Assembly: GCF_024199845.1 (NCBI RefSeq)
Contig: NZ_JANADO010000001.1
Location: 6,634,001 to 6,698,000 of the forward strand
From: Bradyrhizobium sp. CCGB12
GTDB lineage: Bacteria > Pseudomonadota > Alphaproteobacteria > Rhizobiales > Xanthobacteraceae
Direction of reading: 5' to 3'
DNA: 64,000 nucleotides
Below the pieces are notes generated by a model. It searched no databases and was not told the origin of the DNA. It saw nothing but the letters and a program-made list of their open reading frames with translations. Below, piece after piece: positions 1 to 64,000 of this stretch. The translations under genes were made by a program, and so were the position numbers. How positions within the stretch are numbered: the stretch's first letter is position 1; every line of letters begins with the position of its first letter.

Positions 1-458
1 TTGGTTCCGGCATCGACGAGATCGTTGATGGCGGCGCGGACGCCGGGATGATCCAGCGCCACCACGGCGACGCCGTCATAATCGCCCGACAGCGCCTCGA
101 GCGAGGCCGCGAGCGAGGAGGGGTCGAACACGTCGGTTGCGACCATCTCGACGCTGAGGCGGCGCGCCGACAGCCAGGCCGACATTTCGCCAAGATAGGC
201 CTCGATTTGCTGCATGAACGGATTCGAGCCCGACGGCATCACGAAGGCGAAGCGGCGGGCGCGGCCGCGTGCGAGTTCTGCCGCGGCGACGTGCGGCTGG
301 AACGCATTGCGCTCGATCGCCGCCTTGACCCGCCGGACCGTGTCCGGCCGGACGCCCGGCCGGTTGTGCAGGACGCGGTCGACCGTCGCGAGACTGACGC
401 CGGCCTCGCGGGCGATGTCCTTCAGCGTCAGAGCAGTCGGGGTGAGCGTCTCGGCCAT
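1..458 (-). CDS. LacI-family transcriptional regulator (3' end cut by window)
   Basis: The gene starts at ATG 458 and runs off the left edge, leaving about 152 N-terminal residues. Residues 11-60 are a LacI helix-turn-helix (TLKDIAREAGVSLATVDRVL) followed by the hinge-type stretch RRVKAAIERNAF. From about residue 70 the periplasmic-binding-protein-like sensor lobe begins (RRFAFVMPSGSNPFMQQIEAYL). The family binds operators as dimers and responds to small sugars or polyols. The ATVDRVL variant in the recognition helix is common in regulators of ABC sugar or inositol uptake, but nothing in the window identifies the ligand. No RBS is obvious. The adjacent 459-550 gap is short and holds no gene. 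Confidence 0.9.
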   Translation of the reverse strand, partial: MAETLTPTALTLKDIAREAGVSLATVDRVLHNRPGVRPDTVRRVKAAIERNAFQPHVAAAELARGRARRFAFVMPSGSNPFMQQIEAYLGEMSAWLSARRLSVEMVATDVFDPSSLAASLEALSGDYDGVAVVALDHPGVRAAINDLVDAGT

Positions 459-550
459 GGCCGAAGGCTAGCAGAGGTGTTTTGAGGTACGCAACTCATT
501 TTGAGCGGCGTGACGGCATTTCCAAACGGAGGGGTTGGACGGCGCTTGCC

Positions 551-1015
551 TCAGCAGCTCAGGTCGAGCGTCAAGAACAGGCTGTTGGGATCCTCGACAT
601 AGCCCTCAAACGGACCGCAGAGGATGAAGCCGTGCGCCTGGTAGAGCGCAAGCGCCGGCTTGAAATAGTCCCACGAGCCGGTCTCGAGGCTGAGCCGCCC
701 GATGCCGCGCGCGCGGGCTTCCGTGATGATGTGGCGGAGCATCTGGCCGCCGAAGCCGCGCCGGCGCGTGGTCTGAAGCGTGTGCATCGACTTCACCTCG
801 CCGTGGCCGGCCGAGAGCATCTTCAGCGCGCCGGTGGCGACCAGCGTCTCGCCGTCCCAGCCGGTCCAGAACGCGATATCAGGCGCGCGAAGGCCGGCGA
901 GATCGAGCGCATGGGCGCTGCCCGGCGCGGTCTGCGCCCGCGCCGCCGTGACGTGATGATCGAGCAGCGCGATGACGCGGGGATCATGGGTGTCGCCGGT
1001 GCGGATCTGCATCAT
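551..1015 (-). CDS. GNAT-family N-acetyltransferase
   Basis: This 154-residue protein has the GNAT fold signature. The acetyl-CoA loop is RRRGFGGQMLRHIITEARARGIGRLSLETG at about residues 84-113, followed by the C-terminal YQAHGF motif near residue 128. It resembles the small single-domain YsnE/PhnO-like acetyltransferases. It lies 49 bp downstream of, and on the same strand as, the XRE-cupin regulator, so the two are probably co-transcribed. Two adjacent ATGs (1015, 1012) could be used and neither has a strong RBS. The substrate is unknown. Confidence 0.85.
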   Translation of the reverse strand: MMQIRTGDTHDPRVIALLDHHVTAARAQTAPGSAHALDLAGLRAPDIAFWTGWDGETLVATGALKMLSAGHGEVKSMHTLQTTRRRGFGGQMLRHIITEARARGIGRLSLETGSWDYFKPALALYQAHGFILCGPFEGYVEDPNSLFLTLDLSC

Positions 1016-1064
1016 CAGGGTCTCGTTTCAACTTGTCGGGTCACGTTCATGGAAATCGGCAGCA

Positions 1065-1646
1065 TCACATCTTCCCGTAGGAGGCGCCGCGCCGCGTGAT
1101 GATGATGTAGCGCGCATCCTGCCGGGTCTCGTTCTCGAAGATCACTGCGCGCATCACGTCGAAATCCAGACAATCGCCCTCGCGCAGCCGCACCGCCTTG
1201 GCATCGATATGCACGGCGATCGCGCCCTCCAGCATCAGAAGCTGCTGGGTGAAGGCGTTGCGGCCCCAGGGGCTATAGGAGACGCGGGCGCCAGCCGGCA
1301 GGTCGACGACGATGATCTCGATGCCGCTTGCCGCATCCGGCGGCGAGGCATGACGCCGCCGGTAGCCGCTGTCGGGATCACGCCAGTGCGGCTGGTCGGC
1401 GAGCCGCACCAGCCGCTCCGGCGGTTTCTCGGCCAGCGCGACGACATCGCTGAGCGACACGTCGAGTGCCGCGCAAAGCTTTCCGAGCAGCGCAGCCGTC
1501 GCGCTGCTCTGTGCCCGCTCCACCCGCCCGATCATGGCCCGGCTGACGCCGGACCGCACCGCGAGTTCGTTCAACGTGATGCCCGCCTGCGTCCGCAGCG
1601 TCTTCAGGCGCCGACCGATCGCGCGGTCGAGTTTTTGCTGGTCCAT
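1065..1646 (-). CDS. XRE-family regulator with C-terminal cupin domain
   Basis: The protein has 193 residues. Residues 12-66 form an XRE-type helix-turn-helix (RLKTLRTQAGITLNELAVRSGVSRAMIGRVER). Residues about 105-185 are a cupin-like barrel that ends in VIFENETRQDARYIIITRRG. This architecture is typical of small one-component repressors of amine or amino-acid metabolism genes, in which the cupin binds the ligand. It is the first gene of a probable two-gene unit with the GNAT protein. The upstream region 1647-1838 holds an AT-rich stretch (1754-1774) that would suit a promoter. The ligand cannot be inferred. Confidence 0.88.
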   Translation of the reverse strand: MDQQKLDRAIGRRLKTLRTQAGITLNELAVRSGVSRAMIGRVERAQSSATAALLGKLCAALDVSLSDVVALAEKPPERLVRLADQPHWRDPDSGYRRRHASPPDAASGIEIIVVDLPAGARVSYSPWGRNAFTQQLLMLEGAIAVHIDAKAVRLREGDCLDFDVMRAVIFENETRQDARYIIITRRGASYGKM

Positions 1647-1838
1647 CCGTGCTGGTCCTGGCCTTCATCCGAGCGTTGCCCGGCGACGCGGACCGCAAGC
1701 CGCCGGAGCGAGAGCAGCTTAGCCGAGCGAACGGTGCGTGCCGAAAGACAGGGGCTAATATATTGGAAACTTATGCACCGCGCGAATGCGCGCTGACGTC
1801 TTCCATATCAATCGGGATGAAAGTATCAATCGGAAGGC

Positions 1839-1885
1839 TTGGAGCAGGCGAAGGGAATTGAACCCTCGTATGCAGCTTGGGAAGC
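1839..1885 (-). repeat. duplicated 3' part of tRNA-Gly (putative att site)
   Basis: These 47 bp match 3730-3776 (the 3' portion of the intact tRNA-Gly gene plus one flanking base) with only two mismatches, in the same orientation. The copy stops after the anticodon-loop region and has no D-arm or 5' acceptor strand, so it cannot make a tRNA. Such partial tRNA copies form when an element integrates at a tRNA 3' end. Here it marks the far boundary of the 1.9-kb insert that carries the metallophosphoesterase. Confidence 0.85.
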
Positions 1886-1944
1886 AATAGCGCCCGGCGC
1901 TCTTCGGCTTCATCTTCATGCCGCGTCCGCAAACCGCACCGGCT

Positions 1945-1991
1945 CCTCGTCCGTTTGTCCGTCCGATAGTGCATCGGACCAACGGACGAGG
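1945..1991. repeat. long imperfect hairpin at the 3' end of the mini-island gene
   Basis: The arm CCTCGTCCGTT (1945-1955) pairs with AACGGACGAGG (1981-1991). Inside it GTCCGAT (1961-1967) pairs with ATCGGAC (1973-1979). Together they form a nearly continuous two-part stem with a five-base loop. It lies 49 bp downstream of the phosphoesterase stop codon and within 60 bp of the partial tRNA copy. It could act as a transcription terminator-like structure, although there is no T-run, or as a recombinase-related inverted repeat. Confidence 0.6.
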
Positions 1992-2039
1992 ATTCCATAT
2001 ATGAAAGCTAAAATTGCCTTGGCTTGCGCCTCGCCCGAT

Positions 2040-3524
2040 TCAGGCCTGCACATCCTCGGGTGCCTTGGCACCCAAGCCAAGGTCTACTCCCAACTCTTTC
2101 ATTTTCGCGTTTATTGCCTGGATAGCCGCGCGTCGGCGCTTCTGTGCTGTGGTCACATCAACGCCAGGAGCTGGGTTTTGAGGAAGGTCGTCAATAATCC
2201 GGTCATGGTTTATCAGGGGCTTGGAACGCAAATTATCGAGTTCAGGCCCTGTTATTCCCAATACTTCACTGGAAATAGAGATCAGCTCCTGAAGGCGCAT
2301 TCTTATCTTTTGGAAGGAATCGAGGTCACGCGCGAAGCCGGCGTTTGTGAACTTGTTCAGAAGATCTTCCCAAACGTGATACGTTACCAGGAACGTATAG
2401 AGGCCATGCGCCCAACTGGATTCGGTGCTGCCATAGAAAGCGCGACGAATAAGTAACTTGCGTGCGTAGTTTATTGCCTCGGCCCTTTTCATTTCTGTAT
2501 TAGCAGACATTTCAACTGCGACCTGAAACGCGGGATCGCGATAGATGTCCCGGCCAATCGGCAACTTAATGACGCCATTCGGCTGGCCGATATCAACTGC
2601 ACTAAATACACCGGCATTCTTAGAGCGATTGAACCTGGTAATTTCTAAAGTGTACTGGGCGCGACGATTCCTGAAAGCGGAATTCAAATGAATGATGTTA
2701 AAGCCGGCATCATCTCCGCCATGTCCTGTCGAAGATGGACAAGAGAGGACGTAAAGGTCTTGCCAGAATTCATCGGCTTCTGCAGCTCTAGCAGAGAGAT
2801 GACGCGGGATCGAATAGCGGGTGAGACCTTGAACGTGACGATGCCCGTGAAGGATAAGGCTGCATTCGAGAGAAATTGCTGCTGCTAAAAATGTGGCAGG
2901 GCTCACGAGATACATGAGGGGCTCGTCAGGTATTCCGAAGACTGTCTTCCCTTCTCCCGCCGCCTGCGGCAACGGATGGTGATGAAGGGCTAAGACGCGC
3001 ATGACCGCGAACTCTTGGCCCGCTCTTTGTGGAATGCTATCTTTTAGGCCAAGCGCAAGGTTATGAGAATTTGCGACAATTGCATCGTATGTAGCTTGCT
3101 GAATCTCGCCCTTCGCAGCAAAGCTTGCTCCATTTGAGTCTAGAAGGACCAAGTCCAATCCCGAGTTCGGGTAGTATTTATTCTCTGAATGGCGAGGGAG
3201 AGAAAGCTCCTGATATATTGCGTCGTTCTTGAACACGAGGCCCATTCTCTTTACGTCGTGATTGCCCGCGATTGCCCGAATGTCAGTGAACGTCCCCGTT
3301 GCTCGAAATTTTTCGATCGCACCCTTCGCCTCTTTGAAGGTGCTAGCCGAGGGGCTGTCTACCAAGTCGCCTGTAATCAATAGGATACGATCCGACGCGC
3401 CTTCGAATCGTTGCATCTTCTCGCGTATGGTCGAAACTAAGACGTCGACCGCTCCTGAGTATGTGCCGTTCCCGTCGAGATGGAGGTCCGAAATTTGCAC
3501 GATAACGAACGATCGATCCGTCAT
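2040..3524 (-). CDS. calcineurin-like metallophosphoesterase with long unassigned C-terminal region
   Basis: The protein has 494 residues from ATG 3524, chosen because GGAGG lies 5 bases upstream; a TTG four codons earlier is in frame but overlaps that RBS. The complete metal-binding set of the family is visible: DLHLD (D13, H15), GDLVD (D53), GNHD (N88, H89), LHHHP, and HGHRH near residue 230. This points to an active dinuclear-metal phosphodiesterase or phosphatase. The last roughly 190 residues match no domain I recognise and end in a Lys/Arg-rich helix. There is no signal peptide, so it is cytosolic. It is the only gene between a tRNA-Gly gene and its partial copy, and its codon use is more A/T-rich than its neighbours', which suggests horizontal transfer. 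A nuclease or anti-phage role is possible but unproven. Confidence 0.88.
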   Translation of the reverse strand: MTDRSFVIVQISDLHLDGNGTYSGAVDVLVSTIREKMQRFEGASDRILLITGDLVDSPSASTFKEAKGAIEKFRATGTFTDIRAIAGNHDVKRMGLVFKNDAIYQELSLPRHSENKYYPNSGLDLVLLDSNGASFAAKGEIQQATYDAIVANSHNLALGLKDSIPQRAGQEFAVMRVLALHHHPLPQAAGEGKTVFGIPDEPLMYLVSPATFLAAAISLECSLILHGHRHVQGLTRYSIPRHLSARAAEADEFWQDLYVLSCPSSTGHGGDDAGFNIIHLNSAFRNRRAQYTLEITRFNRSKNAGVFSAVDIGQPNGVIKLPIGRDIYRDPAFQVAVEMSANTEMKRAEAINYARKLLIRRAFYGSTESSWAHGLYTFLVTYHVWEDLLNKFTNAGFARDLDSFQKIRMRLQELISISSEVLGITGPELDNLRSKPLINHDRIIDDLPQNPAPGVDVTTAQKRRRAAIQAINAKMKELGVDLGLGAKAPEDVQA

Positions 3525-3729
3525 AATCGCCTCCAAACCTATCGATGAAGAGATTTTCCTCGCCAGTTCGAGAAGCTCGCTGAAACCCAGCTAGTGCAGT
3601 TTTGTTGATCGACGAGCAGGTCACCGTTTGCCGAAATCGACATTCAACCACTGGTTTTGTCAACCCGCGCGGCAAACCGACAAAATTGCTTCGCAACGTA
3701 ATTCACGTTCGCTTGAACTATTGCAAACG

Positions 3730-3776
3730 TTGGAGCGGGCGAAGGGAATCGAACCCTCGTATGCAGCTTGGGAAGC
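3730..3776 (-). repeat. att-like direct repeat inside tRNA-Gly
   Basis: This is the partner of the partial copy at 1839-1885: 45 of 47 bases are identical, with differences at repeat positions 8 and 21. It covers the CCA end, T arm, variable loop and 3' side of the anticodon arm. The end of the repeat marks the likely crossover region. Confidence 0.8.
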
Positions 3777-3804
3777 TGCCGTTCTACCATTGAACTACGC
3801 CCGC
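3731..3804 (-). tRNA. tRNA-Gly (anticodon CCC)
   Basis: The 74-nt gene includes an encoded CCA end. The acceptor strands GCGGGCG (5') and CGCCCGC (3') pair perfectly. The anticodon stem GCAGC/GCTGC encloses loop TTCCCAA, giving anticodon CCC for glycine GGG codons. The T-arm GAGGGTTCGATTCCCTT is canonical. The gene is intact although it borders the putative island, as expected when an element that integrates at a tRNA restores the gene. The 167 bp between it and the next gene hold nothing I recognise. Confidence 0.97.
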
Positions 3805-3977
3805 GGATGCGCAGCTTGCGCTCATCCTGATTAGCCGAGACGGCGCGTTCCGCCAAGCGCTTTGGCGCCGCACGCCACATGCTTCTCAACTTTCCAGCAA
3901 GATTTTGGGTGCGTCGGATTGTGGCGGTGTTATGATCTCGGGTCTGGGGAGAAGCGTGCACTGAGTGGGGCGTGTGC

Positions 3978-4556
3978 ATGGTGGGGCGTGCTTACGCGAT
4001 ATTTGACACGGCCATCGGCCGCTGCGGCATCATCTGGAGCAGCACCGGCGTGGTTTCCGTGCAATTGCCGGAGGCGCGGGAGATCGACACCCGCCGCCGC
4101 ATTTTCGCAATCCATCCCGAGGCGCGCGAGCAGCGCCCGTCCGAAAATGCAGAGCTTGCGATCGAGGGCATCAGAGGCCTGCTGCAAGGCAACGATCCCG
4201 ATTTTTCCGAGGTCAGCCTCGACGCCGGCGGCGTGCCCGGCTTCAGCCGGCGCGTCTACGAGTACACCTGCACGATCCCGCGCGGAGAGACACGAACGTA
4301 CCACGAGATCGCGAAAGCATTGGGTGCCTCCGGCGCCGCGCATTCGGTGGCGCAGGCGATCGCCAAAAATCCCTACATGCTGATCGTGCCCTGCCACCGG
4401 GTGCTGGAGGCCGGCAATTACACCGACCGGCTCTCGCCCTATGGCGGCGTGATCTCCAAGCGGCGGCTACTGGCGCTCGAGGGCGCCCATCCGATCGCCA
4501 GCAAGACGCTGTTCGAGGTGCTGCTGCCCGTTGCCCCGCCCCGCGCGCCTACCTAG
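3978..4556 (+). CDS. ogt: methylated-DNA-[protein]-cysteine S-methyltransferase
   Basis: This suicide DNA-repair enzyme transfers alkyl groups from O6-alkylguanine to its own cysteine. The 192-residue protein has the active-site motif VPCHR with Cys139, the helix-turn-helix region with RGETRTYHEIAKALG (about 102-116), and the Asn hinge equivalent before the active site (KNPYMLIVPCH). An in-frame GTG at 3972 could also start it; neither start has a good RBS. An AraC regulator begins 9 bp after the stop on the same strand. The pair therefore resembles the domains of Ada split into two genes. Confidence 0.92.
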   Translation: MVGRAYAIFDTAIGRCGIIWSSTGVVSVQLPEAREIDTRRRIFAIHPEAREQRPSENAELAIEGIRGLLQGNDPDFSEVSLDAGGVPGFSRRVYEYTCTIPRGETRTYHEIAKALGASGAAHSVAQAIAKNPYMLIVPCHRVLEAGNYTDRLSPYGGVISKRRLLALEGAHPIASKTLFEVLLPVAPPRAPT

Positions 4557-4565
4557 ATACGCGGC

Positions 4566-5405
4566 ATGGACGCAACCACGCTGCTGACGACACGTTCGAT
4601 GACCGTCTCCGAGTTTCGCTGCGATGCGGGGCCGGACGATACGCCGTTTGCGGAGTGCCGCGCCGGCCATTCCATCGCCTATGTCCGTTCGGGCAGTTTT
4701 GGCTGTCATTGCCGCGCCGGCTTCTTCGAATTGGTGGCGGGCTCGATGCTGGTCGGTGCCCCCGGCGAGGAATACACCTGCACGCATGAGCACGTGTCCG
4801 GCGACGTCTGCCTGTCCTTTTTCCTCGGTGAGGATCTGGTCGACGCCCTCGGCGGACGTCGCGAGGTCTGGCAGGTCGGCGCAACGCCGCCGCTGCCCGA
4901 GCTGATGGTGCTCGGCGAGCTCGCCCAGACGGCGGCAGATGGCAATAGCGATCTCGGCCTCGACGAAATCGGTCACATCCTGGCTGGTCGTTTTGTCGAC
5001 GTCGCCTCGGGCAAGCCCCGCAAGCAGACACCGCCGACCACGCGCGACCGTCGGCGCGCGGTCGAAGCTGCGCTGTGGATCGACGACAATTCGCACGGCG
5101 AAGTCGACCTGGAACAAGCCGCGCGGCAGGTGGGCCTTAGCCCTTTCCATTTCCTGCGACTGTTCTCGAGCGTGCTCGGCGTCACCCCGCATCAATATCT
5201 GGTGCGCTCGCGGCTGCGGCACGCCGCGCGACTGCTCACGGATGAGGACATCGCGGTCACCGACATCGCCTATGACGTCGGCTTTGGCGATCTCTCCAAC
5301 TTCGTTCGCACCTTCCACCGCGCCGCGGGCGTGTCGCCGACCAAGTTCCGCCAGGCCTCGAAGGGGGAACGCAACATTTTCGGGGAACGCCTCGTCCTCA
5401 ACTGA
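4566..5405 (+). CDS. AraC-family regulator with Cys/His-rich N-terminal cupin-like domain
   Basis: The protein has 279 residues. Residues about 165-270 are a double helix-turn-helix AraC domain ([32 protein letters not shown] then [31 protein letters not shown]). The N-terminal part has six cysteines within the first 82 residues (C19, C31, C47, C49, C72, C82) and nearby histidines in CHC and CTHEH, unusual for a sugar-type cupin sensor and suggestive of metal or thiol/alkyl sensing. It is probably co-transcribed with ogt (9-bp gap). Regulation of an alkylation or redox response is inferred from this context only. Confidence 0.88.
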
Positions 5406-5535
5406 GACAGGCCGGGCACATCGCAGGGTAACAGTCTGTTGACCAGACAGGCGCGAAGCACTGGCGCTCGCGGCACATCGCGCGCTACTACAACCGAAGA
5501 GCGAATCAGCGCCTTTCAGTGCGACGAGCCGGCAG

Positions 5536-5895
5536 ATGGACAGTTCCTCAGATAACGTGATTGCGGCTACGCTGATCGCGCTTGCCGTAGGCCTCGCGTT
5601 CATCGCTGGCTGTGCCGTCTATTACGGCCGCCAAATCAGCTCGCCCAGGATTCCAATGCAATGGGGGCCCGATGGGCAGCCAACCTGGTTTGCACCGCGC
5701 CTCATTGGGCTCTGGTCCAGCTTCGCCGTCACGGCGGCGCTTTCCGTGTTCCTGCTCATCCTCGCCCTTCATGAACCGCAGAAGCTCACGGCGTTGATCG
5801 TCGCAACGGTCAGCGTGATCGGAACCAACATGTGGTTCCAGGTCTATCACCTGAAGCGGGTGATCCGGTGGCAGGCGGAGACGCTGGCGAGTTAG
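5536..5895 (+). CDS. small membrane protein, DUF1648-like
   Basis: The 119-residue protein has three hydrophobic helices: about residues 7-29, 58-79 and 85-102. Between the first two is IPMQWGPDGQPTWFAPR, which resembles the conserved 'IPxHxxxxGxpd' segment of DUF1648/SdpI-type membrane proteins. The end of the third helix carries a basic HLKRVIRW tail. A second small membrane protein begins 12 bp after its stop, so the two probably form a unit. The function is unknown; SdpI relatives confer immunity to a toxin, but that is only a family association. Confidence 0.75.
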   Translation: MDSSSDNVIAATLIALAVGLAFIAGCAVYYGRQISSPRIPMQWGPDGQPTWFAPRLIGLWSSFAVTAALSVFLLILALHEPQKLTALIVATVSVIGTNMWFQVYHLKRVIRWQAETLAS

Positions 5896-5907
5896 CCGGG
5901 CAGTCCC

Positions 5908-6186
5908 ATGGCATGGATTCTCGCGATCGGCGTTTGCGCGTTCCTCTACTGGATCACGAGGCGAGCTCGCGAACATGCCGCCGAGCATGCCGCAACCGGT
6001 GTGCTGCGCTCGCCGCTGTACTGGTCGGCTGCGGCCCTCACGATGACGTTGCTGGGCCTCGTCCTCTACATGGCCCATCTCGGGCACGAGGGGCCGATTC
6101 CGTGGCCGTTCTGGCCGCTCGCGGGCATCCTGATCATCGCCATCCTGCTGCTGCGTCGCGCCTTGAAGTGGCGATACCCGGTCTAG
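5908..6186 (+). CDS. small three-helix membrane protein, unknown function
   Basis: The protein has 92 residues. It has an N-terminal hydrophobic segment (AWILAIGVCAFLYWI), a charged HEHAAEHAAT-like stretch, and two further helices (about 38-57 and 66-84) ending in RRALKWRYPV. It sits 12 bp downstream of the DUF1648-like gene in the same direction and is presumably its partner. I recognise no family. Confidence 0.65.
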   Translation: MAWILAIGVCAFLYWITRRAREHAAEHAATGVLRSPLYWSAAALTMTLLGLVLYMAHLGHEGPIPWPFWPLAGILIIAILLLRRALKWRYPV

Positions 6187-6305
6187 TCCCGCCAACCGAC
6201 CGTCCGCACCAAGCGCAAGATTTTCCAAGAGCGTCCGACCTCGCCTCGACTAGCTTCGGCTCCGGCGCGCGCCAGTTGCGGCGCGCTTCGCAAATGGAGA
6301 CTGAC

Positions 6306-6665
6306 ATGTACGACCACATCGGACTTCGCGTTGCCGACCTCGACGCCGCCACGCGCTTCTACAGCGCTGTGCTGGCGCCACTCGGCCATGTCCTGTGCTC
6401 GAGCGGCGACGGCTATGCCGGCTTCGGCCCGAAGGGCGAGCCGGCGCTCTGGCTGCATCTCAACAAGGGGCGGAAGGCCGACGGCGTCCACATCGCCTTC
6501 CGCGCTGGGGATCATGACGCGGTGAAGGCATTCCACAGTGCGGGCCTGAAGAGCGGCGGTCGCGACAATGGCGGCGCCGGTCCGCGCAAGGATTACAGCC
6601 CGACCTATTATTCGGCGTTTTTGATCGATCCCGATGGCAACAATGTCGAGGCGGTTTGCAGCTAA
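6306..6665 (+). CDS. VOC (glyoxalase/bleomycin-resistance fold) protein
   Basis: The 119-residue protein begins MYDHIGLRVADLDAATRFYSAVLAPLG, the classic opening of single-domain VOC proteins, and ends with FLIDPDGNNVEAVC, the closing beta strand. H4 and E116 occupy the usual metal-ligand positions. ATG 6306 is chosen because GGAG lies just upstream (6296-6299). The substrate is unknown; many such proteins bind electrophilic small molecules or antibiotics. Confidence 0.88.
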   Translation: MYDHIGLRVADLDAATRFYSAVLAPLGHVLCSSGDGYAGFGPKGEPALWLHLNKGRKADGVHIAFRAGDHDAVKAFHSAGLKSGGRDNGGAGPRKDYSPTYYSAFLIDPDGNNVEAVCS

Positions 6666-6681
6666 GCATTTGCCGCTTGCT

Positions 6682-6801
6682 CCGTCATTGCGAGGAGCGC
6701 GACAAAATTGCGCAGCAATTTTGCGCAGGTGCGACGAAGCAATCCAGACTGTCTCCGTGGAGACATCGCTGGATTGCTTTGCTAGCGCTCGCAACGACGG
6801 A
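6682..6801. repeat. REP-like palindromic pair, family A (CGTCATTGCGAG type)
   Basis: The left arm begins CCGTCATTGCGAGGAGCG and the right arm ends CTAGCGCTCGCAACGACGG. Inner arms around CAATCCAGA and TGGATTG pair with each other. A T-run (ATTTTTTGG) follows, so the structure could also terminate transcription of the VOC gene. Related copies lie at 17648-17727 and 49093-49178. Confidence 0.85.
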
Positions 6802-6839
6802 TTTTTTGGCCAACACCTAACGTAATCAAGGACACCATT

Positions 6840-7241
6840 ATGGCTTCCATCCACAATGACATTCCCCTCCCCGTCCCCGCGCGCGACGTCTGGGATGCGG
6901 TGCGCGATTTCGGCGCGCTGCATCAGCGGCTGGTGCCGGGCTTCGTCACCGCCTGCACGCGCGATGGCGATGCACGCATCGTCACCTTCGCCAACGGCTC
7001 GGTGGCGCGCGAGGTGCTGGTCGATTGCGACGATGCGCGCCAGCGTCTCGTCTACGCCATCAACAACGAGCGACTGATGCATTACAGCGCTTCGGTGCAG
7101 GTGATTGCCGACGGTGAGGCCCGGTGCCGCCTGGTCTGGACCATCGACATGTTGCCGAACGAGCTTGCGTCTTATGTGCAGGAGCAGACCGGCGAAGCCG
7201 TGATCGCCTTGCACCGGGCGTTTCCGCCTGCGGCGGCCTGA
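6840..7241 (+). CDS. SRPBCC / polyketide-cyclase-like protein
   Basis: The 133-residue protein matches the START/SRPBCC helix-grip pattern: an opening beta strand with VPARDVWDAVRDFGALHQRLVPG, central strands with RIVTFANGSVAREVLV, and a final amphipathic helix ASYVQEQTGEAVIALHR. Such proteins bind small hydrophobic ligands. It follows a REP-like pair, so co-transcription with the VOC gene upstream is uncertain. Confidence 0.85.
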   Translation: MASIHNDIPLPVPARDVWDAVRDFGALHQRLVPGFVTACTRDGDARIVTFANGSVAREVLVDCDDARQRLVYAINNERLMHYSASVQVIADGEARCRLVWTIDMLPNELASYVQEQTGEAVIALHRAFPPAAA

Positions 7242-7354
7242 TCATCCTATGTGAGCTTTCTCACAGAGCTCCGCCCTCGCCAGCCCTAACCAAGGCGACG
7301 TGCGTCCGGTTGGCTCCGCTCTCCCGGCGGAGCCACGCACGCGAGGAGCATGCC

Positions 7355-7831
7355 ATGAGAGGTGCGGACAAGGTGATCTGCCAGGCGGCCACCGTGCTGC
7401 TGTTGTTTTCCGTCGCGAGCACGCCGGCAAAGGCGCAGTTCCTCGGCGGCGGCGGTGCCGCCGGCGAGGACATGATGACCCAGATGGCGCCGATGCTGGA
7501 GATGATGAAGGCGAAGATGGGCAAGCGCCGCTTCGCCATGCTGATGCAGACCATGGGCCCGATGATGAGTCGCATGATGGAGAACGGCGGCGGCGGCCTT
7601 GGTGGCCTGTCCGGCGGCAATCTCGGCGGCTTCGGTGCGCCGAACTATGGCGGCTACACCCCGATGGGCGGCGGCTACATGCCAGCTGGGATCGGCGGCG
7701 TGGGCGGCGGCGACATCATGGGCATGCTCGGCGGCTCCGGAGGCGGCGACATGATGGCGATGATCCCGCAGCTGATGCGGCTTGCCAATGTCGGCGGCGG
7801 TGGTGGCCATCGCCGCCACAAGCGCCGCTAG
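7355..7831 (+). CDS. secreted Met/Gly-rich protein, unknown function
   Basis: This 158-residue protein has a clear signal peptide (VICQAATVLLLFSVASTPAKAQ) with predicted cleavage after AKA. The mature part has a methionine-rich amphipathic stretch (residues about 38-75, with repeated MM pairs), then glycine-rich segments with GGG, PNYGGY and MGGGYMP, and a basic HRRHKRR tail. ATG 7355 is preceded by GAGGAG. Met-rich and His/Arg-tailed periplasmic proteins can bind copper, but nothing else here supports that. Its stop codon overlaps the convergent MATE gene stop by 4 bp. Confidence 0.72.
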   Translation: MRGADKVICQAATVLLLFSVASTPAKAQFLGGGGAAGEDMMTQMAPMLEMMKAKMGKRRFAMLMQTMGPMMSRMMENGGGGLGGLSGGNLGGFGAPNYGGYTPMGGGYMPAGIGGVGGGDIMGMLGGSGGGDMMAMIPQLMRLANVGGGGGHRRHKRR

Positions 7832-9270
7832 TCAGCCGCCGAAAGAGCCGGCCTGATCGCAGGTTTCGTCTCGCGCGGTCCCCAGCGGGTCAGCACCACG
7901 CTGGAGCAAGACAGCAGACCGAGCACAACCATCGAGCTTGCGGCGAGCCAGAAGAAGCTCTGCGCGGTGGCGTCGTGGGTCGACAGCCACCAGCCGATAG
8001 CTGCGATGTAGATCAGCCGCGCGGTCTGCGCCAGCACAGGCCCGATCACCTTGGCAGCGCCTTGCGAGGAAAAGTACATCGTCGAGGCAAGGCCGATGAA
8101 GGCGTAGAACGGCGCGACCGTCGACAGATATTGGTGGCTGGTCGCGCGCACCGTGGCGCTGTCGGTGAAGATGTTGACCCAGATATCGGGGAAGATCGCG
8201 ACGAGGCACGCCGGCGCGCCGACCGCCATGAAGGCGCTCGCCCCTGCGATCCAGGCGATGCGCCGGGCGCGCGCGATGCGGCCGGCGCCAATGGCCATGC
8301 CGACCATCGGCACCGAGGCGATGCCGAACGAGAACGCGATCGAGGTCAGCAGGAATTCCAGCCGCGCGCCGATGCCGTAGCCGGCGAGGATCGCAGTGCC
8401 AAACTTCGCCAGCATGTGGGTGAAGATCGAGATCGTCAGCACCGATTGCAGCGGCGAGAAGCAGGCGATGGCTCCGACCTTCAGGATGTCGAAGAACATC
8501 GCCCATTGGATACGCAAGCCTCGCAGCTTCGGCACCACGCGCGCGCGGCCCGAAAACAGATACCAGCTCATGATGGCGATGTTCATGCAATAGGCGATCA
8601 GCGCGCCGGCCGCGACGCCGCGCATGCCGAATTGCGGCACCGGCCCGAGTCCGAGACCCAGCGTGCCGCCGAGCACGATCTGCCAGGCCGCCGAATTGAG
8701 AATCAGGAACGACGGCAGCTTCATGTTGCCGGTGCCACGCAGGACACCAGCCATGGTGTTGAGCAGCCAGGGTAGCACCGCGCCGCCGAAAAACACCTGA
8801 GTGTAGGCGATCGCATGCGTCAGCACATCGCCGCGGCCGCCGAGCATCTCCAGCACCGTTGGCCCGTAAATCAGCATGCCAAACATAAAGACGAGGCCGA
8901 AGGTGATACCGATCAGGAGTGCATGCGCGGCGAGCGTGCCGGCGCGCTCGCGATCGCCTGCGCCGAGCGCACGCGCGATCGCGGAGGCCACCGCACCGCC
9001 CATGGCGCCGCCGGACATCGTCATGGTCAGGATCACTGTCGGAAACACCAGCGCCATCGCGGCCAGCGCCTCGACGCCGAGCCGGCCGATATAGGAGGTC
9101 TCGGCGATTACCGTGCAGGTGCCCGCCGTCAGCGCGAGGACGTTGGGCCAGGCGAGGGAGAGCAGCGTGCGCAGGATCGGGCCGTCGGTCAGCGCGCTCC
9201 TGACGGGGCGCGGGGGCGGCGGCAACGGACGCTCTTGTTCATCGACCGGAATTTCGGCGATGTCGGACAT
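7828..9270 (-). CDS. MATE-family multidrug efflux transporter
   Basis: This 480-residue inner-membrane protein has about 12 hydrophobic helices in two MATE repeats (first repeat from LLSLAWPNVLALTAGTCTVIAETSYIGRLGVEALAAMALVFP; second from ILKVGAIACFSPLQSVLTISIFT). It is predicted to export cationic compounds using a Na+ or H+ gradient. ATG 9270 is chosen because GGAGAGGAC precedes it directly; an upstream in-frame start at 9309 lacks an RBS. It runs convergent to the Met/Gly-rich protein gene and ends 4 bp inside it. The substrate is unknown. Confidence 0.9.
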   Translation of the reverse strand: MSDIAEIPVDEQERPLPPPPRPVRSALTDGPILRTLLSLAWPNVLALTAGTCTVIAETSYIGRLGVEALAAMALVFPTVILTMTMSGGAMGGAVASAIARALGAGDRERAGTLAAHALLIGITFGLVFMFGMLIYGPTVLEMLGGRGDVLTHAIAYTQVFFGGAVLPWLLNTMAGVLRGTGNMKLPSFLILNSAAWQIVLGGTLGLGLGPVPQFGMRGVAAGALIAYCMNIAIMSWYLFSGRARVVPKLRGLRIQWAMFFDILKVGAIACFSPLQSVLTISIFTHMLAKFGTAILAGYGIGARLEFLLTSIAFSFGIASVPMVGMAIGAGRIARARRIAWIAGASAFMAVGAPACLVAIFPDIWVNIFTDSATVRATSHQYLSTVAPFYAFIGLASTMYFSSQGAAKVIGPVLAQTARLIYIAAIGWWLSTHDATAQSFFWLAASSMVVLGLLSCSSVVLTRWGPRETKPAIRPALSAAD

Positions 9271-9436
9271 GTCCTCTCCGGGGCACGAGCGCCATTCGCG
9301 GCGCGGCAATCACTTGGTGTACCAAACAATTCTTCGCGCGGAAGGCGCGGCAAGAGGCTTGTTAGCACGCCGCGTCGCGATTTCTCCTGCGCTGGCTGCA
9401 GGCGTGCCCTGCGGCAGCGGATCTCAACGAGTGGAA

Positions 9437-10489
9437 TTACCCGATCGTCCAGACCAGCGGCGGGCGGCCGCCCTTGGCGGTGCGCATGCGCACGCCAATA
9501 TGCCGGCCACATCCCGCGGCCAGCCCTTCGAACAGCCCTTCCAGCACGCTAGCGCAGGCCGGATGATGGTCGGCGACGTCATCCATCAGCTTCCAGCTCT
9601 GCTGGCGTAGTTCGAACGTGCCCTCCGATTGCACCGTCTCGACAGCATCATCCTGGGCGGCGAACAGCGCGCCGAGGAACGCTGCGAATTCGGCCGCGCC
9701 GCCGCGGCTCATCGCAAGTGCGGCTGCGACCTCGTCGAAATATTGCATGCCGATCAGCTTGCCGGTGAGGCGCAGGAGATAGCCGGCGTCTTCCGGACCG
9801 AACAGCTGCACCATGACGGGCGCGGCGGTGCGGACATATTCCATCGCGTAGTTGCGATAGGCTTTTTCGAGCCGCTGCTTCGGCCAGCTCGCGACCGGCA
9901 GCGCCGGCGCGGTCTTCGCGTCGAACAGCGGCGCCTCGAGGTGACGCGCGAACACCAAACGCTGATCGAGCTCGAGCGGGTGTTCGTATTGGTGGTAGTA
10001 GCCTTCGAGGCCATCCTGGCCGTCGACGCTCTGCTTGGTGCAGACGAAACCCAGGCGCAGATCGCCGAGGGCGACGCCGTTGTTGGCGTGCCAGCCGCGC
10101 AGCATTGCGCAGCTGACCTCGCCGGGCACCCCGCAGATCGCGGTGCCCTTCCAGATCCAGCGCGGCGGCGGATAGCGAATCCAGGCCTTGGTGTCGCTCT
10201 CATACATGTATTCGACGTGCACGCCGCCGATCCAGTTGGAGAGATAGTGATACTGCGCAGCGGCCACCGCCGGCGGCAGATGATCGAGGCCGAGCTTTTC
10301 GAGCCCCAGCAGGAAGCGCTCCTGCTGCTGGCGGCGGAACACGCGGAAGACGAACTCGGCGGCATCCGCGGTGCCACGCCGCGTGACGACGGTGAGGATG
10401 AGACCGGTGAAATAGGCGTGATAGAGATCGGCGACCGCGCGCCAGCGCTTCCATTGGGCTTCCTGCGCGAGATCCGATGCGGCGGTCAT
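9437..10489 (-). CDS. conserved hypothetical protein, about 350 residues
   Basis: The 350-residue protein starts at ATG 10489 after GGGAGCGAAC. I do not recognise its family. It has no signal peptide or membrane helix, an aromatic-rich N-terminal half (YHYLSNWIGGVHVEYMYESDTKAWIRYPPPRWIWKG), conserved-looking CGVPGEVSCAMLRGWH, and a helical C-terminal half. The aromatic/charged mix suggests a soluble enzyme or binding protein. It stands alone, between MATE (167 bp away) and the PAS gene. Codon use resembles that of its neighbours. Confidence 0.75.
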   Translation of the reverse strand: MTAASDLAQEAQWKRWRAVADLYHAYFTGLILTVVTRRGTADAAEFVFRVFRRQQQERFLLGLEKLGLDHLPPAVAAAQYHYLSNWIGGVHVEYMYESDTKAWIRYPPPRWIWKGTAICGVPGEVSCAMLRGWHANNGVALGDLRLGFVCTKQSVDGQDGLEGYYHQYEHPLELDQRLVFARHLEAPLFDAKTAPALPVASWPKQRLEKAYRNYAMEYVRTAAPVMVQLFGPEDAGYLLRLTGKLIGMQYFDEVAAALAMSRGGAAEFAAFLGALFAAQDDAVETVQSEGTFELRQQSWKLMDDVADHHPACASVLEGLFEGLAAGCGRHIGVRMRTAKGGRPPLVWTIG

Positions 10490-10608
10490 GTTCGCTCCCG
10501 ATCGTTATTTTGATCGAGTGTGTCACTGCGCCCGGTGACAGGCAACCTGACGCAGATGCAGACCGCCCTGCACGACGGCCCGTCAATTCCGCATCACGAA
10601 TTTTGCCA

Positions 10609-10662
10609 AGCCTTAGTTAGGTGAAGCCTTAATTATGTGAAGACTTAATTATGTGAAGCCTT
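10609..10662. repeat. 16-bp tandem repeat, 3.4 copies, overlapping a stop codon
   Basis: Units of 16 bp lie at 10609-10624, 10625-10640 and 10641-10656, followed by a partial unit to 10662; the unit reads AGCCTTAATTATGTGA with a few changes. The last copies contain the final codons and TAA stop (10645-10647, minus strand) of the PAS-domain gene, so the repeat number could change that protein's end and 3' untranslated region. Confidence 0.85.
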
Positions 10663-11049
10663 GGCCGCGCGCTCGCGCTCGACGCGTTCGGTGACGTCGC
10701 GCGCCATCGCCACCGATCCCTGCACCGCGCCAGCGGCATCACGCACCAGCGCGAAGGTCATCTCGATGTAGAGCTTGCGCCCGCTCTTGTGCAGCGCGCG
10801 CGTCAGTGTCGGCCGACCCGCAAGCTTCATCGTACCGCTGGCGAGCGCGGCCTCGAAGCCCTTCCAGTGCGCGGGCCGCAGATGCTCGGGAATGATCAGG
10901 TCGAGATTCTGGCCGAGCGCTTCATCGGCGGCGAAACCGAACAGCGCGGTCGACGCACGATTCCAGCGCATGATCGTGCCGGAGCGATCGGAATAGATCA
11001 GCGCGTCCGCGACGTCTTCGATGATGTGGGCGTCGAGTGCGTCGGTCAT
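10645..11049 (-). CDS. single-PAS-domain sensory protein
   Basis: The 134-residue protein is essentially one PAS/PAC domain: IIEDVADALIYSDRSGTIMRWNRASTALFGFAADEALGQNLDLIIPEHLRPAHWKGF, then GRKLYIEMTFALVRDAAGAVQGSVAMARDVTERVERER. Similar proteins often bind haem or other small cofactors. No output domain is present, so it must act by protein contacts. ATG 11049 follows GAGGTGACG; an upstream in-frame start would lie inside the REP-like pair. The C-terminal AKASHN is encoded by the 16-bp tandem repeat. Confidence 0.85.
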   Translation of the reverse strand: MTDALDAHIIEDVADALIYSDRSGTIMRWNRASTALFGFAADEALGQNLDLIIPEHLRPAHWKGFEAALASGTMKLAGRPTLTRALHKSGRKLYIEMTFALVRDAAGAVQGSVAMARDVTERVERERAAKASHN

Positions 11050-11068
11050 CTCGTCACCTCGCCGGAAT

Positions 11069-11155
11069 GTAGCCCGGATGGAGCGCAGCGCAATCCGGGA
11101 TGGGTGCCACAAGCGAGAGAACTCCCGGATTACGCTTGCGCTCCATCCGGGCTAC
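11069..11155. repeat. REP-like palindromic pair, family E (GTAGCCCGGATGGAGC type)
   Basis: The left arm GTAGCCCGGATGGAGCGCAG is matched by right arm CTTGCGCTCCATCCGGGCTAC, with inner CAATCCGGGA and TCCCGGATTA. It fills the gap between dcd and the PAS gene and could act as a terminator or mRNA stabiliser. Confidence 0.85.
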
Positions 11156-11164
11156 ATGATCGGG

Positions 11165-12301
11165 CTACACCCGAAAATGCTTCGATAGTTTGAGGCCCTG
11201 GGCCTGGTAGTTGGAGCCGATGCGCTGGCCGTACATCGCGTCGGGACGCGCGAGCATCTTCTCGTAGACGAGGCGGCCGACGATCTGGCCGTGCTCGAGG
11301 ATGAACGGCACCTCGCGCGAGCGTACCTCCAGCACGGCGCGCGCGCCTTGCCCGCCGGCGCCGGCATAGCCGAAGCCGGGATCGAAGAATCCGGCATAGT
11401 GCACGCGGAATTCACCGACCAGGGGATCGAACGGCACCATCTCTGCGGCATAGTCGGGCGGCACCTGCACCGCCTCTTTCGAGGCGAGGATGTAGAACTC
11501 GCCGGGATCGAGGATCAGGCTGCCGTCGGGGCGGGCAGAGATGGGCTCCCAGAAATCCTCCACCGCATAGCCGGAGCGACGATCGACGTCGACGACGCCG
11601 GTGTGGCGCTTGGCGCGATAGCCGACGAAGCCGTTCGCTTTCTCGCCGGAGAGATCGACGGAGACGGCGACGCCACCGGACAGGTCGGCATCGTCGATAT
11701 CGACGAGGCGCTCGGCGGCATGCAAGCCATCGAGTTCGTCGGCATTGAGGATGGCATCACCGGTGCGGAAGCGCACCTGCGACAGGCGCGAGCCTTCGCG
11801 CACCAGCACCGGGAACGTCTTCGGGCTGATCTCGGCATAGAGCGGGCCGTGATAGCCGGCGCCGATCATGTCGAAGCGGCGGGTGCCGTCGGCGATCACG
11901 CGGGTGAAGACGTCGAGACGGCCGGTCGAGCTCTTGGGGTTCGCGGCCGCGACGATCTCCGGCGGCAGCGCGAGGCTTTCCAGCAGCGGCACGATGTAGA
12001 CGCAGTTGGTCTCCAGCACCGCGCCGTCGGCGAGGCTGAACTCATGCAGCTTCAACTCGTCGATGCGCTCGGCAACCGTGGCACCCGGGCCCGGCAGGAA
12101 GCTGGCACGGACGCGATAGGCGATGTCGCCGAGGCGCAGATCGAGGCTCGCCGGCTGGATCTGGCTTTCGACGAAGTCGTATTCAGGCAGGATGAGGCCC
12201 GCCTCCGCCATCGCCGCGATCATGCGGTCGGGCAGGATACCATTGGCGTCGGCAGCGACCGTGAAACTCAACCGGGGGTCCTCATCAGGGGTCAAACGCA
12301 T
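11165..12301 (-). CDS. dcd: 2'-deoxycytidine 5'-triphosphate deaminase (long form)
   Basis: The protein deaminates dCTP to dUTP for thymidylate synthesis. It has 378 residues, about twice the length of the E. coli Dcd subunit, and seems to carry two trimeric-dUTPase-fold lobes, as in many alphaproteobacteria. Motifs include QPASLDLRLGDIAYRVRASFLPGPG near residue 48, ANPKSSTGRLDVFTRVI near residue 120 (the Dcd Ser/Arg nucleotide motif), and a second-lobe EFRVHYAGFFDPGFG. The start at ATG 12301 has no clear RBS. It diverges from metZ; the shared upstream region contains the SAM-II leader on the other strand. Confidence 0.9.
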   Translation of the reverse strand: MRLTPDEDPRLSFTVAADANGILPDRMIAAMAEAGLILPEYDFVESQIQPASLDLRLGDIAYRVRASFLPGPGATVAERIDELKLHEFSLADGAVLETNCVYIVPLLESLALPPEIVAAANPKSSTGRLDVFTRVIADGTRRFDMIGAGYHGPLYAEISPKTFPVLVREGSRLSQVRFRTGDAILNADELDGLHAAERLVDIDDADLSGGVAVSVDLSGEKANGFVGYRAKRHTGVVDVDRRSGYAVEDFWEPISARPDGSLILDPGEFYILASKEAVQVPPDYAAEMVPFDPLVGEFRVHYAGFFDPGFGYAGAGGQGARAVLEVRSREVPFILEHGQIVGRLVYEKMLARPDAMYGQRIGSNYQAQGLKLSKHFRV

Positions 12302-12390
12302 CCCGACATGCGGGAAATACGAGCCTTTTACGGCTATCCGATGGACGCCTTGACGGAAAGGCCATTGCGGAATATGAGCATCACTTATCC

Positions 12391-12449
12391 CGTGGTGATT
12401 TGAGCCGGCCGGCTTGCAGCCACGTTAAATAAGTCGCTAAACAGGCCGG
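12391..12449 (+). promoter_or_regulatory. SAM-II riboswitch aptamer upstream of metZ
   Basis: The sequence follows the SAM-II pattern of alphaproteobacterial met genes. P1 pairs CGTGG (12391-12395) with CCACG (12420-12424) around the conserved TGATTT and CTTGCAG, followed by GTTAAATAAG and CGCTAAA. A pseudoknot can form between CCGGCC (12405-12410) and GGCCGG (12444-12449). Binding of S-adenosylmethionine should lower metZ expression through the attenuator that follows. Confidence 0.93.
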
Positions 12450-12463
12450 GGACCTCTGTGATC

Positions 12464-12496
12464 CCGGCCCGTGGAGATATCCAGGCCGGTTTTTTT
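12464..12496 (+). terminator. intrinsic terminator of the SAM-II expression platform
   Basis: CCGGCC (12464-12469) pairs with GGCCGG (12484-12489) and is followed directly by seven Ts (12490-12496). The same 5' strand can instead pair, as CCCGGCC (12463-12469), with GGCCGGG (12444-12450), an antiterminator that the SAM-bound pseudoknot would block. Confidence 0.85.
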
Positions 12497-12535
12497 GTGA
12501 CCGTTTTCGACGAGACGGTCATGTCGGAGGTACCT

Positions 12536-13723
12536 ATGTCGAAGTCGACCGCCAACTACCGCCCCGAAACCCGCCTGGTCCATTCCGGCACCCTGCGCTC
12601 GCAATATGGCGAGACGTCGGAGGCGCTGTTCCTGACCCAAGGCTACGTCTACAACAGCGCCGAGGAATGCGAGGCGCGGTTCAAGGGCGAGGACCCCGGC
12701 TTCATCTATTCGCGCTACTCCAACCCCACCATCGCGATGTTCGAGCGCCGCATGATCGAACTCGAGGGCGCAGAAGCCGCCCGCTCGGCGGCAACAGGCA
12801 TGGCGGCGGTGACGACCGCGATCCTGGCGCCGCTCAAGGCCGGCGATCACGTGGTGGCGTCGCGGGCGCTGTTCGGCTCGTGCCTCTACGTCGTTCAGGA
12901 TCTGCTGCCGCGCTACGGCATCGAGACCACGCTGGTCGACGGGCTCGATCTCGACCAGTGGCAGCGGGCCTTGCGGCCGAACACCAAGACGTTCTTCCTG
13001 GAGAGCCCGACCAACCCGACGCTCGATGTGCTCGACATTCCCGGCATCGCCGAGATCGCGCACAAGGGCGGCGCGCGGCTCGTCGTCGACAACGTGTTCG
13101 CAACGCCGATCTGGCAGAGCCCGCTCGCGTTAGGGGCCGACGTCGTGGTCTATTCCGCGACCAAGCACATCGACGGCCAGGGCCGGTGTCTCGGCGGCAT
13201 CATCCTGTCCTCGGAAGCCTTCATCGCCGAGCACATCCACAATTTCATGCGCCAGACCGGTCCTTCGATCTCCCCGTTCAACGCCTGGGTCCTGCTCAAA
13301 GGCCTGGAGACGCTGGGCGTGCGCGTGCGCGCGCAGACCGATACCGCCGCGCGTATCGCCGAGGTGCTGGCGTGCCATCCGAAGGTCTCGCGGCTGGTCT
13401 ATCCCGGCCGCGCCGATCATCCGCAGGCAGCTCTGGTGAAGAAGCAGATGCGCGGCGGCTCGACCCTGGTCGGCTTCGAGGTCAAGGGCGGCAAGCAGGC
13501 GGCGTTCCGCGTGCTCAACGAATTGAAGCTGGCGAAGATCTCGAACAATCTCGGCGACGCCAAGAGCCTCGTCACGCATCCGGCCACCACGACGCACCAG
13601 CGGCTGAAGCCGGAAGACCGCGCCGCGCTCGGCATCAGCGAGGGGTTCATTCGCTTCTCGACAGGGCTCGAGCACGCCGATGACCTGATCGAGGATCTGA
13701 CCGCGGCGCTGGAGAAGGCGTGA
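12536..13723 (+). CDS. metZ: O-succinylhomoserine sulfhydrylase
   Basis: This PLP enzyme makes homocysteine from O-succinylhomoserine and sulfide, bypassing cystathionine in methionine synthesis. The 395-residue protein fits the Cys/Met-metabolism PLP family: YSRYSNPT near residue 58, SAATGMAA (84-91), and the PLP lysine K210 in YSATKHIDGQGR; the C-terminal NLGDAKSLVTHPATTTH is also typical. ATG 12536 is preceded by GGAGG with 5-base spacing; an ATG at 12521 lacks this. Transcription is controlled by the SAM-II attenuator. Confidence 0.95.
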   Translation: MSKSTANYRPETRLVHSGTLRSQYGETSEALFLTQGYVYNSAEECEARFKGEDPGFIYSRYSNPTIAMFERRMIELEGAEAARSAATGMAAVTTAILAPLKAGDHVVASRALFGSCLYVVQDLLPRYGIETTLVDGLDLDQWQRALRPNTKTFFLESPTNPTLDVLDIPGIAEIAHKGGARLVVDNVFATPIWQSPLALGADVVVYSATKHIDGQGRCLGGIILSSEAFIAEHIHNFMRQTGPSISPFNAWVLLKGLETLGVRVRAQTDTAARIAEVLACHPKVSRLVYPGRADHPQAALVKKQMRGGSTLVGFEVKGGKQAAFRVLNELKLAKISNNLGDAKSLVTHPATTTHQRLKPEDRAALGISEGFIRFSTGLEHADDLIEDLTAALEKA

Positions 13724-13738
13724 GGCGATTGAGGTCTC

Positions 13739-13829
13739 GTAGGGTGGGCAAAGCGAAGCGTGCCCACCATTTGCGATCTCGATGCCGATGGATGGTGGGC
13801 ACGGCGCTTTGCGCCTTTGCCCACCCTAC
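13739..13829. repeat. REP-like palindromic pair, family B (GTAGGGTGGGCAAAG type)
   Basis: The left arm GTAGGGTGGGCAAAGCGAAG and right arm CTTTGCGCCTTTGCCCACCCTAC pair, with inner GTGCCCACCAT and ATGGTGGGCAC. A second copy is at 17528-17613. It lies 15 bp past the metZ stop. Confidence 0.85.
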
Positions 13830-13915
13830 GGCACTGCCCGAGTGGAGAGATCACCCCACCCCGCTCGCGCTTCGCGCGATCGACCCTCCCCCTCCAGGGG
13901 GGTAAGCAGTAAGCA

Positions 13916-14902
13916 CTACATCGGCCGATACGTCCTCACATCGGCCGGCACATTCACACCCAGTTTGATCTGGCCGACCGAGCGGATGATGTCGTCGCCG
14001 AGCAGCTGGGCGAAGCAGGCATAGCCCCAGTCGTTCATGTGCAGGCCGTCGGCGATGACGAAGCTCTCGACCGGGATTGACTGCGTCTCGTGCCAGTCGC
14101 GCATCACCTCGAAGCGCGGGAAGATGCCGACGTGACGGAGCTCGGCGACCTTGCCGAGCAGCTTCACCATCTTGCCGGCGCTCTCTCCGCGCTGGTTGAC
14201 GGCCGGCGAATATTGCGGATCGACCAGCACGATGTCGGCGCCGCCCGCAGCCTGGATGCGGCCGATGCCGTCCTCGACCAGTTTTGCCGTCTCGCCGGGA
14301 TCGAGGTTGCGTAGCACAGCGTTGGTGCCGACCTGCCAGATCACGAGATCCGGATGTACGTCGATCACCTGCGTCTGAAGGCGCTTCATCATCTCCGGCG
14401 CATCTTCGCCGCCGACGCCGGCATTGACGACGGTGATGTCGGCGGTCGGATAATGCTTGCGCAGCTGTGCAGCGAGACGGTTCGGATAGTTGAACTCCGG
14501 CGAGCTCGCACCGAATCCCGCGGTCGACGACGAGCCGAACGCGACAATGACGACGGGCTGGCCGGCGACGAGCTTGCTTGCGACATGCGGTAGCGAGCCC
14601 ATCGCCTTCGCGCCGCCCTTCGACGGCAGGCAGGGCACGCGGCTGAAGATGTCGCCGGCGGACTTTGCGACCTCCTTCACCTTGTCGATGGCGCGCGCCG
14701 TGATGCCGCGATGTTCGGGGGACGTCGCGGCGACGGTGGTTTGGGGCCGCGGTGCGGAGGCGGGATCAGCCGGTTGCGCGGGCGTCGCCTGTGCGGCTTG
14801 CGTCTGCGCGCGAGACGGCGAAGCGGGCGCCAGCAACAGCAGCGCCGCCGCCGCGGGCGCAGCCAGCCATGGTTTCAAACAAAAAGGGCGGAGAGAACTC
14901 AT
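13916..14902 (-). CDS. periplasmic SGNH/GDSL hydrolase, apparently active
   Basis: The 328-residue protein has a signal peptide (PWLAAPAAAALLLLAPASPSRAQ) and a 100-residue linker region. It then shows the four SGNH blocks: FGSSSTAGFG (Ser nucleophile, with the usual Asp replaced by Ser), NAGVGGED (Gly), VGTNA (Asn), and DGLHMNDWG (Asp/His). It is the last gene of an opgC-SGNH-SGNH unit and begins 12 bp after its neighbour. In this setting it probably adds or removes acyl groups on a periplasmic or surface glycan. The exact substrate is not known. Confidence 0.88.
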   Translation of the reverse strand: MSSLRPFCLKPWLAAPAAAALLLLAPASPSRAQTQAAQATPAQPADPASAPRPQTTVAATSPEHRGITARAIDKVKEVAKSAGDIFSRVPCLPSKGGAKAMGSLPHVASKLVAGQPVVIVAFGSSSTAGFGASSPEFNYPNRLAAQLRKHYPTADITVVNAGVGGEDAPEMMKRLQTQVIDVHPDLVIWQVGTNAVLRNLDPGETAKLVEDGIGRIQAAGGADIVLVDPQYSPAVNQRGESAGKMVKLLGKVAELRHVGIFPRFEVMRDWHETQSIPVESFVIADGLHMNDWGYACFAQLLGDDIIRSVGQIKLGVNVPADVRTYRPM

Positions 14903-14914
14903 TAACGCTAGACC

Positions 14915-15694
14915 TCAATTTTGCTGCTGGGCCGGCTCCAGATGGGCTGCGTCGATCACGAACTGTGCCAACGCCCGGCCAAGGCAATCATGGACCTGTT
15001 TCGCCAGCTCAGTGCCGCGGGACGGATTGAACAGGTCGAACTGGCCCTGATCATTCCATTGCCGCATGATCGCGAAACGGTCGAACAGCGGGATGTCATG
15101 CTCCTGCGCCACCACCCGCAGATTGTCGAGGTATGGCGGCACCGAGATCATGGTTTCGGTACGCGGGCTGTACTGCAAATTCATCAAGACGACGTCGGCC
15201 CCTGCCTTTTGCAACGCAATAACCCCTTCGGTCACTGCGCCGCGAAAATCGTCGGGATCGATGGCTCGGATAGCATCCACGGTCCCGGTCTGCCAGATGA
15301 CCAAAGTAGGCGTTTTTGCTTCCATCAGCTTAACGAAGGTGGCTGCGGTCTCCTCTGCCGTTTTCTTGCTCTGTATTTCTACGGAGACGTGCACCGCCTC
15401 CGAGGGTGGCAGCTTGTCCTTGAGGATCGCCTCCATGCGCGCCGGATATGAGCTGCTCTCCGAGGATGGAATCGTGGTCGAGCGGCTGCCGATGACCAGA
15501 ATATCGAGCGGCTTGCCGGCCTTGACGGCGTCCGCGACCTTGGGAAGCTGGCTTTCGCTGGTGAGCAGATAGGACGGCAATTCGCACGCGGGGGGCCCGG
15601 CCGGGGCAGCAGGCGCAGCATCGCCCGCGCGCGCCGTGGGCGCGGCGAGGCCACCGCATAGCAGGATCAGGCTCAGGAGAACCTTCGCCTTCAT
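14915..15694 (-). CDS. SGNH-like periplasmic protein with eroded catalytic residues
   Basis: The 259-residue protein has signal peptide LLSLILLCGGLAAPTARAG. It aligns with the downstream SGNH enzyme across the fold (DILVIGSRSTTIPS, LVIWQTGTVDAIRAIDP, GADVVLMNLQYSPRTETM, DRFAIMRQW). However, GSSST is replaced by GSRST, GTNA by GTVD, and DGLHMN by FNPSRG. The oxyanion Asn and the Asp-His pair are therefore missing, which predicts a non-catalytic or altered protein. Its ATG overlaps the opgC stop codon (ATGA), so translation is coupled. Confidence 0.85.
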   Translation of the reverse strand: MKAKVLLSLILLCGGLAAPTARAGDAAPAAPAGPPACELPSYLLTSESQLPKVADAVKAGKPLDILVIGSRSTTIPSSESSSYPARMEAILKDKLPPSEAVHVSVEIQSKKTAEETAATFVKLMEAKTPTLVIWQTGTVDAIRAIDPDDFRGAVTEGVIALQKAGADVVLMNLQYSPRTETMISVPPYLDNLRVVAQEHDIPLFDRFAIMRQWNDQGQFDLFNPSRGTELAKQVHDCLGRALAQFVIDAAHLEPAQQQN

Positions 15695-16935
15695 CAGCCC
15701 CCTCCCGCCAGATCGGCGTTGCCGACGGCGTTTTTGGTTTTCGCACCGCTCTTGTCAGCTACGCGCTTGTACCACGAAATTACCCAGGCCACCCCCCACA
15801 TGATCAGGATTCCAGAGAGGCTAATCAACGCATGCATGGCTGCGCCGCCGGAGACTTCAGCCAGGATGAAATGGCCGGCGAAGGCCAGGAAGACGCCGAG
15901 ACAGAAGATCTCGAGGGAGTGCTGGCCGCATAGGATCAGCGGCCGCAGCCAGCGCGATTTCAGGCCCGGCCAGTCCCGCGGCAGGAAACGCACGGTGAGC
16001 GCGGCCAGCGCCAGGAAGTGCGTGAAACGCAGCACGTCGAGATCGGTCTTGTCGATCGGATACATCCATTGCTCGATGCGCTTCGGCATCAGGTGGCCGA
16101 GTTGCGGCACATACCAGGTCAGCGTCACATAGAACGCAGCCGCGAGATAGGCGATCGATATCCACATCGTCACAGGTGACGCCAGGATGCGCGACATGCG
16201 CCGCGCGCCGCCGAGCGCACACCACGCACCGAAGACGAAGAGCAATTGCCAGGCCAGGGGATTGAACGCCCAGAAGCCGTTCGGGTAGGCGGAGAAGTAG
16301 AGGTCGTACTCCCAGGTCACCGCGTAGAGCACCACCGAGAGGCCGAGCGTCACGTCGGGACGCCATTTCATCGACCACAGGATCAGCGGCAGCGCCAGCA
16401 TCAGCACGATGTAGAGCGGCAGCACGTCCATGTTGACGGGACGGAAGCGCAGCAGCAGCGCCTGCACGATGGTGACGTCGGGCTGCTTGAGGAAATCCAT
16501 GATGCCCATCTCTTCGGTGTAGAGCGGGTTCTCGAAGCTGGTCGCCACATAGGAGATCTCGGCGAGGAAGATCGTGAACAGGAAGACGTGGGCGACGTAG
16601 ATCTGCCAGACGCGCCGCAGGATGCGCGCGGTGGCGATGACGACGCCGCTTTCCAGCATCGCACGGCCGTAGACGAAGGCGGCGGTGTAGCCGGAGATGA
16701 AGATGAAGATCTCGGTGGCATCGCTGAAGCCGTAATTGCGGATGGTGAACCAGGTCAGCAGGCTGGTTGGCAGGTGGTCGATGAAGATCAGCCACAGCGC
16801 CAACCCGCGGAACAGATCGAGCCGGAGCTCACGCTCGCCGATGGCCGGCAGTGTGATGGCCGGCGCAGCCGCTCGCGGCCTTACGCCCGCGTTCCCCGCG
16901 ATCGTCGATCCCGTCACTTGGTCGGCAATGGTCAT
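15694..16935 (-). CDS. opgC: OpgC-domain membrane acyltransferase
   Basis: The 413-residue inner-membrane protein has about ten helices. The N-terminal signature is ELRLDLFRGLALWLIFIDHLPTSLLTWFTIRNYGFSDATEIFIFISGYTAAFVYG, with conserved RLDLFRG, D-H and FISG motifs of the OpgC/acyltransferase-3-like family. OpgC proteins succinylate osmoregulated periplasmic glucans. It leads a unit with two secreted SGNH proteins (4-base ATGA overlap with the first), consistent with acyl transfer across the membrane followed by periplasmic handling. The glucan substrate is inferred from the family. Confidence 0.9.
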   Translation of the reverse strand: MTIADQVTGSTIAGNAGVRPRAAAPAITLPAIGERELRLDLFRGLALWLIFIDHLPTSLLTWFTIRNYGFSDATEIFIFISGYTAAFVYGRAMLESGVVIATARILRRVWQIYVAHVFLFTIFLAEISYVATSFENPLYTEEMGIMDFLKQPDVTIVQALLLRFRPVNMDVLPLYIVLMLALPLILWSMKWRPDVTLGLSVVLYAVTWEYDLYFSAYPNGFWAFNPLAWQLLFVFGAWCALGGARRMSRILASPVTMWISIAYLAAAFYVTLTWYVPQLGHLMPKRIEQWMYPIDKTDLDVLRFTHFLALAALTVRFLPRDWPGLKSRWLRPLILCGQHSLEIFCLGVFLAFAGHFILAEVSGGAAMHALISLSGILIMWGVAWVISWYKRVADKSGAKTKNAVGNADLAGGG

Positions 16936-17118
16936 CGGGGCCAGAAACCCTCATCTCACTCGCGACGCATCAAGGAGTGTACAGGTCCGGCCGTTGTCTC
17001 GCAAAGCGCACCGGATCACATTGGGCGTACTTCCGATCCAATTCGGGCGGGACGATGTCACGAAAGCCGCCCAGCGCGGCGTTTGGTTCCCGGCCCGCTT
17101 TTCGTTATGATGGCCGCC

Positions 17119-17511
17119 ATGTATCGCGCCGTGACCCGCCAGATCGAAGTGACCGTCGAGCCGAACTTTGTTCCGGAGCAGTCGTCGGCCGATCGCTCCC
17201 GCTATTTCTGGTCCTACACCATCGTCATCACCAATTCGGGCGACGAGACCGTGCAGTTGAAGACGCGGCACTGGATCATCACCGACGCCACCGGCCGCCA
17301 ACAGGAGGTGAAGGGCGAGGGCGTCGTCGGCGAGCAGCCGATCCTGGCCCCCGGCGAGCGTTTCGAATACACCTCGGGCGTGCCGCTCACGACCGCTTCC
17401 GGCTTCATGACCGGCCGCTACCAGATGGTCAACGAAAGCGGCGAACGTTTCGAGATCGACGTGCCGACGTTCTCGCTCGACAGCCCCGATAACAAGCGGG
17501 TGTTGAATTAG
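17119..17511 (+). CDS. apaG: ApaG protein (Co2+/Mg2+ efflux-associated, FN3-like fold)
   Basis: The 130-residue protein matches ApaG almost end to end: MYRAVTRQIEVTVEPNFVPEQS, YFWSYTIVITNSGDETVQLKTRHWIITDATG, GEGVVGEQPILAPGERFEYTSG, FMTGRYQMV. The protein is associated with cobalt/magnesium homeostasis, but its biochemical function is not settled. An in-frame ATGATG at 17107 would add four residues; 17119 matches the usual family N-terminus. It stands between opgC (divergent) and two REP-like pairs. Confidence 0.95.
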   Translation: MYRAVTRQIEVTVEPNFVPEQSSADRSRYFWSYTIVITNSGDETVQLKTRHWIITDATGRQQEVKGEGVVGEQPILAPGERFEYTSGVPLTTASGFMTGRYQMVNESGERFEIDVPTFSLDSPDNKRVLN

Positions 17512-17527
17512 GGCAGGCGGGCCGCCA

Positions 17528-17613
17528 TAGGGTGGGCAAAGGCGCAACGCGCCGTGCCCACCATTTCAATCGCGGTGCGAGGATGGTGGGCACGCTGCGC
17601 TTTGCCCACCCTA
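17528..17613. repeat. REP-like palindromic pair, family B
   Basis: TAGGGTGGGCAAAGGCGCAA (left) and TTGCGC-like/TTTGCCCACCCTA (right) arms enclose GTGCCCACCATT and ATGGTGGGCAC. It is a copy of the structure at 13739-13829. Confidence 0.85.
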
Positions 17614-17647
17614 CGATGTCTGCGTATATGGCATGCTGCTTCCACAT

Positions 17648-17727
17648 CGTCATTGCGAGCGCAGCGAAGCAATGCAGAATCCCTCTGCGGAAAGACCCTG
17701 GATTGCTTCGCTGCGCTCGCAATGACG
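17648..17727. repeat. REP-like palindromic pair, family A
   Basis: Outer arms CGTCATTGCGAGCGCAGCG and CGCTGCGCTCGCAATGACG, with inner GAAGCAATGCAGA and TGGATTGCTTC, form a long stem. With the family B pair immediately upstream it fills the convergent gap between apaG and hslO. Confidence 0.88.
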
Positions 17728-17737
17728 GACGATAGGC

Positions 17738-18757
17738 TTACGCGTTCTCCACGCCCGCCTCATCCGGCGTAAACTGATAGACCGAGCTGCAGAACTCACA
17801 GGTCACGACGACCTTGTCGTCCTTGACCATCGCGGCGCGATCGTCGGACGAGAAGCTCTTGAGCATGGAGGCGACCGCATCGCGCGAGCAGGAGCATTGC
17901 GCCCTCAGCGACAGCGGAGTGAACACGCGCACGCCGCGCTCGTGAAACAGGCGGAAAAGCAGCCGCTCGCCGGAGAGCTCGGGATCGATCAGCTCGACGT
18001 CCTCGACGGTCTCGATCAGCGAACGCGCCTCGACCCAGGCGTCGTCCTCGGTGATGCTGTGCACCTCGGTGCCTTCGGGCGCATCGCCAGGATGCAGATC
18101 GGCCTGCCGCGCGCGCTCGGGCGCTTTCGGCAGAAACTGCATCAGCATGCCGCCGGCGCGCCAGCGATGCTTGCCGCCGTCGCTCGAGCGCCATTCCTCG
18201 CCGACCGCAAGGCGCACGCGGGTCGGGATCTGCTCGGAGCGCAGGAAATATTCGTGGGCGGCCTCTTCCAGACCGCCGCCGTCGAGCGCGACCAGGCCTT
18301 GGTAACGGCTCATGTCGGGGCCCTGGTCGATGGTCATGGCGAGATGGCCGCGGCCGAGCAGCGCGCCGGAATGCATGCCCGAATCCTTGGCATCGCCGAG
18401 ACGCGCGGCATCGTAACGGGCGTAGGCACGCAGGCGATCCGGCGCCATGTAGTCGACGACCAGGAACGACACCGGACCGTCGGTCTGGGCCTGAAGGATG
18501 AAGCGGCCCTCGAATTTCAGCGCCGAGCCGAGCAGCGTCGACAGCACGATGGCCTCGCCGAGCAGCTTGCCGACGGGGGCGGGATAATCGTGCTTGGTGA
18601 GGATCTCATCGAGTGCCGGACCGAGCCGCACCAGGCGGCCGCGCACGTCGAGCGCGTCGACCTCGTAGGGCAGCACGGCGTCATCGATCGGAACCGCTGA
18701 TGGTGCGCGAACCGGGCCTTCAGGCCCGGTTTTCATGTCAGGGGATTGGGAAACCAT
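17738..18757 (-). CDS. hslO: Hsp33 redox-regulated chaperone
   Basis: The 339-residue cytosolic holdase is activated by oxidation. The C-terminal zinc site is visible as CSCSRD and CEFCSS (the C-x-C and C-x2-C pairs). N-terminal LGEAIVLSTLLGSALKFEGRFILQAQTDGPVSFLVVDY is the typical core. The start was set at ATG 18757; ATG 18736 is an alternative. Downstream of argD-argF in the same direction, as in many alphaproteobacteria, it is separated from them by a REP-like pair. Confidence 0.95.
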   Translation of the reverse strand: MVSQSPDMKTGPEGPVRAPSAVPIDDAVLPYEVDALDVRGRLVRLGPALDEILTKHDYPAPVGKLLGEAIVLSTLLGSALKFEGRFILQAQTDGPVSFLVVDYMAPDRLRAYARYDAARLGDAKDSGMHSGALLGRGHLAMTIDQGPDMSRYQGLVALDGGGLEEAAHEYFLRSEQIPTRVRLAVGEEWRSSDGGKHRWRAGGMLMQFLPKAPERARQADLHPGDAPEGTEVHSITEDDAWVEARSLIETVEDVELIDPELSGERLLFRLFHERGVRVFTPLSLRAQCSCSRDAVASMLKSFSSDDRAAMVKDDKVVVTCEFCSSVYQFTPDEAGVENA

Positions 18758-18853
18758 GGGCGTTATCTGGTGTCGGAGAGCGGGAATGGAAGGGGGCGTG
18801 AGCCGGCGTGTTCCGGATGCTGATTTGATCACATACGATACAACAAACTCAGT

Positions 18854-18974
18854 GTCGTCCTGGCGAAAGCCAGGACCCATTGCCCCAGGGAGAAGTTGTG
18901 GCGCGAGCTGGCAATGACCAATCGTCGCCAAACCAAAGCCGGTGGTAATGGGTCCTGGCCTTCGCCAGGACGAC
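18854..18974. repeat. REP-like palindromic pair, family C (intact reference copy)
   Basis: The arms GTCGTCCTGGCGAAAGCCAG and CTGGCCTTCGCCAGGACGAC lie about 80 bp apart and share ACCCATT/AATGGGT. The 121-bp total length equals that of the interrupted copy at 33607/35104 once the IS is removed. Confidence 0.87.
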
Positions 18975-19001
18975 GATCCGATTTTATGCGACTACGCCGC
19001 C

Positions 19002-19925
19002 CTACTTCACCGCGTCAAAGCACCAGGCCAGAATGCCCTTTTGCGCGTGCAGGCGATTTTCGGCCTCGTCGAACACGACCGATTGCGGGCCGTCGATCAC
19101 CTCATCGGTGACCTCTTCGCCGCGATGGGCCGGCAGGCAATGCATGAACAGCGCGTCGGGCTTGGCCAGCGACATCAGCTTGGAATTGACCTGGTAGGGC
19201 TTGAGCACGTTGTGGCGATGTTCACCTTCCTTGTCGCCCATCGACACCCAGGTGTCGGTGACGACGCAATCGGCGCCCTTCACGGCGGCCTCGGGATCCG
19301 TACCGAGCACGATCGGCGCATTCGTCGCCTTGATCCAGTCGCGCATCACCTTCTTCGGTGCGAGCTCCGGGGGCGTTGCGACGTTGAGCTGGAACTTGAA
19401 GCGCTCGGCGGCGTGGGCCCACGACGCCAGCACGTTGTTGTCGTCGCCGGTCCAGGCCACCGTCTTGCCTTCGATCGGGCCGCGATGTTCCTCGTAGGTC
19501 ATGAGGTCGGCCATCACCTGGCAAGGGTGCGAACGGCGCGTCAGGCCGTTGATGACGGGCACGGTCGCATGGGCCGCAAGCTCCAGCAGCGCCTCGTGAT
19601 TGAGGATGCGGATCATGATGGCGTCGACATAGCGCGACAGCACGCGTGCGGTGTCGGCGATGGTCTCGCCGCGACCAAGCTGCATCTCGGCACCGGTGAG
19701 CATGATGGGCTCGCCACCGAGCTGGCGCATGGCGACGTCGAACGACACCCGTGTCCGCGTCGAGGGGCGCTCGAAGATCATCGCCAGCGTCTTGCCTTCG
19801 AGCGGCCTGACCGGCTGCTGCGCCTTCTGCTTCGCCTTCATGGCGGAGGATGCGGCGAGCATGCGCTTGAGCTCCGACAGCGGGAGCTCGTTGATATCGA
19901 GGAAGTGCTTTGGCGACTTGCTCAT
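19002..19925 (-). CDS. argF: ornithine carbamoyltransferase
   Basis: The enzyme makes citrulline from ornithine and carbamoyl phosphate in arginine biosynthesis. The 307-residue protein has the carbamoyl-phosphate motif STRTR (55-59), HPCQVMADL for substrate binding, VSMGDKEGE, and [10 protein letters not shown] (262-271) with the catalytic Cys. Its ATG overlaps the argD stop (ATGA), so the two are translationally coupled. Confidence 0.97.
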
Positions 19926-21133
19926 CAGCTGGCCGTCCGCTTGCTCTGGCCGGCCGACAGCGCGGAGCAGGCACGCTCGAGCCGCTCGACACTGTCCTCG
20001 ATCTCCGCTTCGGTGACGATCAGAGGCGGCAGGAAGCGCACGACATTGTCGCCGGCGCCGACGGTGAGCAGTTTTTCGTTGCGCAAGGCGGCAACGAGAT
20101 CCCCCGAAGGCACGACAGCCTTGATGCCGATCAGGAGACCCTCGCCGCGAACTTCGCTGACGACATCGGGATGGCGATCGATCACGGAGGCGAGCTTCTG
20201 CTTGAGCAGCAGCGACATCTTCTGCACGTGGTCGAAGAAGCCGGGCTTGAGCATGACGTCGAGCACGGCGTTCGCAGCGGAGATCGCGAGCGGATTGCCG
20301 CCGAAGGTCGAGCCGTGCGAGCCGGGCCCCATGCCGGAAGCCGCCTCCGCGGTCGCCAGCACCGCGCCGATCGGGAAGCCGCCGCCGAGCGCCTTTGCCA
20401 GCGACATCGCGTCGGGTGTGACGCCGGTGCGCCTGTGGGCGAAGAGATCGCCGGTGCGGCCCATGCCGGTCTGCACCTCGTCGAACGCGAGCAGCAAGCC
20501 CTTCTCGTCGCAGAGCTGACGCAGCGCCTTGAGGAAAGCGGGCGTTGACGAACGCACGCCGCCCTCGCCCTGGATCGGCTCGATCAGGATGCCGGCGGTC
20601 TGCGGACCGATCGCCTTCTTCACGGCTTCGATGTCGCCATGCGGGACCTGGTCGAAGCCGTCCATCGGCGGACCGAAGCCCTCGAGATATTTTGCCGATC
20701 CCGTCGCAGCCAACGTCGCCAGCGTGCGGCCGTGGAAGGCGCCTTCGAAGGTGATGATCCGATAACGTTCCGGATGCCCCTTGGAGAAGTGATGATGGCG
20801 GACCAGCTTGATCACACCCTCCAGCGCTTCGGCGCCGGAATTGCAGAAGAACACGAAGTCGGCAAAGCTCTCATTGCAGAGACGGGCCGCGAGCTTCTCG
20901 CCATCGGGGCTCTGGAACAGGTTGGACATGTGCCAGAGCTTCGTTGCCTGCTCCTGCAGTGCCTTGACCAGCGCGGGATGGGCATGGCCGAGCGCATTCA
21001 CCGCAACGCCCGACGTGAAGTCGAGGTAGCGATCGCCATTGGTCGCGATCAGCCAGCAGCCTTCGCCGCGCTCGAAACCAAGGTCGGTCCTGGCGAAAAC
21101 GGGAAGCAGATGCGGCGCGGCGCTGTTGGTCAT
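19925..21133 (-). CDS. argD: acetylornithine aminotransferase
   Basis: This PLP class-III aminotransferase of arginine biosynthesis converts N-acetylglutamate semialdehyde to N-acetylornithine; some ArgD proteins also act on succinyldiaminopimelate. In the 402-residue protein, [44 protein letters not shown] and the PLP Lys in [15 protein letters not shown] are seen. The start is ATG 21133; ATG 21139 is possible and no good RBS separates them. It is the first gene of argD-argF-hslO. Confidence 0.96.
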
Positions 21134-21304
21134 GACCATCACTTGGATGTTGCACTTGGATGTTGAGACCTGCCTGGCGTGCCTTACGCAGCGCACCATT
21201 GACCGGTCCGGAAAACGAAACGTGCCGCCTTTTAAGGGCGGCACGCGTCACTATCTTATGCCTGGCAAGACGGGTGTCAATGCCGCCCGAAAAGCCTCGC
21301 GAAA

Positions 21305-21525
21305 CGCTGAATCCGTAGTCTTGCGGTGCCGATTTTGCGGGGTTTTCACCACGGAACATGTGGAAGCGAGTCGGCGGACTCTTGCGCGGGAGTCACGCCA
21401 TATTGTAGCGTTTGGCCTGTCAGATACGACATCTCGTGCAGCGGTTCTGATCCCAAGAGTCCTTATGTACCGGCGTAAACGTTCGGGCGTCAGTCACGCG
21501 CCCGGCGAGCCTTAAGGGATTCTGG
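21305..21525. promoter_or_regulatory. cluster of six GANTC (CcrM methylation) sites upstream of gcrA
   Basis: GANTC occurs at 21309, 21368, 21377, 21390, 21457 and 21518, six sites in about 214 bp of non-coding DNA between divergent argD and gcrA. GcrA works with sigma-70 at promoters carrying CcrM-methylated GANTC, so this may be the gcrA promoter region under methylation or autoregulatory control. The remaining part of the 470-bp gap holds no gene I can support. Confidence 0.6.
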
Positions 21526-21602
21526 CGGCACGGGTTTTTCAAGGCTTAGGCATTCGTTGTGAGGCCCCAGGATGGCTGGCCGGCAGCGAGGGAAAGGGTG
21601 CA

Positions 21603-22115
21603 ATGACGGTTTTGACCTGGTCCGACGATCGCGTCGAGCAGCTGAAAAAGCTCTGGGAGGCCGGACTTTCGGCCAGCCAGATCGCGGCCGAGCTCGGCAA
21701 TGTGACCCGCAATGCCGTGATCGGCAAAGTGCACAGGCTCGGCCTGTCCGGCCGCGCCAAAAGTCCTTCCTCGGCCGCGCCCCGGCCGCGCAAGGCGCGT
21801 CCGGCGCAGCACATGATGCGAGTGACCCGCCCGATCTCGCGCGGCAACACCGCGCTCGCGCAGGCCTTCGAGGTCGAGGTGGAGGCCGAGCCGGTCACCT
21901 ACGACAACGTGGTGCCGATGAGCCAGCGGCTGTCGCTGCTGGAGCTGAACGAGGCGACCTGCCACTGGCCGGTCGGCGATCCCTCGAGCCCGGATTTCTT
22001 CTTCTGCGGCGGCAAGGCGCTGTCCGGCCTGCCCTACTGCGCCCAGCACTCGCGCGTCGCCTATCAGCCGGCCGCGGATCGCCGGCGTGCACCGGCCAAG
22101 CCGAGCACGCGGTGA
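21603..22115 (+). CDS. gcrA: GcrA cell-cycle regulator
   Basis: The 170-residue protein begins with the GcrA helix-turn-helix MTVLTWSDDRVEQLKKLWEAGLSASQIAAELG-VTRNAVIGKVHRLGLSGR. A basic Pro/Ala linker and the C-terminal sigma-interacting part follow (LLELNEATCHWPVGDP, FFFCGGKALSGLPYCAQHSRVAYQP) with its conserved Cys and His. It is an essential or near-essential alphaproteobacterial factor that activates genes after replication-dependent methylation changes. It is monocistronic, with a long upstream region rich in GANTC. Confidence 0.96.
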   Translation: MTVLTWSDDRVEQLKKLWEAGLSASQIAAELGNVTRNAVIGKVHRLGLSGRAKSPSSAAPRPRKARPAQHMMRVTRPISRGNTALAQAFEVEVEAEPVTYDNVVPMSQRLSLLELNEATCHWPVGDPSSPDFFFCGGKALSGLPYCAQHSRVAYQPAADRRRAPAKPSTR

Positions 22116-22172
22116 GAATTTTCTGAGATCAAGACGGCAGCCGTCACGCGATGACGGCTCCGCACATTCGGT

Positions 22173-22327
22173 GTCGTCCCGGACAAGCGCGCCTCAAGCG
22201 CGCGTAGATCCGGGACCCATAGCCACAGGGCGCAATTGTCGCGCGAAGTGGTCACTCCGAGTCTTCGCCAAACTACTCCCTGTGGCTATGGGTCCCGGAT
22301 CTGCGCTTACGCTTGTCCGGGACGACA
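22173..22327. repeat. REP-like palindromic pair, family C variant (GTCCCGGACAAGCG)
   Basis: Outer arms GTCGTCCCGGACAAGCG and CGCTTGTCCGGGACGAC, with inner GATCCGGGACCCATAGCCAC and its reverse complement (GTGGCTATGGGTCCCGGATC), give a long cruciform-capable structure. It separates convergent gcrA and phoB. Confidence 0.87.
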
Positions 22328-22363
22328 CCTGAGTGCGTGACGACGACAGATCGCCAAAAGAGC

Positions 22364-23071
22364 TTACGTCTGCTCCGCCTTCGCAAAGCGATCATCCAGC
22401 GCGTACCCTGCGCCACGGACCGTGCGGATCGGGTCCTGCTCGCGGCCGAGATTGAGCAGCTTGCGCAGGCGGCCGATATGGACGTCGACGGTACGCTCGT
22501 CGATGTAGATGTCGCGACCCCAGACGCTGTCGAGCAGCTGCTCGCGTGAGAACACGCGGCCGGGATGCTCCAGGAAGAACTCCAGCAGGCGATATTCGGT
22601 CGGGCCGAGATCAATCGGCCGGCCCGAGCGCGCCACGCGGCGCTTGTCGCGGTCGAGCTCGATGTCGCCATAGGCGAGCACGGTGGCAAGCCGCTCCGGG
22701 CTTGCGCGCCGCAACAGACCCTTCACGCGCGCCAACAGCTCCGGCACCGAGAACGGCTTGACGATGTAGTCGTCGGCACCGGTCGCAAGACCCCGCACCC
22801 GCTCGCTCTCCTCGCCGCGCGCGGTGAGCATGATGATCGGAAGCTGCTTGGTCTCGGGACGGGTGCGCAGCCGCCGGCACAGCTCGATGCCGGACAGTCC
22901 CGGCAGCATCCAGTCGAGCACGATCAGATCGGGGATGTGTTCCTTGAGGCGGGTGTCGGCATCGTCGCCGCGCATCACCGTCTCCACGTCATAGCCGTCG
23001 CCTTCGAGGTTGTAACGAAGAAGCTCGGTGAGAGCTTCCTCGTCTTCAACCACCATAATGCGTGCGCCCAT
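22364..23071 (-). CDS. phoB: phosphate regulon response regulator PhoB
   Basis: The 235-residue OmpR/PhoB-class regulator has acidic pocket VEDEE (9-12), phospho-acceptor D53 in LIVLDWMLPG, switch Thr in MLTARG and Lys in DDYIVKPFS. Its C-terminal winged helix is EYRLLEFFLEHPGRVFSREQLLDSVWG then DERTVDVHIGRLRKLL. It activates PHO-box promoters when phosphorylated by PhoR. It is the last gene of the phoR-pstSCAB-phoU-phoB run, 22 bp after phoU. Confidence 0.96.
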   Translation of the reverse strand: MGARIMVVEDEEALTELLRYNLEGDGYDVETVMRGDDADTRLKEHIPDLIVLDWMLPGLSGIELCRRLRTRPETKQLPIIMLTARGEESERVRGLATGADDYIVKPFSVPELLARVKGLLRRASPERLATVLAYGDIELDRDKRRVARSGRPIDLGPTEYRLLEFFLEHPGRVFSREQLLDSVWGRDIYIDERTVDVHIGRLRKLLNLGREQDPIRTVRGAGYALDDRFAKAEQT

Positions 23072-23093
23072 GTGGTCGTCGCTCCTTACGTAA

Positions 23094-23810
23094 TCAGGTA
23101 TTCGGGACCGTCGTGGCGAAGGTCGTCATGTCGCCCTTCGGCCGCTTGTCGGTGATCGCCTGCCCCTCGATCATGTAGAACACGGTCTCGGCGATGTTGG
23201 TGGCGTGGTCGCCGATCCGTTCGATGTTCTTGGCGCAGAACATCAGGTGGATGCAGAACGAGATATTGCGCGGATCCTCCATCATGTAGGTGAGGAGCTC
23301 GCGGAACAGCGAGGTGCAGATGGCGTCGACTTCCTCGTCGCCCTTCCAGACTGCCATCGCCGCCGGTAGGTCGTGCGCGGCATAGGCATCCAGCACCGAC
23401 TTGACCTGCTGCTCCACGAGGTCGGTCATGTGCTCCAGGCCGCGGAACAGTTTCAGCGGATGGAAGTCCGTCTCCAGCGCTGCGACGCGCTTGCCCATGT
23501 TCTTGGCGAGGTCGCCGATACGCTCGAGATCGGTGGCGACGCGCATGGCGCCGACGATTTCGCGCAGATCCACCGCCATCGGCTGGCGGCGGGCGATGGT
23601 GAGCACGGCGCGCTCCTCGATGCGCTTCTGGAGCGCGTCGAGCTCGGCGTCGATGGTGACGACGCGCTGACCGAGCGCAACGTCGCGGCGGATCAGCGCG
23701 TCGACGGAGTCGACGATCATGCGCTCGGCAATGCCGCCCATCTCGGCGACCAGGCGAGTGAGCTCCTGGAGGTCGGTGTCGAAGGCCTTAGCGGTATGTT
23801 CAGTACCCAT
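23094..23810 (-). CDS. phoU: phosphate signalling protein PhoU
   Basis: The 238-residue all-helical protein has two PhoU repeats. The metal-binding-type motifs RDVALGQRVVTIDAELDALQ and ERIGDLAKNMGKR appear in repeat one, and NIERIGDHATNIAE in repeat two. PhoU links the PstSCAB transporter to PhoR and represses the regulon when phosphate is plentiful. It lies 11 bp after pstB. Confidence 0.97.
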   Translation of the reverse strand: MGTEHTAKAFDTDLQELTRLVAEMGGIAERMIVDSVDALIRRDVALGQRVVTIDAELDALQKRIEERAVLTIARRQPMAVDLREIVGAMRVATDLERIGDLAKNMGKRVAALETDFHPLKLFRGLEHMTDLVEQQVKSVLDAYAAHDLPAAMAVWKGDEEVDAICTSLFRELLTYMMEDPRNISFCIHLMFCAKNIERIGDHATNIAETVFYMIEGQAITDKRPKGDMTTFATTVPNT

Positions 23811-23821
23811 GTCCCGTCTCC

Positions 23822-24640
23822 TCAGCCGAACCGGCCGGTGATGTAGTCCTGCGTGCGCCGATCGCTCGGCGACGTGAAGATCTTGCTGGTGTCGTCGAAC
23901 TCGATCAGCTCGCCGAGATACATGAAGGCGGTCTTGTCGGAGACGCGCGCCGCCTGCTGCATGTTATGGGTGACGATCGCGATCGTGTAGTTCTCGGACA
24001 GCTCCTGGATCAGCTCCTCGACCTTGGCGGTCGAGATCGGGTCGAGCGCCGAGCAGGGCTCGTCGAACAGGATCACCTCAGGACGCACCGCAACCGTGCG
24101 GGCGATGCAGAGGCGCTGCTGCTGGCCGCCGGAGAGCGACAGGCCGGAGGCGTTGAGCTTGTCCTTGACCTCGTTCCACAGCGCGCCGCCGCGCAGCGCC
24201 TTCTCGACGCGGTCGTCCATCTCGGACTTCGAGATCTTCTCGTAGAGGCGGATGCCGAACGCGATGTTCTCGTAGATCGTCATCGGGAACGGCGTCGGCT
24301 TCTGGAACACCATGCCGACGCGGGCGCGCAGCAGGTTGAGGTCCAGCCTGGGGTCGAGGATGTTGGTCTGATCCAACATCAACTGTCCCACGGCGCGCTG
24401 CCCCGGATAGAGGTCGTACATCCGGTTGAAAATGCGCAGCAGGGTCGACTTGCCGCAGCCCGACGGGCCGATGAACGCCGTGACGCGGTTGGTGCCAAGC
24501 GTCAGGTTGATGTTCTTCAGCGCGTGGTGCTCGCCGTAATAGAAGTTGAGGTTGCGCACCGTCACCTTGGCCGGCGCCTCCGGCAGCGGATGCGAGCCGG
24601 GCTGAACGGGCGTACTGACGGAAATAGACATATCGCTCAT
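23822..24640 (-). CDS. pstB: phosphate ABC transporter ATP-binding protein PstB
   Basis: The 272-residue ATPase has Walker [10 protein letters not shown] (58-66), signature [16 protein letters not shown], Walker [13 protein letters not shown], and switch His in [11 protein letters not shown]. The N-terminal 25 residues are a Pro-rich extension. Its ATG overlaps the pstA stop (ATGA), so the pair is coupled. Confidence 0.97.
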
Positions 24641-25482
24641 TTTGCGGTCCTCTCGGCGCTAAGGATGCGCGCGCCAATATTCAAGGCAAGTACGGTCAAA
24701 GTGATCAGCAGGGCACCGCTCCAGGCGAGCTGCTTCCAGTAGGCGTAAGGGCTCTGCACGAAATTGTTGATGGTCACCGGCAGGTTCGCCATCGTCTTGT
24801 TCAGGCCGAGGCTGAAGAACTGGTTCGAGAGCGCGGTGAACAGCAGCGGCGCGGTCTCGCCGGCGACGCGGGCGGTCGCCAGCATCACGCCAGTGATGAG
24901 GCCGGAGCGCGCAGCGCGATAGGCGATGCGCTTGATCACCAGCGAGCGCGGCAGACCGAGCGCGGAGGCCGCCTCGCGCAGCGCATTCGGCACCAGCAGC
25001 AGCATGTCCTCGGTCGTGCGCAGCACCACCGGGATGACGATCACGGCGAGCGCGAGCGCACCTGCGATCGCCGAGAAGCCGCGCATCGGCACCACGACCG
25101 CGCCGTAGATGAACAGGCCGATGATGATCGAGGGCGCCGAGAGCAGGATGTCGTTGATGAAGCGGATCACCGAGGTCAGCTTGTCGTTGCGGCCGTACTC
25201 GGCGAGATAGGTGCCGGCGAACATGCCGAGGGGCGCGCCGATGCCGACGCCAAGCACGGTCATGATCAGCGAGCCGACGATGGCGTTGAGCAGGCCGCCC
25301 TCGTTCGAGCCGGGCGGCGGGGTATTTTCGGTGAAGACCTGGAGGTTGAGCCCGGCCAGACCGTTGTAGAGCAGCGTCAGCAGGATCAGCGCGAGCCAGG
25401 TGACGCCGAAGGCGGCGGCAGCCAGGCAGAGCGCGCGGATGACGACATCCACGCGGCGGCGGCGTGCATAAATCGGGTTCAT
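24637..25482 (-). CDS. pstA: phosphate ABC transporter permease PstA
   Basis: This 281-residue inner-membrane permease has six helices and [49 protein letters not shown], the cytoplasmic EAA loop that contacts PstB. It pairs with PstC to form the channel. One base separates it from the pstC stop codon. Confidence 0.96.
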
Positions 25483-25483
25483 G

Positions 25484-26482
25484 TTACTTTCCCGCCTTCT
25501 TTTCGAGTCGCAGCAGCATCAGCCGCGCGGCCGCGAGCACGAAGAACGTGAGCACGAACAACAGCAGGCCGAGCAGGATCAGGCCGGACTGGTGCAACCC
25601 GTCGCTTTCGGCGAACTCCGATGCGATCGCCGCCGAGATCGTGGTGCCCGGTGCGAAGATCGACGAGGAGATACGGAACGAGTTGCCGATGATGAAGGTC
25701 ACCGCCATGGTCTCGCCGAGCGCTCGGCCCAGCGCCAGCATGACGCCGCCGATCACGCCGACGCGGGTGTAGGGGATCACCACGCTGCGGACGACTTCCC
25801 AGGTGGTGCAGCCGACGCCGTAGGCGGCTTCCTTCAGCACCGGCGGCACCGTCTTGAACACGTCGACCGAGATCGAGGTGATGAAGGGCAGCACCATGAT
25901 GGCGAGGATCAGCGCGGCGTTGAACAGGCTGAGATAGGACGGGGGACCTGCGAAGATCGCGCCCAGCACGGGAACGCCGTCGAAGATCTTGATCATGAAA
26001 GGCTGGAAGGTGTTGGCGAGGAACGGGCCCAACACGAAGAAGCCCCACATGCCGTAGATGATCGAGGGAATGCCGGCGAGCAGCTCGATGGCCATGCCGA
26101 TCGGGCGGCGCGCCCATTGCGGACAGAGCTCAGTGAGGAAGATGGCGATGCCAAGACCGACCGGAATGGCGATCGCCATCGCGATGAACGAGGTCACCAG
26201 CGTGCCGTAGATCGGTCCGAGCGCGCCGAGCACGGGCGGATCGGCCGACGGCGCCCAGCGCTGCGTCCACAGGAACGACAGGCCGTATTCCTTCATCGCC
26301 GGGAAAGCACCGACGACCAGCGAGATGATGATGCCGCCGAGGATCAGCAGCACCGAGATCGCGGAAAGCCGCGTGATCCAGTAGAAGGTGACGTCGCCGA
26401 GCTTGAACGCGCTCAAAGCCTTGGCACGATCATACGGTCCGGCGTCGTCGATTACATCGCTCTGAACGGCCATCTCTGCCAC
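25484..26482 (-). CDS. pstC: phosphate ABC transporter permease PstC
   Basis: The 332-residue permease has six or more helices. The EAA-like loop [51 protein letters not shown] is typical of PstC. The N-terminal cytoplasmic stretch of about 35 residues precedes the first helix. The gap to pstS (151 bp) contains two perfect hairpins, so its expression may be lower than that of pstS. Confidence 0.96.
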
Positions 26483-26530
26483 GCCGATCCCCTGTACCCG
26501 TTTATGTATACGCTTGTTTTTGGCCCCGTG

Positions 26531-26609
26531 CCCCGGATGCGGCGCTCGCCCATCCGGGGCTTGGTTCTTGTGGGCTCGGCTCAGCGGCGCAGCACTTCAG
26601 GCTGCGCCG
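26531..26609 (-). repeat. two hairpins in the pstS-pstC intergenic region
   Basis: CCCCGGATG (26531-26539) pairs perfectly with CATCCGGGG (26551-26559), and CGGCGCAG (26585-26592) with CTGCGCCG (26602-26609). Neither is followed by a T-run in the direction of transcription. They look like mRNA-stabilising or processing structures that would let pstS mRNA accumulate over pstCAB mRNA, as is common for binding-protein genes. Confidence 0.7.
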
Positions 26610-26633
26610 TGTCCGGGACGCGAGAGCGAGCGC

Positions 26634-27647
26634 TCAGCTCTTGATCTCGGCAGCCCAGGTCTTCTCCACCTGCTGGACGACGCTGTCGGGCATCGGGATG
26701 TAGTCGAGCTCCTCGGCCATCTTGCCGCCGTTCTTGAAGGCCCAGCGGAAGAACTTGATGGCTTCCTGCGAGGCCGCCTTGTCAGTGGCGGACTTGTGCA
26801 TGAGGATGAAGGTCGCCGCCGTGATCGGCCAGGACTTGTCGCCGGGCTGGTCGGTCAGGATGACGTAGTAGCCGGGAGCCTTGGACCAGTCGGCGTTGGC
26901 GGCGGCCGCCTGGAAGGCCTCGACGGTCGGCTGCACGGGCTTGCCGGCCTTGTTGACGAGACCGGTGTAGGTCAGCTTGTTCTGCTTGGCATAGGCGTAC
27001 TCGACATAGCCGATCGAGTTCTTGGTCTGGCTGATGTTGCCCGACACGCCTTCGTTGCCCTTGGCGCCGACGCCGACCGGCCACTCGACCGCGGTGCCCT
27101 CGCCGATCTTGCTCTTCCAGTCCGCGCTGGCCTTGGAGAGGTAGTTGGTGAAGTTGAAGGTGGTGCCCGAACCGTCCGAGCGGCGGACCACGGTGATGGC
27201 GTCCGACGGCAGCTTCACGTTCGGATTGAGCTTCTTGATCGCGGCATCGTCCCACTTGGTGATCTTGCCGAGATAGATATTGGCCAGCGTCTCGCCGTCG
27301 AACACCAGCTCGCCCGGCTTCACACCCTCGAGGTTGACCACGGGGACGATCGCGCCCATCACCATCGGCCACTGGACGAGGCCGTCCTTCTCGAGCTGCT
27401 CGGCCTTGAGCGGCGCGTCGCTGGCGCCGAAGGTCACGGTCTTGGCCTGGATCTGCTTGATGCCGCCGCCGGAACCGATCGACTGGTAGTTCAGGCCGTT
27501 GCCGGTCTCCTTCTTGTAGGCGTCAGCCCACTTCGAATAGATCGGGAACGGGAACGTCGCGCCGGCTCCCGTGATGTCGGCCGCAAAGGCCGCAGTCGTC
27601 GATGCGGCGACCAAGCCAGCAGCGACGATAGTTTTGAGGAAATTCAT
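26634..27647 (-). CDS. pstS: periplasmic phosphate-binding protein PstS
   Basis: The 337-residue protein has signal peptide [22 protein letters not shown], then [27 protein letters not shown], the phosphate-loop [23 protein letters not shown], and [18 protein letters not shown], all diagnostic of PstS. ATG 27647 is preferred over the ATG four codons upstream because GGAG lies 7 bases before it. A PHO box lies about 100 bp upstream. Confidence 0.97.
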
Positions 27648-27747
27648 GCTGGTCTCCATACAGGGGAGCGAAGCGCCATCCGCGCCCGATCGCGCTCCCC
27701 GCGCCGCCCCCTTTAGGAGCGGTCGGCTGTGCTTTTACGAAGGTTTC

Positions 27748-27765
27748 GTGACAGCTGGATGACAC
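27748..27765 (-). promoter_or_regulatory. PHO box upstream of pstS
   Basis: On the minus strand two 7-bp direct repeats, GTGTCAT and CTGTCAC, are separated by CCAG, the spacing expected for a PhoB dimer (11-bp period). A weaker third half-site may follow in GAAACCTTCGTAAA. It lies between phoR and pstS, so the pst-pho run can be induced separately from phoR. Confidence 0.87.
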
Positions 27766-27792
27766 CCTCAAGCGATTAAAATCGCTTGATTT

Positions 27793-29094
27793 TCAGGTGA
27801 GAGCCGGAGTCTTGGCCTGGGGAAAACAGGCCGTGAAAGTGGCACCCTGCCGGGGCACGCTTTCGATCAGAAGCCGGCCGCGATGACGGTTAAGAATATG
27901 TTTCACCAGCGATAATCCGAGTCCTGTCCCGCCCTGCGAGCGGCTGTCGCCGACGTCGACCCGGTAGAAGCGTTCAGTCAGCCGGGGCAGGTGCTCGGGC
28001 GCGATGCCGGGGCCGAAATCGCGAACCATGACCCGAATTTCCTGAGCTCCATCAGTGGCCGTGCTTGGGGTCAGCGACACGATGACGCGACCGCCCGAGG
28101 CGCCATATTTGAGCGCGTTCTCGATCAGGTTCTCGAACAGGCGGAGCAGCTCCTCGCGGTCGCCCGCGATCATCACCGGGGCATCCGGCAGATGAGTCTC
28201 GACATCGACCTGGCGTTCCCGCGCCAGCGGCTCGAGCCCGTCGGCGACCTGGAGGATGATCGGCAAGAGGTCGACCAGGGTGTCCGGCCGGACATGGGCC
28301 GATAGCTCGACCCGCGACAGCGACAGCAAATCGTCGATCAGGCGCGCCATGCGGGTGGCCTGGTTGTGCATGATGCCGAGGAAGCGCTCGCGCGCCTTTG
28401 GATCGTCCTTGGCCTGGCCCTGGAGCGTGTCGATGAAGCCCGACAGGGCGGCGAGCGGCGTGCGCAGCTCGTGGCTGGCATTGGCGACGAAATCGGCCCG
28501 CATCTCCTCGACGCGACGCAGCGGCGTCTGGTCGTGGAAGGTCATCAGCATGCATTTGTCGGCGCCGCCGAAGGTGGTCGGCACCGGCACCGGCGTGATC
28601 ATGAGCTCCAGCCAGCGATCGACCGGAACGTGGTCGAGATAGGTCGCGCGCCGCGGTTCGGTGGTCGCGATCGCCTCGCGCAGCGCCGTGATGATCTCCG
28701 GCGAGCGCAGCGCGAACTGGGCGAGCTCGTTCCTGCGCAGCGCCGGCGCGAGCTGAGCGGCAGCGGCGTTGAGGTGGATGACGCGACCGGCGCGGTCGAG
28801 CAGCACCGCGGGATCGGGCATGCCGGCGACGACGGCGGCCACCGCCGCACTCTCGACCGGGTTGTTGATGCGCCTGACGTCGTCGCGCGATGCGGCGGCA
28901 TCGTGCAGGCGCCAGGGGATCAGCGCCGCCGCCGCAATGCAGAGGAACACGATGGCGGCGGGCAGCGCCGACAGCTCGCCCAGCGAGACGAGCACCGACA
29001 GCGCCAGCGCCGCAGCGATCAGGATGATGGTCGAGTGCCGCAGCCGATCGGACCAGGGCTGGGTGTTGGGAGAAGATGGGGCGTCGATCGCCAT
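27793..29094 (-). CDS. phoR: phosphate regulon sensor histidine kinase PhoR
   Basis: The 433-residue kinase has two N-terminal membrane helices (about 21-61), a PAS domain (about 85-190), and H-box FVANASHELRTPLAAL with phospho-His208. The N, G1 and G2 boxes are LIENALKYG, VRDFGPGIAPEHLPRLTERFYRVD and GTGLGLSLVKHI. It phosphorylates PhoB under phosphate limitation. It lies 32 bp downstream of the flippase-like gene and upstream of pstS on the same strand. Confidence 0.95.
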   Translation of the reverse strand: MAIDAPSSPNTQPWSDRLRHSTIILIAAALALSVLVSLGELSALPAAIVFLCIAAAALIPWRLHDAAASRDDVRRINNPVESAAVAAVVAGMPDPAVLLDRAGRVIHLNAAAAQLAPALRRNELAQFALRSPEIITALREAIATTEPRRATYLDHVPVDRWLELMITPVPVPTTFGGADKCMLMTFHDQTPLRRVEEMRADFVANASHELRTPLAALSGFIDTLQGQAKDDPKARERFLGIMHNQATRMARLIDDLLSLSRVELSAHVRPDTLVDLLPIILQVADGLEPLARERQVDVETHLPDAPVMIAGDREELLRLFENLIENALKYGASGGRVIVSLTPSTATDGAQEIRVMVRDFGPGIAPEHLPRLTERFYRVDVGDSRSQGGTGLGLSLVKHILNRHRGRLLIESVPRQGATFTACFPQAKTPALT

Positions 29095-29126
29095 CGGGGA
29101 GGGCTTCTCCTTGGGGCTTGCGCTGG

Positions 29127-30182
29127 TCAGGCGCCGCTGTCGCTGCGCTCTCTCACATAGGCGGCCTCACGCGCCGGGCCGGGGTCTAGCTTGAGCGCCG
29201 CCTGCTGCAGGCGCTTCGAACGTGCGCCGATTATAACTTCGCGAAGCGTCAGCAAGATTACAGATATGACAAAGGGGGACAGATAATAGAGGACGCGGAA
29301 CAGCAGCATTCCGCCCAGAAGCTCCTCCCGGTCCATCTGCCAGAGGCCAACCAGCATGGCGGCGTCGAACACACCAAGACCTCCGGGCGAATGGCTGGCA
29401 AAGCCGAGCAGGGTCGCCGAGACGAAGATCACCGCGACCACGACGAAGCCGAGATTGGGCTCGTCCGGGACCAGCACGTACATGGCGAGCGCGCAGAAAC
29501 CGAGATCGACGATGCCGATCGCGATCTGGAGCAGCGTCAGCGGCCCGCCCGGCAGCACCACGGTCCAGGGCCCGCGTCCCACCACCCGCGGCTGGGTCCA
29601 GACCCAGACCACATAGGCGACCAGCCCCACGATGATCATCATCGCCAGCGTCCGGTTCAGCCAGGCCGGCAGCTGGTCGATCGAGGCGGCGGCCTCCGGA
29701 TGGTAGGCGATGCCAAGGCCGAGCACGGCGGCATTGCCGAGCCAGAAGGTCAGGCCGGCGAGGAAGCAGATCTTGGCGACGTCGATCGCGTTCAGCCCAT
29801 AGGCCGAGTAGATGCGATAGCGCACCGCGCCGCCGGTGAAGACGCTGGCGCCGACATTGTGACCGATCGAATAGCTGGTGAAGGCGGCGAGCGCGTTAAT
29901 CCGGTAGGGCACGTGGGCGTGGCCGATCGCGCGCGTGGCGAAAAGGTCGTAGAAGGTCAGGGTGAAATAGCCCGCAGCGACGAATAGGGCCGCCATAGCA
30001 ATCTGGCTCGGCTCGGTGCTCTTGATCGCCTCGATCACCTCGTTGCGATCGATGCCGCGCAGCATGTGGTAGAGCACATAGCAAGCGATGCCGATGACCG
30101 CGATGCTGGTCACAACTCCAAGCTTATGCAGGATTTGCTTCTGGCGCAGAAACGACGTCGCCCTGCGTATGGCTTCCAGCAT
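29127..30182 (-). CDS. UPF0104 / lysylphosphatidylglycerol-synthase-TM-type membrane protein
   Basis: This 351-residue integral membrane protein has about eight helices. The conserved family segments SYSIGHNVGASVFTGGAVRYRIYSAYGL and FASHSPGGLGVFDAAML match the LPG_synthase_TM (UPF0104) flippase-like domain. No C-terminal aminoacyl-PG synthase domain is present, so it is not a complete MprF. It may move a lipid or lipid-linked sugar. It precedes phoR by 32 bp and may share its transcript. Confidence 0.85.
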   Translation of the reverse strand: MLEAIRRATSFLRQKQILHKLGVVTSIAVIGIACYVLYHMLRGIDRNEVIEAIKSTEPSQIAMAALFVAAGYFTLTFYDLFATRAIGHAHVPYRINALAAFTSYSIGHNVGASVFTGGAVRYRIYSAYGLNAIDVAKICFLAGLTFWLGNAAVLGLGIAYHPEAAASIDQLPAWLNRTLAMMIIVGLVAYVVWVWTQPRVVGRGPWTVVLPGGPLTLLQIAIGIVDLGFCALAMYVLVPDEPNLGFVVVAVIFVSATLLGFASHSPGGLGVFDAAMLVGLWQMDREELLGGMLLFRVLYYLSPFVISVILLTLREVIIGARSKRLQQAALKLDPGPAREAAYVRERSDSGA

Positions 30183-30635
30183 CTAGACCTCGAACAACGC
30201 TTCAGCGGCCAGGGTGGCCGGCAGACAGGCGGACGACACACAGGCACTCAACGAACCCTCGCCGCCGGCTCCGGCATCGCGCATGCACCCTGCCCCTCCA
30301 CTAGCGCGTTTTCGGGCGAAGTGGAATTCGCCAATTCGAACAAAAACACGTGCCTTCAATATTTTAGGCAGGGTCGCGGGCTCCTGATGCACGGTTTGGC
30401 ACTTTCGGCGGCAAGGCTTGACCCGAATCTCCTTCAATCCTGCGCAGACGCCATGAAGTTTTGATGATTTCGACGGCACAATGTTCCGTGACGGCTTAAG
30501 CCGACATCAATCTATGGGGCACGCCCGCCTGTTGAAAGAGGGATCATTGCAGCGGCGGGGTCACGGATTTCTGATGCGCCGAAAGGCCGCGGCGACGCGC
30601 ACCCCAGTCCCCTCGCGCGAGGGTGCACGGCAACA
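30183..30635. other. intergenic region without a convincing gene
   Basis: About 450 bp separate two minus-strand genes. Short reading frames exist on both strands, but none has good codon pattern, RBS or recognisable sequence. The segment GCGCGTTTTCGGGCGAAGTGG (30304-30324, split here only for description) resembles a dispersed short repeat common in these genomes. Promoters for the flippase-phoR genes should lie near 30183-30300. Confidence 0.5.
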
Positions 30636-30938
30636 TCACAGGGCGGCCGGCGGCGCGGTCCGCGACACCACCCGGTCGCGCAGCCACGCGCCGATGGTGC
30701 AGCCGACGAGATAGCAGGCGAACATGATCAGGCCGAGGTCGAGCCAATAGCCGAAACGGCCAGGGACCACATGCGCGAACGAAGCTGCGACCAGACCGGC
30801 GGCAAGCGCGGCGAGCCACCGCGCGGTCACCTTGGAGGTGCCGTTGCCGCGCTGGACTACCGAGATCCAGCCCATGCAAAAGCCCAGCAACAGCGAGCCG
30901 ATCAGCCAACCCATATGGAACGAGACGAGATAGGGCAT
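30636..30938 (-). CDS. small membrane protein coupled to the OmpA-like gene
   Basis: The 100-residue protein has three hydrophobic helices (about 6-27, 41-58, 63-86), a short basic loop after the first, and a basic C-terminus (WLRDRVVSRTAPPAAL). Its ATG is 2 bp after the stop of the OmpA-like gene, and its RBS (GAGGTGACG) overlaps the end of that gene, so translation is coupled. I recognise no family; it probably works with the OmpA/BON-like envelope protein. Confidence 0.8.
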   Translation of the reverse strand: MPYLVSFHMGWLIGSLLLGFCMGWISVVQRGNGTSKVTARWLAALAAGLVAASFAHVVPGRFGYWLDLGLIMFACYLVGCTIGAWLRDRVVSRTAPPAAL

Positions 30939-30940
30939 CG

Positions 30941-32335
30941 TCACCTCACCAGAAATTCGATGCGGCGGTTCTGCGCCTTGCCCTCGTCCGTGTCGTTGCC
31001 GGCGAGGGGCTGCGTGCTGCCGTGGCCGACCGCAGTGAACCGGCTGGCGGGCAGGCCGGACTTGACCAGATAATCGATCACCGCCTGCGCGCGCTTCTCC
31101 GAGAGAGCCTGGTTGAAGGAGTCCTCGCCGTCGGCATCGGTATGCCCGGCGACCTCGATATTGATTGTGGGGCAGCGCAACGCCGTCTCGATCAGATGAT
31201 CGAGAATGCCCGCGGAATCCGGATCGATGTCCGCGCGCTTGGCTGCAAAGCGGATCTTGCCCTTGGCGAGGAGGTCCGAGAACAGCTGCTGGCACACGGT
31301 GCCGTCGACGGGGCCGGCCGCGGGCTTCACCGTGATTTCCGGCTTGTATTGCCAGTTCTTCGGAAAGTCCTTGCCAAGGCCTGCGCGGATGTCGTTGGCG
31401 GCACCCTCGTAGAGCGCATCACCCGACAGCTTCACCTCGCGATCCGAGACCACGAGCGTGCCGGTAGACAGTCGCGACAGCGCGCCGAGCGCTGCGACCA
31501 CGGCGGTGTTGAACGAGCCGGGTGCGCCGATGCTGGCCTTGAGATTGTCGACGACCTTCTCGTTGAAGAACTTTCGCGAGGCGCTGGTGGCGATCGCCGC
31601 GTGGACGGTGTTGTCCGGCACGTAGCCGGTCAGCGTCACCGTCGCGGCCACCGGATCCTTGTAGGCCTGGAAGATGTAGGGCGGCGCCTTGACGTCGTTG
31701 GCAGCAATCGAAAAGCCCTCGGGCAGGTTCTTCAATGCGGCGGCAATCGCCTCACGGCCGCCGAGCTCGCGCGCCATGCCCGACAGATTGACCTTGGTGT
31801 CCGTGATCGTAATCTTGCCGTCCTTGAGCTTGCTGATCTGGTCGAGCAGCAACATCGCGGCGACCTCGAACCGTGGCGGCGCACCGCGTGCCAGACCCAT
31901 CTGATCGGCCACCTCGACACCGGCGACTTCCTTGCGCGCCGCCTCGATCAGCCGCGCCCGCATCGAGGGCAGCGGCGCGGAGCCCGACAGGGTCACCCGC
32001 ACCACGTCACGTTCGGCGTTCCAGACGAAGGGCTTGGCCTCGGGAACAAGGCGGGTCCGGTCGTCGACCAGCCGCACCCCGGGGACGGTTTCGACGGCCG
32101 CCACGGCGTCGCGGCGCCCCTCCTCGGAGAAGGCGTCCGCGGCAAGACTGACATCGCGGCCATCGACCGCGATCCGGGTCTTGTCCAGGACGGTATCCTT
32201 AAGCGCCGCCGAGCTTCGGGCCGACAGATCCGCCTCGACCGGCAAGGTGTTATTCCAGGCCGCAAATCCCCACATGACGGCCAGGGGGATCAGCCCCGGC
32301 CACCATTTGCTGGCCCACCTGAAAAGCTTCTGCAT
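30941..32335 (-). CDS. OmpA-family envelope protein with BON-like repeats
   Basis: The 464-residue protein has a single N-terminal membrane anchor (WWPGLIPLAVMWGFAAW), several BON-like modules of about 70-80 residues (for example AALKDTVLDKTRIAVDGRDVSLAADAFSEEGRRDAVAAVETVPGVRLV and VTLTGYVPDNTVHAAI), and a C-terminal OmpA peptidoglycan-binding domain (INIEVAGHTDADGEDSFNQALSEKRAQAVIDYL and AQNRRIEFLVR). The architecture is like BON-OmpA proteins such as mycobacterial ArfA. It probably tethers the inner membrane to peptidoglycan. ATG 32335 is used; an upstream in-frame start adds 12 residues. Confidence 0.87.
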   Translation of the reverse strand: MQKLFRWASKWWPGLIPLAVMWGFAAWNNTLPVEADLSARSSAALKDTVLDKTRIAVDGRDVSLAADAFSEEGRRDAVAAVETVPGVRLVDDRTRLVPEAKPFVWNAERDVVRVTLSGSAPLPSMRARLIEAARKEVAGVEVADQMGLARGAPPRFEVAAMLLLDQISKLKDGKITITDTKVNLSGMARELGGREAIAAALKNLPEGFSIAANDVKAPPYIFQAYKDPVAATVTLTGYVPDNTVHAAIATSASRKFFNEKVVDNLKASIGAPGSFNTAVVAALGALSRLSTGTLVVSDREVKLSGDALYEGAANDIRAGLGKDFPKNWQYKPEITVKPAAGPVDGTVCQQLFSDLLAKGKIRFAAKRADIDPDSAGILDHLIETALRCPTINIEVAGHTDADGEDSFNQALSEKRAQAVIDYLVKSGLPASRFTAVGHGSTQPLAGNDTDEGKAQNRRIEFLVR

Positions 32336-32501
32336 TCGACGACCCGAACTCTGGAACCGGAGACAAAACAAACCCTTGGCGGGCTGTCAAACCGGAAATA
32401 GTGCCCTTCTGGAGGCCCTACGTGGACAACTGGAATAACTTTTTCTTCAAGGGTCCTTCCGTAAGTTGTGGGTGGAATGCCCGGGGGTCGGCCAGCCTGC
32501 A

Positions 32502-33560
32502 ATGAAACAACTCCGCAACAACGTCATCCGCGCCGGGCTGGAAGCGCTCTATTTCAGCGGGGCGCACCACCTGTTGCGCCCATTGCTGTCCGGCGTCGGC
32601 GCCATTTTCATGCTGCATCACGTGCGGCCGGCCCGCGAGGCTGCGTTCCAGCCGAACCGGCATCTCGAAGTCACCCCGGATTTCCTGCGCGCGACGCTGT
32701 GCCATTTGCGATCGCGCGACATCGACATCGTCAGCATGGACGAGCTGCATGAGCGGCTGGCGCAGGGCCGGTTCGACCGGCGCTTCGCCGCCTTCACCCT
32801 CGACGACGGCTATCGCGACAATCTGGACTATGCGCTGCCGGTTCTGCGCGAATTTGACGCGCCTTTGGCCGTCTATGTCGCGAGCGATTTTGCCGAGGGC
32901 ACCGGACGTCTGTGGTGGATCGCACTGGAAGCGGTGATCGCCAAGACCGAGCAGATCGACGTGAAAATCGGCCACTCCGCGCTGCGGCTCGATACGACGA
33001 CGCCCGCTGCCAAGCGGGCGGCGTTCGAGCGCCTGCACGACTGGCTGCGTGCGCTGCCGGGCGAGCACGACCTGAAGCGCGAGATCGAAGCCCTCTGCAC
33101 GACTTACGGCGTCGACATGGAAGCGCTGTGCCGCAGCCTCTGCCTGTCCTGGGACGAGGTGAAGACACTGGCCGCCGATCCCCTGGTCACGATCGGCGCC
33201 CATTCCATCAGCCATTGCAATCTCGCCAAACAGGCCGAAGAGATCGCCACGCAGGAAATGGCGGCGAGCCGCGTCCGGATCGAGCAGGCGCTGGAACGCC
33301 CCGTGCTGCATTTCGCCTATCCCTATGGCGACCGTGAAGCGGCGGGCGATCGCGAATTCGCGCTCGCGGCGGCAGCCGGGTTCAAGACCGCAGTGACCAC
33401 ACGGCCCGGCATGCTGTTCGCCGAGAATGCCGGCCACATGACCGCGCTGCCGCGTGTCTCGCTCAACGGCAACTATCAGGACGCACGGATTCTGCCGGTC
33501 CTGACCTCGGGCGCGGCGACCGCGATGTGGAACGGTTTTCGCCGCATCGCGGCGGCCTGA
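32502..33560 (+). CDS. polysaccharide deacetylase (NodB-homology domain)
   Basis: The 352-residue protein has carbohydrate-esterase-4 motifs: LHHVRP near the N-terminus, FTLDDGYRDN (catalytic Asp pair), ADPLVTIGAHSISHCNLAKQ (the His-x3-His metal site), and FAYPYGDREAAG. A long insert sits between the first and second motifs. There is no signal peptide. Proteins of this form deacetylate N-acetylated sugars in exopolysaccharide or cell-wall chemistry. An in-frame upstream start at 32466 is possible; ATG 32502 gives the more typical N-terminus. Confidence 0.88.
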   Translation: MKQLRNNVIRAGLEALYFSGAHHLLRPLLSGVGAIFMLHHVRPAREAAFQPNRHLEVTPDFLRATLCHLRSRDIDIVSMDELHERLAQGRFDRRFAAFTLDDGYRDNLDYALPVLREFDAPLAVYVASDFAEGTGRLWWIALEAVIAKTEQIDVKIGHSALRLDTTTPAAKRAAFERLHDWLRALPGEHDLKREIEALCTTYGVDMEALCRSLCLSWDEVKTLAADPLVTIGAHSISHCNLAKQAEEIATQEMAASRVRIEQALERPVLHFAYPYGDREAAGDREFALAAAAGFKTAVTTRPGMLFAENAGHMTALPRVSLNGNYQDARILPVLTSGAATAMWNGFRRIAAA

Positions 33561-33606
33561 TCCCCAAGCTCCGCTGTGGTCCTCCACTATCGGCACAAAC
33601 TCCGCA

Positions 33607-33700
33607 GTCGTCCTGGCGAAAGCCAGGACCCATTACCACCGCCTTCCATTTTGCGAAGCGCGCGGGCCACAGCTCATTTCAACGACCGCTTCCTGGGGTG
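33607..33700. repeat. left arm of a family C REP-like pair, split by an IS
   Basis: The arm GTCGTCCTGGCGAAAGCCAG followed by GACCCATTACC is the usual left half. Its matching right arm is found at 35078-35104, beyond the IS. Removing the IS restores a pair of about 121 bp. Confidence 0.8.
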
Positions 33701-33774
33701 ATGGGGTGGACGGCCCCCTACGGCATCAGTGTGCCAGAATGAGGTTGTCACACACTCATTCACAGGAGCCGTCC

Positions 33775-34812
33775 GTGGGTCAGATTATCCGCATTGGAAT
33801 GGATACGTCGAAGTATATTTTCCAGCTCCATGGCGTTGACGCCTCCGAGCAGGTCGTGTTGCGCAAGCGGCTCAGCCGCAAGGCGATGCTGGAGTTTTTT
33901 GCCAAGCTGCCGCCGACGGTGGTCGTGATCGAGGCTTGCGGGGCCGCCCACCACTTGGCACGCGAGCTCGGCCGGCTGGGACACACGTTCAAGCTGATTG
34001 CGCCGCAGCTGGTGAAGCCCTACGTGCCGCGCAACAAGAACGACGGGCGCGATGCGGAAGGGCTGTGCGAGGCGGCGAGCCGGCCGCGGATGCGGTATGT
34101 GGCGGTGAAGACGGCGGAGCAGCAGGCTGCACTGATGCTGCTGGGCGTCCGCGAGCAATTGGTCGCGCGTCGCACGCAACTCTCCAACACGATCCGCGGG
34201 CATGCGGCGGAGTTCGGTCTGATCGCGGCCAAGGGGCTGGACAAGCTCGCCGCGTTCCTGGCGGCGATCAGCCAGGACGAAGGCGTGCCGGCGCTGGCCC
34301 GCGAGCTGTTTGCGATGCTGGCTCGCCAATATGACCAGGTGCAGGTCGAGCTGAAGGCGGTCGAGGCCAAGCTGCTGGCCTGGCACCGGGCCGATGCCAC
34401 GAGCCGGCGATTGGCGCAGATCCCGGGGATCGGTCCGGTCACGGCGGCGGCGCTGGTGATGAAGGCGCCCGACCCACACGCCTTCCGCTCGGGGCGGCTG
34501 TTCGCAGCCTGGCTCGGCCTGACGCCCAAGGACCATTCCACTGCGGGAAAGACCCGGCTCGGCAAGATCACCCGGGCAGGTGATGAGAGGCTACGTCAGC
34601 TGCTGGTGGTCGGGGCAACCTCGGTGGTGAAGATGGCCAAAACCCGAGATCGCGGGCCTCGCTGGCTGATCGAGCTGTTGAAGCGCAAGACGCCGAAGCT
34701 GGCCGCAGTGGCGCTGGCCAACAAGATGGCTCGCATCGCCTGGAAACTGATGACCACGGGGGAAAGCTACGATAGCGCGCGGATCGATGCCCAAATGGCC
34801 GTTGCCGCGTAG
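33775..34812 (+). CDS. IS110/IS1111-family transposase (DEDD)
   Basis: The 345-residue transposase starts at GTG 33775 with AGGAG 7 bases upstream. The RuvC-like N-terminal domain shows D10 (GMDTSK), E53 (VIEACG), D90 and D93 (KNDGRDAEG). The C-terminal half has the helix-hairpin-helix PGIGPVTAAALV and RLRQLLVVGATSVV with the candidate catalytic Ser. All parts are intact, so it should be active. It is the only transposase in the window. Confidence 0.95.
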   Translation: MGQIIRIGMDTSKYIFQLHGVDASEQVVLRKRLSRKAMLEFFAKLPPTVVVIEACGAAHHLARELGRLGHTFKLIAPQLVKPYVPRNKNDGRDAEGLCEAASRPRMRYVAVKTAEQQAALMLLGVREQLVARRTQLSNTIRGHAAEFGLIAAKGLDKLAAFLAAISQDEGVPALARELFAMLARQYDQVQVELKAVEAKLLAWHRADATSRRLAQIPGIGPVTAAALVMKAPDPHAFRSGRLFAAWLGLTPKDHSTAGKTRLGKITRAGDERLRQLLVVGATSVVKMAKTRDRGPRWLIELLKRKTPKLAAVALANKMARIAWKLMTTGESYDSARIDAQMAVAA

Positions 34813-35062
34813 TTGAGAGATTCGGCCGGCCGGCGACTTAGTCCGCCGACCGAACCGGAGCTGCAGGAGCAGAGGAGATGGTGTGATCGGTCGACCCGAG
34901 ACGCGAGCAAATCCGTGGGACCCATTGGCCGAGCAAGGTCGCAGCGGTGATTGGAACTCGTGTTGCGGAAACCATCTTGGCCAGCGGCTACAAAGCTGCA
35001 TCAACAGGCCGCACATATGGATGCAAGCGATCCGATCAAACCTCACAAAGCTCTTGTGCCAC
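34813..35062 (+). ncRNA. candidate bridge RNA region of the IS1111-type element
   Basis: IS110-family elements encode a structured RNA in a non-coding end that pairs with donor and target DNA; in IS1111-type members it lies downstream of the transposase. Here 250 bp without an open frame fill that position, with short inverted repeats such as GGCCGGCC (34827-34834) and TCGGTCGA-like segments. I cannot fold it by eye or set its ends, so the coordinates are only the interval. Confidence 0.4.
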
Positions 35063-35077
35063 GGGGGCCGTCCACAT

Positions 35078-35104
35078 ATGGGTCCTGGCTTTCGCCAGGA
35101 CGAC
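35078..35104. repeat. right arm of the split family C REP-like pair
   Basis: ATGGGTCCTGGCTTTCGCCA continues into GGACGAC, the reverse complement of the left arm starting at 33607. It begins at the IS right end. Confidence 0.8.
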
Positions 35105-35164
35105 GGCAGAGATTGACTCCCCTCCCGGCCCCGCTCAAAACCAGCGGCAACCAAGGGAGGCACC

Positions 35165-35965
35165 ATGTTCAACGATCTGTTCTCACTCAAAGGCCGCATC
35201 GCGGTCGTGACTGGCGGCTCGCGCGGCATCGGCAAGATGATCGCAGCCGGTTTCCTGGCGCAAGGCGCGGCAAAGGTCTACATCACCGCGCGCAAGGCCG
35301 GCCCGTGCGAGGCGACCGCCAAGGAACTCACCGCGCAATATGACGGCGACTGCATCGCACTACCGATCGACATCTCGACCGTCGAAGGCTGCGACAGGCT
35401 CGCCGGCGAAATCATCAAGCTGGAGCCGAAGCTCGACATCCTCGTCAACAATGCCGGCGCGGCCTGGGGCGCGGAGTTCGACGAATTCCCCGAGAGCGGC
35501 TGGGACAAGGTGATGGACCTCAACGTCAAGTCGCTGTTCTTCCTGACCAAGGCGCTGGCAAAGCCGCTGCGCGCGGCGGCAAGCGCAGAACGGCCGGCGA
35601 AGGTGATCAACATCGCCTCGGTCGACGGCATCTTCGTCAATCCGAGCGAGACCTATTCCTACGCCGCCAGCAAGGCCGCCGTGATCCATCTGACGCGGCG
35701 CATGGCGACGAAGCTGATCAAGGACAACATCAACGTCACCGCGATCGCGCCGGGCGCCTTCAAGTCCGACATGAACCGGGCCGCGCGCGACCACGCGGAC
35801 GAGGTCGCAAAGCGCATCCCGGCGCGGCGGATCGGAACCGACGAGGACATGGCTGGCGTGGCGATCTATCTCGCCTCGCGCGCGGGCGATTACGTGGTCG
35901 GCAACACCATCGCCGTCGACGGCGGCGTGGTGTACGCGAATGCGGGGCTGGAGATTGCGGGGTAA
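35165..35965 (+). CDS. short-chain dehydrogenase/reductase
   Basis: The 266-residue classical SDR has the Rossmann motif TGGSRGIG (18-25), NNAGA, catalytic Ser in NIASVDGIF, and YxxxK in YSYAASKAA. ITARK after the second strand suggests NADP preference. The RBS GGGAGG lies upstream of ATG 35165. It runs convergent to boxB, and whether it is part of aromatic metabolism is unknown. Confidence 0.9.
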   Translation: MFNDLFSLKGRIAVVTGGSRGIGKMIAAGFLAQGAAKVYITARKAGPCEATAKELTAQYDGDCIALPIDISTVEGCDRLAGEIIKLEPKLDILVNNAGAAWGAEFDEFPESGWDKVMDLNVKSLFFLTKALAKPLRAAASAERPAKVINIASVDGIFVNPSETYSYAASKAAVIHLTRRMATKLIKDNINVTAIAPGAFKSDMNRAARDHADEVAKRIPARRIGTDEDMAGVAIYLASRAGDYVVGNTIAVDGGVVYANAGLEIAG

Positions 35966-36003
35966 GACCGCGGGGCGATAGGGCAGCCACGCGGAACACC
36001 AGC

Positions 36004-36130
36004 GTCGTCCCGGCGAAAGCCGGGACCCAGACCGCGGACTCTATCGACGGTGATCGGTATGAGTACCGAACAGCTTATCTTCGCCAAACTGCTCCCTGTG
36101 GTTATGGGTCCCGGCCTTCGCCGGGACGAC
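36004..36130. repeat. REP-like palindromic pair, family C
   Basis: GTCGTCCCGGCGAAAGCCGG and CCGGCCTTCGCCGGGACGAC are the outer arms, with GACCCA and TGGGTC inside. It lies in the convergent gap between the SDR gene and boxB. Confidence 0.87.
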
Positions 36131-36172
36131 AGGTGAGTATTTGGCGGGGGCGTCGCGTCTCGCGAGCAACCC

Positions 36173-37624
<1,452 letters not shown>

Positions 37625-37660
37625 TGGGAGCTCTCCCGCGTTGAACCTGATCGTTTCCTG

Positions 37661-37725
37661 CGAATGGCGAATGGCGAGTAGCGAATGGAAATCCCTATTC
37701 GCTATTCGCCACTCCCTACTCGCTA
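37661..37725. repeat. short palindromic repeat between boxC and boxB
   Basis: GCGAATGGCGAATGGCGAGT and TATTCGCTATTCGCCACTCC-like arms pair imperfectly around GAAATCC. It overlaps the boxC stop codon by 3 bp and could modulate read-through to boxB. Confidence 0.7.
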
Positions 37726-39411
37726 CACCCGCGTCATATCGAATTTCGGCTTCTGCCCGCTGCCGTAGCGGCGCAGCGCGCCTTCCTCGCCGACCGCGTT
37801 CGGGCGCTGGAAGATCCAGTTCTGCCACGCCGTCAGGCGCGCGAAGATCTTCGACTCCATCGTCTCCGGGCCGACGAAGCGCAGGCTGGCTTCCATGCCG
37901 GTGAGGCTGTCGGGCGAGAAGCTGGCGCGCTCCTCGAGGAAGACCCGGACCTCGTCGTCCCAGTCGATGTCGTCGAGCGCGAAAGTGACGAGGCCGAGCT
38001 CTTCCGCCTGTTCGGCGTCGAGCGTCGTGCCCAGCGTCGCCTCCGCGCGCTCCACGTCCGATGGATCGGCCTGAAAGCGCGATTCCAGCCGCGTCAGGCC
38101 GTGGCTCATCGGATAGGAGCCGAAATTCATCGCGGACAGTTCGATCGACGGCGGCGGACGGTTGTCGCCCTGACGCGTGCCGATCAGCATGTAGGAGCGG
38201 TCGGCGGCGAACACGAGCTCGGCGAGCGTGCCGGCAAAGCACGAGCCGGGCTCGACCAGCGTCACCAGCGTGCGCGAGGTGACGTCGATGCGCTTGAGCA
38301 CGCGCTTCCAGTAGTGGCGGATTTCGTTGACCAGCCAGTGCGCCTTGTTGGCTTCCAGGAAGGCGTCGCTGCCGAGCACATGGGCGCGGTCACCATGGCT
38401 CTTGAACACCAACATCGCGATCTCGAGCTCGTTGATGCGCAGGTGCAGGATGGCGTCATCGAGCTCGCGCGCAACCTGGAGCGGCCAGAACGCGGCGCCC
38501 TGCGCCATCATGCCGTCGATGTCGGCCGGCGGTGCCGCCTCCGGTGCCTTGATCGAGATGGTGGCGATGCGCGCCGTGCGATCGATGTCGACCGTGACGA
38601 AGCCGTAACGGATGCTGTTTTCGTCGATCATGCGCCTGAGTGGGCTCAGTGCAACGCCCTTGCCGCTGCCCTTGCGCGACGAGGCGGCCGCGAACTCCTT
38701 GGCGCGTTCGGCGATCTTGGCCTCCAGCTTCGAGTTCGGCGCGATCTCGTCGACGAGGCGCCACTGCACGGCGCGCTTGCCCTTCACGCCCTCCTCGATG
38801 GTGCAGAAGAAATCGGCGTGGTCGCGGCGCACCTTGCGCTTGTCGACGACGCGGGTCAGCCCGCCGGTGCCCGGCAGCACCGCGAGCAGCGGCACTTCGG
38901 GCAGTGCCACGGCGGACGAGCCGTCATCGGCGAGGATGATGTGGTCGGTCGCGAGCGCCAGCTCATAGCCGCCGCCGGCGGCGGAGCCGTTCACGACAGT
39001 GATGAAGCGCTGGCCGGAATTCTCCGAGGAGTCTTCCATGCCGTTGCGGGTCTCGTTGGTGAATTTGCAGAAATTGACCTTGTGAGCATGCGTCGAGCCC
39101 GCGAGCATGCGGATGTTGGCGCCGGCGCAGAACACGCGGTTCTTGGCAGAGCGCATCACCACGACCTTCACCTCCGGATGCTCGAAGCGCAGCCGCTGGA
39201 CCACGTCGGCCAGTTCGATGTCGACGCCGAGATCGTAGGAGTTGAGCTTGAGAAGATAGCCCTCGAACAGGCCGCCGTTCTCGTCGACGTCCATGGTCAA
39301 CGTCGCGACGTTGCCTTCGACCGCAAGCTTCCAGTGCTTGTAGCGGGACGGTTCGGTCTGGAAATCGATGAATGTCGCGCCGCCTGCGAGGCGCCGATCT
39401 TCCCCGGCCAT
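37723..39411 (-). CDS. boxC: 2,3-epoxybenzoyl-CoA dihydrolase BoxC
   Basis: BoxC opens the epoxide ring of 2,3-epoxybenzoyl-CoA and releases formate, giving 3,4-dehydroadipyl-CoA semialdehyde. The 562-residue protein is a double-length enoyl-CoA hydratase/crotonase, as in known BoxC: NRVFCAGANIRMLAGSTHAHKVNFCKFTNETRNG, VNGSAAGGGYELALA (oxyanion), and LLAVLPGTGGLTRV in the first half. Two TGCA-type operator candidates lie just upstream, so boxC-boxB may have its own promoter within the cluster. Confidence 0.97.
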   Translation of the reverse strand: MAGEDRRLAGGATFIDFQTEPSRYKHWKLAVEGNVATLTMDVDENGGLFEGYLLKLNSYDLGVDIELADVVQRLRFEHPEVKVVVMRSAKNRVFCAGANIRMLAGSTHAHKVNFCKFTNETRNGMEDSSENSGQRFITVVNGSAAGGGYELALATDHIILADDGSSAVALPEVPLLAVLPGTGGLTRVVDKRKVRRDHADFFCTIEEGVKGKRAVQWRLVDEIAPNSKLEAKIAERAKEFAAASSRKGSGKGVALSPLRRMIDENSIRYGFVTVDIDRTARIATISIKAPEAAPPADIDGMMAQGAAFWPLQVARELDDAILHLRINELEIAMLVFKSHGDRAHVLGSDAFLEANKAHWLVNEIRHYWKRVLKRIDVTSRTLVTLVEPGSCFAGTLAELVFAADRSYMLIGTRQGDNRPPPSIELSAMNFGSYPMSHGLTRLESRFQADPSDVERAEATLGTTLDAEQAEELGLVTFALDDIDWDDEVRVFLEERASFSPDSLTGMEASLRFVGPETMESKIFARLTAWQNWIFQRPNAVGEEGALRRYGSGQKPKFDMTRV

Positions 39412-39456
39412 GGGTCATCCCCTGAGCTTGGTTTTACATTGCCGCCGTAGCGTTAG

Positions 39457-39472
39457 ATGCACAATAATGCAT
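39457..39472. promoter_or_regulatory. candidate BoxR operator upstream of boxC (site 1)
   Basis: ATGCACAATAATGCAT fits TGCA-N6-TGCA, the known BzdR-type recognition pattern. It lies 46 bp upstream of the boxC start codon. Confidence 0.6.
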
Positions 39473-39507
39473 CTTTTTGAACGCGTCTAGTCCTTAACGG
39501 CCGTCAC

Positions 39508-39523
39508 ATGCACTTTGTTTCAT
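39508..39523. promoter_or_regulatory. candidate BoxR operator upstream of boxC (site 2)
   Basis: ATGCACTTTGTTTCAT is the same element with one half degenerate (TTCA for TGCA). It shares CACTTTGT with the site upstream of livH and begins 51 bp from site 1, about five helical turns. Confidence 0.55.
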
Positions 39524-39531
39524 GAGTACGT

Positions 39532-40056
39532 TTACGACCGCACGATAGCCCCGAGCCCGATCCAGTCAGCCTTGGAGAGCTCTGGACGGCCGAGCTTGGC
39601 TTGCAACAGCGCGATCAGGGCCGGGACAGGGAAGGTTTCGACGAAGCCGTCGCCGGCCGCAGCCGCCTTGCGCGAGTTCAGCGCCCGCAGTTCGCCGAGC
39701 GCATCCCCGAACAGGCGTACGGCCGAGCGCGGCCGCTGCATCCGCAGCCGCAAATTGGCATTGGCGATATGGATGCAGGCGCGCAGCAGAATGCGCTCGC
39801 GGCCACCTTGCGGTGCTGCGGCCCACACCGCCTCCAGCACCTCCTGCGCTTCCCAGAAAAAGCCGCGGTCGTTGAGCGTAAGTCCGTAGCGCAGCGCCGG
39901 ATGGCGCGCCGGCACATAGCCGCGGAACGCCGAAGGCACCAGCGTCTTGGCCAGGTCCAGCGTCTGGTAATCGGCGTCCGCTGCACCGGGCTCGCCCGGC
40001 ACATAGGCCCATTGCGGCCACGGCAGCGGCCCGCTCGCGTTCGAAGGCACACTCAT
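39532..40056 (-). CDS. DUF309-domain protein in the box cluster
   Basis: The 174-residue soluble helical protein has the DUF309 signature LNDRGFFWEAQEVLEAVWAAAP near residue 60, followed by RILLRACIHIANANLRLRMQR. The biochemical role of the family is unknown. It sits between the alpha/beta hydrolase (22-bp gap) and boxC on the same strand, so it may have a helper role in benzoyl-CoA breakdown. Confidence 0.85.
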   Translation of the reverse strand: MSVPSNASGPLPWPQWAYVPGEPGAADADYQTLDLAKTLVPSAFRGYVPARHPALRYGLTLNDRGFFWEAQEVLEAVWAAAPQGGRERILLRACIHIANANLRLRMQRPRSAVRLFGDALGELRALNSRKAAAAGDGFVETFPVPALIALLQAKLGRPELSKADWIGLGAIVRS

Positions 40057-40077
40057 TGAAGGTGCGCCTCCGCAACA

Positions 40078-40896
40078 TCATGCGGCGCGTCCCTGAAGTC
40101 CCTGATCGTCGCGCAGGGCCGCTCTTGCAAATTGCTCAATAGCGTCAAGCGTCGCCCCCGGCGCTTCACGATGCGGGGAATGCCCCGCGCCTGAAATGAC
40201 TTTAAAATCTACCGGACAATAACATTCTTCCTGCGCAATTTCGACCTGACGCAGTGTCCCATATTGATCATCCTCGCCCTGCACGACCAGGATGGGAACG
40301 CGGATATAGGCGAGGGATTCGGAGATGTCCCAGTCACGGAATTTCGGATCGAGCCAGGCGCCGTTCCAGCCGTAGAAGGCGTTGTCGACATCCTGGTGCC
40401 AGCGCGCGAGCTTTGCCTTGAGGTCGGTGGTCTCGAAGGCGGTCTTGATCGCTGCGATGGACTGGACCGAGACGTCCTCGACGATGAAATGCGGCGCAAT
40501 CAGCACGAGGCCGCTTAGCCGATAATCCTGATGCGCGCCGGCATAAATCGTCGCGATCGAGGCGCCGTCGGAATGGCCGAGCAGGAGGCCGCGCTTGAAG
40601 CCAATGGCGTCGAGCAGGCTGGGCAGGACGTCCAGCGCCTCGCGCTGCATGTAGTCGAGCGGACGCGGCAACGTCACCCTGCTCGATTGGCCATAGCCCG
40701 CGCGCGAATAAACGAAGATGCCGGCGCCGGTCGCCTCTCGAAGCTTCTCCGGAAAATCGCCCCACTGCCCGACCGAACCGAGGCCTTCATGCAGCATGAC
40801 GATAGTGGGCGCGTCCGGATTTAACGGCGCGAGCCATTTGTATTCGAGGCTGGCGTTGCCGATGCTGAGGAAGCCGGTGGGGGTGAGGTTGGTCAT
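40078..40896 (-). CDS. alpha/beta-hydrolase in the box cluster
   Basis: The 272-residue alpha/beta-hydrolase has oxyanion HEGLGSVGQWGDFPEKL, the nucleophile elbow LGHSDGAS (Ser), acid Asp in VVQGEDDQYG and catalytic His in GAGHSPHREAPG. It resembles esterases and thioesterases that accompany the benzoate-CoA ligase in box clusters, possibly removing dead-end CoA esters. It is downstream of bclA with a 250-bp gap that contains a REP-like pair. Confidence 0.88.
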   Translation of the reverse strand: MTNLTPTGFLSIGNASLEYKWLAPLNPDAPTIVMLHEGLGSVGQWGDFPEKLREATGAGIFVYSRAGYGQSSRVTLPRPLDYMQREALDVLPSLLDAIGFKRGLLLGHSDGASIATIYAGAHQDYRLSGLVLIAPHFIVEDVSVQSIAAIKTAFETTDLKAKLARWHQDVDNAFYGWNGAWLDPKFRDWDISESLAYIRVPILVVQGEDDQYGTLRQVEIAQEECYCPVDFKVISGAGHSPHREAPGATLDAIEQFARAALRDDQGLQGRAA

Positions 40897-40954
40897 GCTG
40901 TCACTCTTCTTCGATCGCGCAGTTGGAACGAGATGCGTCCGCTGGCTCAGTCGT

Positions 40955-41097
40955 TCCCTCCCCCCTTGTGGGAGAGGGCTAGGGAGAGGGGTGCCACACG
41001 GAGACTCCCGGTGTGACGAAGAATATCTGGCGCGCGATAATACAGACCGTTTGCTGGGCTACCCCTCTCCCCCGCCCTCCCCCACAAGGGGGGAGGA
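40955..41097. repeat. REP-like palindromic pair, family D (CCCTCCCCC...GGGGGAGG type)
   Basis: CCCTCCCCCCTTGTGGGAGA and the right-hand CCCTCCCCCACAAGGGGGGA form palindromes at each end, with AGGGAGAGGGGTG and TACCCCTCTCCCC inside. It lies between bclA and the alpha/beta hydrolase gene. Related copies are at 47514-47656 and 63884-63996. Confidence 0.82.
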
Positions 41098-41148
41098 GCG
41101 CACCGGAGCTTGCCGCCATGGCGTCAGTCATATGCCGTACAGTTGCGC

Positions 41149-42690
41149 TCAATTCGCCCCTTCGCGCAATTTGAACCGCTGGATCTTTCCCGTCGCGGTC
41201 TTCGGCAGCGAGTCCACCACGTCGATCCAGCGCGGATATTTCCAAGGGCCGATCTTCTGCTTGACGTGCTCCTTCAACATCTCCTGCAGGTCGCTTGTCT
41301 TGGCGCCGGGCCGCAGCACGACAAAGGCTTTTGGCTTCAGCAACCCTTCCGGATCCGCTTCGGGCACGACGGCAGCCTCCAGCACCGCCGGGTGCGTGAT
41401 CAGCGCGCTCTCGACCTCGAAGGGCGAGACCCAGATGCCGGACACCTTGAACATGTCGTCGGCGCGGCCGCAGAACGTGTAGCGGCCCTCCCCGTCGCGA
41501 ACGTATTTGTCGCCGGTCCGGGTCCACGGTCCCTCAAACGTGCGGCGGCTCTTGTGGCGCTGATTCCAGTAGCCCTCGCCGGCGGAGGGCGCATCGACCA
41601 GCAGCTCGCCGACCTCTCCGTCGGCGACGTCCTGGCCGACCTCGTTGACGAGCCGCACCGCATAGCCCGGCACCGGCTTGCCGGACGAGCCATACTTGAT
41701 GTCGCCGGGCGCGTTCGACAGGAAGATGTGCAAGAGCTCGGTCGAGCCGACGCCATCGAGAATGTCGACGCCGAAGCGTGCCTTCCAGCTGTTGCCGACA
41801 GATTCCGGCAGCGCCTCGCCGGCGGAGGTGCAGATGCGCAGCGCCTTGCCACCGCGCTCGGCCTTCATCGTCTCGTCGTTGAGCATCGCCGCGAACAGCG
41901 TCGGCACGCCGTAGAAGATCGACGGGTTGAACCTGTTCATCAGGTCGAACATCCGCGCCGGCGTCGGACGCTCGCTGTTGAGGACCACGGTGGCGCCGAC
42001 CGACATCGGGAAGGTCAGCGCGTTGCCGAGACCATAGGCGAAGAACAGTTTTGCCGCGGACAGGCAGACGTCGCTCTCGCGGATGCCGAGCACCTGCTTC
42101 GCATAAGTATCAGCCGTCGACTGCAAGTTCGAATGTAGATGGCGCACGCCCTTGGGCATGCCGGTCGAGCCCGACGAATAGAGCCAGAACGCCGGCTCAT
42201 CGGGATGCGTCGCGGCGGTGGCGAACTGATCGCTCTCACCGGCAATCTCCTCAGTGAGCTGCTTGTGGCCATTCTGCTTGGCCCCGGACACCACGACATG
42301 CTCGAGATCGGGCATGCGGCCGACGACATCCTTGATGACGGGGTACAGCGCCTCGGACACGAACAGCACGCGCGCGCGGCAATCGGCGAGGATGTAGGCA
42401 TACTGGTCGGCCGTCAGCAGCGTGTTGAGCGGCACCGGCACGATGCCGGCGCGGATCGCACCCAGGAAAACGATCGGGAAATCGACCGTATCCAGCATGA
42501 TCATCGCCACGCGCTCCTCGCGGCGGACGCCGAGCCGGCGCAGCATGTTGGCGGCGCGCCGCGTCTCGCGCGCGAGCTCGCCATAGGTGAGCCGCGAGAC
42601 GGTGTCGTCGAAGACGAGCTTGTTGGCGCGCCCCTCCTCGACGTTACGGTCGAGCAGCCAGGTCACCGCATTGTAGGATCCCTCGCTCAC
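41149..42690 (-). CDS. bclA: benzoate-CoA ligase
   Basis: The enzyme activates benzoate to benzoyl-CoA with ATP, the entry step of the box pathway. The 513-residue ANL-superfamily protein has the P-loop SSGSTGMPKGV, GVGSTELLHIFLSN, the TGDKY hinge-domain motif and a C-terminal catalytic Lys in PKTATGKIQRFKLR. GTG 42690 is proposed as start because GGGGAG lies 6 bases upstream. An ATG at 42723 is in frame, but the intervening codons are A/T-rich and no RBS precedes it. Confidence 0.94.
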   Translation of the reverse strand: MSEGSYNAVTWLLDRNVEEGRANKLVFDDTVSRLTYGELARETRRAANMLRRLGVRREERVAMIMLDTVDFPIVFLGAIRAGIVPVPLNTLLTADQYAYILADCRARVLFVSEALYPVIKDVVGRMPDLEHVVVSGAKQNGHKQLTEEIAGESDQFATAATHPDEPAFWLYSSGSTGMPKGVRHLHSNLQSTADTYAKQVLGIRESDVCLSAAKLFFAYGLGNALTFPMSVGATVVLNSERPTPARMFDLMNRFNPSIFYGVPTLFAAMLNDETMKAERGGKALRICTSAGEALPESVGNSWKARFGVDILDGVGSTELLHIFLSNAPGDIKYGSSGKPVPGYAVRLVNEVGQDVADGEVGELLVDAPSAGEGYWNQRHKSRRTFEGPWTRTGDKYVRDGEGRYTFCGRADDMFKVSGIWVSPFEVESALITHPAVLEAAVVPEADPEGLLKPKAFVVLRPGAKTSDLQEMLKEHVKQKIGPWKYPRWIDVVDSLPKTATGKIQRFKLREGAN

Positions 42691-42759
42691 GGACGTCTCC
42701 CCGAATTTAGAATTATAATTCATAGAAAGACACTGCAGCGGCTTGCTGTCAATGCCATC

Positions 42760-42775
42760 AGGCACTATGTTTCAT
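42760..42775. promoter_or_regulatory. candidate BoxR operator in the bclA/boxR divergent region
   Basis: AGGCACTATGTTTCAT differs from ATGCACTTTGTTTCAT upstream of boxC in two positions. It lies between bclA and boxR, where a repressor could act on both directions. Confidence 0.5.
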
Positions 42776-42823
42776 TAAAACGCGCCGCAGGACCTCCTTA
42801 CTGGCATCCGCTAAAGAAGCCTC

Positions 42824-43732
42824 ATGACCGACAGTCCCGACGCCGAATCCCAATTCCTCGAACAGCTCGGCCAGCGCGTGCGCACCATGCGCGCGCTGCG
42901 TGGCATGTCGCGCAAAGTGCTCGCCAAGGTATCAGGAATCTCGGAGCGCTACATCGCGCAGCTCGAGAGCGGCAAGGGCAATGTCTCGATCGTGCTGCTC
43001 CGCCGCGTCTCCGACGCGATGGGCGCGCATCTGGAAGATCTGCTGCCCTCGGCCGATCCGACGCCGGACTGGCAGATGTTTCGCGATCTCTTGCGCAAGG
43101 CGACGCCGGCGCAGATCGCGCAGGCCAAGGACCTGCTCGCCGGCGGCAGCGCAACCGCGCCGCGACGCGCACCGTTCTGCGGCATCGCCCTGATCGGCCT
43201 CCGCGGCGCCGGCAAATCCACCCTCGGCCGGATGCTGGCAAAGAAGGTCGGCTGGAGCTTCGTCGAGCTCAACAAGGAGGTCGAGCAGCAGAACGGCCTC
43301 TCGGTCGCCGAGATCATCGCGCTCTACGGCCAGGAAGGCTTTCGCCGCATGGAGCAGGCGGCATTGCAGCAGCTGCTCGCGCGCAACGAGCTGATGGTGC
43401 TGGCGACCGGCGGCGGCATCGTCTCGGAGCCGCTGACTTTCGACCAGATTCTGACCTCGTTCTACACGATCTGGCTGAAGGCCGAACCCGAGGAGCATAT
43501 GGCGCGCGTGCGCCGCCAGGGCGACCTTCGCCCGATGGCCGACGACCGCTCCGCGATGGCGGAGCTGCGCAACATCCTGCTCAGCCGCGAGCCGCTCTAT
43601 TCGCGCGCGACAGCCGTGGTGGATACCGCGGGCCTGTCCGTCGATGCGGCCGCCGCGCGGCTGATCGATGCGGTGCGACCGGTGCTGCAGAACGAGGCGC
43701 GCAGCTTCGGGCTGCGCAGCGTAGCGCTGTAG
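42824..43732 (+). CDS. boxR: BoxR/BzdR-family repressor: HTH fused to a shikimate-kinase-like domain
   Basis: The 302-residue protein joins an XRE helix-turn-helix (about 18-72, RTMRALRGMSRKVLAKVSGISERYIAQLESG) to a shikimate-kinase-like domain (from about 115; P-loop GLRGAGKST at 125-133, then FVELNKEVEQQNGLSVAEIIALYGQEGFRRME and ATGGGIVSEPLTF). This fusion defines BzdR/BoxR repressors that respond to benzoyl-CoA. It is divergent from bclA and followed 2 bp later by a truncated hemoglobin gene. Confidence 0.96.
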   Translation: MTDSPDAESQFLEQLGQRVRTMRALRGMSRKVLAKVSGISERYIAQLESGKGNVSIVLLRRVSDAMGAHLEDLLPSADPTPDWQMFRDLLRKATPAQIAQAKDLLAGGSATAPRRAPFCGIALIGLRGAGKSTLGRMLAKKVGWSFVELNKEVEQQNGLSVAEIIALYGQEGFRRMEQAALQQLLARNELMVLATGGGIVSEPLTFDQILTSFYTIWLKAEPEEHMARVRRQGDLRPMADDRSAMAELRNILLSREPLYSRATAVVDTAGLSVDAAAARLIDAVRPVLQNEARSFGLRSVAL

Positions 43733-43734
43733 AG

Positions 43735-44130
43735 ATGACCGATAGCGACGTCGCAATCTCCATGTTCGAACGGATCGGCGGCAGCGCCACGATCGACCGG
43801 CTGGTCGATCGCTTCTACGAGCGCATGGACACCCTGCCAGAGGCGAAAATCATCCGCGCGATGCACGCAGACGATCTCGGCCTGATCAGGGACGTGCTGA
43901 AGCGCTATCTCACCGAATGGACCGGCGGCCCGCGGCTTTACTCCGTCGAGAAGGGCCATCCGCGGCTGCGACAGCGACACATCGGCTTTGCCATCGGCGA
44001 TGCCGAGCGCGACGCCTGGATGATCTGCATGCGCGGCGCGCTGGAGGAGACCGTGGCAGATAGCGCCGCGCGGCAGGATCTCGACAAGGCGCTGTCCGGC
44101 CTCGCCGACTGGATGCGCAACAGGCAGTGA
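43735..44130 (+). CDS. truncated hemoglobin (group II-like)
   Basis: The 131-residue protein has the short globin pattern: FERIGGSATIDRLVDRFYERMDTLPEA, LKRYLTEWTGGPRLYSVEKGHPRLRQRHIGFAIGDAERDAWMICMRGAL. The proximal His is in RQRHIGF, and the Trp in DAWMICM matches group II proteins. It starts 2 bp after the boxR stop. Box enzymes need O2, so a globin in this unit could buffer or deliver oxygen, or protect against NO; that is inference. Confidence 0.9.
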   Translation: MTDSDVAISMFERIGGSATIDRLVDRFYERMDTLPEAKIIRAMHADDLGLIRDVLKRYLTEWTGGPRLYSVEKGHPRLRQRHIGFAIGDAERDAWMICMRGALEETVADSAARQDLDKALSGLADWMRNRQ

Positions 44131-44151
44131 CCGCAGCCCGGATCGAGCCAA

Positions 44152-44484
44152 TCAAATCGACCAGTAATTCGGATGCTGGTACGGCCGCGAGCGGTCGCCC
44201 CAGTCGAATTCATCGCCATCGACTTCGCAGGGGCCGCTGCTCAATTGTTCCGGCGTCAGTTCGACCTGGAAGGCCTGACGTCCCGGATCATATTTCAGCG
44301 CGCTCCACTGCACGGGGTAGTGGTGATGGGTGCCGAGCAGCCGCCCGGTCTTGATGACGGCGTAGGCGACGGTTCCGCTCACCTTGTCGAGCATCAATCG
44401 CTCGATCGTGCCGAGCTTGCTGCCGTCGCAACCATAGACGGCGACGTGCTCAACGCGGTCACTGGGAACCATGGTGTGTTGCAT
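44152..44484 (-). CDS. PRC-barrel domain protein
   Basis: The 110-residue protein has a PRC-barrel pattern: VEHVAVYGCDGSKLGTIERLMLDKVSGTVAYAVIKTG, then HHYPVQWSALKYDPGRQAFQVELTPEQL, ending in DWGDRSRPYQHPNYW. PRC-barrel proteins are small RNA- or protein-binding beta barrels. It runs convergent to the globin gene with a 21-bp gap. Confidence 0.88.
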   Translation of the reverse strand: MQHTMVPSDRVEHVAVYGCDGSKLGTIERLMLDKVSGTVAYAVIKTGRLLGTHHHYPVQWSALKYDPGRQAFQVELTPEQLSSGPCEVDGDEFDWGDRSRPYQHPNYWSI

Positions 44485-44595
44485 GGCGTGCTCCCTTGGA
44501 CTTGTCTGAGCGGATTATAGGCCTGCAGCCCGGATGAGCGAAGCGACATCCGGTGTCTTGCGACACTTTCGCGGGTATCGGTTCGCTTGCCCGGG

Positions 44596-44808
44596 TTACG
44601 ACATTCCAACGGGCTGCCCGACCCGATCGTTGCATGCGTCAAACATCGACCGATCCAAGGCCTCGGCGGTAAAGCCCGCAACATAGATCAAGGCCAGGAT
44701 TGCCGCCGAGATCGCCACCGTTTCCGCATGTGCGAGCCCCCACCGCAGCAGCCGCTGCAACAAGGTCGGCGGCGGAAACCGGTAGATCCGTCCCGCAGGC
44801 GTGATCAC
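44596..44808 (-). CDS. small single-pass membrane protein, downstream of the Kef-type antiporter
   Basis: A 70-residue frame starts at GTG 44808, one base after the antiporter stop codon. It has one membrane helix (ETVAISAAILALIYVAGFTAEAL). An ATG at 44856 would instead overlap the antiporter gene by 47 bp. I recognise no family. Coupling to the transporter suggests an accessory role, but this is a weak call. Confidence 0.5.
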   Translation of the reverse strand: MITPAGRIYRFPPPTLLQRLLRWGLAHAETVAISAAILALIYVAGFTAEALDRSMFDACNDRVGQPVGMS

Positions 44809-44809
44809 G

Positions 44810-46543
44810 TCAAACGACCGAACCGACCGCGAGCGTACCGGGAGTTTGGGCAGCATCCGGATATCTCCTCTCCAACTCCTCGATCATGCCGCGCGCGATT
44901 TCCCGCTCGCCCATGATGACGATATCCGCCCCGAGCCCCTTCAAGTGATCGACCTCGGCATCCGCATGCGCCCGCGCGATGATGCGGATATCAGGATTGG
45001 CGGCGCGCGCCTGCTGCACGATCTGCCCCGCCTCGAACGCCTCGGGGATCGCAATCACGAGATGCCGTGCACCTGATGGATTGGTGGCGCCGAGGATTTC
45101 GGGTTGCGCAGCGTTGCCCATGACGGTCTCGATGCCGCCCTGCTTCAGCTTCTTGAGCGCGCTCTCCCCGACCTCCGCGACGAGAAACGGCCATCGCCGT
45201 TGCTTCAAGGCCTCGCCAACAAGCGCGCCGACCCGGCCATAGCCGATCAGGATCGTATGGTCGGTCAGGTCGGTGCTGCGGATCGGCTCGGGCACGGCGG
45301 TGGCTTGCGGGTTGTCCCGGCGCGGATCGAGCAGCGGCGCGAGCCAGGTGACGGCCGCAAACATCAGCGGATTGAGCATGATGGACAGGATCGCGCCGGC
45401 CATGATCAGGTCGCGGCCGTCCCTCGGCAGAATCTGCGAGGCGACGCCGAGCTCGGCGAGGATGAAGGAGAACTCGCCGATCTGCGACAGGCTCGCCGAG
45501 ATCGTCAGCGCGGTCGCGACCGGATGCCGGAACAGCACCACGATCAGGAAGGCGGCGAGCGATTTGCCGAGCATGATGATCGCGAGCGTGGCGAGCAGCG
45601 GCCAGGGCTCGCCGACCACACTCATCGGATCGAACATCATGCCGACCGAGACGAAGAACAGCACGGCGAAGGCATCGCGCAGCGGCAGCGATTCCTGCGC
45701 GGCCCGCGCGCTGAGCGGCGATTCCCGCAGCATCATGCCGGCGAAGAACGCGCCGAGCGCCAGCGAGACGTCGAACAGCTTTGTCGCTCCGAACGCGATG
45801 CACAGCGCAATTGCGAGCACGGCAAGCCGGAACAATTCGCGCGAACCGGTATGCGCAATGTAGTGCAGAATCCAGGGGATCACCCGGCGCCCGACCACGA
45901 GCATCAGGCCGATGAACAAGACGATCTTGACGATGGTCAACATCACGACGCCGGCAAGCCCAAGGCCCAGCTGCGAAGCTAACGGTCCGAAAGCAGGCGT
46001 GCCATCGGCGACGGCACCCTGAAGGCTTGCGATTGCTGGAAACAGCACCAGCACGAGCACCATGGCGAGGTCCTCGACGATGAGCCAGCCGACAGCGATG
46101 CGGCCGCGGTCGGTTTCCATCAGACGCCGCTCCTGCAGTGCGCGAAGCAGGACGACAGTGCTCGCGACCGACAGGGCGAGACCAAACACGAGGCCGGCGC
46201 TGACACTCCAGCCCATCAGCAGCGCAAGGCCGAGCCCCATCAATGTCGCTACCGCGATCTGCACGACGGCGCCGGGCACGGCGATGTTGCGGACGCTGAG
46301 CAGATCCTGCAGCGAGAAGTGCAGGCCTACGCCGAACATCAGCAGGATGATACCGAGTTCCGAGAGCTCGGTGGCAAGCGCCTGGTCGGCAACGAAGCCT
46401 GGCGTAAACGGGCCGACCGCAACGCCGGCGAGAAGATAACCGACCAGCGGCGGCACGCGAAACCGCTGCGCAATTGTTCCAAGTACGAAGGCTAATCCAA
46501 GTCCAACGACGATGGTGGCGATGAGAGGTGTGTCATGCGGCAT
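44810..46543 (-). CDS. ybaL: monovalent cation:proton antiporter, CPA2/Kef type (YbaL-like)
   Basis: The 577-residue protein has about twelve N-terminal membrane helices, including VPPLVGYLLAGVAVGPFTPGFV and ELGIILLMFGVGLHFSLQDLL, typical of CPA2 exchangers. A C-terminal TrkA-N Rossmann domain starts near residue 420 (HTILIGYGRVGALVGEALKQRRWPFLVAEVG). It probably exchanges K+ (or Na+) for H+ and is gated by a nucleotide or glutathione-type ligand. No separate KefF/KefG-like subunit is encoded nearby. Confidence 0.92.
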   Translation of the reverse strand: MPHDTPLIATIVVGLGLAFVLGTIAQRFRVPPLVGYLLAGVAVGPFTPGFVADQALATELSELGIILLMFGVGLHFSLQDLLSVRNIAVPGAVVQIAVATLMGLGLALLMGWSVSAGLVFGLALSVASTVVLLRALQERRLMETDRGRIAVGWLIVEDLAMVLVLVLFPAIASLQGAVADGTPAFGPLASQLGLGLAGVVMLTIVKIVLFIGLMLVVGRRVIPWILHYIAHTGSRELFRLAVLAIALCIAFGATKLFDVSLALGAFFAGMMLRESPLSARAAQESLPLRDAFAVLFFVSVGMMFDPMSVVGEPWPLLATLAIIMLGKSLAAFLIVVLFRHPVATALTISASLSQIGEFSFILAELGVASQILPRDGRDLIMAGAILSIMLNPLMFAAVTWLAPLLDPRRDNPQATAVPEPIRSTDLTDHTILIGYGRVGALVGEALKQRRWPFLVAEVGESALKKLKQGGIETVMGNAAQPEILGATNPSGARHLVIAIPEAFEAGQIVQQARAANPDIRIIARAHADAEVDHLKGLGADIVIMGEREIARGMIEELERRYPDAAQTPGTLAVGSVV

Positions 46544-46604
46544 TTTTGCCTTTTGACACAGCGAGCACGGGTGCGCACCGCGACCTGTGCGCGCGGGTCG
46601 CAGC

Positions 46605-47390
46605 TCACAGCAATTGCGAGCGCACGGAGTCTGCGCCGGCGCGCAGCAACGGCAGAAAACGATCGATCAATTCCCGTTCCGTCACGCGATCGACGTGGGC
46701 GCCCATGTTGACGGCGGCGACGATCACATTATCGTAACGCTGCACGGGAACCGAGATCGAGCGGAAATGCGGCTCGGCTTCGCGATCGACCAGTGAATAG
46801 GCTTGCGCGCGATCGGAAGCGATGCGCGCGAGCAGCGCCTTCGTGTCCGTCACCGTCTGCGGCGTCAACGCCTCGCGCGTCATCGCGTTCAGCCGCGCGG
46901 CGAGCTCGGCATCGTCGAACTGGCCGAGCATGGCGCGGCCGACCGAGGTGCAGAAGGCCGGGAGACGATAGCCGATCTCGAGGCCGCCGGAGAACATCCG
47001 CGCCGGACTGCTGCGTGCGACGAACACGACATCATCGCCGTCGAGCACGGCGAGCGAGGAGATTTCGTTTGCCGCGGTCGCGACGCGATCGAGCACGGGC
47101 TGAAGCACGGCGACGAGCTGACTCGAGCGCAAATAGGACGCCGCAAGCGTCAACACGTGCGGCGTCAGCGAGAACAGCTTGCCGTCGCCGCTGACGTAGC
47201 CGCCGCGCTGGAGCGTGAACAGCATGCGCCGCGCGGTGGCGCGCGGCAGATCGGCGGCCCGGGCGAGATCGCTCAGCGTCATCGGGCCGGCGGTGGCGCC
47301 GAAGCACTGGAGCAGGCGCAGGCCGCGGTCGAGGCTCTCGACGAAATCCGTCGCGCGCTCGTCGCTCTCGCTTCGCTTCAGCTTGGGCAT
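46605..47390 (-). CDS. IclR-family transcriptional regulator
   Basis: The 261-residue protein has N-terminal winged helix FVESLDRGLRLLQCFGATAGPMTLSDLARAADLPRATARRMLFTLQRGGYV and the IclR effector domain with EISSLAVLDGDDVVFVARSS and FCTSVGRAMLGQ. It resembles PcaR/PobR-type activators of protocatechuate catabolism. An in-frame start 18 codons upstream (47444) is possible. It is divergent from the Rieske oxygenase gene, which it probably regulates. Confidence 0.9.
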   Translation of the reverse strand: MPKLKRSESDERATDFVESLDRGLRLLQCFGATAGPMTLSDLARAADLPRATARRMLFTLQRGGYVSGDGKLFSLTPHVLTLAASYLRSSQLVAVLQPVLDRVATAANEISSLAVLDGDDVVFVARSSPARMFSGGLEIGYRLPAFCTSVGRAMLGQFDDAELAARLNAMTREALTPQTVTDTKALLARIASDRAQAYSLVDREAEPHFRSISVPVQRYDNVIVAAVNMGAHVDRVTERELIDRFLPLLRAGADSVRSQLL

Positions 47391-47513
47391 GATCTCGGGA
47401 CAATCCTGCAAAATAGTGCTTGCTGCCGCTTCAAGGCATGTCATAATTCGCCCATTCGTTCAATAGGCGAACACACGCTTTGGATAGTTTCGGTTAGCTG
47501 AGCACGCTCTCAC

Positions 47514-47656
47514 GCTCCCTCGCCCCGCTTGCGGGGAGAGGGTGGGGTGAGGGGGAGTCTCCACAGGGACGGTGATAACTGCCCTCGCGGAGAATCCCCC
47601 TCACCCGGATCGCATCTTGCGATGCGCTCCGGCCTCTCCCCGCACCCGGGGAGAGG
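47514..47656. repeat. REP-like palindromic pair, family D
   Basis: CTCCCTCGCCCCGCTTGCGG with GGAGAGGGTGGGGTGAGGGG on the left and CCCCTCACCC...CTCTCCCCGCACCCGGGGAG on the right. It lies in the divergent region between the IclR gene and the Rieske oxygenase gene. Confidence 0.82.
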
Positions 47657-47715
47657 CGAAGAAGAATGTGCTTCGCCGATAGACAACGATCCTCATCAAG
47701 AAGGACGCAACCGCC

Positions 47716-49074
47716 ATGATGAGCCAGGAGCAGAACGACCTGATCACCCGCACCGGCCCCAAGGACCCTTGCGGCAAGCTGATGCGGAGCTACTGGCAAC
47801 CGGCGGCTTTGGTTGACGAGCTCGAGGGCGCGCGGCCGATCCGCCCCGTCAAGCTGCTCGGCGAGAATCTGGTCCTGTTCCGCGACGAGCTAGGGCGCTA
47901 CGGCCTGATCGATCGTCATTGCGCGCATCGCGGCGCCGATCTCGCCTTCGGCCGGCTCGAACATGGCGGCCTGCGCTGCGCCTTCCATGGCTGGCTGTTC
48001 GACGCCACCGGCCAGTGCATCGAGACGCCGGCCGAGCCGAAGGATTCAAAGCTCTGCCAGAACATCCGCCAGCGCTCCTATCCCGTGGTGGAAAAGAGCG
48101 GCATCCTCTGGGCCTATCCCGGCGAGGGTGAGCCGCCGGCATTCCCGGAGCTCGACTGCTTCGTCGCGCCCGGCACGCATACCTTTGCGTTCAAGGGCCA
48201 CATGGCCTGCAACTGGCTGCAGGCGCTGGAGGTCGGCATCGATCCGGCGCACGCTTCCTATCTGCATCGTTTCTTCGAGGACGAGGACACCTCCACCGCC
48301 TACGGCAAGCAATTCCGCGGCGCCTCGGCTGGCTCGGACCTGCCGATGACAAAAATCCTGCGCGAGTACGACCGCCCGATCATCAATGTCGAGCACACCG
48401 AATATGGACTCAGGCTGATCGCGCTGCGCGAGATTGACGAGGAGCGCACCCATGTGCGTGTCACCAACCAGCTCTTCCCGCACGGCTTCGTCATCCCCAT
48501 GAGCACGGAGATGACGATCACGCAGTGGCACGTGCCGGTTGATGACGAAAACTGCTACTGGTACGCGATCTTCACCAGCTACGCGAACGCGGTCGACAAG
48601 CAGAAGATGCGCACGCAGCGCCTCGAGCTCTACGAGCTGCCCGACTACGTCTCGCGCAAGAATCGCAGCAACGATTACGGTTTCGATCCGCACGAGCAGC
48701 AGACCGCGACCTATACCGGCATGGGCACCGACATCAACGTCCACGACCAGTGGGCGGTGGAATCCATGGGCGCGATCCAGGACCGCACCAAGGAGCATCT
48801 CGGTTCGAGCGACAAGGCGATCGTGCAATATCGCCGCCTGCTCCGGCAGGAGATCGAGAAGGTCTCGGGCGGCGAGAGGCCGATGCTGTTTCTGGACGAA
48901 GCCAATGCGCGCAGCATCCAGGGTCCGGCGACCATGGACGGCATCGGGCCGACCCGGGGCTGGGAGACCTACTGGATGGAAATCGACGTCAAGCGCCGCC
49001 GCGGCGCGCCGTGGACGGCTCCGGTGCCGAAGGACATTGCCGAAAACGTGCATCGGCTGACGGCGGCGGAGTGA
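47716..49074 (+). CDS. Rieske-type aromatic-ring-hydroxylating oxygenase, alpha subunit
   Basis: The 452-residue protein has a Rieske [2Fe-2S] motif CAHRGADLAFGRL...LRCAFHGW (C-x-H ... C-x2-H) and a mononuclear-iron region (LEVGIDPAHASYLHRF). Its length and single-subunit layout resemble phthalate-dioxygenase-type enzymes. No ferredoxin or reductase gene is adjacent. A glutamine-synthetase-like gene follows after a REP-like pair, and a divergent IclR regulator precedes it. The substrate is unknown. Confidence 0.93.
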   Translation: MMSQEQNDLITRTGPKDPCGKLMRSYWQPAALVDELEGARPIRPVKLLGENLVLFRDELGRYGLIDRHCAHRGADLAFGRLEHGGLRCAFHGWLFDATGQCIETPAEPKDSKLCQNIRQRSYPVVEKSGILWAYPGEGEPPAFPELDCFVAPGTHTFAFKGHMACNWLQALEVGIDPAHASYLHRFFEDEDTSTAYGKQFRGASAGSDLPMTKILREYDRPIINVEHTEYGLRLIALREIDEERTHVRVTNQLFPHGFVIPMSTEMTITQWHVPVDDENCYWYAIFTSYANAVDKQKMRTQRLELYELPDYVSRKNRSNDYGFDPHEQQTATYTGMGTDINVHDQWAVESMGAIQDRTKEHLGSSDKAIVQYRRLLRQEIEKVSGGERPMLFLDEANARSIQGPATMDGIGPTRGWETYWMEIDVKRRRGAPWTAPVPKDIAENVHRLTAAE

Positions 49075-49092
49075 GGATGAAACTCTCTCCAC

Positions 49093-49178
49093 CGTCATTG
49101 CGAGCGCAGCGAAGCAATCCAGACTGCTTTTCCGGAAAGACTCTGGATTGCTTCGTCGCTACGCTCCTCGCAATGACG
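49093..49178. repeat. REP-like palindromic pair, family A
   Basis: CGTCATTGCGAGCGCAGCGA and TCGCTACGCTCCTCGCAATG-ACG outer arms enclose AGCAATCCAGA and TCTGGATTGCT. It lies between the Rieske and glutamine-synthetase-like genes. Confidence 0.87.
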
Positions 49179-49235
49179 GAGGATGTGGCAGGTGTTTTGC
49201 ACACGTCGAGCAGCGGTGATTGAGGAGCAGCCAAA

Positions 49236-50672
49236 GTGACTTTCGTCGCGCGTCATGCGCTGTGGTCGGATGAACAGAAGGGTGCGGCGACGCGCATGCG
49301 CCGTGTCGCCGAGGAAAAGAACCTCGAGGTCATCCGCCTCGCCTTCCCCGACCAGCACGGCATCTTGCGCGGCAAGACCATCATCGCCTCGGAAGCGATC
49401 GCCTCGCTGGAGAGCGGCTGCTCCATCACCACCACCATGCTGGCCAAGGACACCTCGCACCGCACGGTGTTCCCGGTGTTCACATCGGGCGGCGGCTTCG
49501 GCATGAAGGAGATGGAGGGCGCGGCCGACGTGCTGATGGTCGCCGATCCCAGCACGTTTCGCGTGCTACCGTGGGCACCCACCACGGGCTGGGTGCTGTG
49601 CGATCTCTATTTTGGCGACGGCCGCGCCGTTCCGTTCGCCACCCGTGGGCTTTATCGCAAGGTTCTCGATGATCTCGTAGGCCGCGGCCACGATTTCGTC
49701 GCGGGCCTCGAGGTTGAATTCCACATCTTCAAGCTCGACGACGCGCACATGCGGCCCGAGGACGCCGGCCAGCCCGGCACGCCGCCCTCGGTGAGCCTGC
49801 TCAGCCACGGCTATCAATATCTTACCGAGCAGCGGTTCGATCAGATGGAGCCGGTGCTGGAGATCTTGCGGCGCGACATCGTCGCGCTTGGGCTGCCCTT
49901 GCGCTCGGTCGAGGTCGAGTTCGGGCCGAGCCAGTGCGAGTTCACCTTCGCTCCGAAGAAGGGCCTCGAGCCTGCCGACAACATGGTGCTGTTCCGCTCA
50001 GCCGTGAAGCAGATCGCGCGCCGCCACGGCTATCACGCCACCTTCATGTGCCGGCCAAAGCTGCCGAACGTATTCGCGAGCGGCTGGCATCTGCACCAGT
50101 CGATCGTCTCGCGCGCGGGCGGCGACAATCTGTTCATGGCGAAAGACGGCGGCGAGCCGCTCAGCGCGTTCGGCCGTTCATACCTCGCCGGCCTGCTCGA
50201 CCACGCCCGTGCGTCGACTGTGTTCACCACCCCGACCATCAACGGCTACAAGCGCTACCGCTCCTATTCGCTGGCGCCGGACCGCGCGATCTGGGGCCGC
50301 GACAATCGCGGCGTGATGATCCGCGTGCTCGGCGCGGCCGGCGATGCCGCAACGCGCTTGGAGAACCGGATCGGTGAGCCCGCCGCCAACCCCTATCTCT
50401 ACATGGCCTCGCAGATTCTTTCGGGCCTCGACGGCGTCGACCGCAAGCTCGATCCGGGTCCGTCGGCCGATACCCCTTACGAGGCCAAGGCGCCGCTGTT
50501 GCCGAAATCGCTGCGCGACGCCGTCGGCGCGCTGAAGGACGATCCGTTCTTCCGCGAGAAGCTCGGGCCTGAGTTCGTCGACTACTACACCCACATCAAG
50601 AATGCCGAGATCGACCGCTTCCTCGCCGAGGTGACCGACTGGGAGCACCGCGAATATTTCGAAGTGTTTTGA
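49236..50672 (+). CDS. glutamine-synthetase-family ligase (non-housekeeping type)
   Basis: The 478-residue protein begins at GTG 49236 after GAGGAG. It shows the GS catalytic core: GLEVEFHIF, SVEVEFGPSQCEFTF, GYHATFMCRPKLPNVFASGWHLHQS, NGYKRYRSYSLAPDRAIWGRDNRGVMIRV and NRIGEPAANPYLYMASQI. It lacks the adenylylation loop of GlnA and belongs with gamma-glutamyl-amine ligases (PuuA/aniline-type). Placed directly after a Rieske oxygenase, it could gamma-glutamylate an amine that the oxygenase then attacks, as in aniline degradation; this is inference. Confidence 0.9.
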   Translation: MTFVARHALWSDEQKGAATRMRRVAEEKNLEVIRLAFPDQHGILRGKTIIASEAIASLESGCSITTTMLAKDTSHRTVFPVFTSGGGFGMKEMEGAADVLMVADPSTFRVLPWAPTTGWVLCDLYFGDGRAVPFATRGLYRKVLDDLVGRGHDFVAGLEVEFHIFKLDDAHMRPEDAGQPGTPPSVSLLSHGYQYLTEQRFDQMEPVLEILRRDIVALGLPLRSVEVEFGPSQCEFTFAPKKGLEPADNMVLFRSAVKQIARRHGYHATFMCRPKLPNVFASGWHLHQSIVSRAGGDNLFMAKDGGEPLSAFGRSYLAGLLDHARASTVFTTPTINGYKRYRSYSLAPDRAIWGRDNRGVMIRVLGAAGDAATRLENRIGEPAANPYLYMASQILSGLDGVDRKLDPGPSADTPYEAKAPLLPKSLRDAVGALKDDPFFREKLGPEFVDYYTHIKNAEIDRFLAEVTDWEHREYFEVF

Positions 50673-50830
50673 TGGAGATAGGTCTCACGCCGGCGTGAAG
50701 CGGCTTCGTCCTCCCTGTTCCGACGACATCTCGCTGCCGTCGGACGAAGCCGTTTTCCACGCGCCACGAAAACCGCCGGAAAGACGCGGGGTCTAGGCTG
50801 GCGCCCCATGATCAACAGTGGAGTTCGATC

Positions 50831-50917
50831 ATGTGGGATCAATTGTTCAGCCTGATCTATCGCTTGTCCTGCCGGACGACCCTGATCGAGATTGGCGGGC
50901 ATCGGCTGGCGCGTTAG
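50831..50917 (+). CDS. possible 28-residue small protein
   Basis: A short frame, ATG 50831 to TAG 50917, encodes MWDQLFSLIYRLSCRTTLIE and IGGHRLAR. GGAG lies 7 bases upstream (50819-50822). It sits in the 293-bp gap between the GS-like gene and the Thr/Ala-rich protein, which otherwise holds nothing recognisable. Length alone makes this uncertain. Confidence 0.3.
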   Translation: MWDQLFSLIYRLSCRTTLIEIGGHRLAR

Positions 50918-50965
50918 CGGCCGGTGGGTGCGATTTAGGTAAGACGGATTGACCGGATAACGGGG

Positions 50966-51331
50966 ATGGCCGTGCGCAAACTCATCCTGATCGCCGTTAT
51001 GTCAGTGCTTGCGACCCAAGCCGATGCCGGTGGCTCGCGTAGCCTGAGCCTTGCGGCGAGCACCGCAAATCAAGCGGCGAACGACCAGCCAGCCACACCA
51101 ACGACAGGCACGCCACAAGCGGTGCAGTCGCCGGCAGCGGCACAGCCTGCGACCACGCAAACGGCAACGACGACGACTTCGGCTCCGTCCGCCGCAGCTA
51201 CGCCAACCGCTACGACAGCGACAGCCGCCTCAACCGCGCCGACCCAGGCCACGACCAAGCCGAAGCGCCGCGCGCCGTCGCTCGAGGCCCGCGTGGTCCG
51301 CGAGTTGCACCGCCACGGGATCTATTGGTGA
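50966..51331 (+). CDS. secreted Thr/Ala-rich low-complexity protein
   Basis: The 121-residue protein has a signal peptide (RKLILIAVMSVLATQADAG), a long low-complexity Ala/Thr/Pro/Gln segment (about 32-95), and a basic tail KPKRRAPSLEARVVRELHRHGIYW that could form a helix. I recognise no family; the spacer-plus-tail design would suit an envelope-anchored peptide. ATG 50966 is used. Confidence 0.65.
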   Translation: MAVRKLILIAVMSVLATQADAGGSRSLSLAASTANQAANDQPATPTTGTPQAVQSPAAAQPATTQTATTTTSAPSAAATPTATTATAASTAPTQATTKPKRRAPSLEARVVRELHRHGIYW

Positions 51332-51347
51332 TCGGCTCGCCAAGCCT

Positions 51348-53639
51348 TCACCAGCGATAGCCGAGCGTGGCGATGACGGTCAGCGGTGCGCCGCGGTAGC
51401 AATATCCGACCTGGCACGTCGTGTAGTGCAGATTGAACAGGTTCTTGGCATTGACCTGGAACGTGAGGCCCTTCAGCTCCTTCGCCGCCTGGCTGAAATC
51501 ATATTTCAGCGCCGCGTCGACCAGGGTTACCGAGCTGTTCTTGAACGTGTTGGCGTCATCGCCATAGTTCGAGGACATATAGCGCACGCCGGTGCCGACG
51601 CTGAGGCCTGCGAACGGGCCGGCCAGCGGGAGGGCGTAATTGCCCCACAGCGTCGCGGTGTGCGGCGGATTGCCGGACGGAAACTTGCCGATCGTCGTGC
51701 TGTCCGCGGCCTGCTTCGTCACCATGTCGAGATAGGTGTAGGACGCGGTGATGTCGAAACCGCCGCCGAGGCTCGCAAGCCCCTGCAATTCGAAGCCGCG
51801 GCTTTGGATCTCGCCGCGCTGGACCGTCACACCCGTGCCCGTCGTGACCAGACCGCCATCCTGGGTCAGGTCGAAGACCGCCGCGGTGATGAAGCTCCTC
51901 GTCCCCAGCGGCTGATACTTCACGCCGACCTCGGTCTGCTTGCCGGTGGTCGGCTTGAAGAAGGTGCCCGAGGGATCGACGCCGAGATTGGGAAAGAACG
52001 AGGTCGAATAGGCGACATAGGGCGCTACGCCGGAATCGAACACGTAGGTCAGCCCGGCTCGGCCGCTATAGGCCTGATCGGACTGCTGCTGCCGCGTCAA
52101 CGCGAACAGATCCTCACCGGTGGTGCGGACCCAATCGCTGCGGCCGCTCAGTGTCAGGATCCAGTGGTCGAGCCTGGCCTGGTCCTGGGCATAGATGCCG
52201 GACTGGGTTTGCCGCTGCGCCGTCGAGGACGAGATCGCAGGATCGGGAATGGATTCCGGCGCGTAGACCGGCGCGGCCAGGCTGAGATCGGAGACGCCGA
52301 AGCCAAAACCCTGCCTGTCGTTGAACTTCGACGCGGTGTAGTCGGTGCCGACCAGGAGCGTGTGCTGCACGGGCCCGGTCGACAGCTTGGCCTCGACCTG
52401 GTTGTCCATGATGGCCGATTGCAACGTGTCGTGAACTAAGCCGGTGTAGCGCGAGACGACATTGCCCACGGGAGCGCCGAGAAAGCCGACATAGCGGGTG
52501 ACCGCGTCGACATCGACATAGCGGAACTTCTGGCGAACAGTCACGGCGTTGTTGAACGCGTGCTCGAACAAATAGCCAACACGTCCCTGCTCCTGGTCGA
52601 GCGAGTTGTAGGACGGGCTGCCCGTGTAGATGTCCGTGGTGGTGCCGGTGCCCGTGGAATAAGTGAACATCGACCCGGGCGTCTTCGACTTTTGATAGGA
52701 GCCGAGAATCGTCAGCGTCGTCGATTGATCCGGCTTCCAGGTGACGGCGGGCGCGATGTAGGTCCTGTTGTCCTTGCCGCCGGGCACGAACACGTTCGCG
52801 TCGCGCATCACGCCGGTCAGCCGGTACGAAAACTGACCGTTGGCATCGACCGGGCCGGACAGATCGAAATTGCCCTGGGCGCGTTCACGATCGCCGAACA
52901 CCGTCTGCACTTCGTGAAACGGCTGGCTGGTCGGCAGCTTGCTCTGGAGGTCGATCAGTCCGCCGGGCGAGCCGAGGCCATAGAGGGCCGAGCTCGGCCC
53001 GCGGACCACGGTGATGCTGTCGACCCCATAAGGCTCGGTCTTGAACACGCTGAGACCGGCACCGACGAGGCGCAAGCCGTCGAGATAGATGCCATTGTAG
53101 GTGATGTCGAAGCCACGGATCGAGATGGCGTCGAAGCGCGGATCGTAGCCGGACGCATCGATGCGGACGCCGGGTTCATAGCCGACCGCTTCGGTCAGCG
53201 TCTGCACGGCGCGATCGTTGAGCTCCTTGCGCGTCACGACCGAGATCGACTGCGGCGTCTCGAGCAGCGGTGTGTTGGTCTTGGTGCCGGCGGAACTGCT
53301 GTTCGCAACATAGCTGTTCTCGCTCGGCAAAATACCGCGGCCGGCACCTACCTCGCGCGCGTCCGGATTTCTGGCTTGCCCGGATGCGGCATTGCGCTGC
53401 GCCGCGACGCGGCCGCGCTGCGATTGGGAATTGCGCTGGGCAGACTGGGCACGCGGGCGCGCCTGCTTCGGTGCCTCCACTGTGACGGGAGGCAATGTCC
53501 CCGCCGTCGATCCCGAATTGGTCCCGGAGACCTGTGCGAGCGATGGTGTTGCATGCAGCACCACCCCCAGGCCAGCCACGCCCAGTCCCGCCTTCACCAC
53601 CCGTTCCCAACCGAACGTCTGTCCGTCGTCGCGCCGCAT
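51348..53639 (-). CDS. TonB-dependent siderophore receptor (FhuA-like)
   Basis: The 763-residue outer-membrane protein has a signal region (VVKAGLGVAGLGVVLHATPSLAQ), a TonB-box-like LPPVTVEAP, plug domain TPQSISVVTRKELNDRAVQTLTEAVGYEPGVRIDASGYDPRFDAISIRGFDITYNGIYLDGLRL, and a 22-strand barrel ending in NLFNLHYTTC...APLTVIATLGYRW (C-terminal aromatic). Hydroxamate siderophores are the usual ligands of this group. ATG 53639 is preceded by GGGGAAGG. An AraC regulator is upstream on the same strand. Confidence 0.94.
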   Translation of the reverse strand: MRRDDGQTFGWERVVKAGLGVAGLGVVLHATPSLAQVSGTNSGSTAGTLPPVTVEAPKQARPRAQSAQRNSQSQRGRVAAQRNAASGQARNPDAREVGAGRGILPSENSYVANSSSAGTKTNTPLLETPQSISVVTRKELNDRAVQTLTEAVGYEPGVRIDASGYDPRFDAISIRGFDITYNGIYLDGLRLVGAGLSVFKTEPYGVDSITVVRGPSSALYGLGSPGGLIDLQSKLPTSQPFHEVQTVFGDRERAQGNFDLSGPVDANGQFSYRLTGVMRDANVFVPGGKDNRTYIAPAVTWKPDQSTTLTILGSYQKSKTPGSMFTYSTGTGTTTDIYTGSPSYNSLDQEQGRVGYLFEHAFNNAVTVRQKFRYVDVDAVTRYVGFLGAPVGNVVSRYTGLVHDTLQSAIMDNQVEAKLSTGPVQHTLLVGTDYTASKFNDRQGFGFGVSDLSLAAPVYAPESIPDPAISSSTAQRQTQSGIYAQDQARLDHWILTLSGRSDWVRTTGEDLFALTRQQQSDQAYSGRAGLTYVFDSGVAPYVAYSTSFFPNLGVDPSGTFFKPTTGKQTEVGVKYQPLGTRSFITAAVFDLTQDGGLVTTGTGVTVQRGEIQSRGFELQGLASLGGGFDITASYTYLDMVTKQAADSTTIGKFPSGNPPHTATLWGNYALPLAGPFAGLSVGTGVRYMSSNYGDDANTFKNSSVTLVDAALKYDFSQAAKELKGLTFQVNAKNLFNLHYTTCQVGYCYRGAPLTVIATLGYRW

Positions 53640-53826
53640 CACCTTCCCCGAGTTCCGTCTTCAAGCAAACCCGGGAGTAATCAGATCGGGGCGCGCACCG
53701 CCTTTGCGGCTGCGCAAATCGTCTTTGATTCCAGGTGGAGCCTTTCAAGATTGCGGACGGAGACTTCATCGCGAACGACGCAGACACATCGCGAAACATT
53801 TCGGCAGGCGCGCAATCCTCTCGCCG

Positions 53827-54711
53827 CTACTGACAGCGGCGGGGCGAATAGCCGAAGTGCCTGCGAAAGGCCGTCGCGAAATTGGCCGGATGGGCGTAGC
53901 CGACCCGAAAGGCCGCCTCGGTGACTGACAACCGTTGATGAATCAGAAGGTCACGTGCGGCATCGAGCCGCCGGGCCCGCAAATAGTCGATCGCGCTCTC
54001 GCCATACGCCATCTGGAATTTCTGATTGAAGGACCGCCGGCTCAGCCCTGCGTTCCGCGCCAGTTCGTCGATGCTCCAGGGGTAAGCAAGATCGGCGTCC
54101 ATCTGCTCCTTGACCGATTGCAAGCGCATCCGCTGAAGATCGGCTGCCGGATCGACCTCAATCCGGCCGCTCTCGCTGAACAATGCGTGGACAACGATCT
54201 CGGCGGCATGCGCCGACAGCAACAATTGCGCCGCGTTTCCGGCGACCGGCGGCGAGAACATTTCCGCCGCGACGGCCTGCACGCGCGGAGACGCAGCGAG
54301 AGAGACGACGGCCGCACCGGCCTCATCGTTCTTGAACAGCGCCCGAAACTCGTCGCCAAGCCCAAGCCGATCGATGGAGGCCTGGGGGAGTGCCAAGCCT
54401 ATCGCAGGACGCTTGTCACACTGGACCGAGCGTCCCGTGGCGACGGCCTCACGCACAGCAATTGCCGTCATCTGCCTTTCGCCGCCGGGCGCACGCGTCA
54501 GAGTGCCGCGGCTCGCGCCGTCGCCGAACGCCACGGAGATGAACAGGCCCGGCGCTACGATCGCGGGCTCGTCGGCGTCGGCTCGAAACCCGCCTCTGAC
54601 AAACACGCAGCCCGGGAAATCCAGCCATTGCGCGGCCGTTGAAGCGCCTCGCTCTGCGGAACCGATCTCGTCTCCAGGCCATCCGACAATTTGATTGTAA
54701 AAGTCCCGCAT
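53827..54711 (-). CDS. AraC-family regulator next to the siderophore receptor
   Basis: The 294-residue protein has a C-terminal AraC domain (about 190-290: WSIDELARNAGLSRRSFNQKFQMAYGESAIDYLRARRLDAARDLL and VTEAAFRVGYAHPANFATAFRRHFGYSPRR). The N-terminal part looks like a cupin-type sensor. It lies 187 bp upstream of the TonB receptor on the same strand. Such pairs (for example PchR/FptA-like) activate receptor genes in the presence of the siderophore. Confidence 0.87.
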   Translation of the reverse strand: MRDFYNQIVGWPGDEIGSAERGASTAAQWLDFPGCVFVRGGFRADADEPAIVAPGLFISVAFGDGASRGTLTRAPGGERQMTAIAVREAVATGRSVQCDKRPAIGLALPQASIDRLGLGDEFRALFKNDEAGAAVVSLAASPRVQAVAAEMFSPPVAGNAAQLLLSAHAAEIVVHALFSESGRIEVDPAADLQRMRLQSVKEQMDADLAYPWSIDELARNAGLSRRSFNQKFQMAYGESAIDYLRARRLDAARDLLIHQRLSVTEAAFRVGYAHPANFATAFRRHFGYSPRRCQ

Positions 54712-54861
54712 CGCATCCGCTTATACCGCGGCTTCTTTGACCGATGGCGACGGCGCGCTCAAGATCTCTGCGCGCAGTTTGGAGAGCTTCGAAACTGACG
54801 TTTGTTCGATCCGGGCCAGCGCGTGCGGCAGATCGGCGCAGACGATCGATCAGGGGACGCG

Positions 54862-55575
54862 TCAGATTCCCAGATATTTGTGCTGGAGATCCGGCTCCGC
54901 CATCAATTGGTCGGAGGTGCCGCTCCACACCGTCTTGCCGCGCTCGATGATGTAATGGCGGTCGCAGATGCGGGCGAGATGATCGACGTTCTTGTCGACG
55001 ACCAGGATCGACTGTCCCCGGCTCTTGAGCAGCGACAGACAGTTCCAGATCTCTTCGCGGATCAGGGGCGCGAGGCCCTCGGTCGCTTCATCCAGGATCA
55101 GCAGCTTCGGGTTGGTCATCAGCGCGCGGCCGATGGCGAGCATCTGCTGCTCGCCGCCGGAGAGCTGATTGCCCATGTTGGCGGCGCGCTCGGCGAGGCG
55201 CGGAAACAGCACGTAGATCGCGGCCAGCGTCCAGGGATTGGAGCTGCCGAAACGATCGGCCGCGGCCGCGACCAGGTTTTCGCGCACGGTGAGGTTCGGG
55301 AAGATCTGGCGCCCCTCAGGAACGAGGCCGACACCGAGTTTTGCAATTCTGTAGGACGGAAGCTGTCGCACCTCGGCGCCCGCGAAGCGGATCGCGCCTG
55401 CCCGCGCCGGCGTCAGTCCCATGATGGAGCGGATGGTGGTGGTCTTGCCCATGCCGTTGCGGCCCATCAGGGAGACCATCTCGCCCGGCTTGATCGCCAG
55501 CGACAGGCCGAACAATACCTGGGACAGGCCGTAGCAGGTTTCGATGCCGTCGACGTCGAGCAGCGTGTCAGCCAT
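54862..55575 (-). CDS. livF: branched-chain-type ABC transporter ATP-binding protein LivF
   Basis: The 237-residue ATPase has Walker A GRNGMGKTT, signature LSGGEQQMLAIGRAL and Walker B LLILDEATEGLAP, with the short LivF form. It is last in livH-livM-livG-livF; its ATG overlaps the livG stop by 8 bp. In box clusters of other bacteria, Liv-type transporters take up benzoate. Confidence 0.93.
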   Translation of the reverse strand: MADTLLDVDGIETCYGLSQVLFGLSLAIKPGEMVSLMGRNGMGKTTTIRSIMGLTPARAGAIRFAGAEVRQLPSYRIAKLGVGLVPEGRQIFPNLTVRENLVAAAADRFGSSNPWTLAAIYVLFPRLAERAANMGNQLSGGEQQMLAIGRALMTNPKLLILDEATEGLAPLIREEIWNCLSLLKSRGQSILVVDKNVDHLARICDRHYIIERGKTVWSGTSDQLMAEPDLQHKYLGI

Positions 55576-56335
55576 GATGCGTCACCACATGCTGATCGCC
55601 GAGATAGGCGCGCTTGACGTCTTCGTTCGCCCGGATCGCGGCCGGATCGCCGGAGGCGATGACACGGCCATAGACCAGCACCGAGATGCGGTCGGCGAGT
55701 GCGAACACCGCCGGCATGTCGTGCTCGACCAGCACGATCGACACTTCTTTCCGCAGCTCCTGGAGCAGCTTCACCATGCGCTGGGATTCGGTGACCCCGA
55801 GGCCGGCCATCGGCTCGTCGAGCAGCAACAGCTTCGGCTTGCTCGCGAGCGCCACCGCAAGCTCGATCTGGCGCCGCTCGCCATGGCTGAGCCTGGACAC
55901 CACGACGTCGGCGCGATGCGACAGGCCGACGCGATCGAGCGCGGCATGGGCGGCATCGCGCAGGCCCTTCTCCTTGCGCGCATCGGCGAAGAAGCGGAAC
56001 GAGGTACCGGCATGCGCTTGCGCCGCCAGCGCCACATTGTCAGCGGCGGTGAAATCGAGCAGCAGCGAGGTGATCTGGAACGAACGGGCCAGGCCCAGCG
56101 CGCAACGGCGATAGGCCGGCAGATAGGTGATGTCGCGCCCGGCCAGCGAGACGCTGCCGGAATGCGGTTCGAGATGCCCGGTGAGCTGGCTGATCAGCGT
56201 GGTCTTGCCGGCGCCGTTCGGGCCGATGATGGCATGCAGCTCGCCGCTGGCGACGTCCAGCGAGACGTTGTCGGTCGCGATGATGCCGCCGAAGCGGCGC
56301 ACCAGCTTCTCGACGCGGAGCAAGGGTTCAGCCAC
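55568..56335 (-). CDS. livG: branched-chain-type ABC transporter ATP-binding protein LivG
   Basis: The 255-residue ATPase has Walker A GPNGAGKTT, signature LSHGERRQIELAVALA and Walker B LLLLDEPMAGLG. GTG 56335 is proposed as start (8-bp overlap with livM); an ATG at 56356 is also in frame. It pairs with LivF. Confidence 0.92.
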   Translation of the reverse strand: MAEPLLRVEKLVRRFGGIIATDNVSLDVASGELHAIIGPNGAGKTTLISQLTGHLEPHSGSVSLAGRDITYLPAYRRCALGLARSFQITSLLLDFTAADNVALAAQAHAGTSFRFFADARKEKGLRDAAHAALDRVGLSHRADVVVSRLSHGERRQIELAVALASKPKLLLLDEPMAGLGVTESQRMVKLLQELRKEVSIVLVEHDMPAVFALADRISVLVYGRVIASGDPAAIRANEDVKRAYLGDQHVVTHHG

Positions 56336-57272
56336 GGCCAGCCCTCCCGAGCGCACCCATGATGCCGCCGCGGCCGAACAGGACGATGAGCAGCAACAGC
56401 GGGCCCATGATCAGCGCCCAATATTCCGTGATCTGCGACAGGAACTCTTCCAGCAGCAGGAATACCACCGCGCCCATGATCGGGCCGAACAGCGTGCCCA
56501 TGCCGCCCAGGATCACCATCACCATGAGATCGCCGGAGCGGGTCCAGTACATCACGGCCGGGCTGACGAAATCGGTGTTGTTGGCGAGCAGCGCGCCGGC
56601 AAGGCCGCACATGGTGCCCGATATGACGAAGCAGACCAGCTGGTAGCGCTTGGCGGGGAAGCCGATCGCCTGCATGCGCTGCTCGTTGGAACGCAGGCCC
56701 TGCACGACGAGCCCGAAGCGCGAATTGACGATGCGCCAGATCAGGAAGATGACGGCGAACAGGCAGGCGAGGCAGAGATAATAGAACTGCGTGCGGTTCG
56801 ACAGGTTGATCAGCCCGGAAAAGTCGCTGCGCTTGTAGACGGTGAGGCCGTCGTCACCGCCGTAGCGCGCGAGGCCCGAGGCGACGTAATAGGCCATCTG
56901 CGCAAAGGCCAGCGTGATCATGATGAAATAGACGCCGCGGGTGCGCAAGCTGAGCGCGCCGATCACGAGCGCATAGATGGCGGAGGCTGCGAGTGCGACT
57001 GGAAACTGAATGAACCCGGAGCCCACACCCTCTTGCGCTAGCATACCCACGGCGTATCCGCCGATGCCGAGATAGGCGGCGTGACCAAAACTCATCATGC
57101 CGCCAAAACCCATGATGAGGTTGAGGCTCGCAGCCGCCAGCGCCAGGATGATGATGCGGGTGAACAGCGTCAGGATGAAGATGTTGCCGGACGCATGCGA
57201 ATAGAGCGGCAGCAGCACGAGGCCCGCCAGCATCAGGGCCGTGACGGCCTTGCTCAGGGTGAAAGCCTTCAT
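56328..57272 (-). CDS. livM: branched-chain-type ABC transporter permease LivM
   Basis: The 314-residue inner-membrane permease has eight to ten helices and conserved LNLIMGFGGMMSFGHAAYLGIGGYAVGML, VQGLRSNEQRMQAIGFPAKRYQLVCFVISGTMCGLAGAL and MVILGGMGTLFGPIMGAVVF. Its ATG overlaps the livH stop by 4 bases. Confidence 0.94.
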   Translation of the reverse strand: MKAFTLSKAVTALMLAGLVLLPLYSHASGNIFILTLFTRIIILALAAASLNLIMGFGGMMSFGHAAYLGIGGYAVGMLAQEGVGSGFIQFPVALAASAIYALVIGALSLRTRGVYFIMITLAFAQMAYYVASGLARYGGDDGLTVYKRSDFSGLINLSNRTQFYYLCLACLFAVIFLIWRIVNSRFGLVVQGLRSNEQRMQAIGFPAKRYQLVCFVISGTMCGLAGALLANNTDFVSPAVMYWTRSGDLMVMVILGGMGTLFGPIMGAVVFLLLEEFLSQITEYWALIMGPLLLLIVLFGRGGIMGALGRAGRG

Positions 57273-58186
57273 CGACGATTGGCCGGAAACAGCCCCTCCG
57301 GCCGCACCACCAGCACGATCGCCATGAGGAGGTAGATCAGCATGGAGGACAGCGCTGGCGCGGCGGTAGAGGCGGCGGCGCCGCTCAGCACCTGCCGCAG
57401 CAGGTTCGGCAGGAAGGCGCGGCCGAGCGTATCGATCATGCCGACGAAGATCGCGGCAAGGAACGCACCGCGGATCGAGCCGATGCCGCCGATCACGATG
57501 ATGACGAAGGCGAGGATCAAAATGTTCTCGCCCATGCCGATCTGCACGGTGAGGATCGGCGCCTGCATCAGCCCGGCGAGGCCCGCAAGTGCGGCACCGA
57601 GGCCGAACACCAGGGTGTAGAGCAGCTTGATGTTGATGCCGAGCGCGCCGATCATCTCGCGGTTGGAGGCGCCAGCCCGGATCAGCATGCCGATGCGGGT
57701 GCGCATCACGCCGAGATAGAGCAGGAGCGCGACCAGCAGCGCCACAGCGATGATGGCGAGGCGATAGGCGGGATAGTGGATGCCGGGCAGGATCGGCACC
57801 GGCACCGTAAGCCAGGCCGGCAGCGGCAGCGCAAGGCCTGCCGGGCCCCAGATCAGACGTACCGCTTCATTGAAGAACAGGATCAGGCCGAACGTCGCGA
57901 GCACGTGGTCGAGATGGTCGCGGCCGTAGAGATGCCGCAGTGCCGAGACCTCGAGCACGATGCCGAGCACCAGCGTGGCGCCAAGCGCCATCAGCGCACC
58001 GAGCAGGAAGCTGCCGGTCCACGCCGCGAAGGTCGCGGCAAAATAGGCGCCCATCATGTAGAGCGAGCCGTGCGCGAGGTTGACGAGATCCATGATCCCG
58101 AACACCAGTGTCAGGCCGGCAGCGAGCAGGAACAGCAGCAGGCCGAACTGCAATCCGTTCAAGAACTGTTCGACGACGAGCAGCAT
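57269..58186 (-). CDS. livH: branched-chain-type ABC transporter permease LivH
   Basis: The 305-residue permease has LTLVFGIMDLVNLAHGSLYMMGAYFAATF and LIRAGASNREMIGALGINIKLLYTLVFGLGAALAGLAGLM, typical of LivH. ATG 58186 is chosen; a TTG just upstream is in frame. A TGCA-N6-TGCA site lies 143 bp upstream. No solute-binding gene is adjacent; the nearest is at 62751. Confidence 0.94.
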   Translation of the reverse strand: MLLVVEQFLNGLQFGLLLFLLAAGLTLVFGIMDLVNLAHGSLYMMGAYFAATFAAWTGSFLLGALMALGATLVLGIVLEVSALRHLYGRDHLDHVLATFGLILFFNEAVRLIWGPAGLALPLPAWLTVPVPILPGIHYPAYRLAIIAVALLVALLLYLGVMRTRIGMLIRAGASNREMIGALGINIKLLYTLVFGLGAALAGLAGLMQAPILTVQIGMGENILILAFVIIVIGGIGSIRGAFLAAIFVGMIDTLGRAFLPNLLRQVLSGAAASTAAPALSSMLIYLLMAIVLVVRPEGLFPANRR

Positions 58187-58328
58187 CAAGACTCTTTCAG
58201 GCGCACGCAGCGTCGCGCCGATGTTCGAACACAGTCGCCATCAGTGAAAGAGCTCCCCCTGCCTGTTCAAGGCGGAAAAATGGGTAATGGCAGTATCGTT
58301 CCGAGGCAAGAGCGATTCTACGCCAAAC

Positions 58329-58344
58329 ATGCACTTTGTTGCAT
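58329..58344. promoter_or_regulatory. candidate BoxR operator upstream of livHMGF
   Basis: ATGCACTTTGTTGCAT is a perfect ATGCA-N6-TGCAT palindrome and shares 15 of 16 bases with the boxC site at 39508. It lies 143 bp upstream of livH. Its match to the box sites suggests shared control. Confidence 0.6.
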
Positions 58345-58409
58345 CTCAGCGCATGCGGCCAGCCCCGCGAAGCAAGAAGGCAGCCGCGGAGCATGGGGCG
58401 TCCTGTCGC

Positions 58410-58449
58410 ACCCAAAAGAATACCCTCCCCCGGATGACCGAGGGAGGGT
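58410..58449 (-). terminator. intrinsic terminator of the bjaI unit
   Basis: On the minus strand ACCCTCCC pairs with GGGAGGGT (58442-58449 and 58422-58429), with a 12-base loop, followed by TATTCTTTT (58413-58421). It lies 26 bp past the end of the small gene downstream of bjaI. Confidence 0.75.
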
Positions 58450-58474
58450 GCAACTTTCGTTGGCGTGTGAGCGT

Positions 58475-58693
58475 CTAGTGCGACGTCATCTGCCGGGGAA
58501 GATCATCCGGATCGGCGAGCACGCTGTTGGCGGTCGAGGCCTCCAGCGCAGCCATCCGGAACAGATAGGCCAGCGTCGCCAACCCGGTGTCTTCCGCCAT
58601 CTGCGCCAGTTCGAGCGCCATGTCGGACATGTAGCCGAGATTCTCGTCCTTGGTTTGCGCCATGATCTGGCTGTCCCGCATCATGTTCGACAT
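58475..58693 (-). CDS. small protein translationally linked to bjaI
   Basis: The 72-residue protein is acidic and helical (MSDMALELAQMAEDTGLATLAYLFRMAALEAS). Its ATG is 1 bp after the bjaI stop, so it should be made along with the synthase. I recognise no family. A terminator closes the unit behind it. Confidence 0.8.
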   Translation of the reverse strand: MSNMMRDSQIMAQTKDENLGYMSDMALELAQMAEDTGLATLAYLFRMAALEASTANSVLADPDDLPRQMTSH

Positions 58694-58694
58694 C

Positions 58695-59354
58695 TCAGGC
58701 GCTCTTTCGTTGCGCGGCGGGGAGGCCGCGGAGGTTGGCACGGGCAATGCAATCGATCCGCGGACCGTCCTGCTGAACGACGCTCGTCATTCCGATACGG
58801 TCACGCACGACATCCAGCGACTCCTGGCGGACCTCGATCGTTGCCGCCATGGTCCAGGAATTTTCCACCAGCGCCGGCAATCCCAGCGGCGTCACGACGA
58901 ATCCGATGTCGTGGAAACGTGGCAACCACCAGGTCTCCATGACCAGACAGAGCCGCTCGATGCCCTGGTCGAGACAGAACTCCTGCGCGGCCGCCATCAA
59001 TTGCAGATTGAACGCGCCGTCGCGGCGCTCGCGCGACACGAAGAAACGCGACCACTCCCAGACCAGCGCGTCCGAGGGGCAACCGCGCACCGCGGCGAGA
59101 TGCGGGAAAATCTCGCTCGTCATCGTCGGCTTCGTGGTCGGATACAGGCGGGATCCACCAAGGACTCTGCGATTTTCGAGAGCCAGCAGGTAGACCGCAT
59201 CCTCATTGTCGTAAATGTCGATCTCGCGGCCGTCGGGCTTGCGTAGCGCCTCCCATTTCCGCTCCTCGACAAAGATCTCGTGACGGAGCCGAAAATGCTG
59301 TTCGAGGACGTCCTCGTAGAGGTGCCGATTGTCGGCAGAAATCACATGAATCAT
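58695..59354 (-). CDS. bjaI: acyl-homoserine-lactone synthase (BjaI-like)
   Basis: The 219-residue LuxI-family protein has HLYEDVLEQHFRLRHEIFVEERKWEAL, the conserved Arg/Phe/Trp/Asp set, VLGGSRLYPTTKP, and VWEWSRFFV. It closely resembles BjaI of Bradyrhizobium japonicum, which makes isovaleryl-HSL from isovaleryl-CoA rather than from acyl-ACP. A 22-bp near-perfect palindrome lies 56 bp upstream, where the cognate receptor should bind. Confidence 0.93.
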   Translation of the reverse strand: MIHVISADNRHLYEDVLEQHFRLRHEIFVEERKWEALRKPDGREIDIYDNEDAVYLLALENRRVLGGSRLYPTTKPTMTSEIFPHLAAVRGCPSDALVWEWSRFFVSRERRDGAFNLQLMAAAQEFCLDQGIERLCLVMETWWLPRFHDIGFVVTPLGLPALVENSWTMAATIEVRQESLDVVRDRIGMTSVVQQDGPRIDCIARANLRGLPAAQRKSA

Positions 59355-59409
59355 GAACTCCCCCTTGGCTCGAAAAGAGGGGGAGCCTCAGCGAAAACGG
59401 CAAAGCCGA

Positions 59410-59431
59410 CTATTGGGAAATTTCCCAGTAG
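59410..59431. promoter_or_regulatory. lux-box-type palindrome upstream of bjaI
   Basis: The sequence is CTATTGGGAAA joined to TTTCCCAGTAG: an inverted repeat of 22 bp with one mismatch pair. It lies between bjaR and bjaI, 56-77 bp upstream of the bjaI start, a typical place for LuxR-type activation. Confidence 0.85.
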
Positions 59432-59440
59432 GCGAAGTTT

Positions 59441-60178
59441 TCAGGGATTGATGATTCTGTGGCGGATCGCGATCGCGACCGCATGCGTCCGGTTGACAGC
59501 GCCGAGCTTGCGCGCGGCAGTTGCAAGATGCTCTTCCGCGGTGCGTTGCGTGATGTGCAGGATTTCGCCGATCTCCCACGCGGACTTGCCTTGCGAGGCC
59601 CAGGCGATCACCTCCCGCTCGCGCGGAGTGAGGCGCGTCGACGGATGCGGCGCCGGATCGAGCAGACGGCGAATATGATCGAAGCCGTACATCCCGATCA
59701 GGTGAAGCGCCGGCTTGCTGCGCGCATTGAGGTCGAGGTGGACGCCACCGAGCGAGACGCCGGCCTCATAGCCGGTCAAGCCGTGGATCGGCACGACGAA
59801 GCCGCGCGACATGCGGAAATCGGCGGCGCGCCGCATCACCTCCACCGCGCCCGGTTCCGACTCCGGATCGTAAGGCGCTTCAGACCATTCGAATGGGTTC
59901 ACCGTCTGCCGGCATTTGCGGATCACCGGATCGACACGGTCGTAGCTCTTTTCGGTATAGAGGCTGAACCACTCCGCCGGCCACTTTTTGGCGAGCACCA
60001 TCTGGGAAAAGCGCTGATCAGGATTCGGCAGGCCCGTGACGATGATATGTTCGAAGCCGTACCGGCCGAACGCGGTTGCAAGCGCGTCCATGGCGTCCGG
60101 AACCTTGGTGTAGGCTCCGAGTCCTTCGATGAAGTCGAGCGCCTCCCGGCCATAATCAACGGCATCTGCGGCGGACAT
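59441..60178 (-). CDS. bjaR: LuxR-family quorum-sensing receptor (BjaR-like)
   Basis: The 245-residue protein has an autoinducer-binding domain (about 10-165) with W in WPAEWFSLYTEKSYDRVDPV and the GLTGYEAGVSLGG strand. A LuxR helix-turn-helix follows: LTPREREVIAWASQGKSAWEIGEILHITQRTAEEHLATAARKLGAVNRTHAVAIAI. It matches my memory of BjaR1 of B. japonicum. ATG 60178 is preceded by AGGAAACG. It is directly upstream of bjaI on the same strand. Confidence 0.94.
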   Translation of the reverse strand: MSAADAVDYGREALDFIEGLGAYTKVPDAMDALATAFGRYGFEHIIVTGLPNPDQRFSQMVLAKKWPAEWFSLYTEKSYDRVDPVIRKCRQTVNPFEWSEAPYDPESEPGAVEVMRRAADFRMSRGFVVPIHGLTGYEAGVSLGGVHLDLNARSKPALHLIGMYGFDHIRRLLDPAPHPSTRLTPREREVIAWASQGKSAWEIGEILHITQRTAEEHLATAARKLGAVNRTHAVAIAIRHRIINP

Positions 60179-60346
60179 CGGTACGTTTCCTGAACCTCGC
60201 TCTCCCGTATAGCACGGGTTTGGGGGCTGCCTCAATTCGCTGCTCCCGTAGTTTGCCGGTGTTCCGTCTGCTCCGAAGATTTAATCTACTTGTGGAGGAA
60301 GTGACGTCAAGTTACACCTGAACACGTCCGCAGCGGGAAAACCACG

Positions 60347-60523
60347 ATGAAAGATGAGGACATCGCCCTCAACAGCGTGCTCGGCCTGGAATTGAACCGC
60401 GTGTTTTTCGCCGTCCGCCAAACGGCAAACAAGCAGAAGATCATCGAGTTCGCGCGCGAGGTGTTGCAAAGCGAGCGCGCGGAGTCGGTGAACAGCCTCT
60501 TGCCCGAGGGCCCGGCCAGCTAG
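60347..60523 (+). CDS. small hypothetical protein, 58 residues
   Basis: ATG 60347 to TAG 60523 encodes an all-helical, charge-balanced peptide (MKDEDIALNSVLGLELNRVF, then FAVRQTANKQKIIEFAREVL). The preceding GCGGGAAAAC is a weak RBS. It is divergent from bjaR. Codon use is similar to real genes here and no overlapping frame competes, so I consider it likely coding. The function is unknown. Confidence 0.55.
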   Translation: MKDEDIALNSVLGLELNRVFFAVRQTANKQKIIEFAREVLQSERAESVNSLLPEGPAS

Positions 60524-60744
60524 CGCTTGCAGCAATCGACGCCGATGCAGATCGCGCGACGATGCCGCCATTCCATTTGAACGCGCTGATTTTGGTCGAC
60601 ACGATCTGACAGCGAAACTGAGCTTCCTTCCCCTTGTGGGAGAGGGGAAGACAGCGTCCATGTTACCTCGGACACTTGCCGCTGGATGACGGCACCGCTG
60701 TCGTGAGATGATCGCCGCCAGATCCTCTTTCGGATGCCCAGGAC

Positions 60745-61683
60745 ATGATGACGCTGCGCCAGGTTGAAGTGATCCGTGCCGTGATGGTGACGGGCACCAT
60801 TGGCGGCGCGGCGAAGCTGCTCAACGTCTCGGCGCCCGGCATCAGCCGCCTGGTCAAATATACCGAGCGCTCGCTCGGCATCCGCTTCTTCCAGCGCCAG
60901 AACGGCCGCTATTTCCCGACGCCGGAAGCCGAGAACATCTTCGAGCAGATCAATGGCGTCTACAAGAAGGTCGACGACCTCTCCGAGCTCATCTCCAAGA
61001 TCGGCCGGGGCGGCTTGTCGGAGCTGCGCATCGGCTCGGTGCCGAGCATCTCGCAGGTCATGGTGCCGCGCGCGATCGAGCGCGTCCGCCGCCGCTATCC
61101 GGATCTCGGCATCGACATCAACATCCTCAAGCTCGAGGAAGCCATCGACTACCTGATGCTCGGCCGCGGCGAGTGCGTGGCGATGAGCTACCGGCTGGAG
61201 CATTCCGGGCTGGACTTCATGCCGCTTGCCTCGGGCGAGCTCTATTGCATCGTGCCGCCGGGCCACGCGCTCGCCGGCCGCAAGCAGGTCTCGGCCACCG
61301 AGATCACCCGTTATCCGCTGATCGGCATCGATCCCAACGATCCCTACGGCCGGATCATGGCCGAGATCTTTGCGCGCAACCGGCTTGACTACAACATCAC
61401 CATCCGCGCGCGCTTCGGCACTACGGTCTGCGCGCTGGTGAAGGCGGGGCTCGGCATCGCCATCATCGACCAGTTCACGGTGGCCCATGGCGGCTATCCC
61501 GGGATCGAGCTGCTCAAGATCACCGAGCCGACGCGGTTCGATACCTACATCGCCGTGAAGCGCGGCGCGCCGCTGTCGCTCCACGTCGAATATTTCATCG
61601 AGTCCCTGCGCACCGAGATGCGCGCGGTCGAGCCGTCCCGCGGCAACGGCAAGGCCGTCCCGGGACGCGGGCGGAAGAAATAA
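60745..61683 (+). CDS. LysR-family transcriptional regulator
   Basis: The 312-residue protein has the N-terminal LysR helix-turn-helix (LRQVEVIRAVMVTGTIGGAAKLLNVSAPGISRLVKYTERSLGIRFFQRQNGRYFPTPEAE) and a substrate-binding domain that starts near residue 90. It is on the same strand as the shikimate-dehydrogenase-like gene and the ABC solute-binding gene, which it probably regulates. The ligand is unknown; quinate/shikimate or an aromatic acid would fit. Confidence 0.92.
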   Translation: MMTLRQVEVIRAVMVTGTIGGAAKLLNVSAPGISRLVKYTERSLGIRFFQRQNGRYFPTPEAENIFEQINGVYKKVDDLSELISKIGRGGLSELRIGSVPSISQVMVPRAIERVRRRYPDLGIDINILKLEEAIDYLMLGRGECVAMSYRLEHSGLDFMPLASGELYCIVPPGHALAGRKQVSATEITRYPLIGIDPNDPYGRIMAEIFARNRLDYNITIRARFGTTVCALVKAGLGIAIIDQFTVAHGGYPGIELLKITEPTRFDTYIAVKRGAPLSLHVEYFIESLRTEMRAVEPSRGNGKAVPGRGRKK

Positions 61684-61815
61684 CATTATGTTAGGTTTGC
61701 CCGATAAAAGGGTAATTGTGTTAGGCGGGGGAAAGGCTATCGTCATAGCTGGAATTGCGCGGATTTCCCCGCTATTGGCCGGGACCGAACACTCCCAATG
61801 AGACGATAGCGAACC
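61684..61815. promoter_or_regulatory. LysR-to-aroE intergenic region, possible LysR binding site
   Basis: TGTTAGG occurs twice in direct orientation (61688-61694 and 61718-61724) around TTTGCCCGATAAAAGGGTAAT, which also contains a small inverted repeat (GCCCGA/AAAGGG is imperfect). The arrangement could be an activator site with the promoter for aroE and the binding-protein gene. I see no gene in it. Confidence 0.4.
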
Positions 61816-62694
61816 ATGTCGAAGCGCGGATACGCTGCCAGCAAGAAGCTTCTCACGGGCCTGATCGGCGCCCCGATCGCGCATTCGGCGTCCCCCGCCA
61901 TGCATGAGGCCGCCGCCGAGGCACTTGGTCTGCGCGGCCACTACCAGCTCATCGAGGTCGCCGGCGCCGATGCGGCCGGACTTGCCATGATGCTCGAAGG
62001 CGTGCGACGGCTCGGCTTTGCCGGCGTAAACGTTACCTTTCCCTACAAGGAGGCGGTGGTCCCGCTGCTCGACGAGCTGGCACCGGCTGCAGCAACCATG
62101 GCCGCGGTCAACACCGTCGTCGTCAAGGACGGCCGCCTGATCGGCCACAACACCGACACGACAGGCTTTGCCCGCGCCGTCGCGCCGCTGCTGGCCTCTT
62201 CCGGAAATGCGGTGGCCGTGATCGGCACCGGCGGCGTCGGCAAGGCGATCGCCTTTGCGCTGGCGAGCCTGAAGGTGACGGACCTCCGAATCTTCGACAG
62301 CGAGCCGGCACGCGCCGAAAAACTCGCCACGCTGTTGGCGCGGCATGGTGGCGCGCGGGTGGCCGGAAGCGTCGAGGATGCACTCGATGGTGCGACCGGC
62401 CTCGTCAACGGCACCCCGGTCGGTATGCTGCCGAACCGGGACACGCCAGTGCCGACGGTACTGCTCGGGGCAGACCTGTGGGTCGCCGACGCCGTCTATT
62501 CGCCGCTGATCACGCCGCTGCTTGCCGCAGCGCGAGAGAAAGGCGCCCGGATCATGACCGGCCGCGAGCTCGCGATCTACCAGGCCGCCGACGCCTTCGA
62601 ACTGTTCACCGGCCTTGCTCCATCGACCGAAGTCATGGGAGAGGCCTTTGATGCCGTGATGGCTGCACGCAGTGCCGCCTATCAGGCAGCATGA
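61816..62694 (+). CDS. aroE: shikimate dehydrogenase-like (AroE-family) protein, probably catabolic
   Basis: The 292-residue protein has LIGAPIAHSASPAMHEAAAEALG (shikimate-binding Ser/Ser), NVTFPYKEAVVPLLDEL (catalytic Lys), HNTDTTGF (Asp), and the Rossmann GTGGVGKAIAF. It is likely an additional family member (quinate/shikimate dehydrogenase) because its neighbours are a LysR regulator and a transport binding protein rather than biosynthetic genes. It could feed quinate or shikimate to protocatechuate. Confidence 0.88.
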   Translation: MSKRGYAASKKLLTGLIGAPIAHSASPAMHEAAAEALGLRGHYQLIEVAGADAAGLAMMLEGVRRLGFAGVNVTFPYKEAVVPLLDELAPAAATMAAVNTVVVKDGRLIGHNTDTTGFARAVAPLLASSGNAVAVIGTGGVGKAIAFALASLKVTDLRIFDSEPARAEKLATLLARHGGARVAGSVEDALDGATGLVNGTPVGMLPNRDTPVPTVLLGADLWVADAVYSPLITPLLAAAREKGARIMTGRELAIYQAADAFELFTGLAPSTEVMGEAFDAVMAARSAAYQAA

Positions 62695-62750
62695 GACGAA
62701 GCGGCCGGACACAAGGCCGCTTACAGAATTTGAAACGGGAGGAGAGGACG

Positions 62751-63881
62751 ATGAAATCAACGCTACTCGTGGGCGCGCTGCTCACCGCCATGACGGCAAC
62801 GAGCGCCTTTGCCCAGGCGATCAAGCTCGCCGACGTCGCCGAGCTCTCGGGCGGCGGCGCCACTGTCGGTACCAACTGGAAGAACGGCATCGATCTCGCA
62901 ATCGAGGAGATCAATGCCAAGGGCGGCGTGCTCGGCCGCAAGCTGGAAGTCACCCACGCCGACTCGCAGTCCAACCCCGGCGTCGCCCGCGCGCAGGTGC
63001 AGAAGGCGCTCGACGCCGAACCCTACGTGCTGCTCGGGCCCGGCTATTCCGGCTCAGTGAAGGTCACGGCCCCGCTCGCGGCCGAAGCCGGCATCGCGCA
63101 GATCATGGGTGGCGAGGCCGCCGAACTGACGCAAGGAGGCAACAAGTTCCTGTTCCGCACCTCGTTCGGACAGCAGTCATCGATGCCGAAGGTCGCAAAG
63201 TACATCCACGACGAGATGAAGGCGAAGACGGTTGCGGTGGTCTGGGTCAACAACGACTTCGGCCGCGGCGGGCGCGACGTTATGGTCAAGGAGCTCGACC
63301 GGCTCGGCTCCAAGGTGGTCGCCGATCTCTCGACCGAAGCGGGCCAGGCCGATTTCGCCGCCGACGTCGGCAAGATCAAGGCAGCCAATCCCGACGCCGT
63401 GTTCGTCTATCTCAATGAAGAAGAGAGCGCGCGCATCCTCAAGGAGCTGAAGCGCCAGGGCGTCACCGCGCCGCTGATGGGCGAGACCACGCTGATCGGC
63501 CAGAAGGTGATCGAGCTGGCCGGCGACGCCGCCAACGGCGCGCGCGGCCATGTCGGCCTTACCACCGACGCGCCGGTCGACCTGATCAAGGCGTTCCGCG
63601 AGAAGTTTTCCAAGAAGTACAATTACGTGCCTGATCATAACGGCCTGAAGGGCTATCTCGCGGTCTACATGGTGAAGGCGACCACCGAGAAGATGGGCAA
63701 GGTCGACCCCAAGAAGTTTGCCGACACGCTGCACGGCCTCACCATCAAGGCCGCGGACGAGCCGGGCATCCTGATGGACGTCACCTTCAGCGATACCGGC
63801 GACATCGACCGCCAGAGCTTCCTGGTCGAGGTGGTCGAGGGCAAGCAGGTAGTGAAGCAGGTGCTGCCCAAGGTGAAGTGA
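62751..63881 (+). CDS. ABC transporter solute-binding protein (Leu/Ile/Val-type fold)
   Basis: The 376-residue periplasmic protein has a signal peptide (LLVGALLTAMTATSAFAQ), then IKLADVAELSGGGATVGTNWKNGIDLAIEEINAKGGVLGRKLEVTHADSQSNPGVARAQVQKAL, typical of Liv-type receptors. The RBS GGAGGAGAGG is strong. It is 56 bp after the aroE-like gene. The livHMGF genes 4.5 kb away lack a binding protein, so this may be their partner; the ligand may be an aromatic or cyclic acid rather than an amino acid. Confidence 0.93.
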   Translation: MKSTLLVGALLTAMTATSAFAQAIKLADVAELSGGGATVGTNWKNGIDLAIEEINAKGGVLGRKLEVTHADSQSNPGVARAQVQKALDAEPYVLLGPGYSGSVKVTAPLAAEAGIAQIMGGEAAELTQGGNKFLFRTSFGQQSSMPKVAKYIHDEMKAKTVAVVWVNNDFGRGGRDVMVKELDRLGSKVVADLSTEAGQADFAADVGKIKAANPDAVFVYLNEEESARILKELKRQGVTAPLMGETTLIGQKVIELAGDAANGARGHVGLTTDAPVDLIKAFREKFSKKYNYVPDHNGLKGYLAVYMVKATTEKMGKVDPKKFADTLHGLTIKAADEPGILMDVTFSDTGDIDRQSFLVEVVEGKQVVKQVLPKVK

Positions 63882-63883
63882 AG

Positions 63884-63996
63884 CTCTTCACCTCTCCCCG
63901 CGCCTGTCTCGCCGAAGCTTTAGCGAAGGCGGATGCGGGGAGGGATCTCTCGCTCCCTCGCCCCGCTCTTCGCGGGGAGAGGGTCGGGGTGAGGGG
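63884..63996. repeat. REP-like palindromic pair, family D, at window end
   Basis: CTCACCTCTCCCCGC-like and GCGGGGAGAGGGTCGGGGTG arms with inner CCCTCGCCCCGCTCTTCGCG. It follows the binding-protein gene by 3 bp; the right part may continue beyond the window. Confidence 0.78.
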
Positions 63997-64000
63997 TGCT

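Follow-up and report, generated by a model that had tools for sequence, protein, structure and literature searches.

A probable integrase-less mini-island at tRNA-Gly(CCC) in Bradyrhizobium sp. CCGB12, carrying a diverged phosphoesterase gene in place of a deleted native copy

Overview

In a 64,000-nucleotide window of the Bradyrhizobium sp. CCGB12 genome (the whole stretch of DNA analysed, to which all unlabelled coordinates refer), the segment 1839-3776 is best explained, at a probability of roughly 0.7, as a degenerate or non-autonomous mini-island whose cargo gene encodes a putative cytoplasmic two-metal phosphoesterase, a xenologue that replaces a deleted native copy. The island reading rests on the bracketing repeats, the low GC content, and what related genomes show at this half-tRNA: empty sites, other cargo and islands that carry an integrase. 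In the mechanism that we favour, a tyrosine integrase would have inserted a small circle or donor by recombination within the 3′ part of tRNA-Gly(CCC), a step that we infer from its products; the enzyme would have come from another element or from an integrase gene that has since disappeared. The tRNA gene would have remained whole, and a degraded duplicate of its 3′ portion would mark the far end. The native gene at the tad locus would have been lost repeatedly in the genus, this strain carrying the island copy instead, and the encoded enzyme would act on a phosphodiester in a nucleotide or at a nucleic-acid end.

Inserts at a tRNA without an integrase are known already, as are calcineurin-type enzymes, and the case is clean and testable while unsurprising in kind. 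Small integrase-free inserts at tRNAs are easily overlooked and rarely come with a clear picture of before and after. Here, relatives show the empty site, sister inserts and islands with an integrase, and the strain itself keeps the scar of its native gene, so that the site can serve as a model for how accessory genes are lost and regained in an agriculturally important genus; the phosphoesterase family can be tested with one gene. The family appears uncharacterised and narrow in range; literature searches found no paper on it, nor one on a tRNA-Gly hotspot in Bradyrhizobium.

Architecture and composition of the island

The features of the island and its borders are as follows.

1065..1646, minus strand: XRE/cupin regulator gene, the conserved chromosomal marker on the outer side (HTH_3, E 1.5e-12; weak Cupin_2)
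1839..1885, plus strand: distal att-like copy of the 3′ part of tRNA-Gly, 2 changes in 47
1944..1992: inverted repeat, 18 nt, 94% complementary, downstream of the phosphoesterase gene
2040..3524, minus strand: calcineurin-type metallophosphoesterase gene, 494 aa, GC 51.2%, GC3 54%
3525..3730: arm from the gene start to the tRNA 3′ end, GC 48.5%, containing the ribosome-binding site
3731..3804, minus strand: intact tRNA-Gly(CCC), the insertion target; proximal repeat copy at 3730-3776
3972..4556, plus strand: O6-methylguanine-DNA methyltransferase-type gene, the chromosomal neighbour on the tRNA side (PF01035, E 2e-23)

An earlier note, made from the letters alone, had described a half-tRNA repeat bracketing 1.85 kb of lower-GC DNA with a single complete calcineurin-type gene and no integrase, and this description stands with one correction, in that the proximal repeat copy runs from 3730, one base beyond the end of the tRNA gene. 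The direct repeat (1839-1885 and 3730-3776) is 47 nt long, with 45 positions identical (96%), and is the sole direct-repeat family of at least 14 nt in 1700-3900; the tRNA-Gly, with anticodon CCC, is likewise the sole tRNA that ARAGORN detects in the window. The GC content of 1886-3730 is 51.4%, as compared to a mean of 64.5% (sd 1.1, minimum 60.3%) in 1,168 overlapping stretches of equal length between 3804 and the window end, none of which is as low.

The phosphoesterase reading frame occupies 2040-3536 on the minus strand, with a likely start at the ATG at 3524, where a GGAGG lies five bases upstream, giving 494 residues that match PF00149 at E 3e-10 (residues 7-231, 41.3 bits vs 21.5). The gene has the same direction as the tRNA-Gly and reads away from it, 206 bp behind. 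The other open reading frames of at least 80 codons within the island either overlap the phosphoesterase gene, antisense to it or in a shifted frame, or enter the tRNA, and none of the frames of that size between the repeats encodes an integrase, so the island is classed as non-autonomous or decayed.

Behind the phosphoesterase gene, the hairpin at 1944-1992 is strong (z -3.56) and lacks a T run; a T-run terminator at this position was considered and rejected, as no terminator-like site was found. Its half-site recurs at one other place in the window, and there over no more than 12 nt.

The insertion site across the genus

The XRE neighbour gene has a match at E <= 1e-60 in 124 of 265 genus genomes, and the site was read in 83 distinct genomes (this window included), picked by long contigs or best match after six genome duplicates (L031, L042, L047, L050, L054 and L060) had been set aside. 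Empty-type sites, in which the XRE start and the tRNA are no more than 250 bp apart, occur in 27 of the 82 other genomes. An alpha/beta-hydrolase and/or RpiB-like gene, with neither other marker genes nor an integrase, occupies the site in 32 of the 83; another large gene family is common to seven; and 13, this window included, hold other inserts. In a further count of five of the 83, the insert extends beyond the available stretch, three of these also having a hydrolase or RpiB-like gene together with an integrase and one a hydrolase alone. A large gene of up to ~1,060 codons with repeats in the style of ‘FSPDGTKVAF’ is shared by seven genomes at this tRNA site: L150, L151, L161, L167, L171, L173 and L180.

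Alignment of the empty sites gives the state before insertion at nucleotide level. At nine of the first 29 non-own loci (L036, L040, L041, L044, L045, L048, L049, L053 and L058), both flanks of the window meet at a single repeat core inside an intact tRNA-Gly, and the second, distal copy of the half-tRNA repeat is absent; when joined in silico, the window flanks are 66-79% identical to eight empty sites over 243-260 columns. The two signs of an island that the earlier note had named, empty sites and different cargo at the same tRNA, are thus both present among genus genomes, and the gene with its repeats is not a fixture of this place in all close relatives.

Could the gene nevertheless be native, and the repeat an old partial duplication of the tRNA? 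The missing integrase would suit such a history, but the aligned empty sites, the outlying GC content and the other cargo between the same markers all contradict it, and we regard it as extremely improbable.

The tRNA-Gly(CCC) site is an integration hotspot. In four genomes (L158, L159, L162 and L183), a tyrosine-integrase-like gene lies right behind a distal or repeated half-tRNA. These islands share with the window a half-tRNA repeat (44-46 nt) and the neighbour gene, but differ from it in carrying a tyrosine integrase and in exceeding 10 kb, whereas the window island has 1.9 kb and no integrase. Three of the four integrases were tested and all three match the PHROG integrase phrog_1; that of L162, incomplete at the end of its stretch, is 62% identical to that of L159. 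Beyond the genus, tRNA-Gly is also a target in Mesorhizobium, where, according to an excerpt of PMC8627217, integrative and conjugative elements (ICEs) insert; these likewise target a tRNA-Gly in rhizobia but differ in being conjugative.

The repeat copies of L159, L162 and a further locus, L194, contain no changes, as against two in the window, which fits an older insertion of the mini-island; however, the two mismatches could stem from the element itself, and this counts against our preferred explanation. As for a mover at home, the first hotspot integrase has no match in the strain's own genome (two contigs) at E <= 1e-5, and the second has a partial match of 30% and no close copy, while the genomes that hold these integrases gave the expected matches as a positive control. 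With close copies of the hotspot integrases absent, no mover is evident in the genome.

Other small inserts were seen at this tRNA. L194 (G208:C74:52500-64300) is a second integrase-less mini-island, of ~1.5 kb and 51% GC with a 45/45 repeat, which contains small open reading frames, two of which were tested and gave no PADLOC match. L144 (G119) and L196 (G185) are low-GC inserts (53%), one holding a lipoprotein-like and a 328-aa protease-like open reading frame and the other a single one of 260 aa; the two larger frames of these inserts have no PADLOC match.

Loss of the native gene and return on the island

The phosphoesterase family has matches in 87 of the 265 genus genomes at E <= 1e-10, the strain's own genome contributing one, and none in the remaining 178 at that threshold. 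The other genus copies are 33-53% identical to the island copy, mostly 46-51%. The first 29 non-own loci have both flanks in common, at 63-97% mutual identity and 48-51% identity to the island copy, and a further 28 copies lie 91-223 bp from TadD. All 57 copies that were placed, from 86 non-own copies, sit at a single native locus between an M17 aminopeptidase gene and tadD, and none of these 57 lies at the tRNA-Gly site. All 56 further loci from the GTDB set likewise retain similarity to the reference native locus, on one side or both. Around the native copies lie genes for the M17 aminopeptidase, for an NlpC/P60 protein and for a tadD-type TPR protein, with tad pilus genes farther out.

Native and island proteins are homologous over their full length, with both domains and the same motifs, and nearly all full-length native copies are 46-51% identical to the island copy. 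They differ in that the native copies have a GC content of 63-67% (29 copies, vs 51%), a fixed locus and 63-97% identity among themselves, whereas the island copy falls outside their clade: in the tree, 28 native copies group to its exclusion (support 92/98), although its own branch is long and adjoins the likewise long one of a Mesorhizobium relative. The island gene is a xenologue of the native accessory gene.

What became of the native copy can be read upstream of tadD. Across the 30 TadD loci that were retrieved, among 117 TadD matches, and aligned, the phosphoesterase gene is present in 16 and missing in 14, the strain's own genome being one of the latter. The ends of the deletion vary between loci, with gene remnants left in some; in the strain under study, what precedes tadD still resembles the last codons of the native gene, and this scar lies ~0.28 Mb from the island. 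Broken copies occur as well, with only a 3′ piece in G193 and split or stop-bearing matches in G258, G261, G112 and G034. Deleted and broken copies together indicate an ancestral native gene in much of the genus and more than one loss of it. The strain under study deleted its native copy and regained the gene, in diverged form, with the island.

Relatives beyond the genus

Searches of whole genomes in samples of the order (397), the class (337) and the phylum (349 genomes), which contained some genus members, returned no match outside the genus. When 84,980 species genomes were scanned, one relative outside it came up, in Mesorhizobium sp. LNHC252B00 (L120), at 42% identity. The genome_contigs scan with the family alignment returned 58 full-family loci, comprising 56 from Bradyrhizobium, one from ‘Frankia sp. 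RB7’ and one from Mesorhizobium; three phosphoesterases of 279 residues from the same scan proved unrelated. The Frankia locus (L097, JAUEPE010000020.1) is a native Bradyrhizobium locus complete with its flanks, and by this synteny the record is probably mislabelled or comes from a contaminated assembly.

No relative was recovered from plasmid and phage collections by tblastn with the window or the Mesorhizobium protein, from IMG/VR in three pattern scans, or from genome_contigs with the window protein's own patterns, the pattern scans requiring exact short peptide matches and hence being able to miss relatives. A close relative of the island gene, as a candidate donor, was accordingly not found in the plasmid, phage, IMG/VR and genome searches.

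The phosphoesterase

The protein is predicted to consist of a phosphoesterase domain (residues 1-307) and a helical domain (308-494). Calcineurin-like metallophosphoesterases are recognized by the motifs DxH, GDxxD, GNHD, H and GHxH, and all metal-site motifs are present here, at D13/H15, G52-D53/D56, G87-D90, H182 and G227-H230. Inspection by eye revealed no signal peptide. The predicted N-terminal core aligns in structure with Rv0805, GpdQ, Mre11/SbcD and purple acid phosphatases, and the catalytic part is, as a prediction, well supported by motifs and fold. The best fold match, 9a6c_B (YydB), comes from an integrative model of the YydD-YydB complex and not from a solved structure, and the partner YydD has no counterpart beside the window gene. 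A native copy, L020 (G077), has R at the aligned position 89, where GNHD would supply the catalytic H, so some members of the family may not catalyse in the standard way.

The most likely activity, by analogy with Rv0805-type enzymes, would be hydrolysis of a phosphodiester in a nucleotide or at a nucleic-acid end, within a superfamily whose substrates are many. The Rv0805-type sequence match (E 1.3e-5) is confined to residues 5-101 and ends near residue 100, and Rv0805/Icc, a class III cyclic nucleotide phosphodiesterase, differs in that Rv0805 lacks the helical C-terminal domain. The separate C-terminal domain claimed by the earlier note is borne out in the predicted structure as a helical bundle of its own, to which structure comparison assigned no specific match. 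It evolves faster than the first domain (30% vs 49% identity to the Mesorhizobium protein) and may serve in dimerisation or partner binding; the nucleic-acid or nucleotide target that the note thought it might define would be speculative.

Which biological role would such an enzyme play? It may be an ordinary metabolic or housekeeping phosphodiesterase, acting for example on glycerophosphodiesters or in nucleotide scavenging, that the strain kept after losing the native copy. The stable, syntenic native locus of all 57 placed genus copies, the absence of the native gene from the strain's own genome, and GpdQ and the purple acid phosphatases among the fold matches would agree with this role, which we hold to be quite possible, at somewhat under even odds; set against it are the 178 of 265 genus genomes that have no match, which marks the gene as dispensable, and the finding of a single relative outside the genus.

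An enzyme with an Rv0805-type core on an integrated element might instead destroy cyclic nucleotide alarm signals and so shield its carrier from host defence. Counter-nucleotide calcineurin-like enzymes have been proposed in jumbo phages, as an excerpt of PMC7824862 has it, but relatives on phages, plasmids and viral contigs were not found and the native copies are chromosomal, and we judge such signal quenching improbable.

The Mesorhizobium locus and the question of defence

The Mesorhizobium gene shares the two-domain architecture of the island protein but differs in its setting, with no tRNA in its 11.4-kb stretch. About 30 bp behind it lies an AbiEi-like gene (PF09952 slightly under cut-off), and next come a nucleotidyltransferase that is of AbiEii/AbiGii type by the naming of its plasmid relatives, and an AbiJ-NTD4 gene that matches the candidate defence family PDC-S32 (1.2e-44); this defence-like run extends over 6491-9434 of L120, with spacings of 1 and 0 bp between its genes. 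It is the sole defence-like context observed for the family, and no defence genes were seen beside the native locus in the 29 genus loci and the GTDB loci. The AbiE-like pair occurs on 61 plasmid records and the AbiJ-like gene on 26, in a collection in which no phosphoesterase relative was found, and in two plasmid contexts that were viewed, no phosphoesterase adjoins them; the phosphoesterase and the AbiE-like pair therefore do not form an obligate unit.

Models of known defence systems were also compared. The DS9_1 anti-phage phosphoesterase model NF053862 scores 50.1 bits, vs a curated cut-off of 420, and matches in 11 of 14 control genomes, in none of them above cut-off; the NCBIfam ‘DS9 anti-phage’ match is generic, and the source paper of the name was not found in literature searches. 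PADLOC PDC-S60 gives 21.8 bits, below its cut-off, over positions 3-92 of a 1,027-position profile, the PADLOC matches covering only the generic first motifs. Five proteins from four other insert kinds at the tRNA-Gly site (L196, L144, L194 and L034) have no PADLOC match.

A role in anti-phage defence is plausible but unproven. The earlier note had guessed at defence or anti-defence; its guess gains from the one Mesorhizobium relative beside AbiE-like and AbiJ-NTD4 genes and loses from the scores below the NF053862 and PADLOC cut-offs and from the tad locus as the main home of the family. As a single-gene system, the phosphoesterase might, upon infection, cut a nucleotide or nucleic acid needed by phage or cell, with the C-terminal domain as its sensor. 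Such a function could account for lone cargo at an integration hotspot, the packing of the Mesorhizobium relative against genes of AbiEi-like, AbiEii and AbiJ-NTD4/PDC-S32 type, the repeated loss of the native gene and the faster evolution of the C-terminal domain; calcineurin-like phosphoesterases are moreover listed, in an excerpt of PMC8195603, among the N-terminal effector domains of bacterial TRADD-N proteins. However, housekeeping genes adjoin the native copies, no PADLOC or NCBIfam defence model scores above cut-off, the four other insert kinds have no PADLOC match, and the AbiE-like pair travels on its 61 plasmids without a phosphoesterase match. On balance, we consider a single-gene anti-phage system rather unlikely.

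A more far-reaching proposal, which strikes us as still more doubtful, would see in these genes single-gene anti-phage systems of the rhizobia, a phosphodiesterase family with a novel helical domain as sensor and an immune-like turnover, stacked in Mesorhizobium with AbiE- and AbiJ-type genes. The native tad-locus gene would then have been deleted repeatedly, and a diverged allele would have returned on the integrase-less tRNA-Gly mini-island, mobilised in trans by the larger islands that use the same site.
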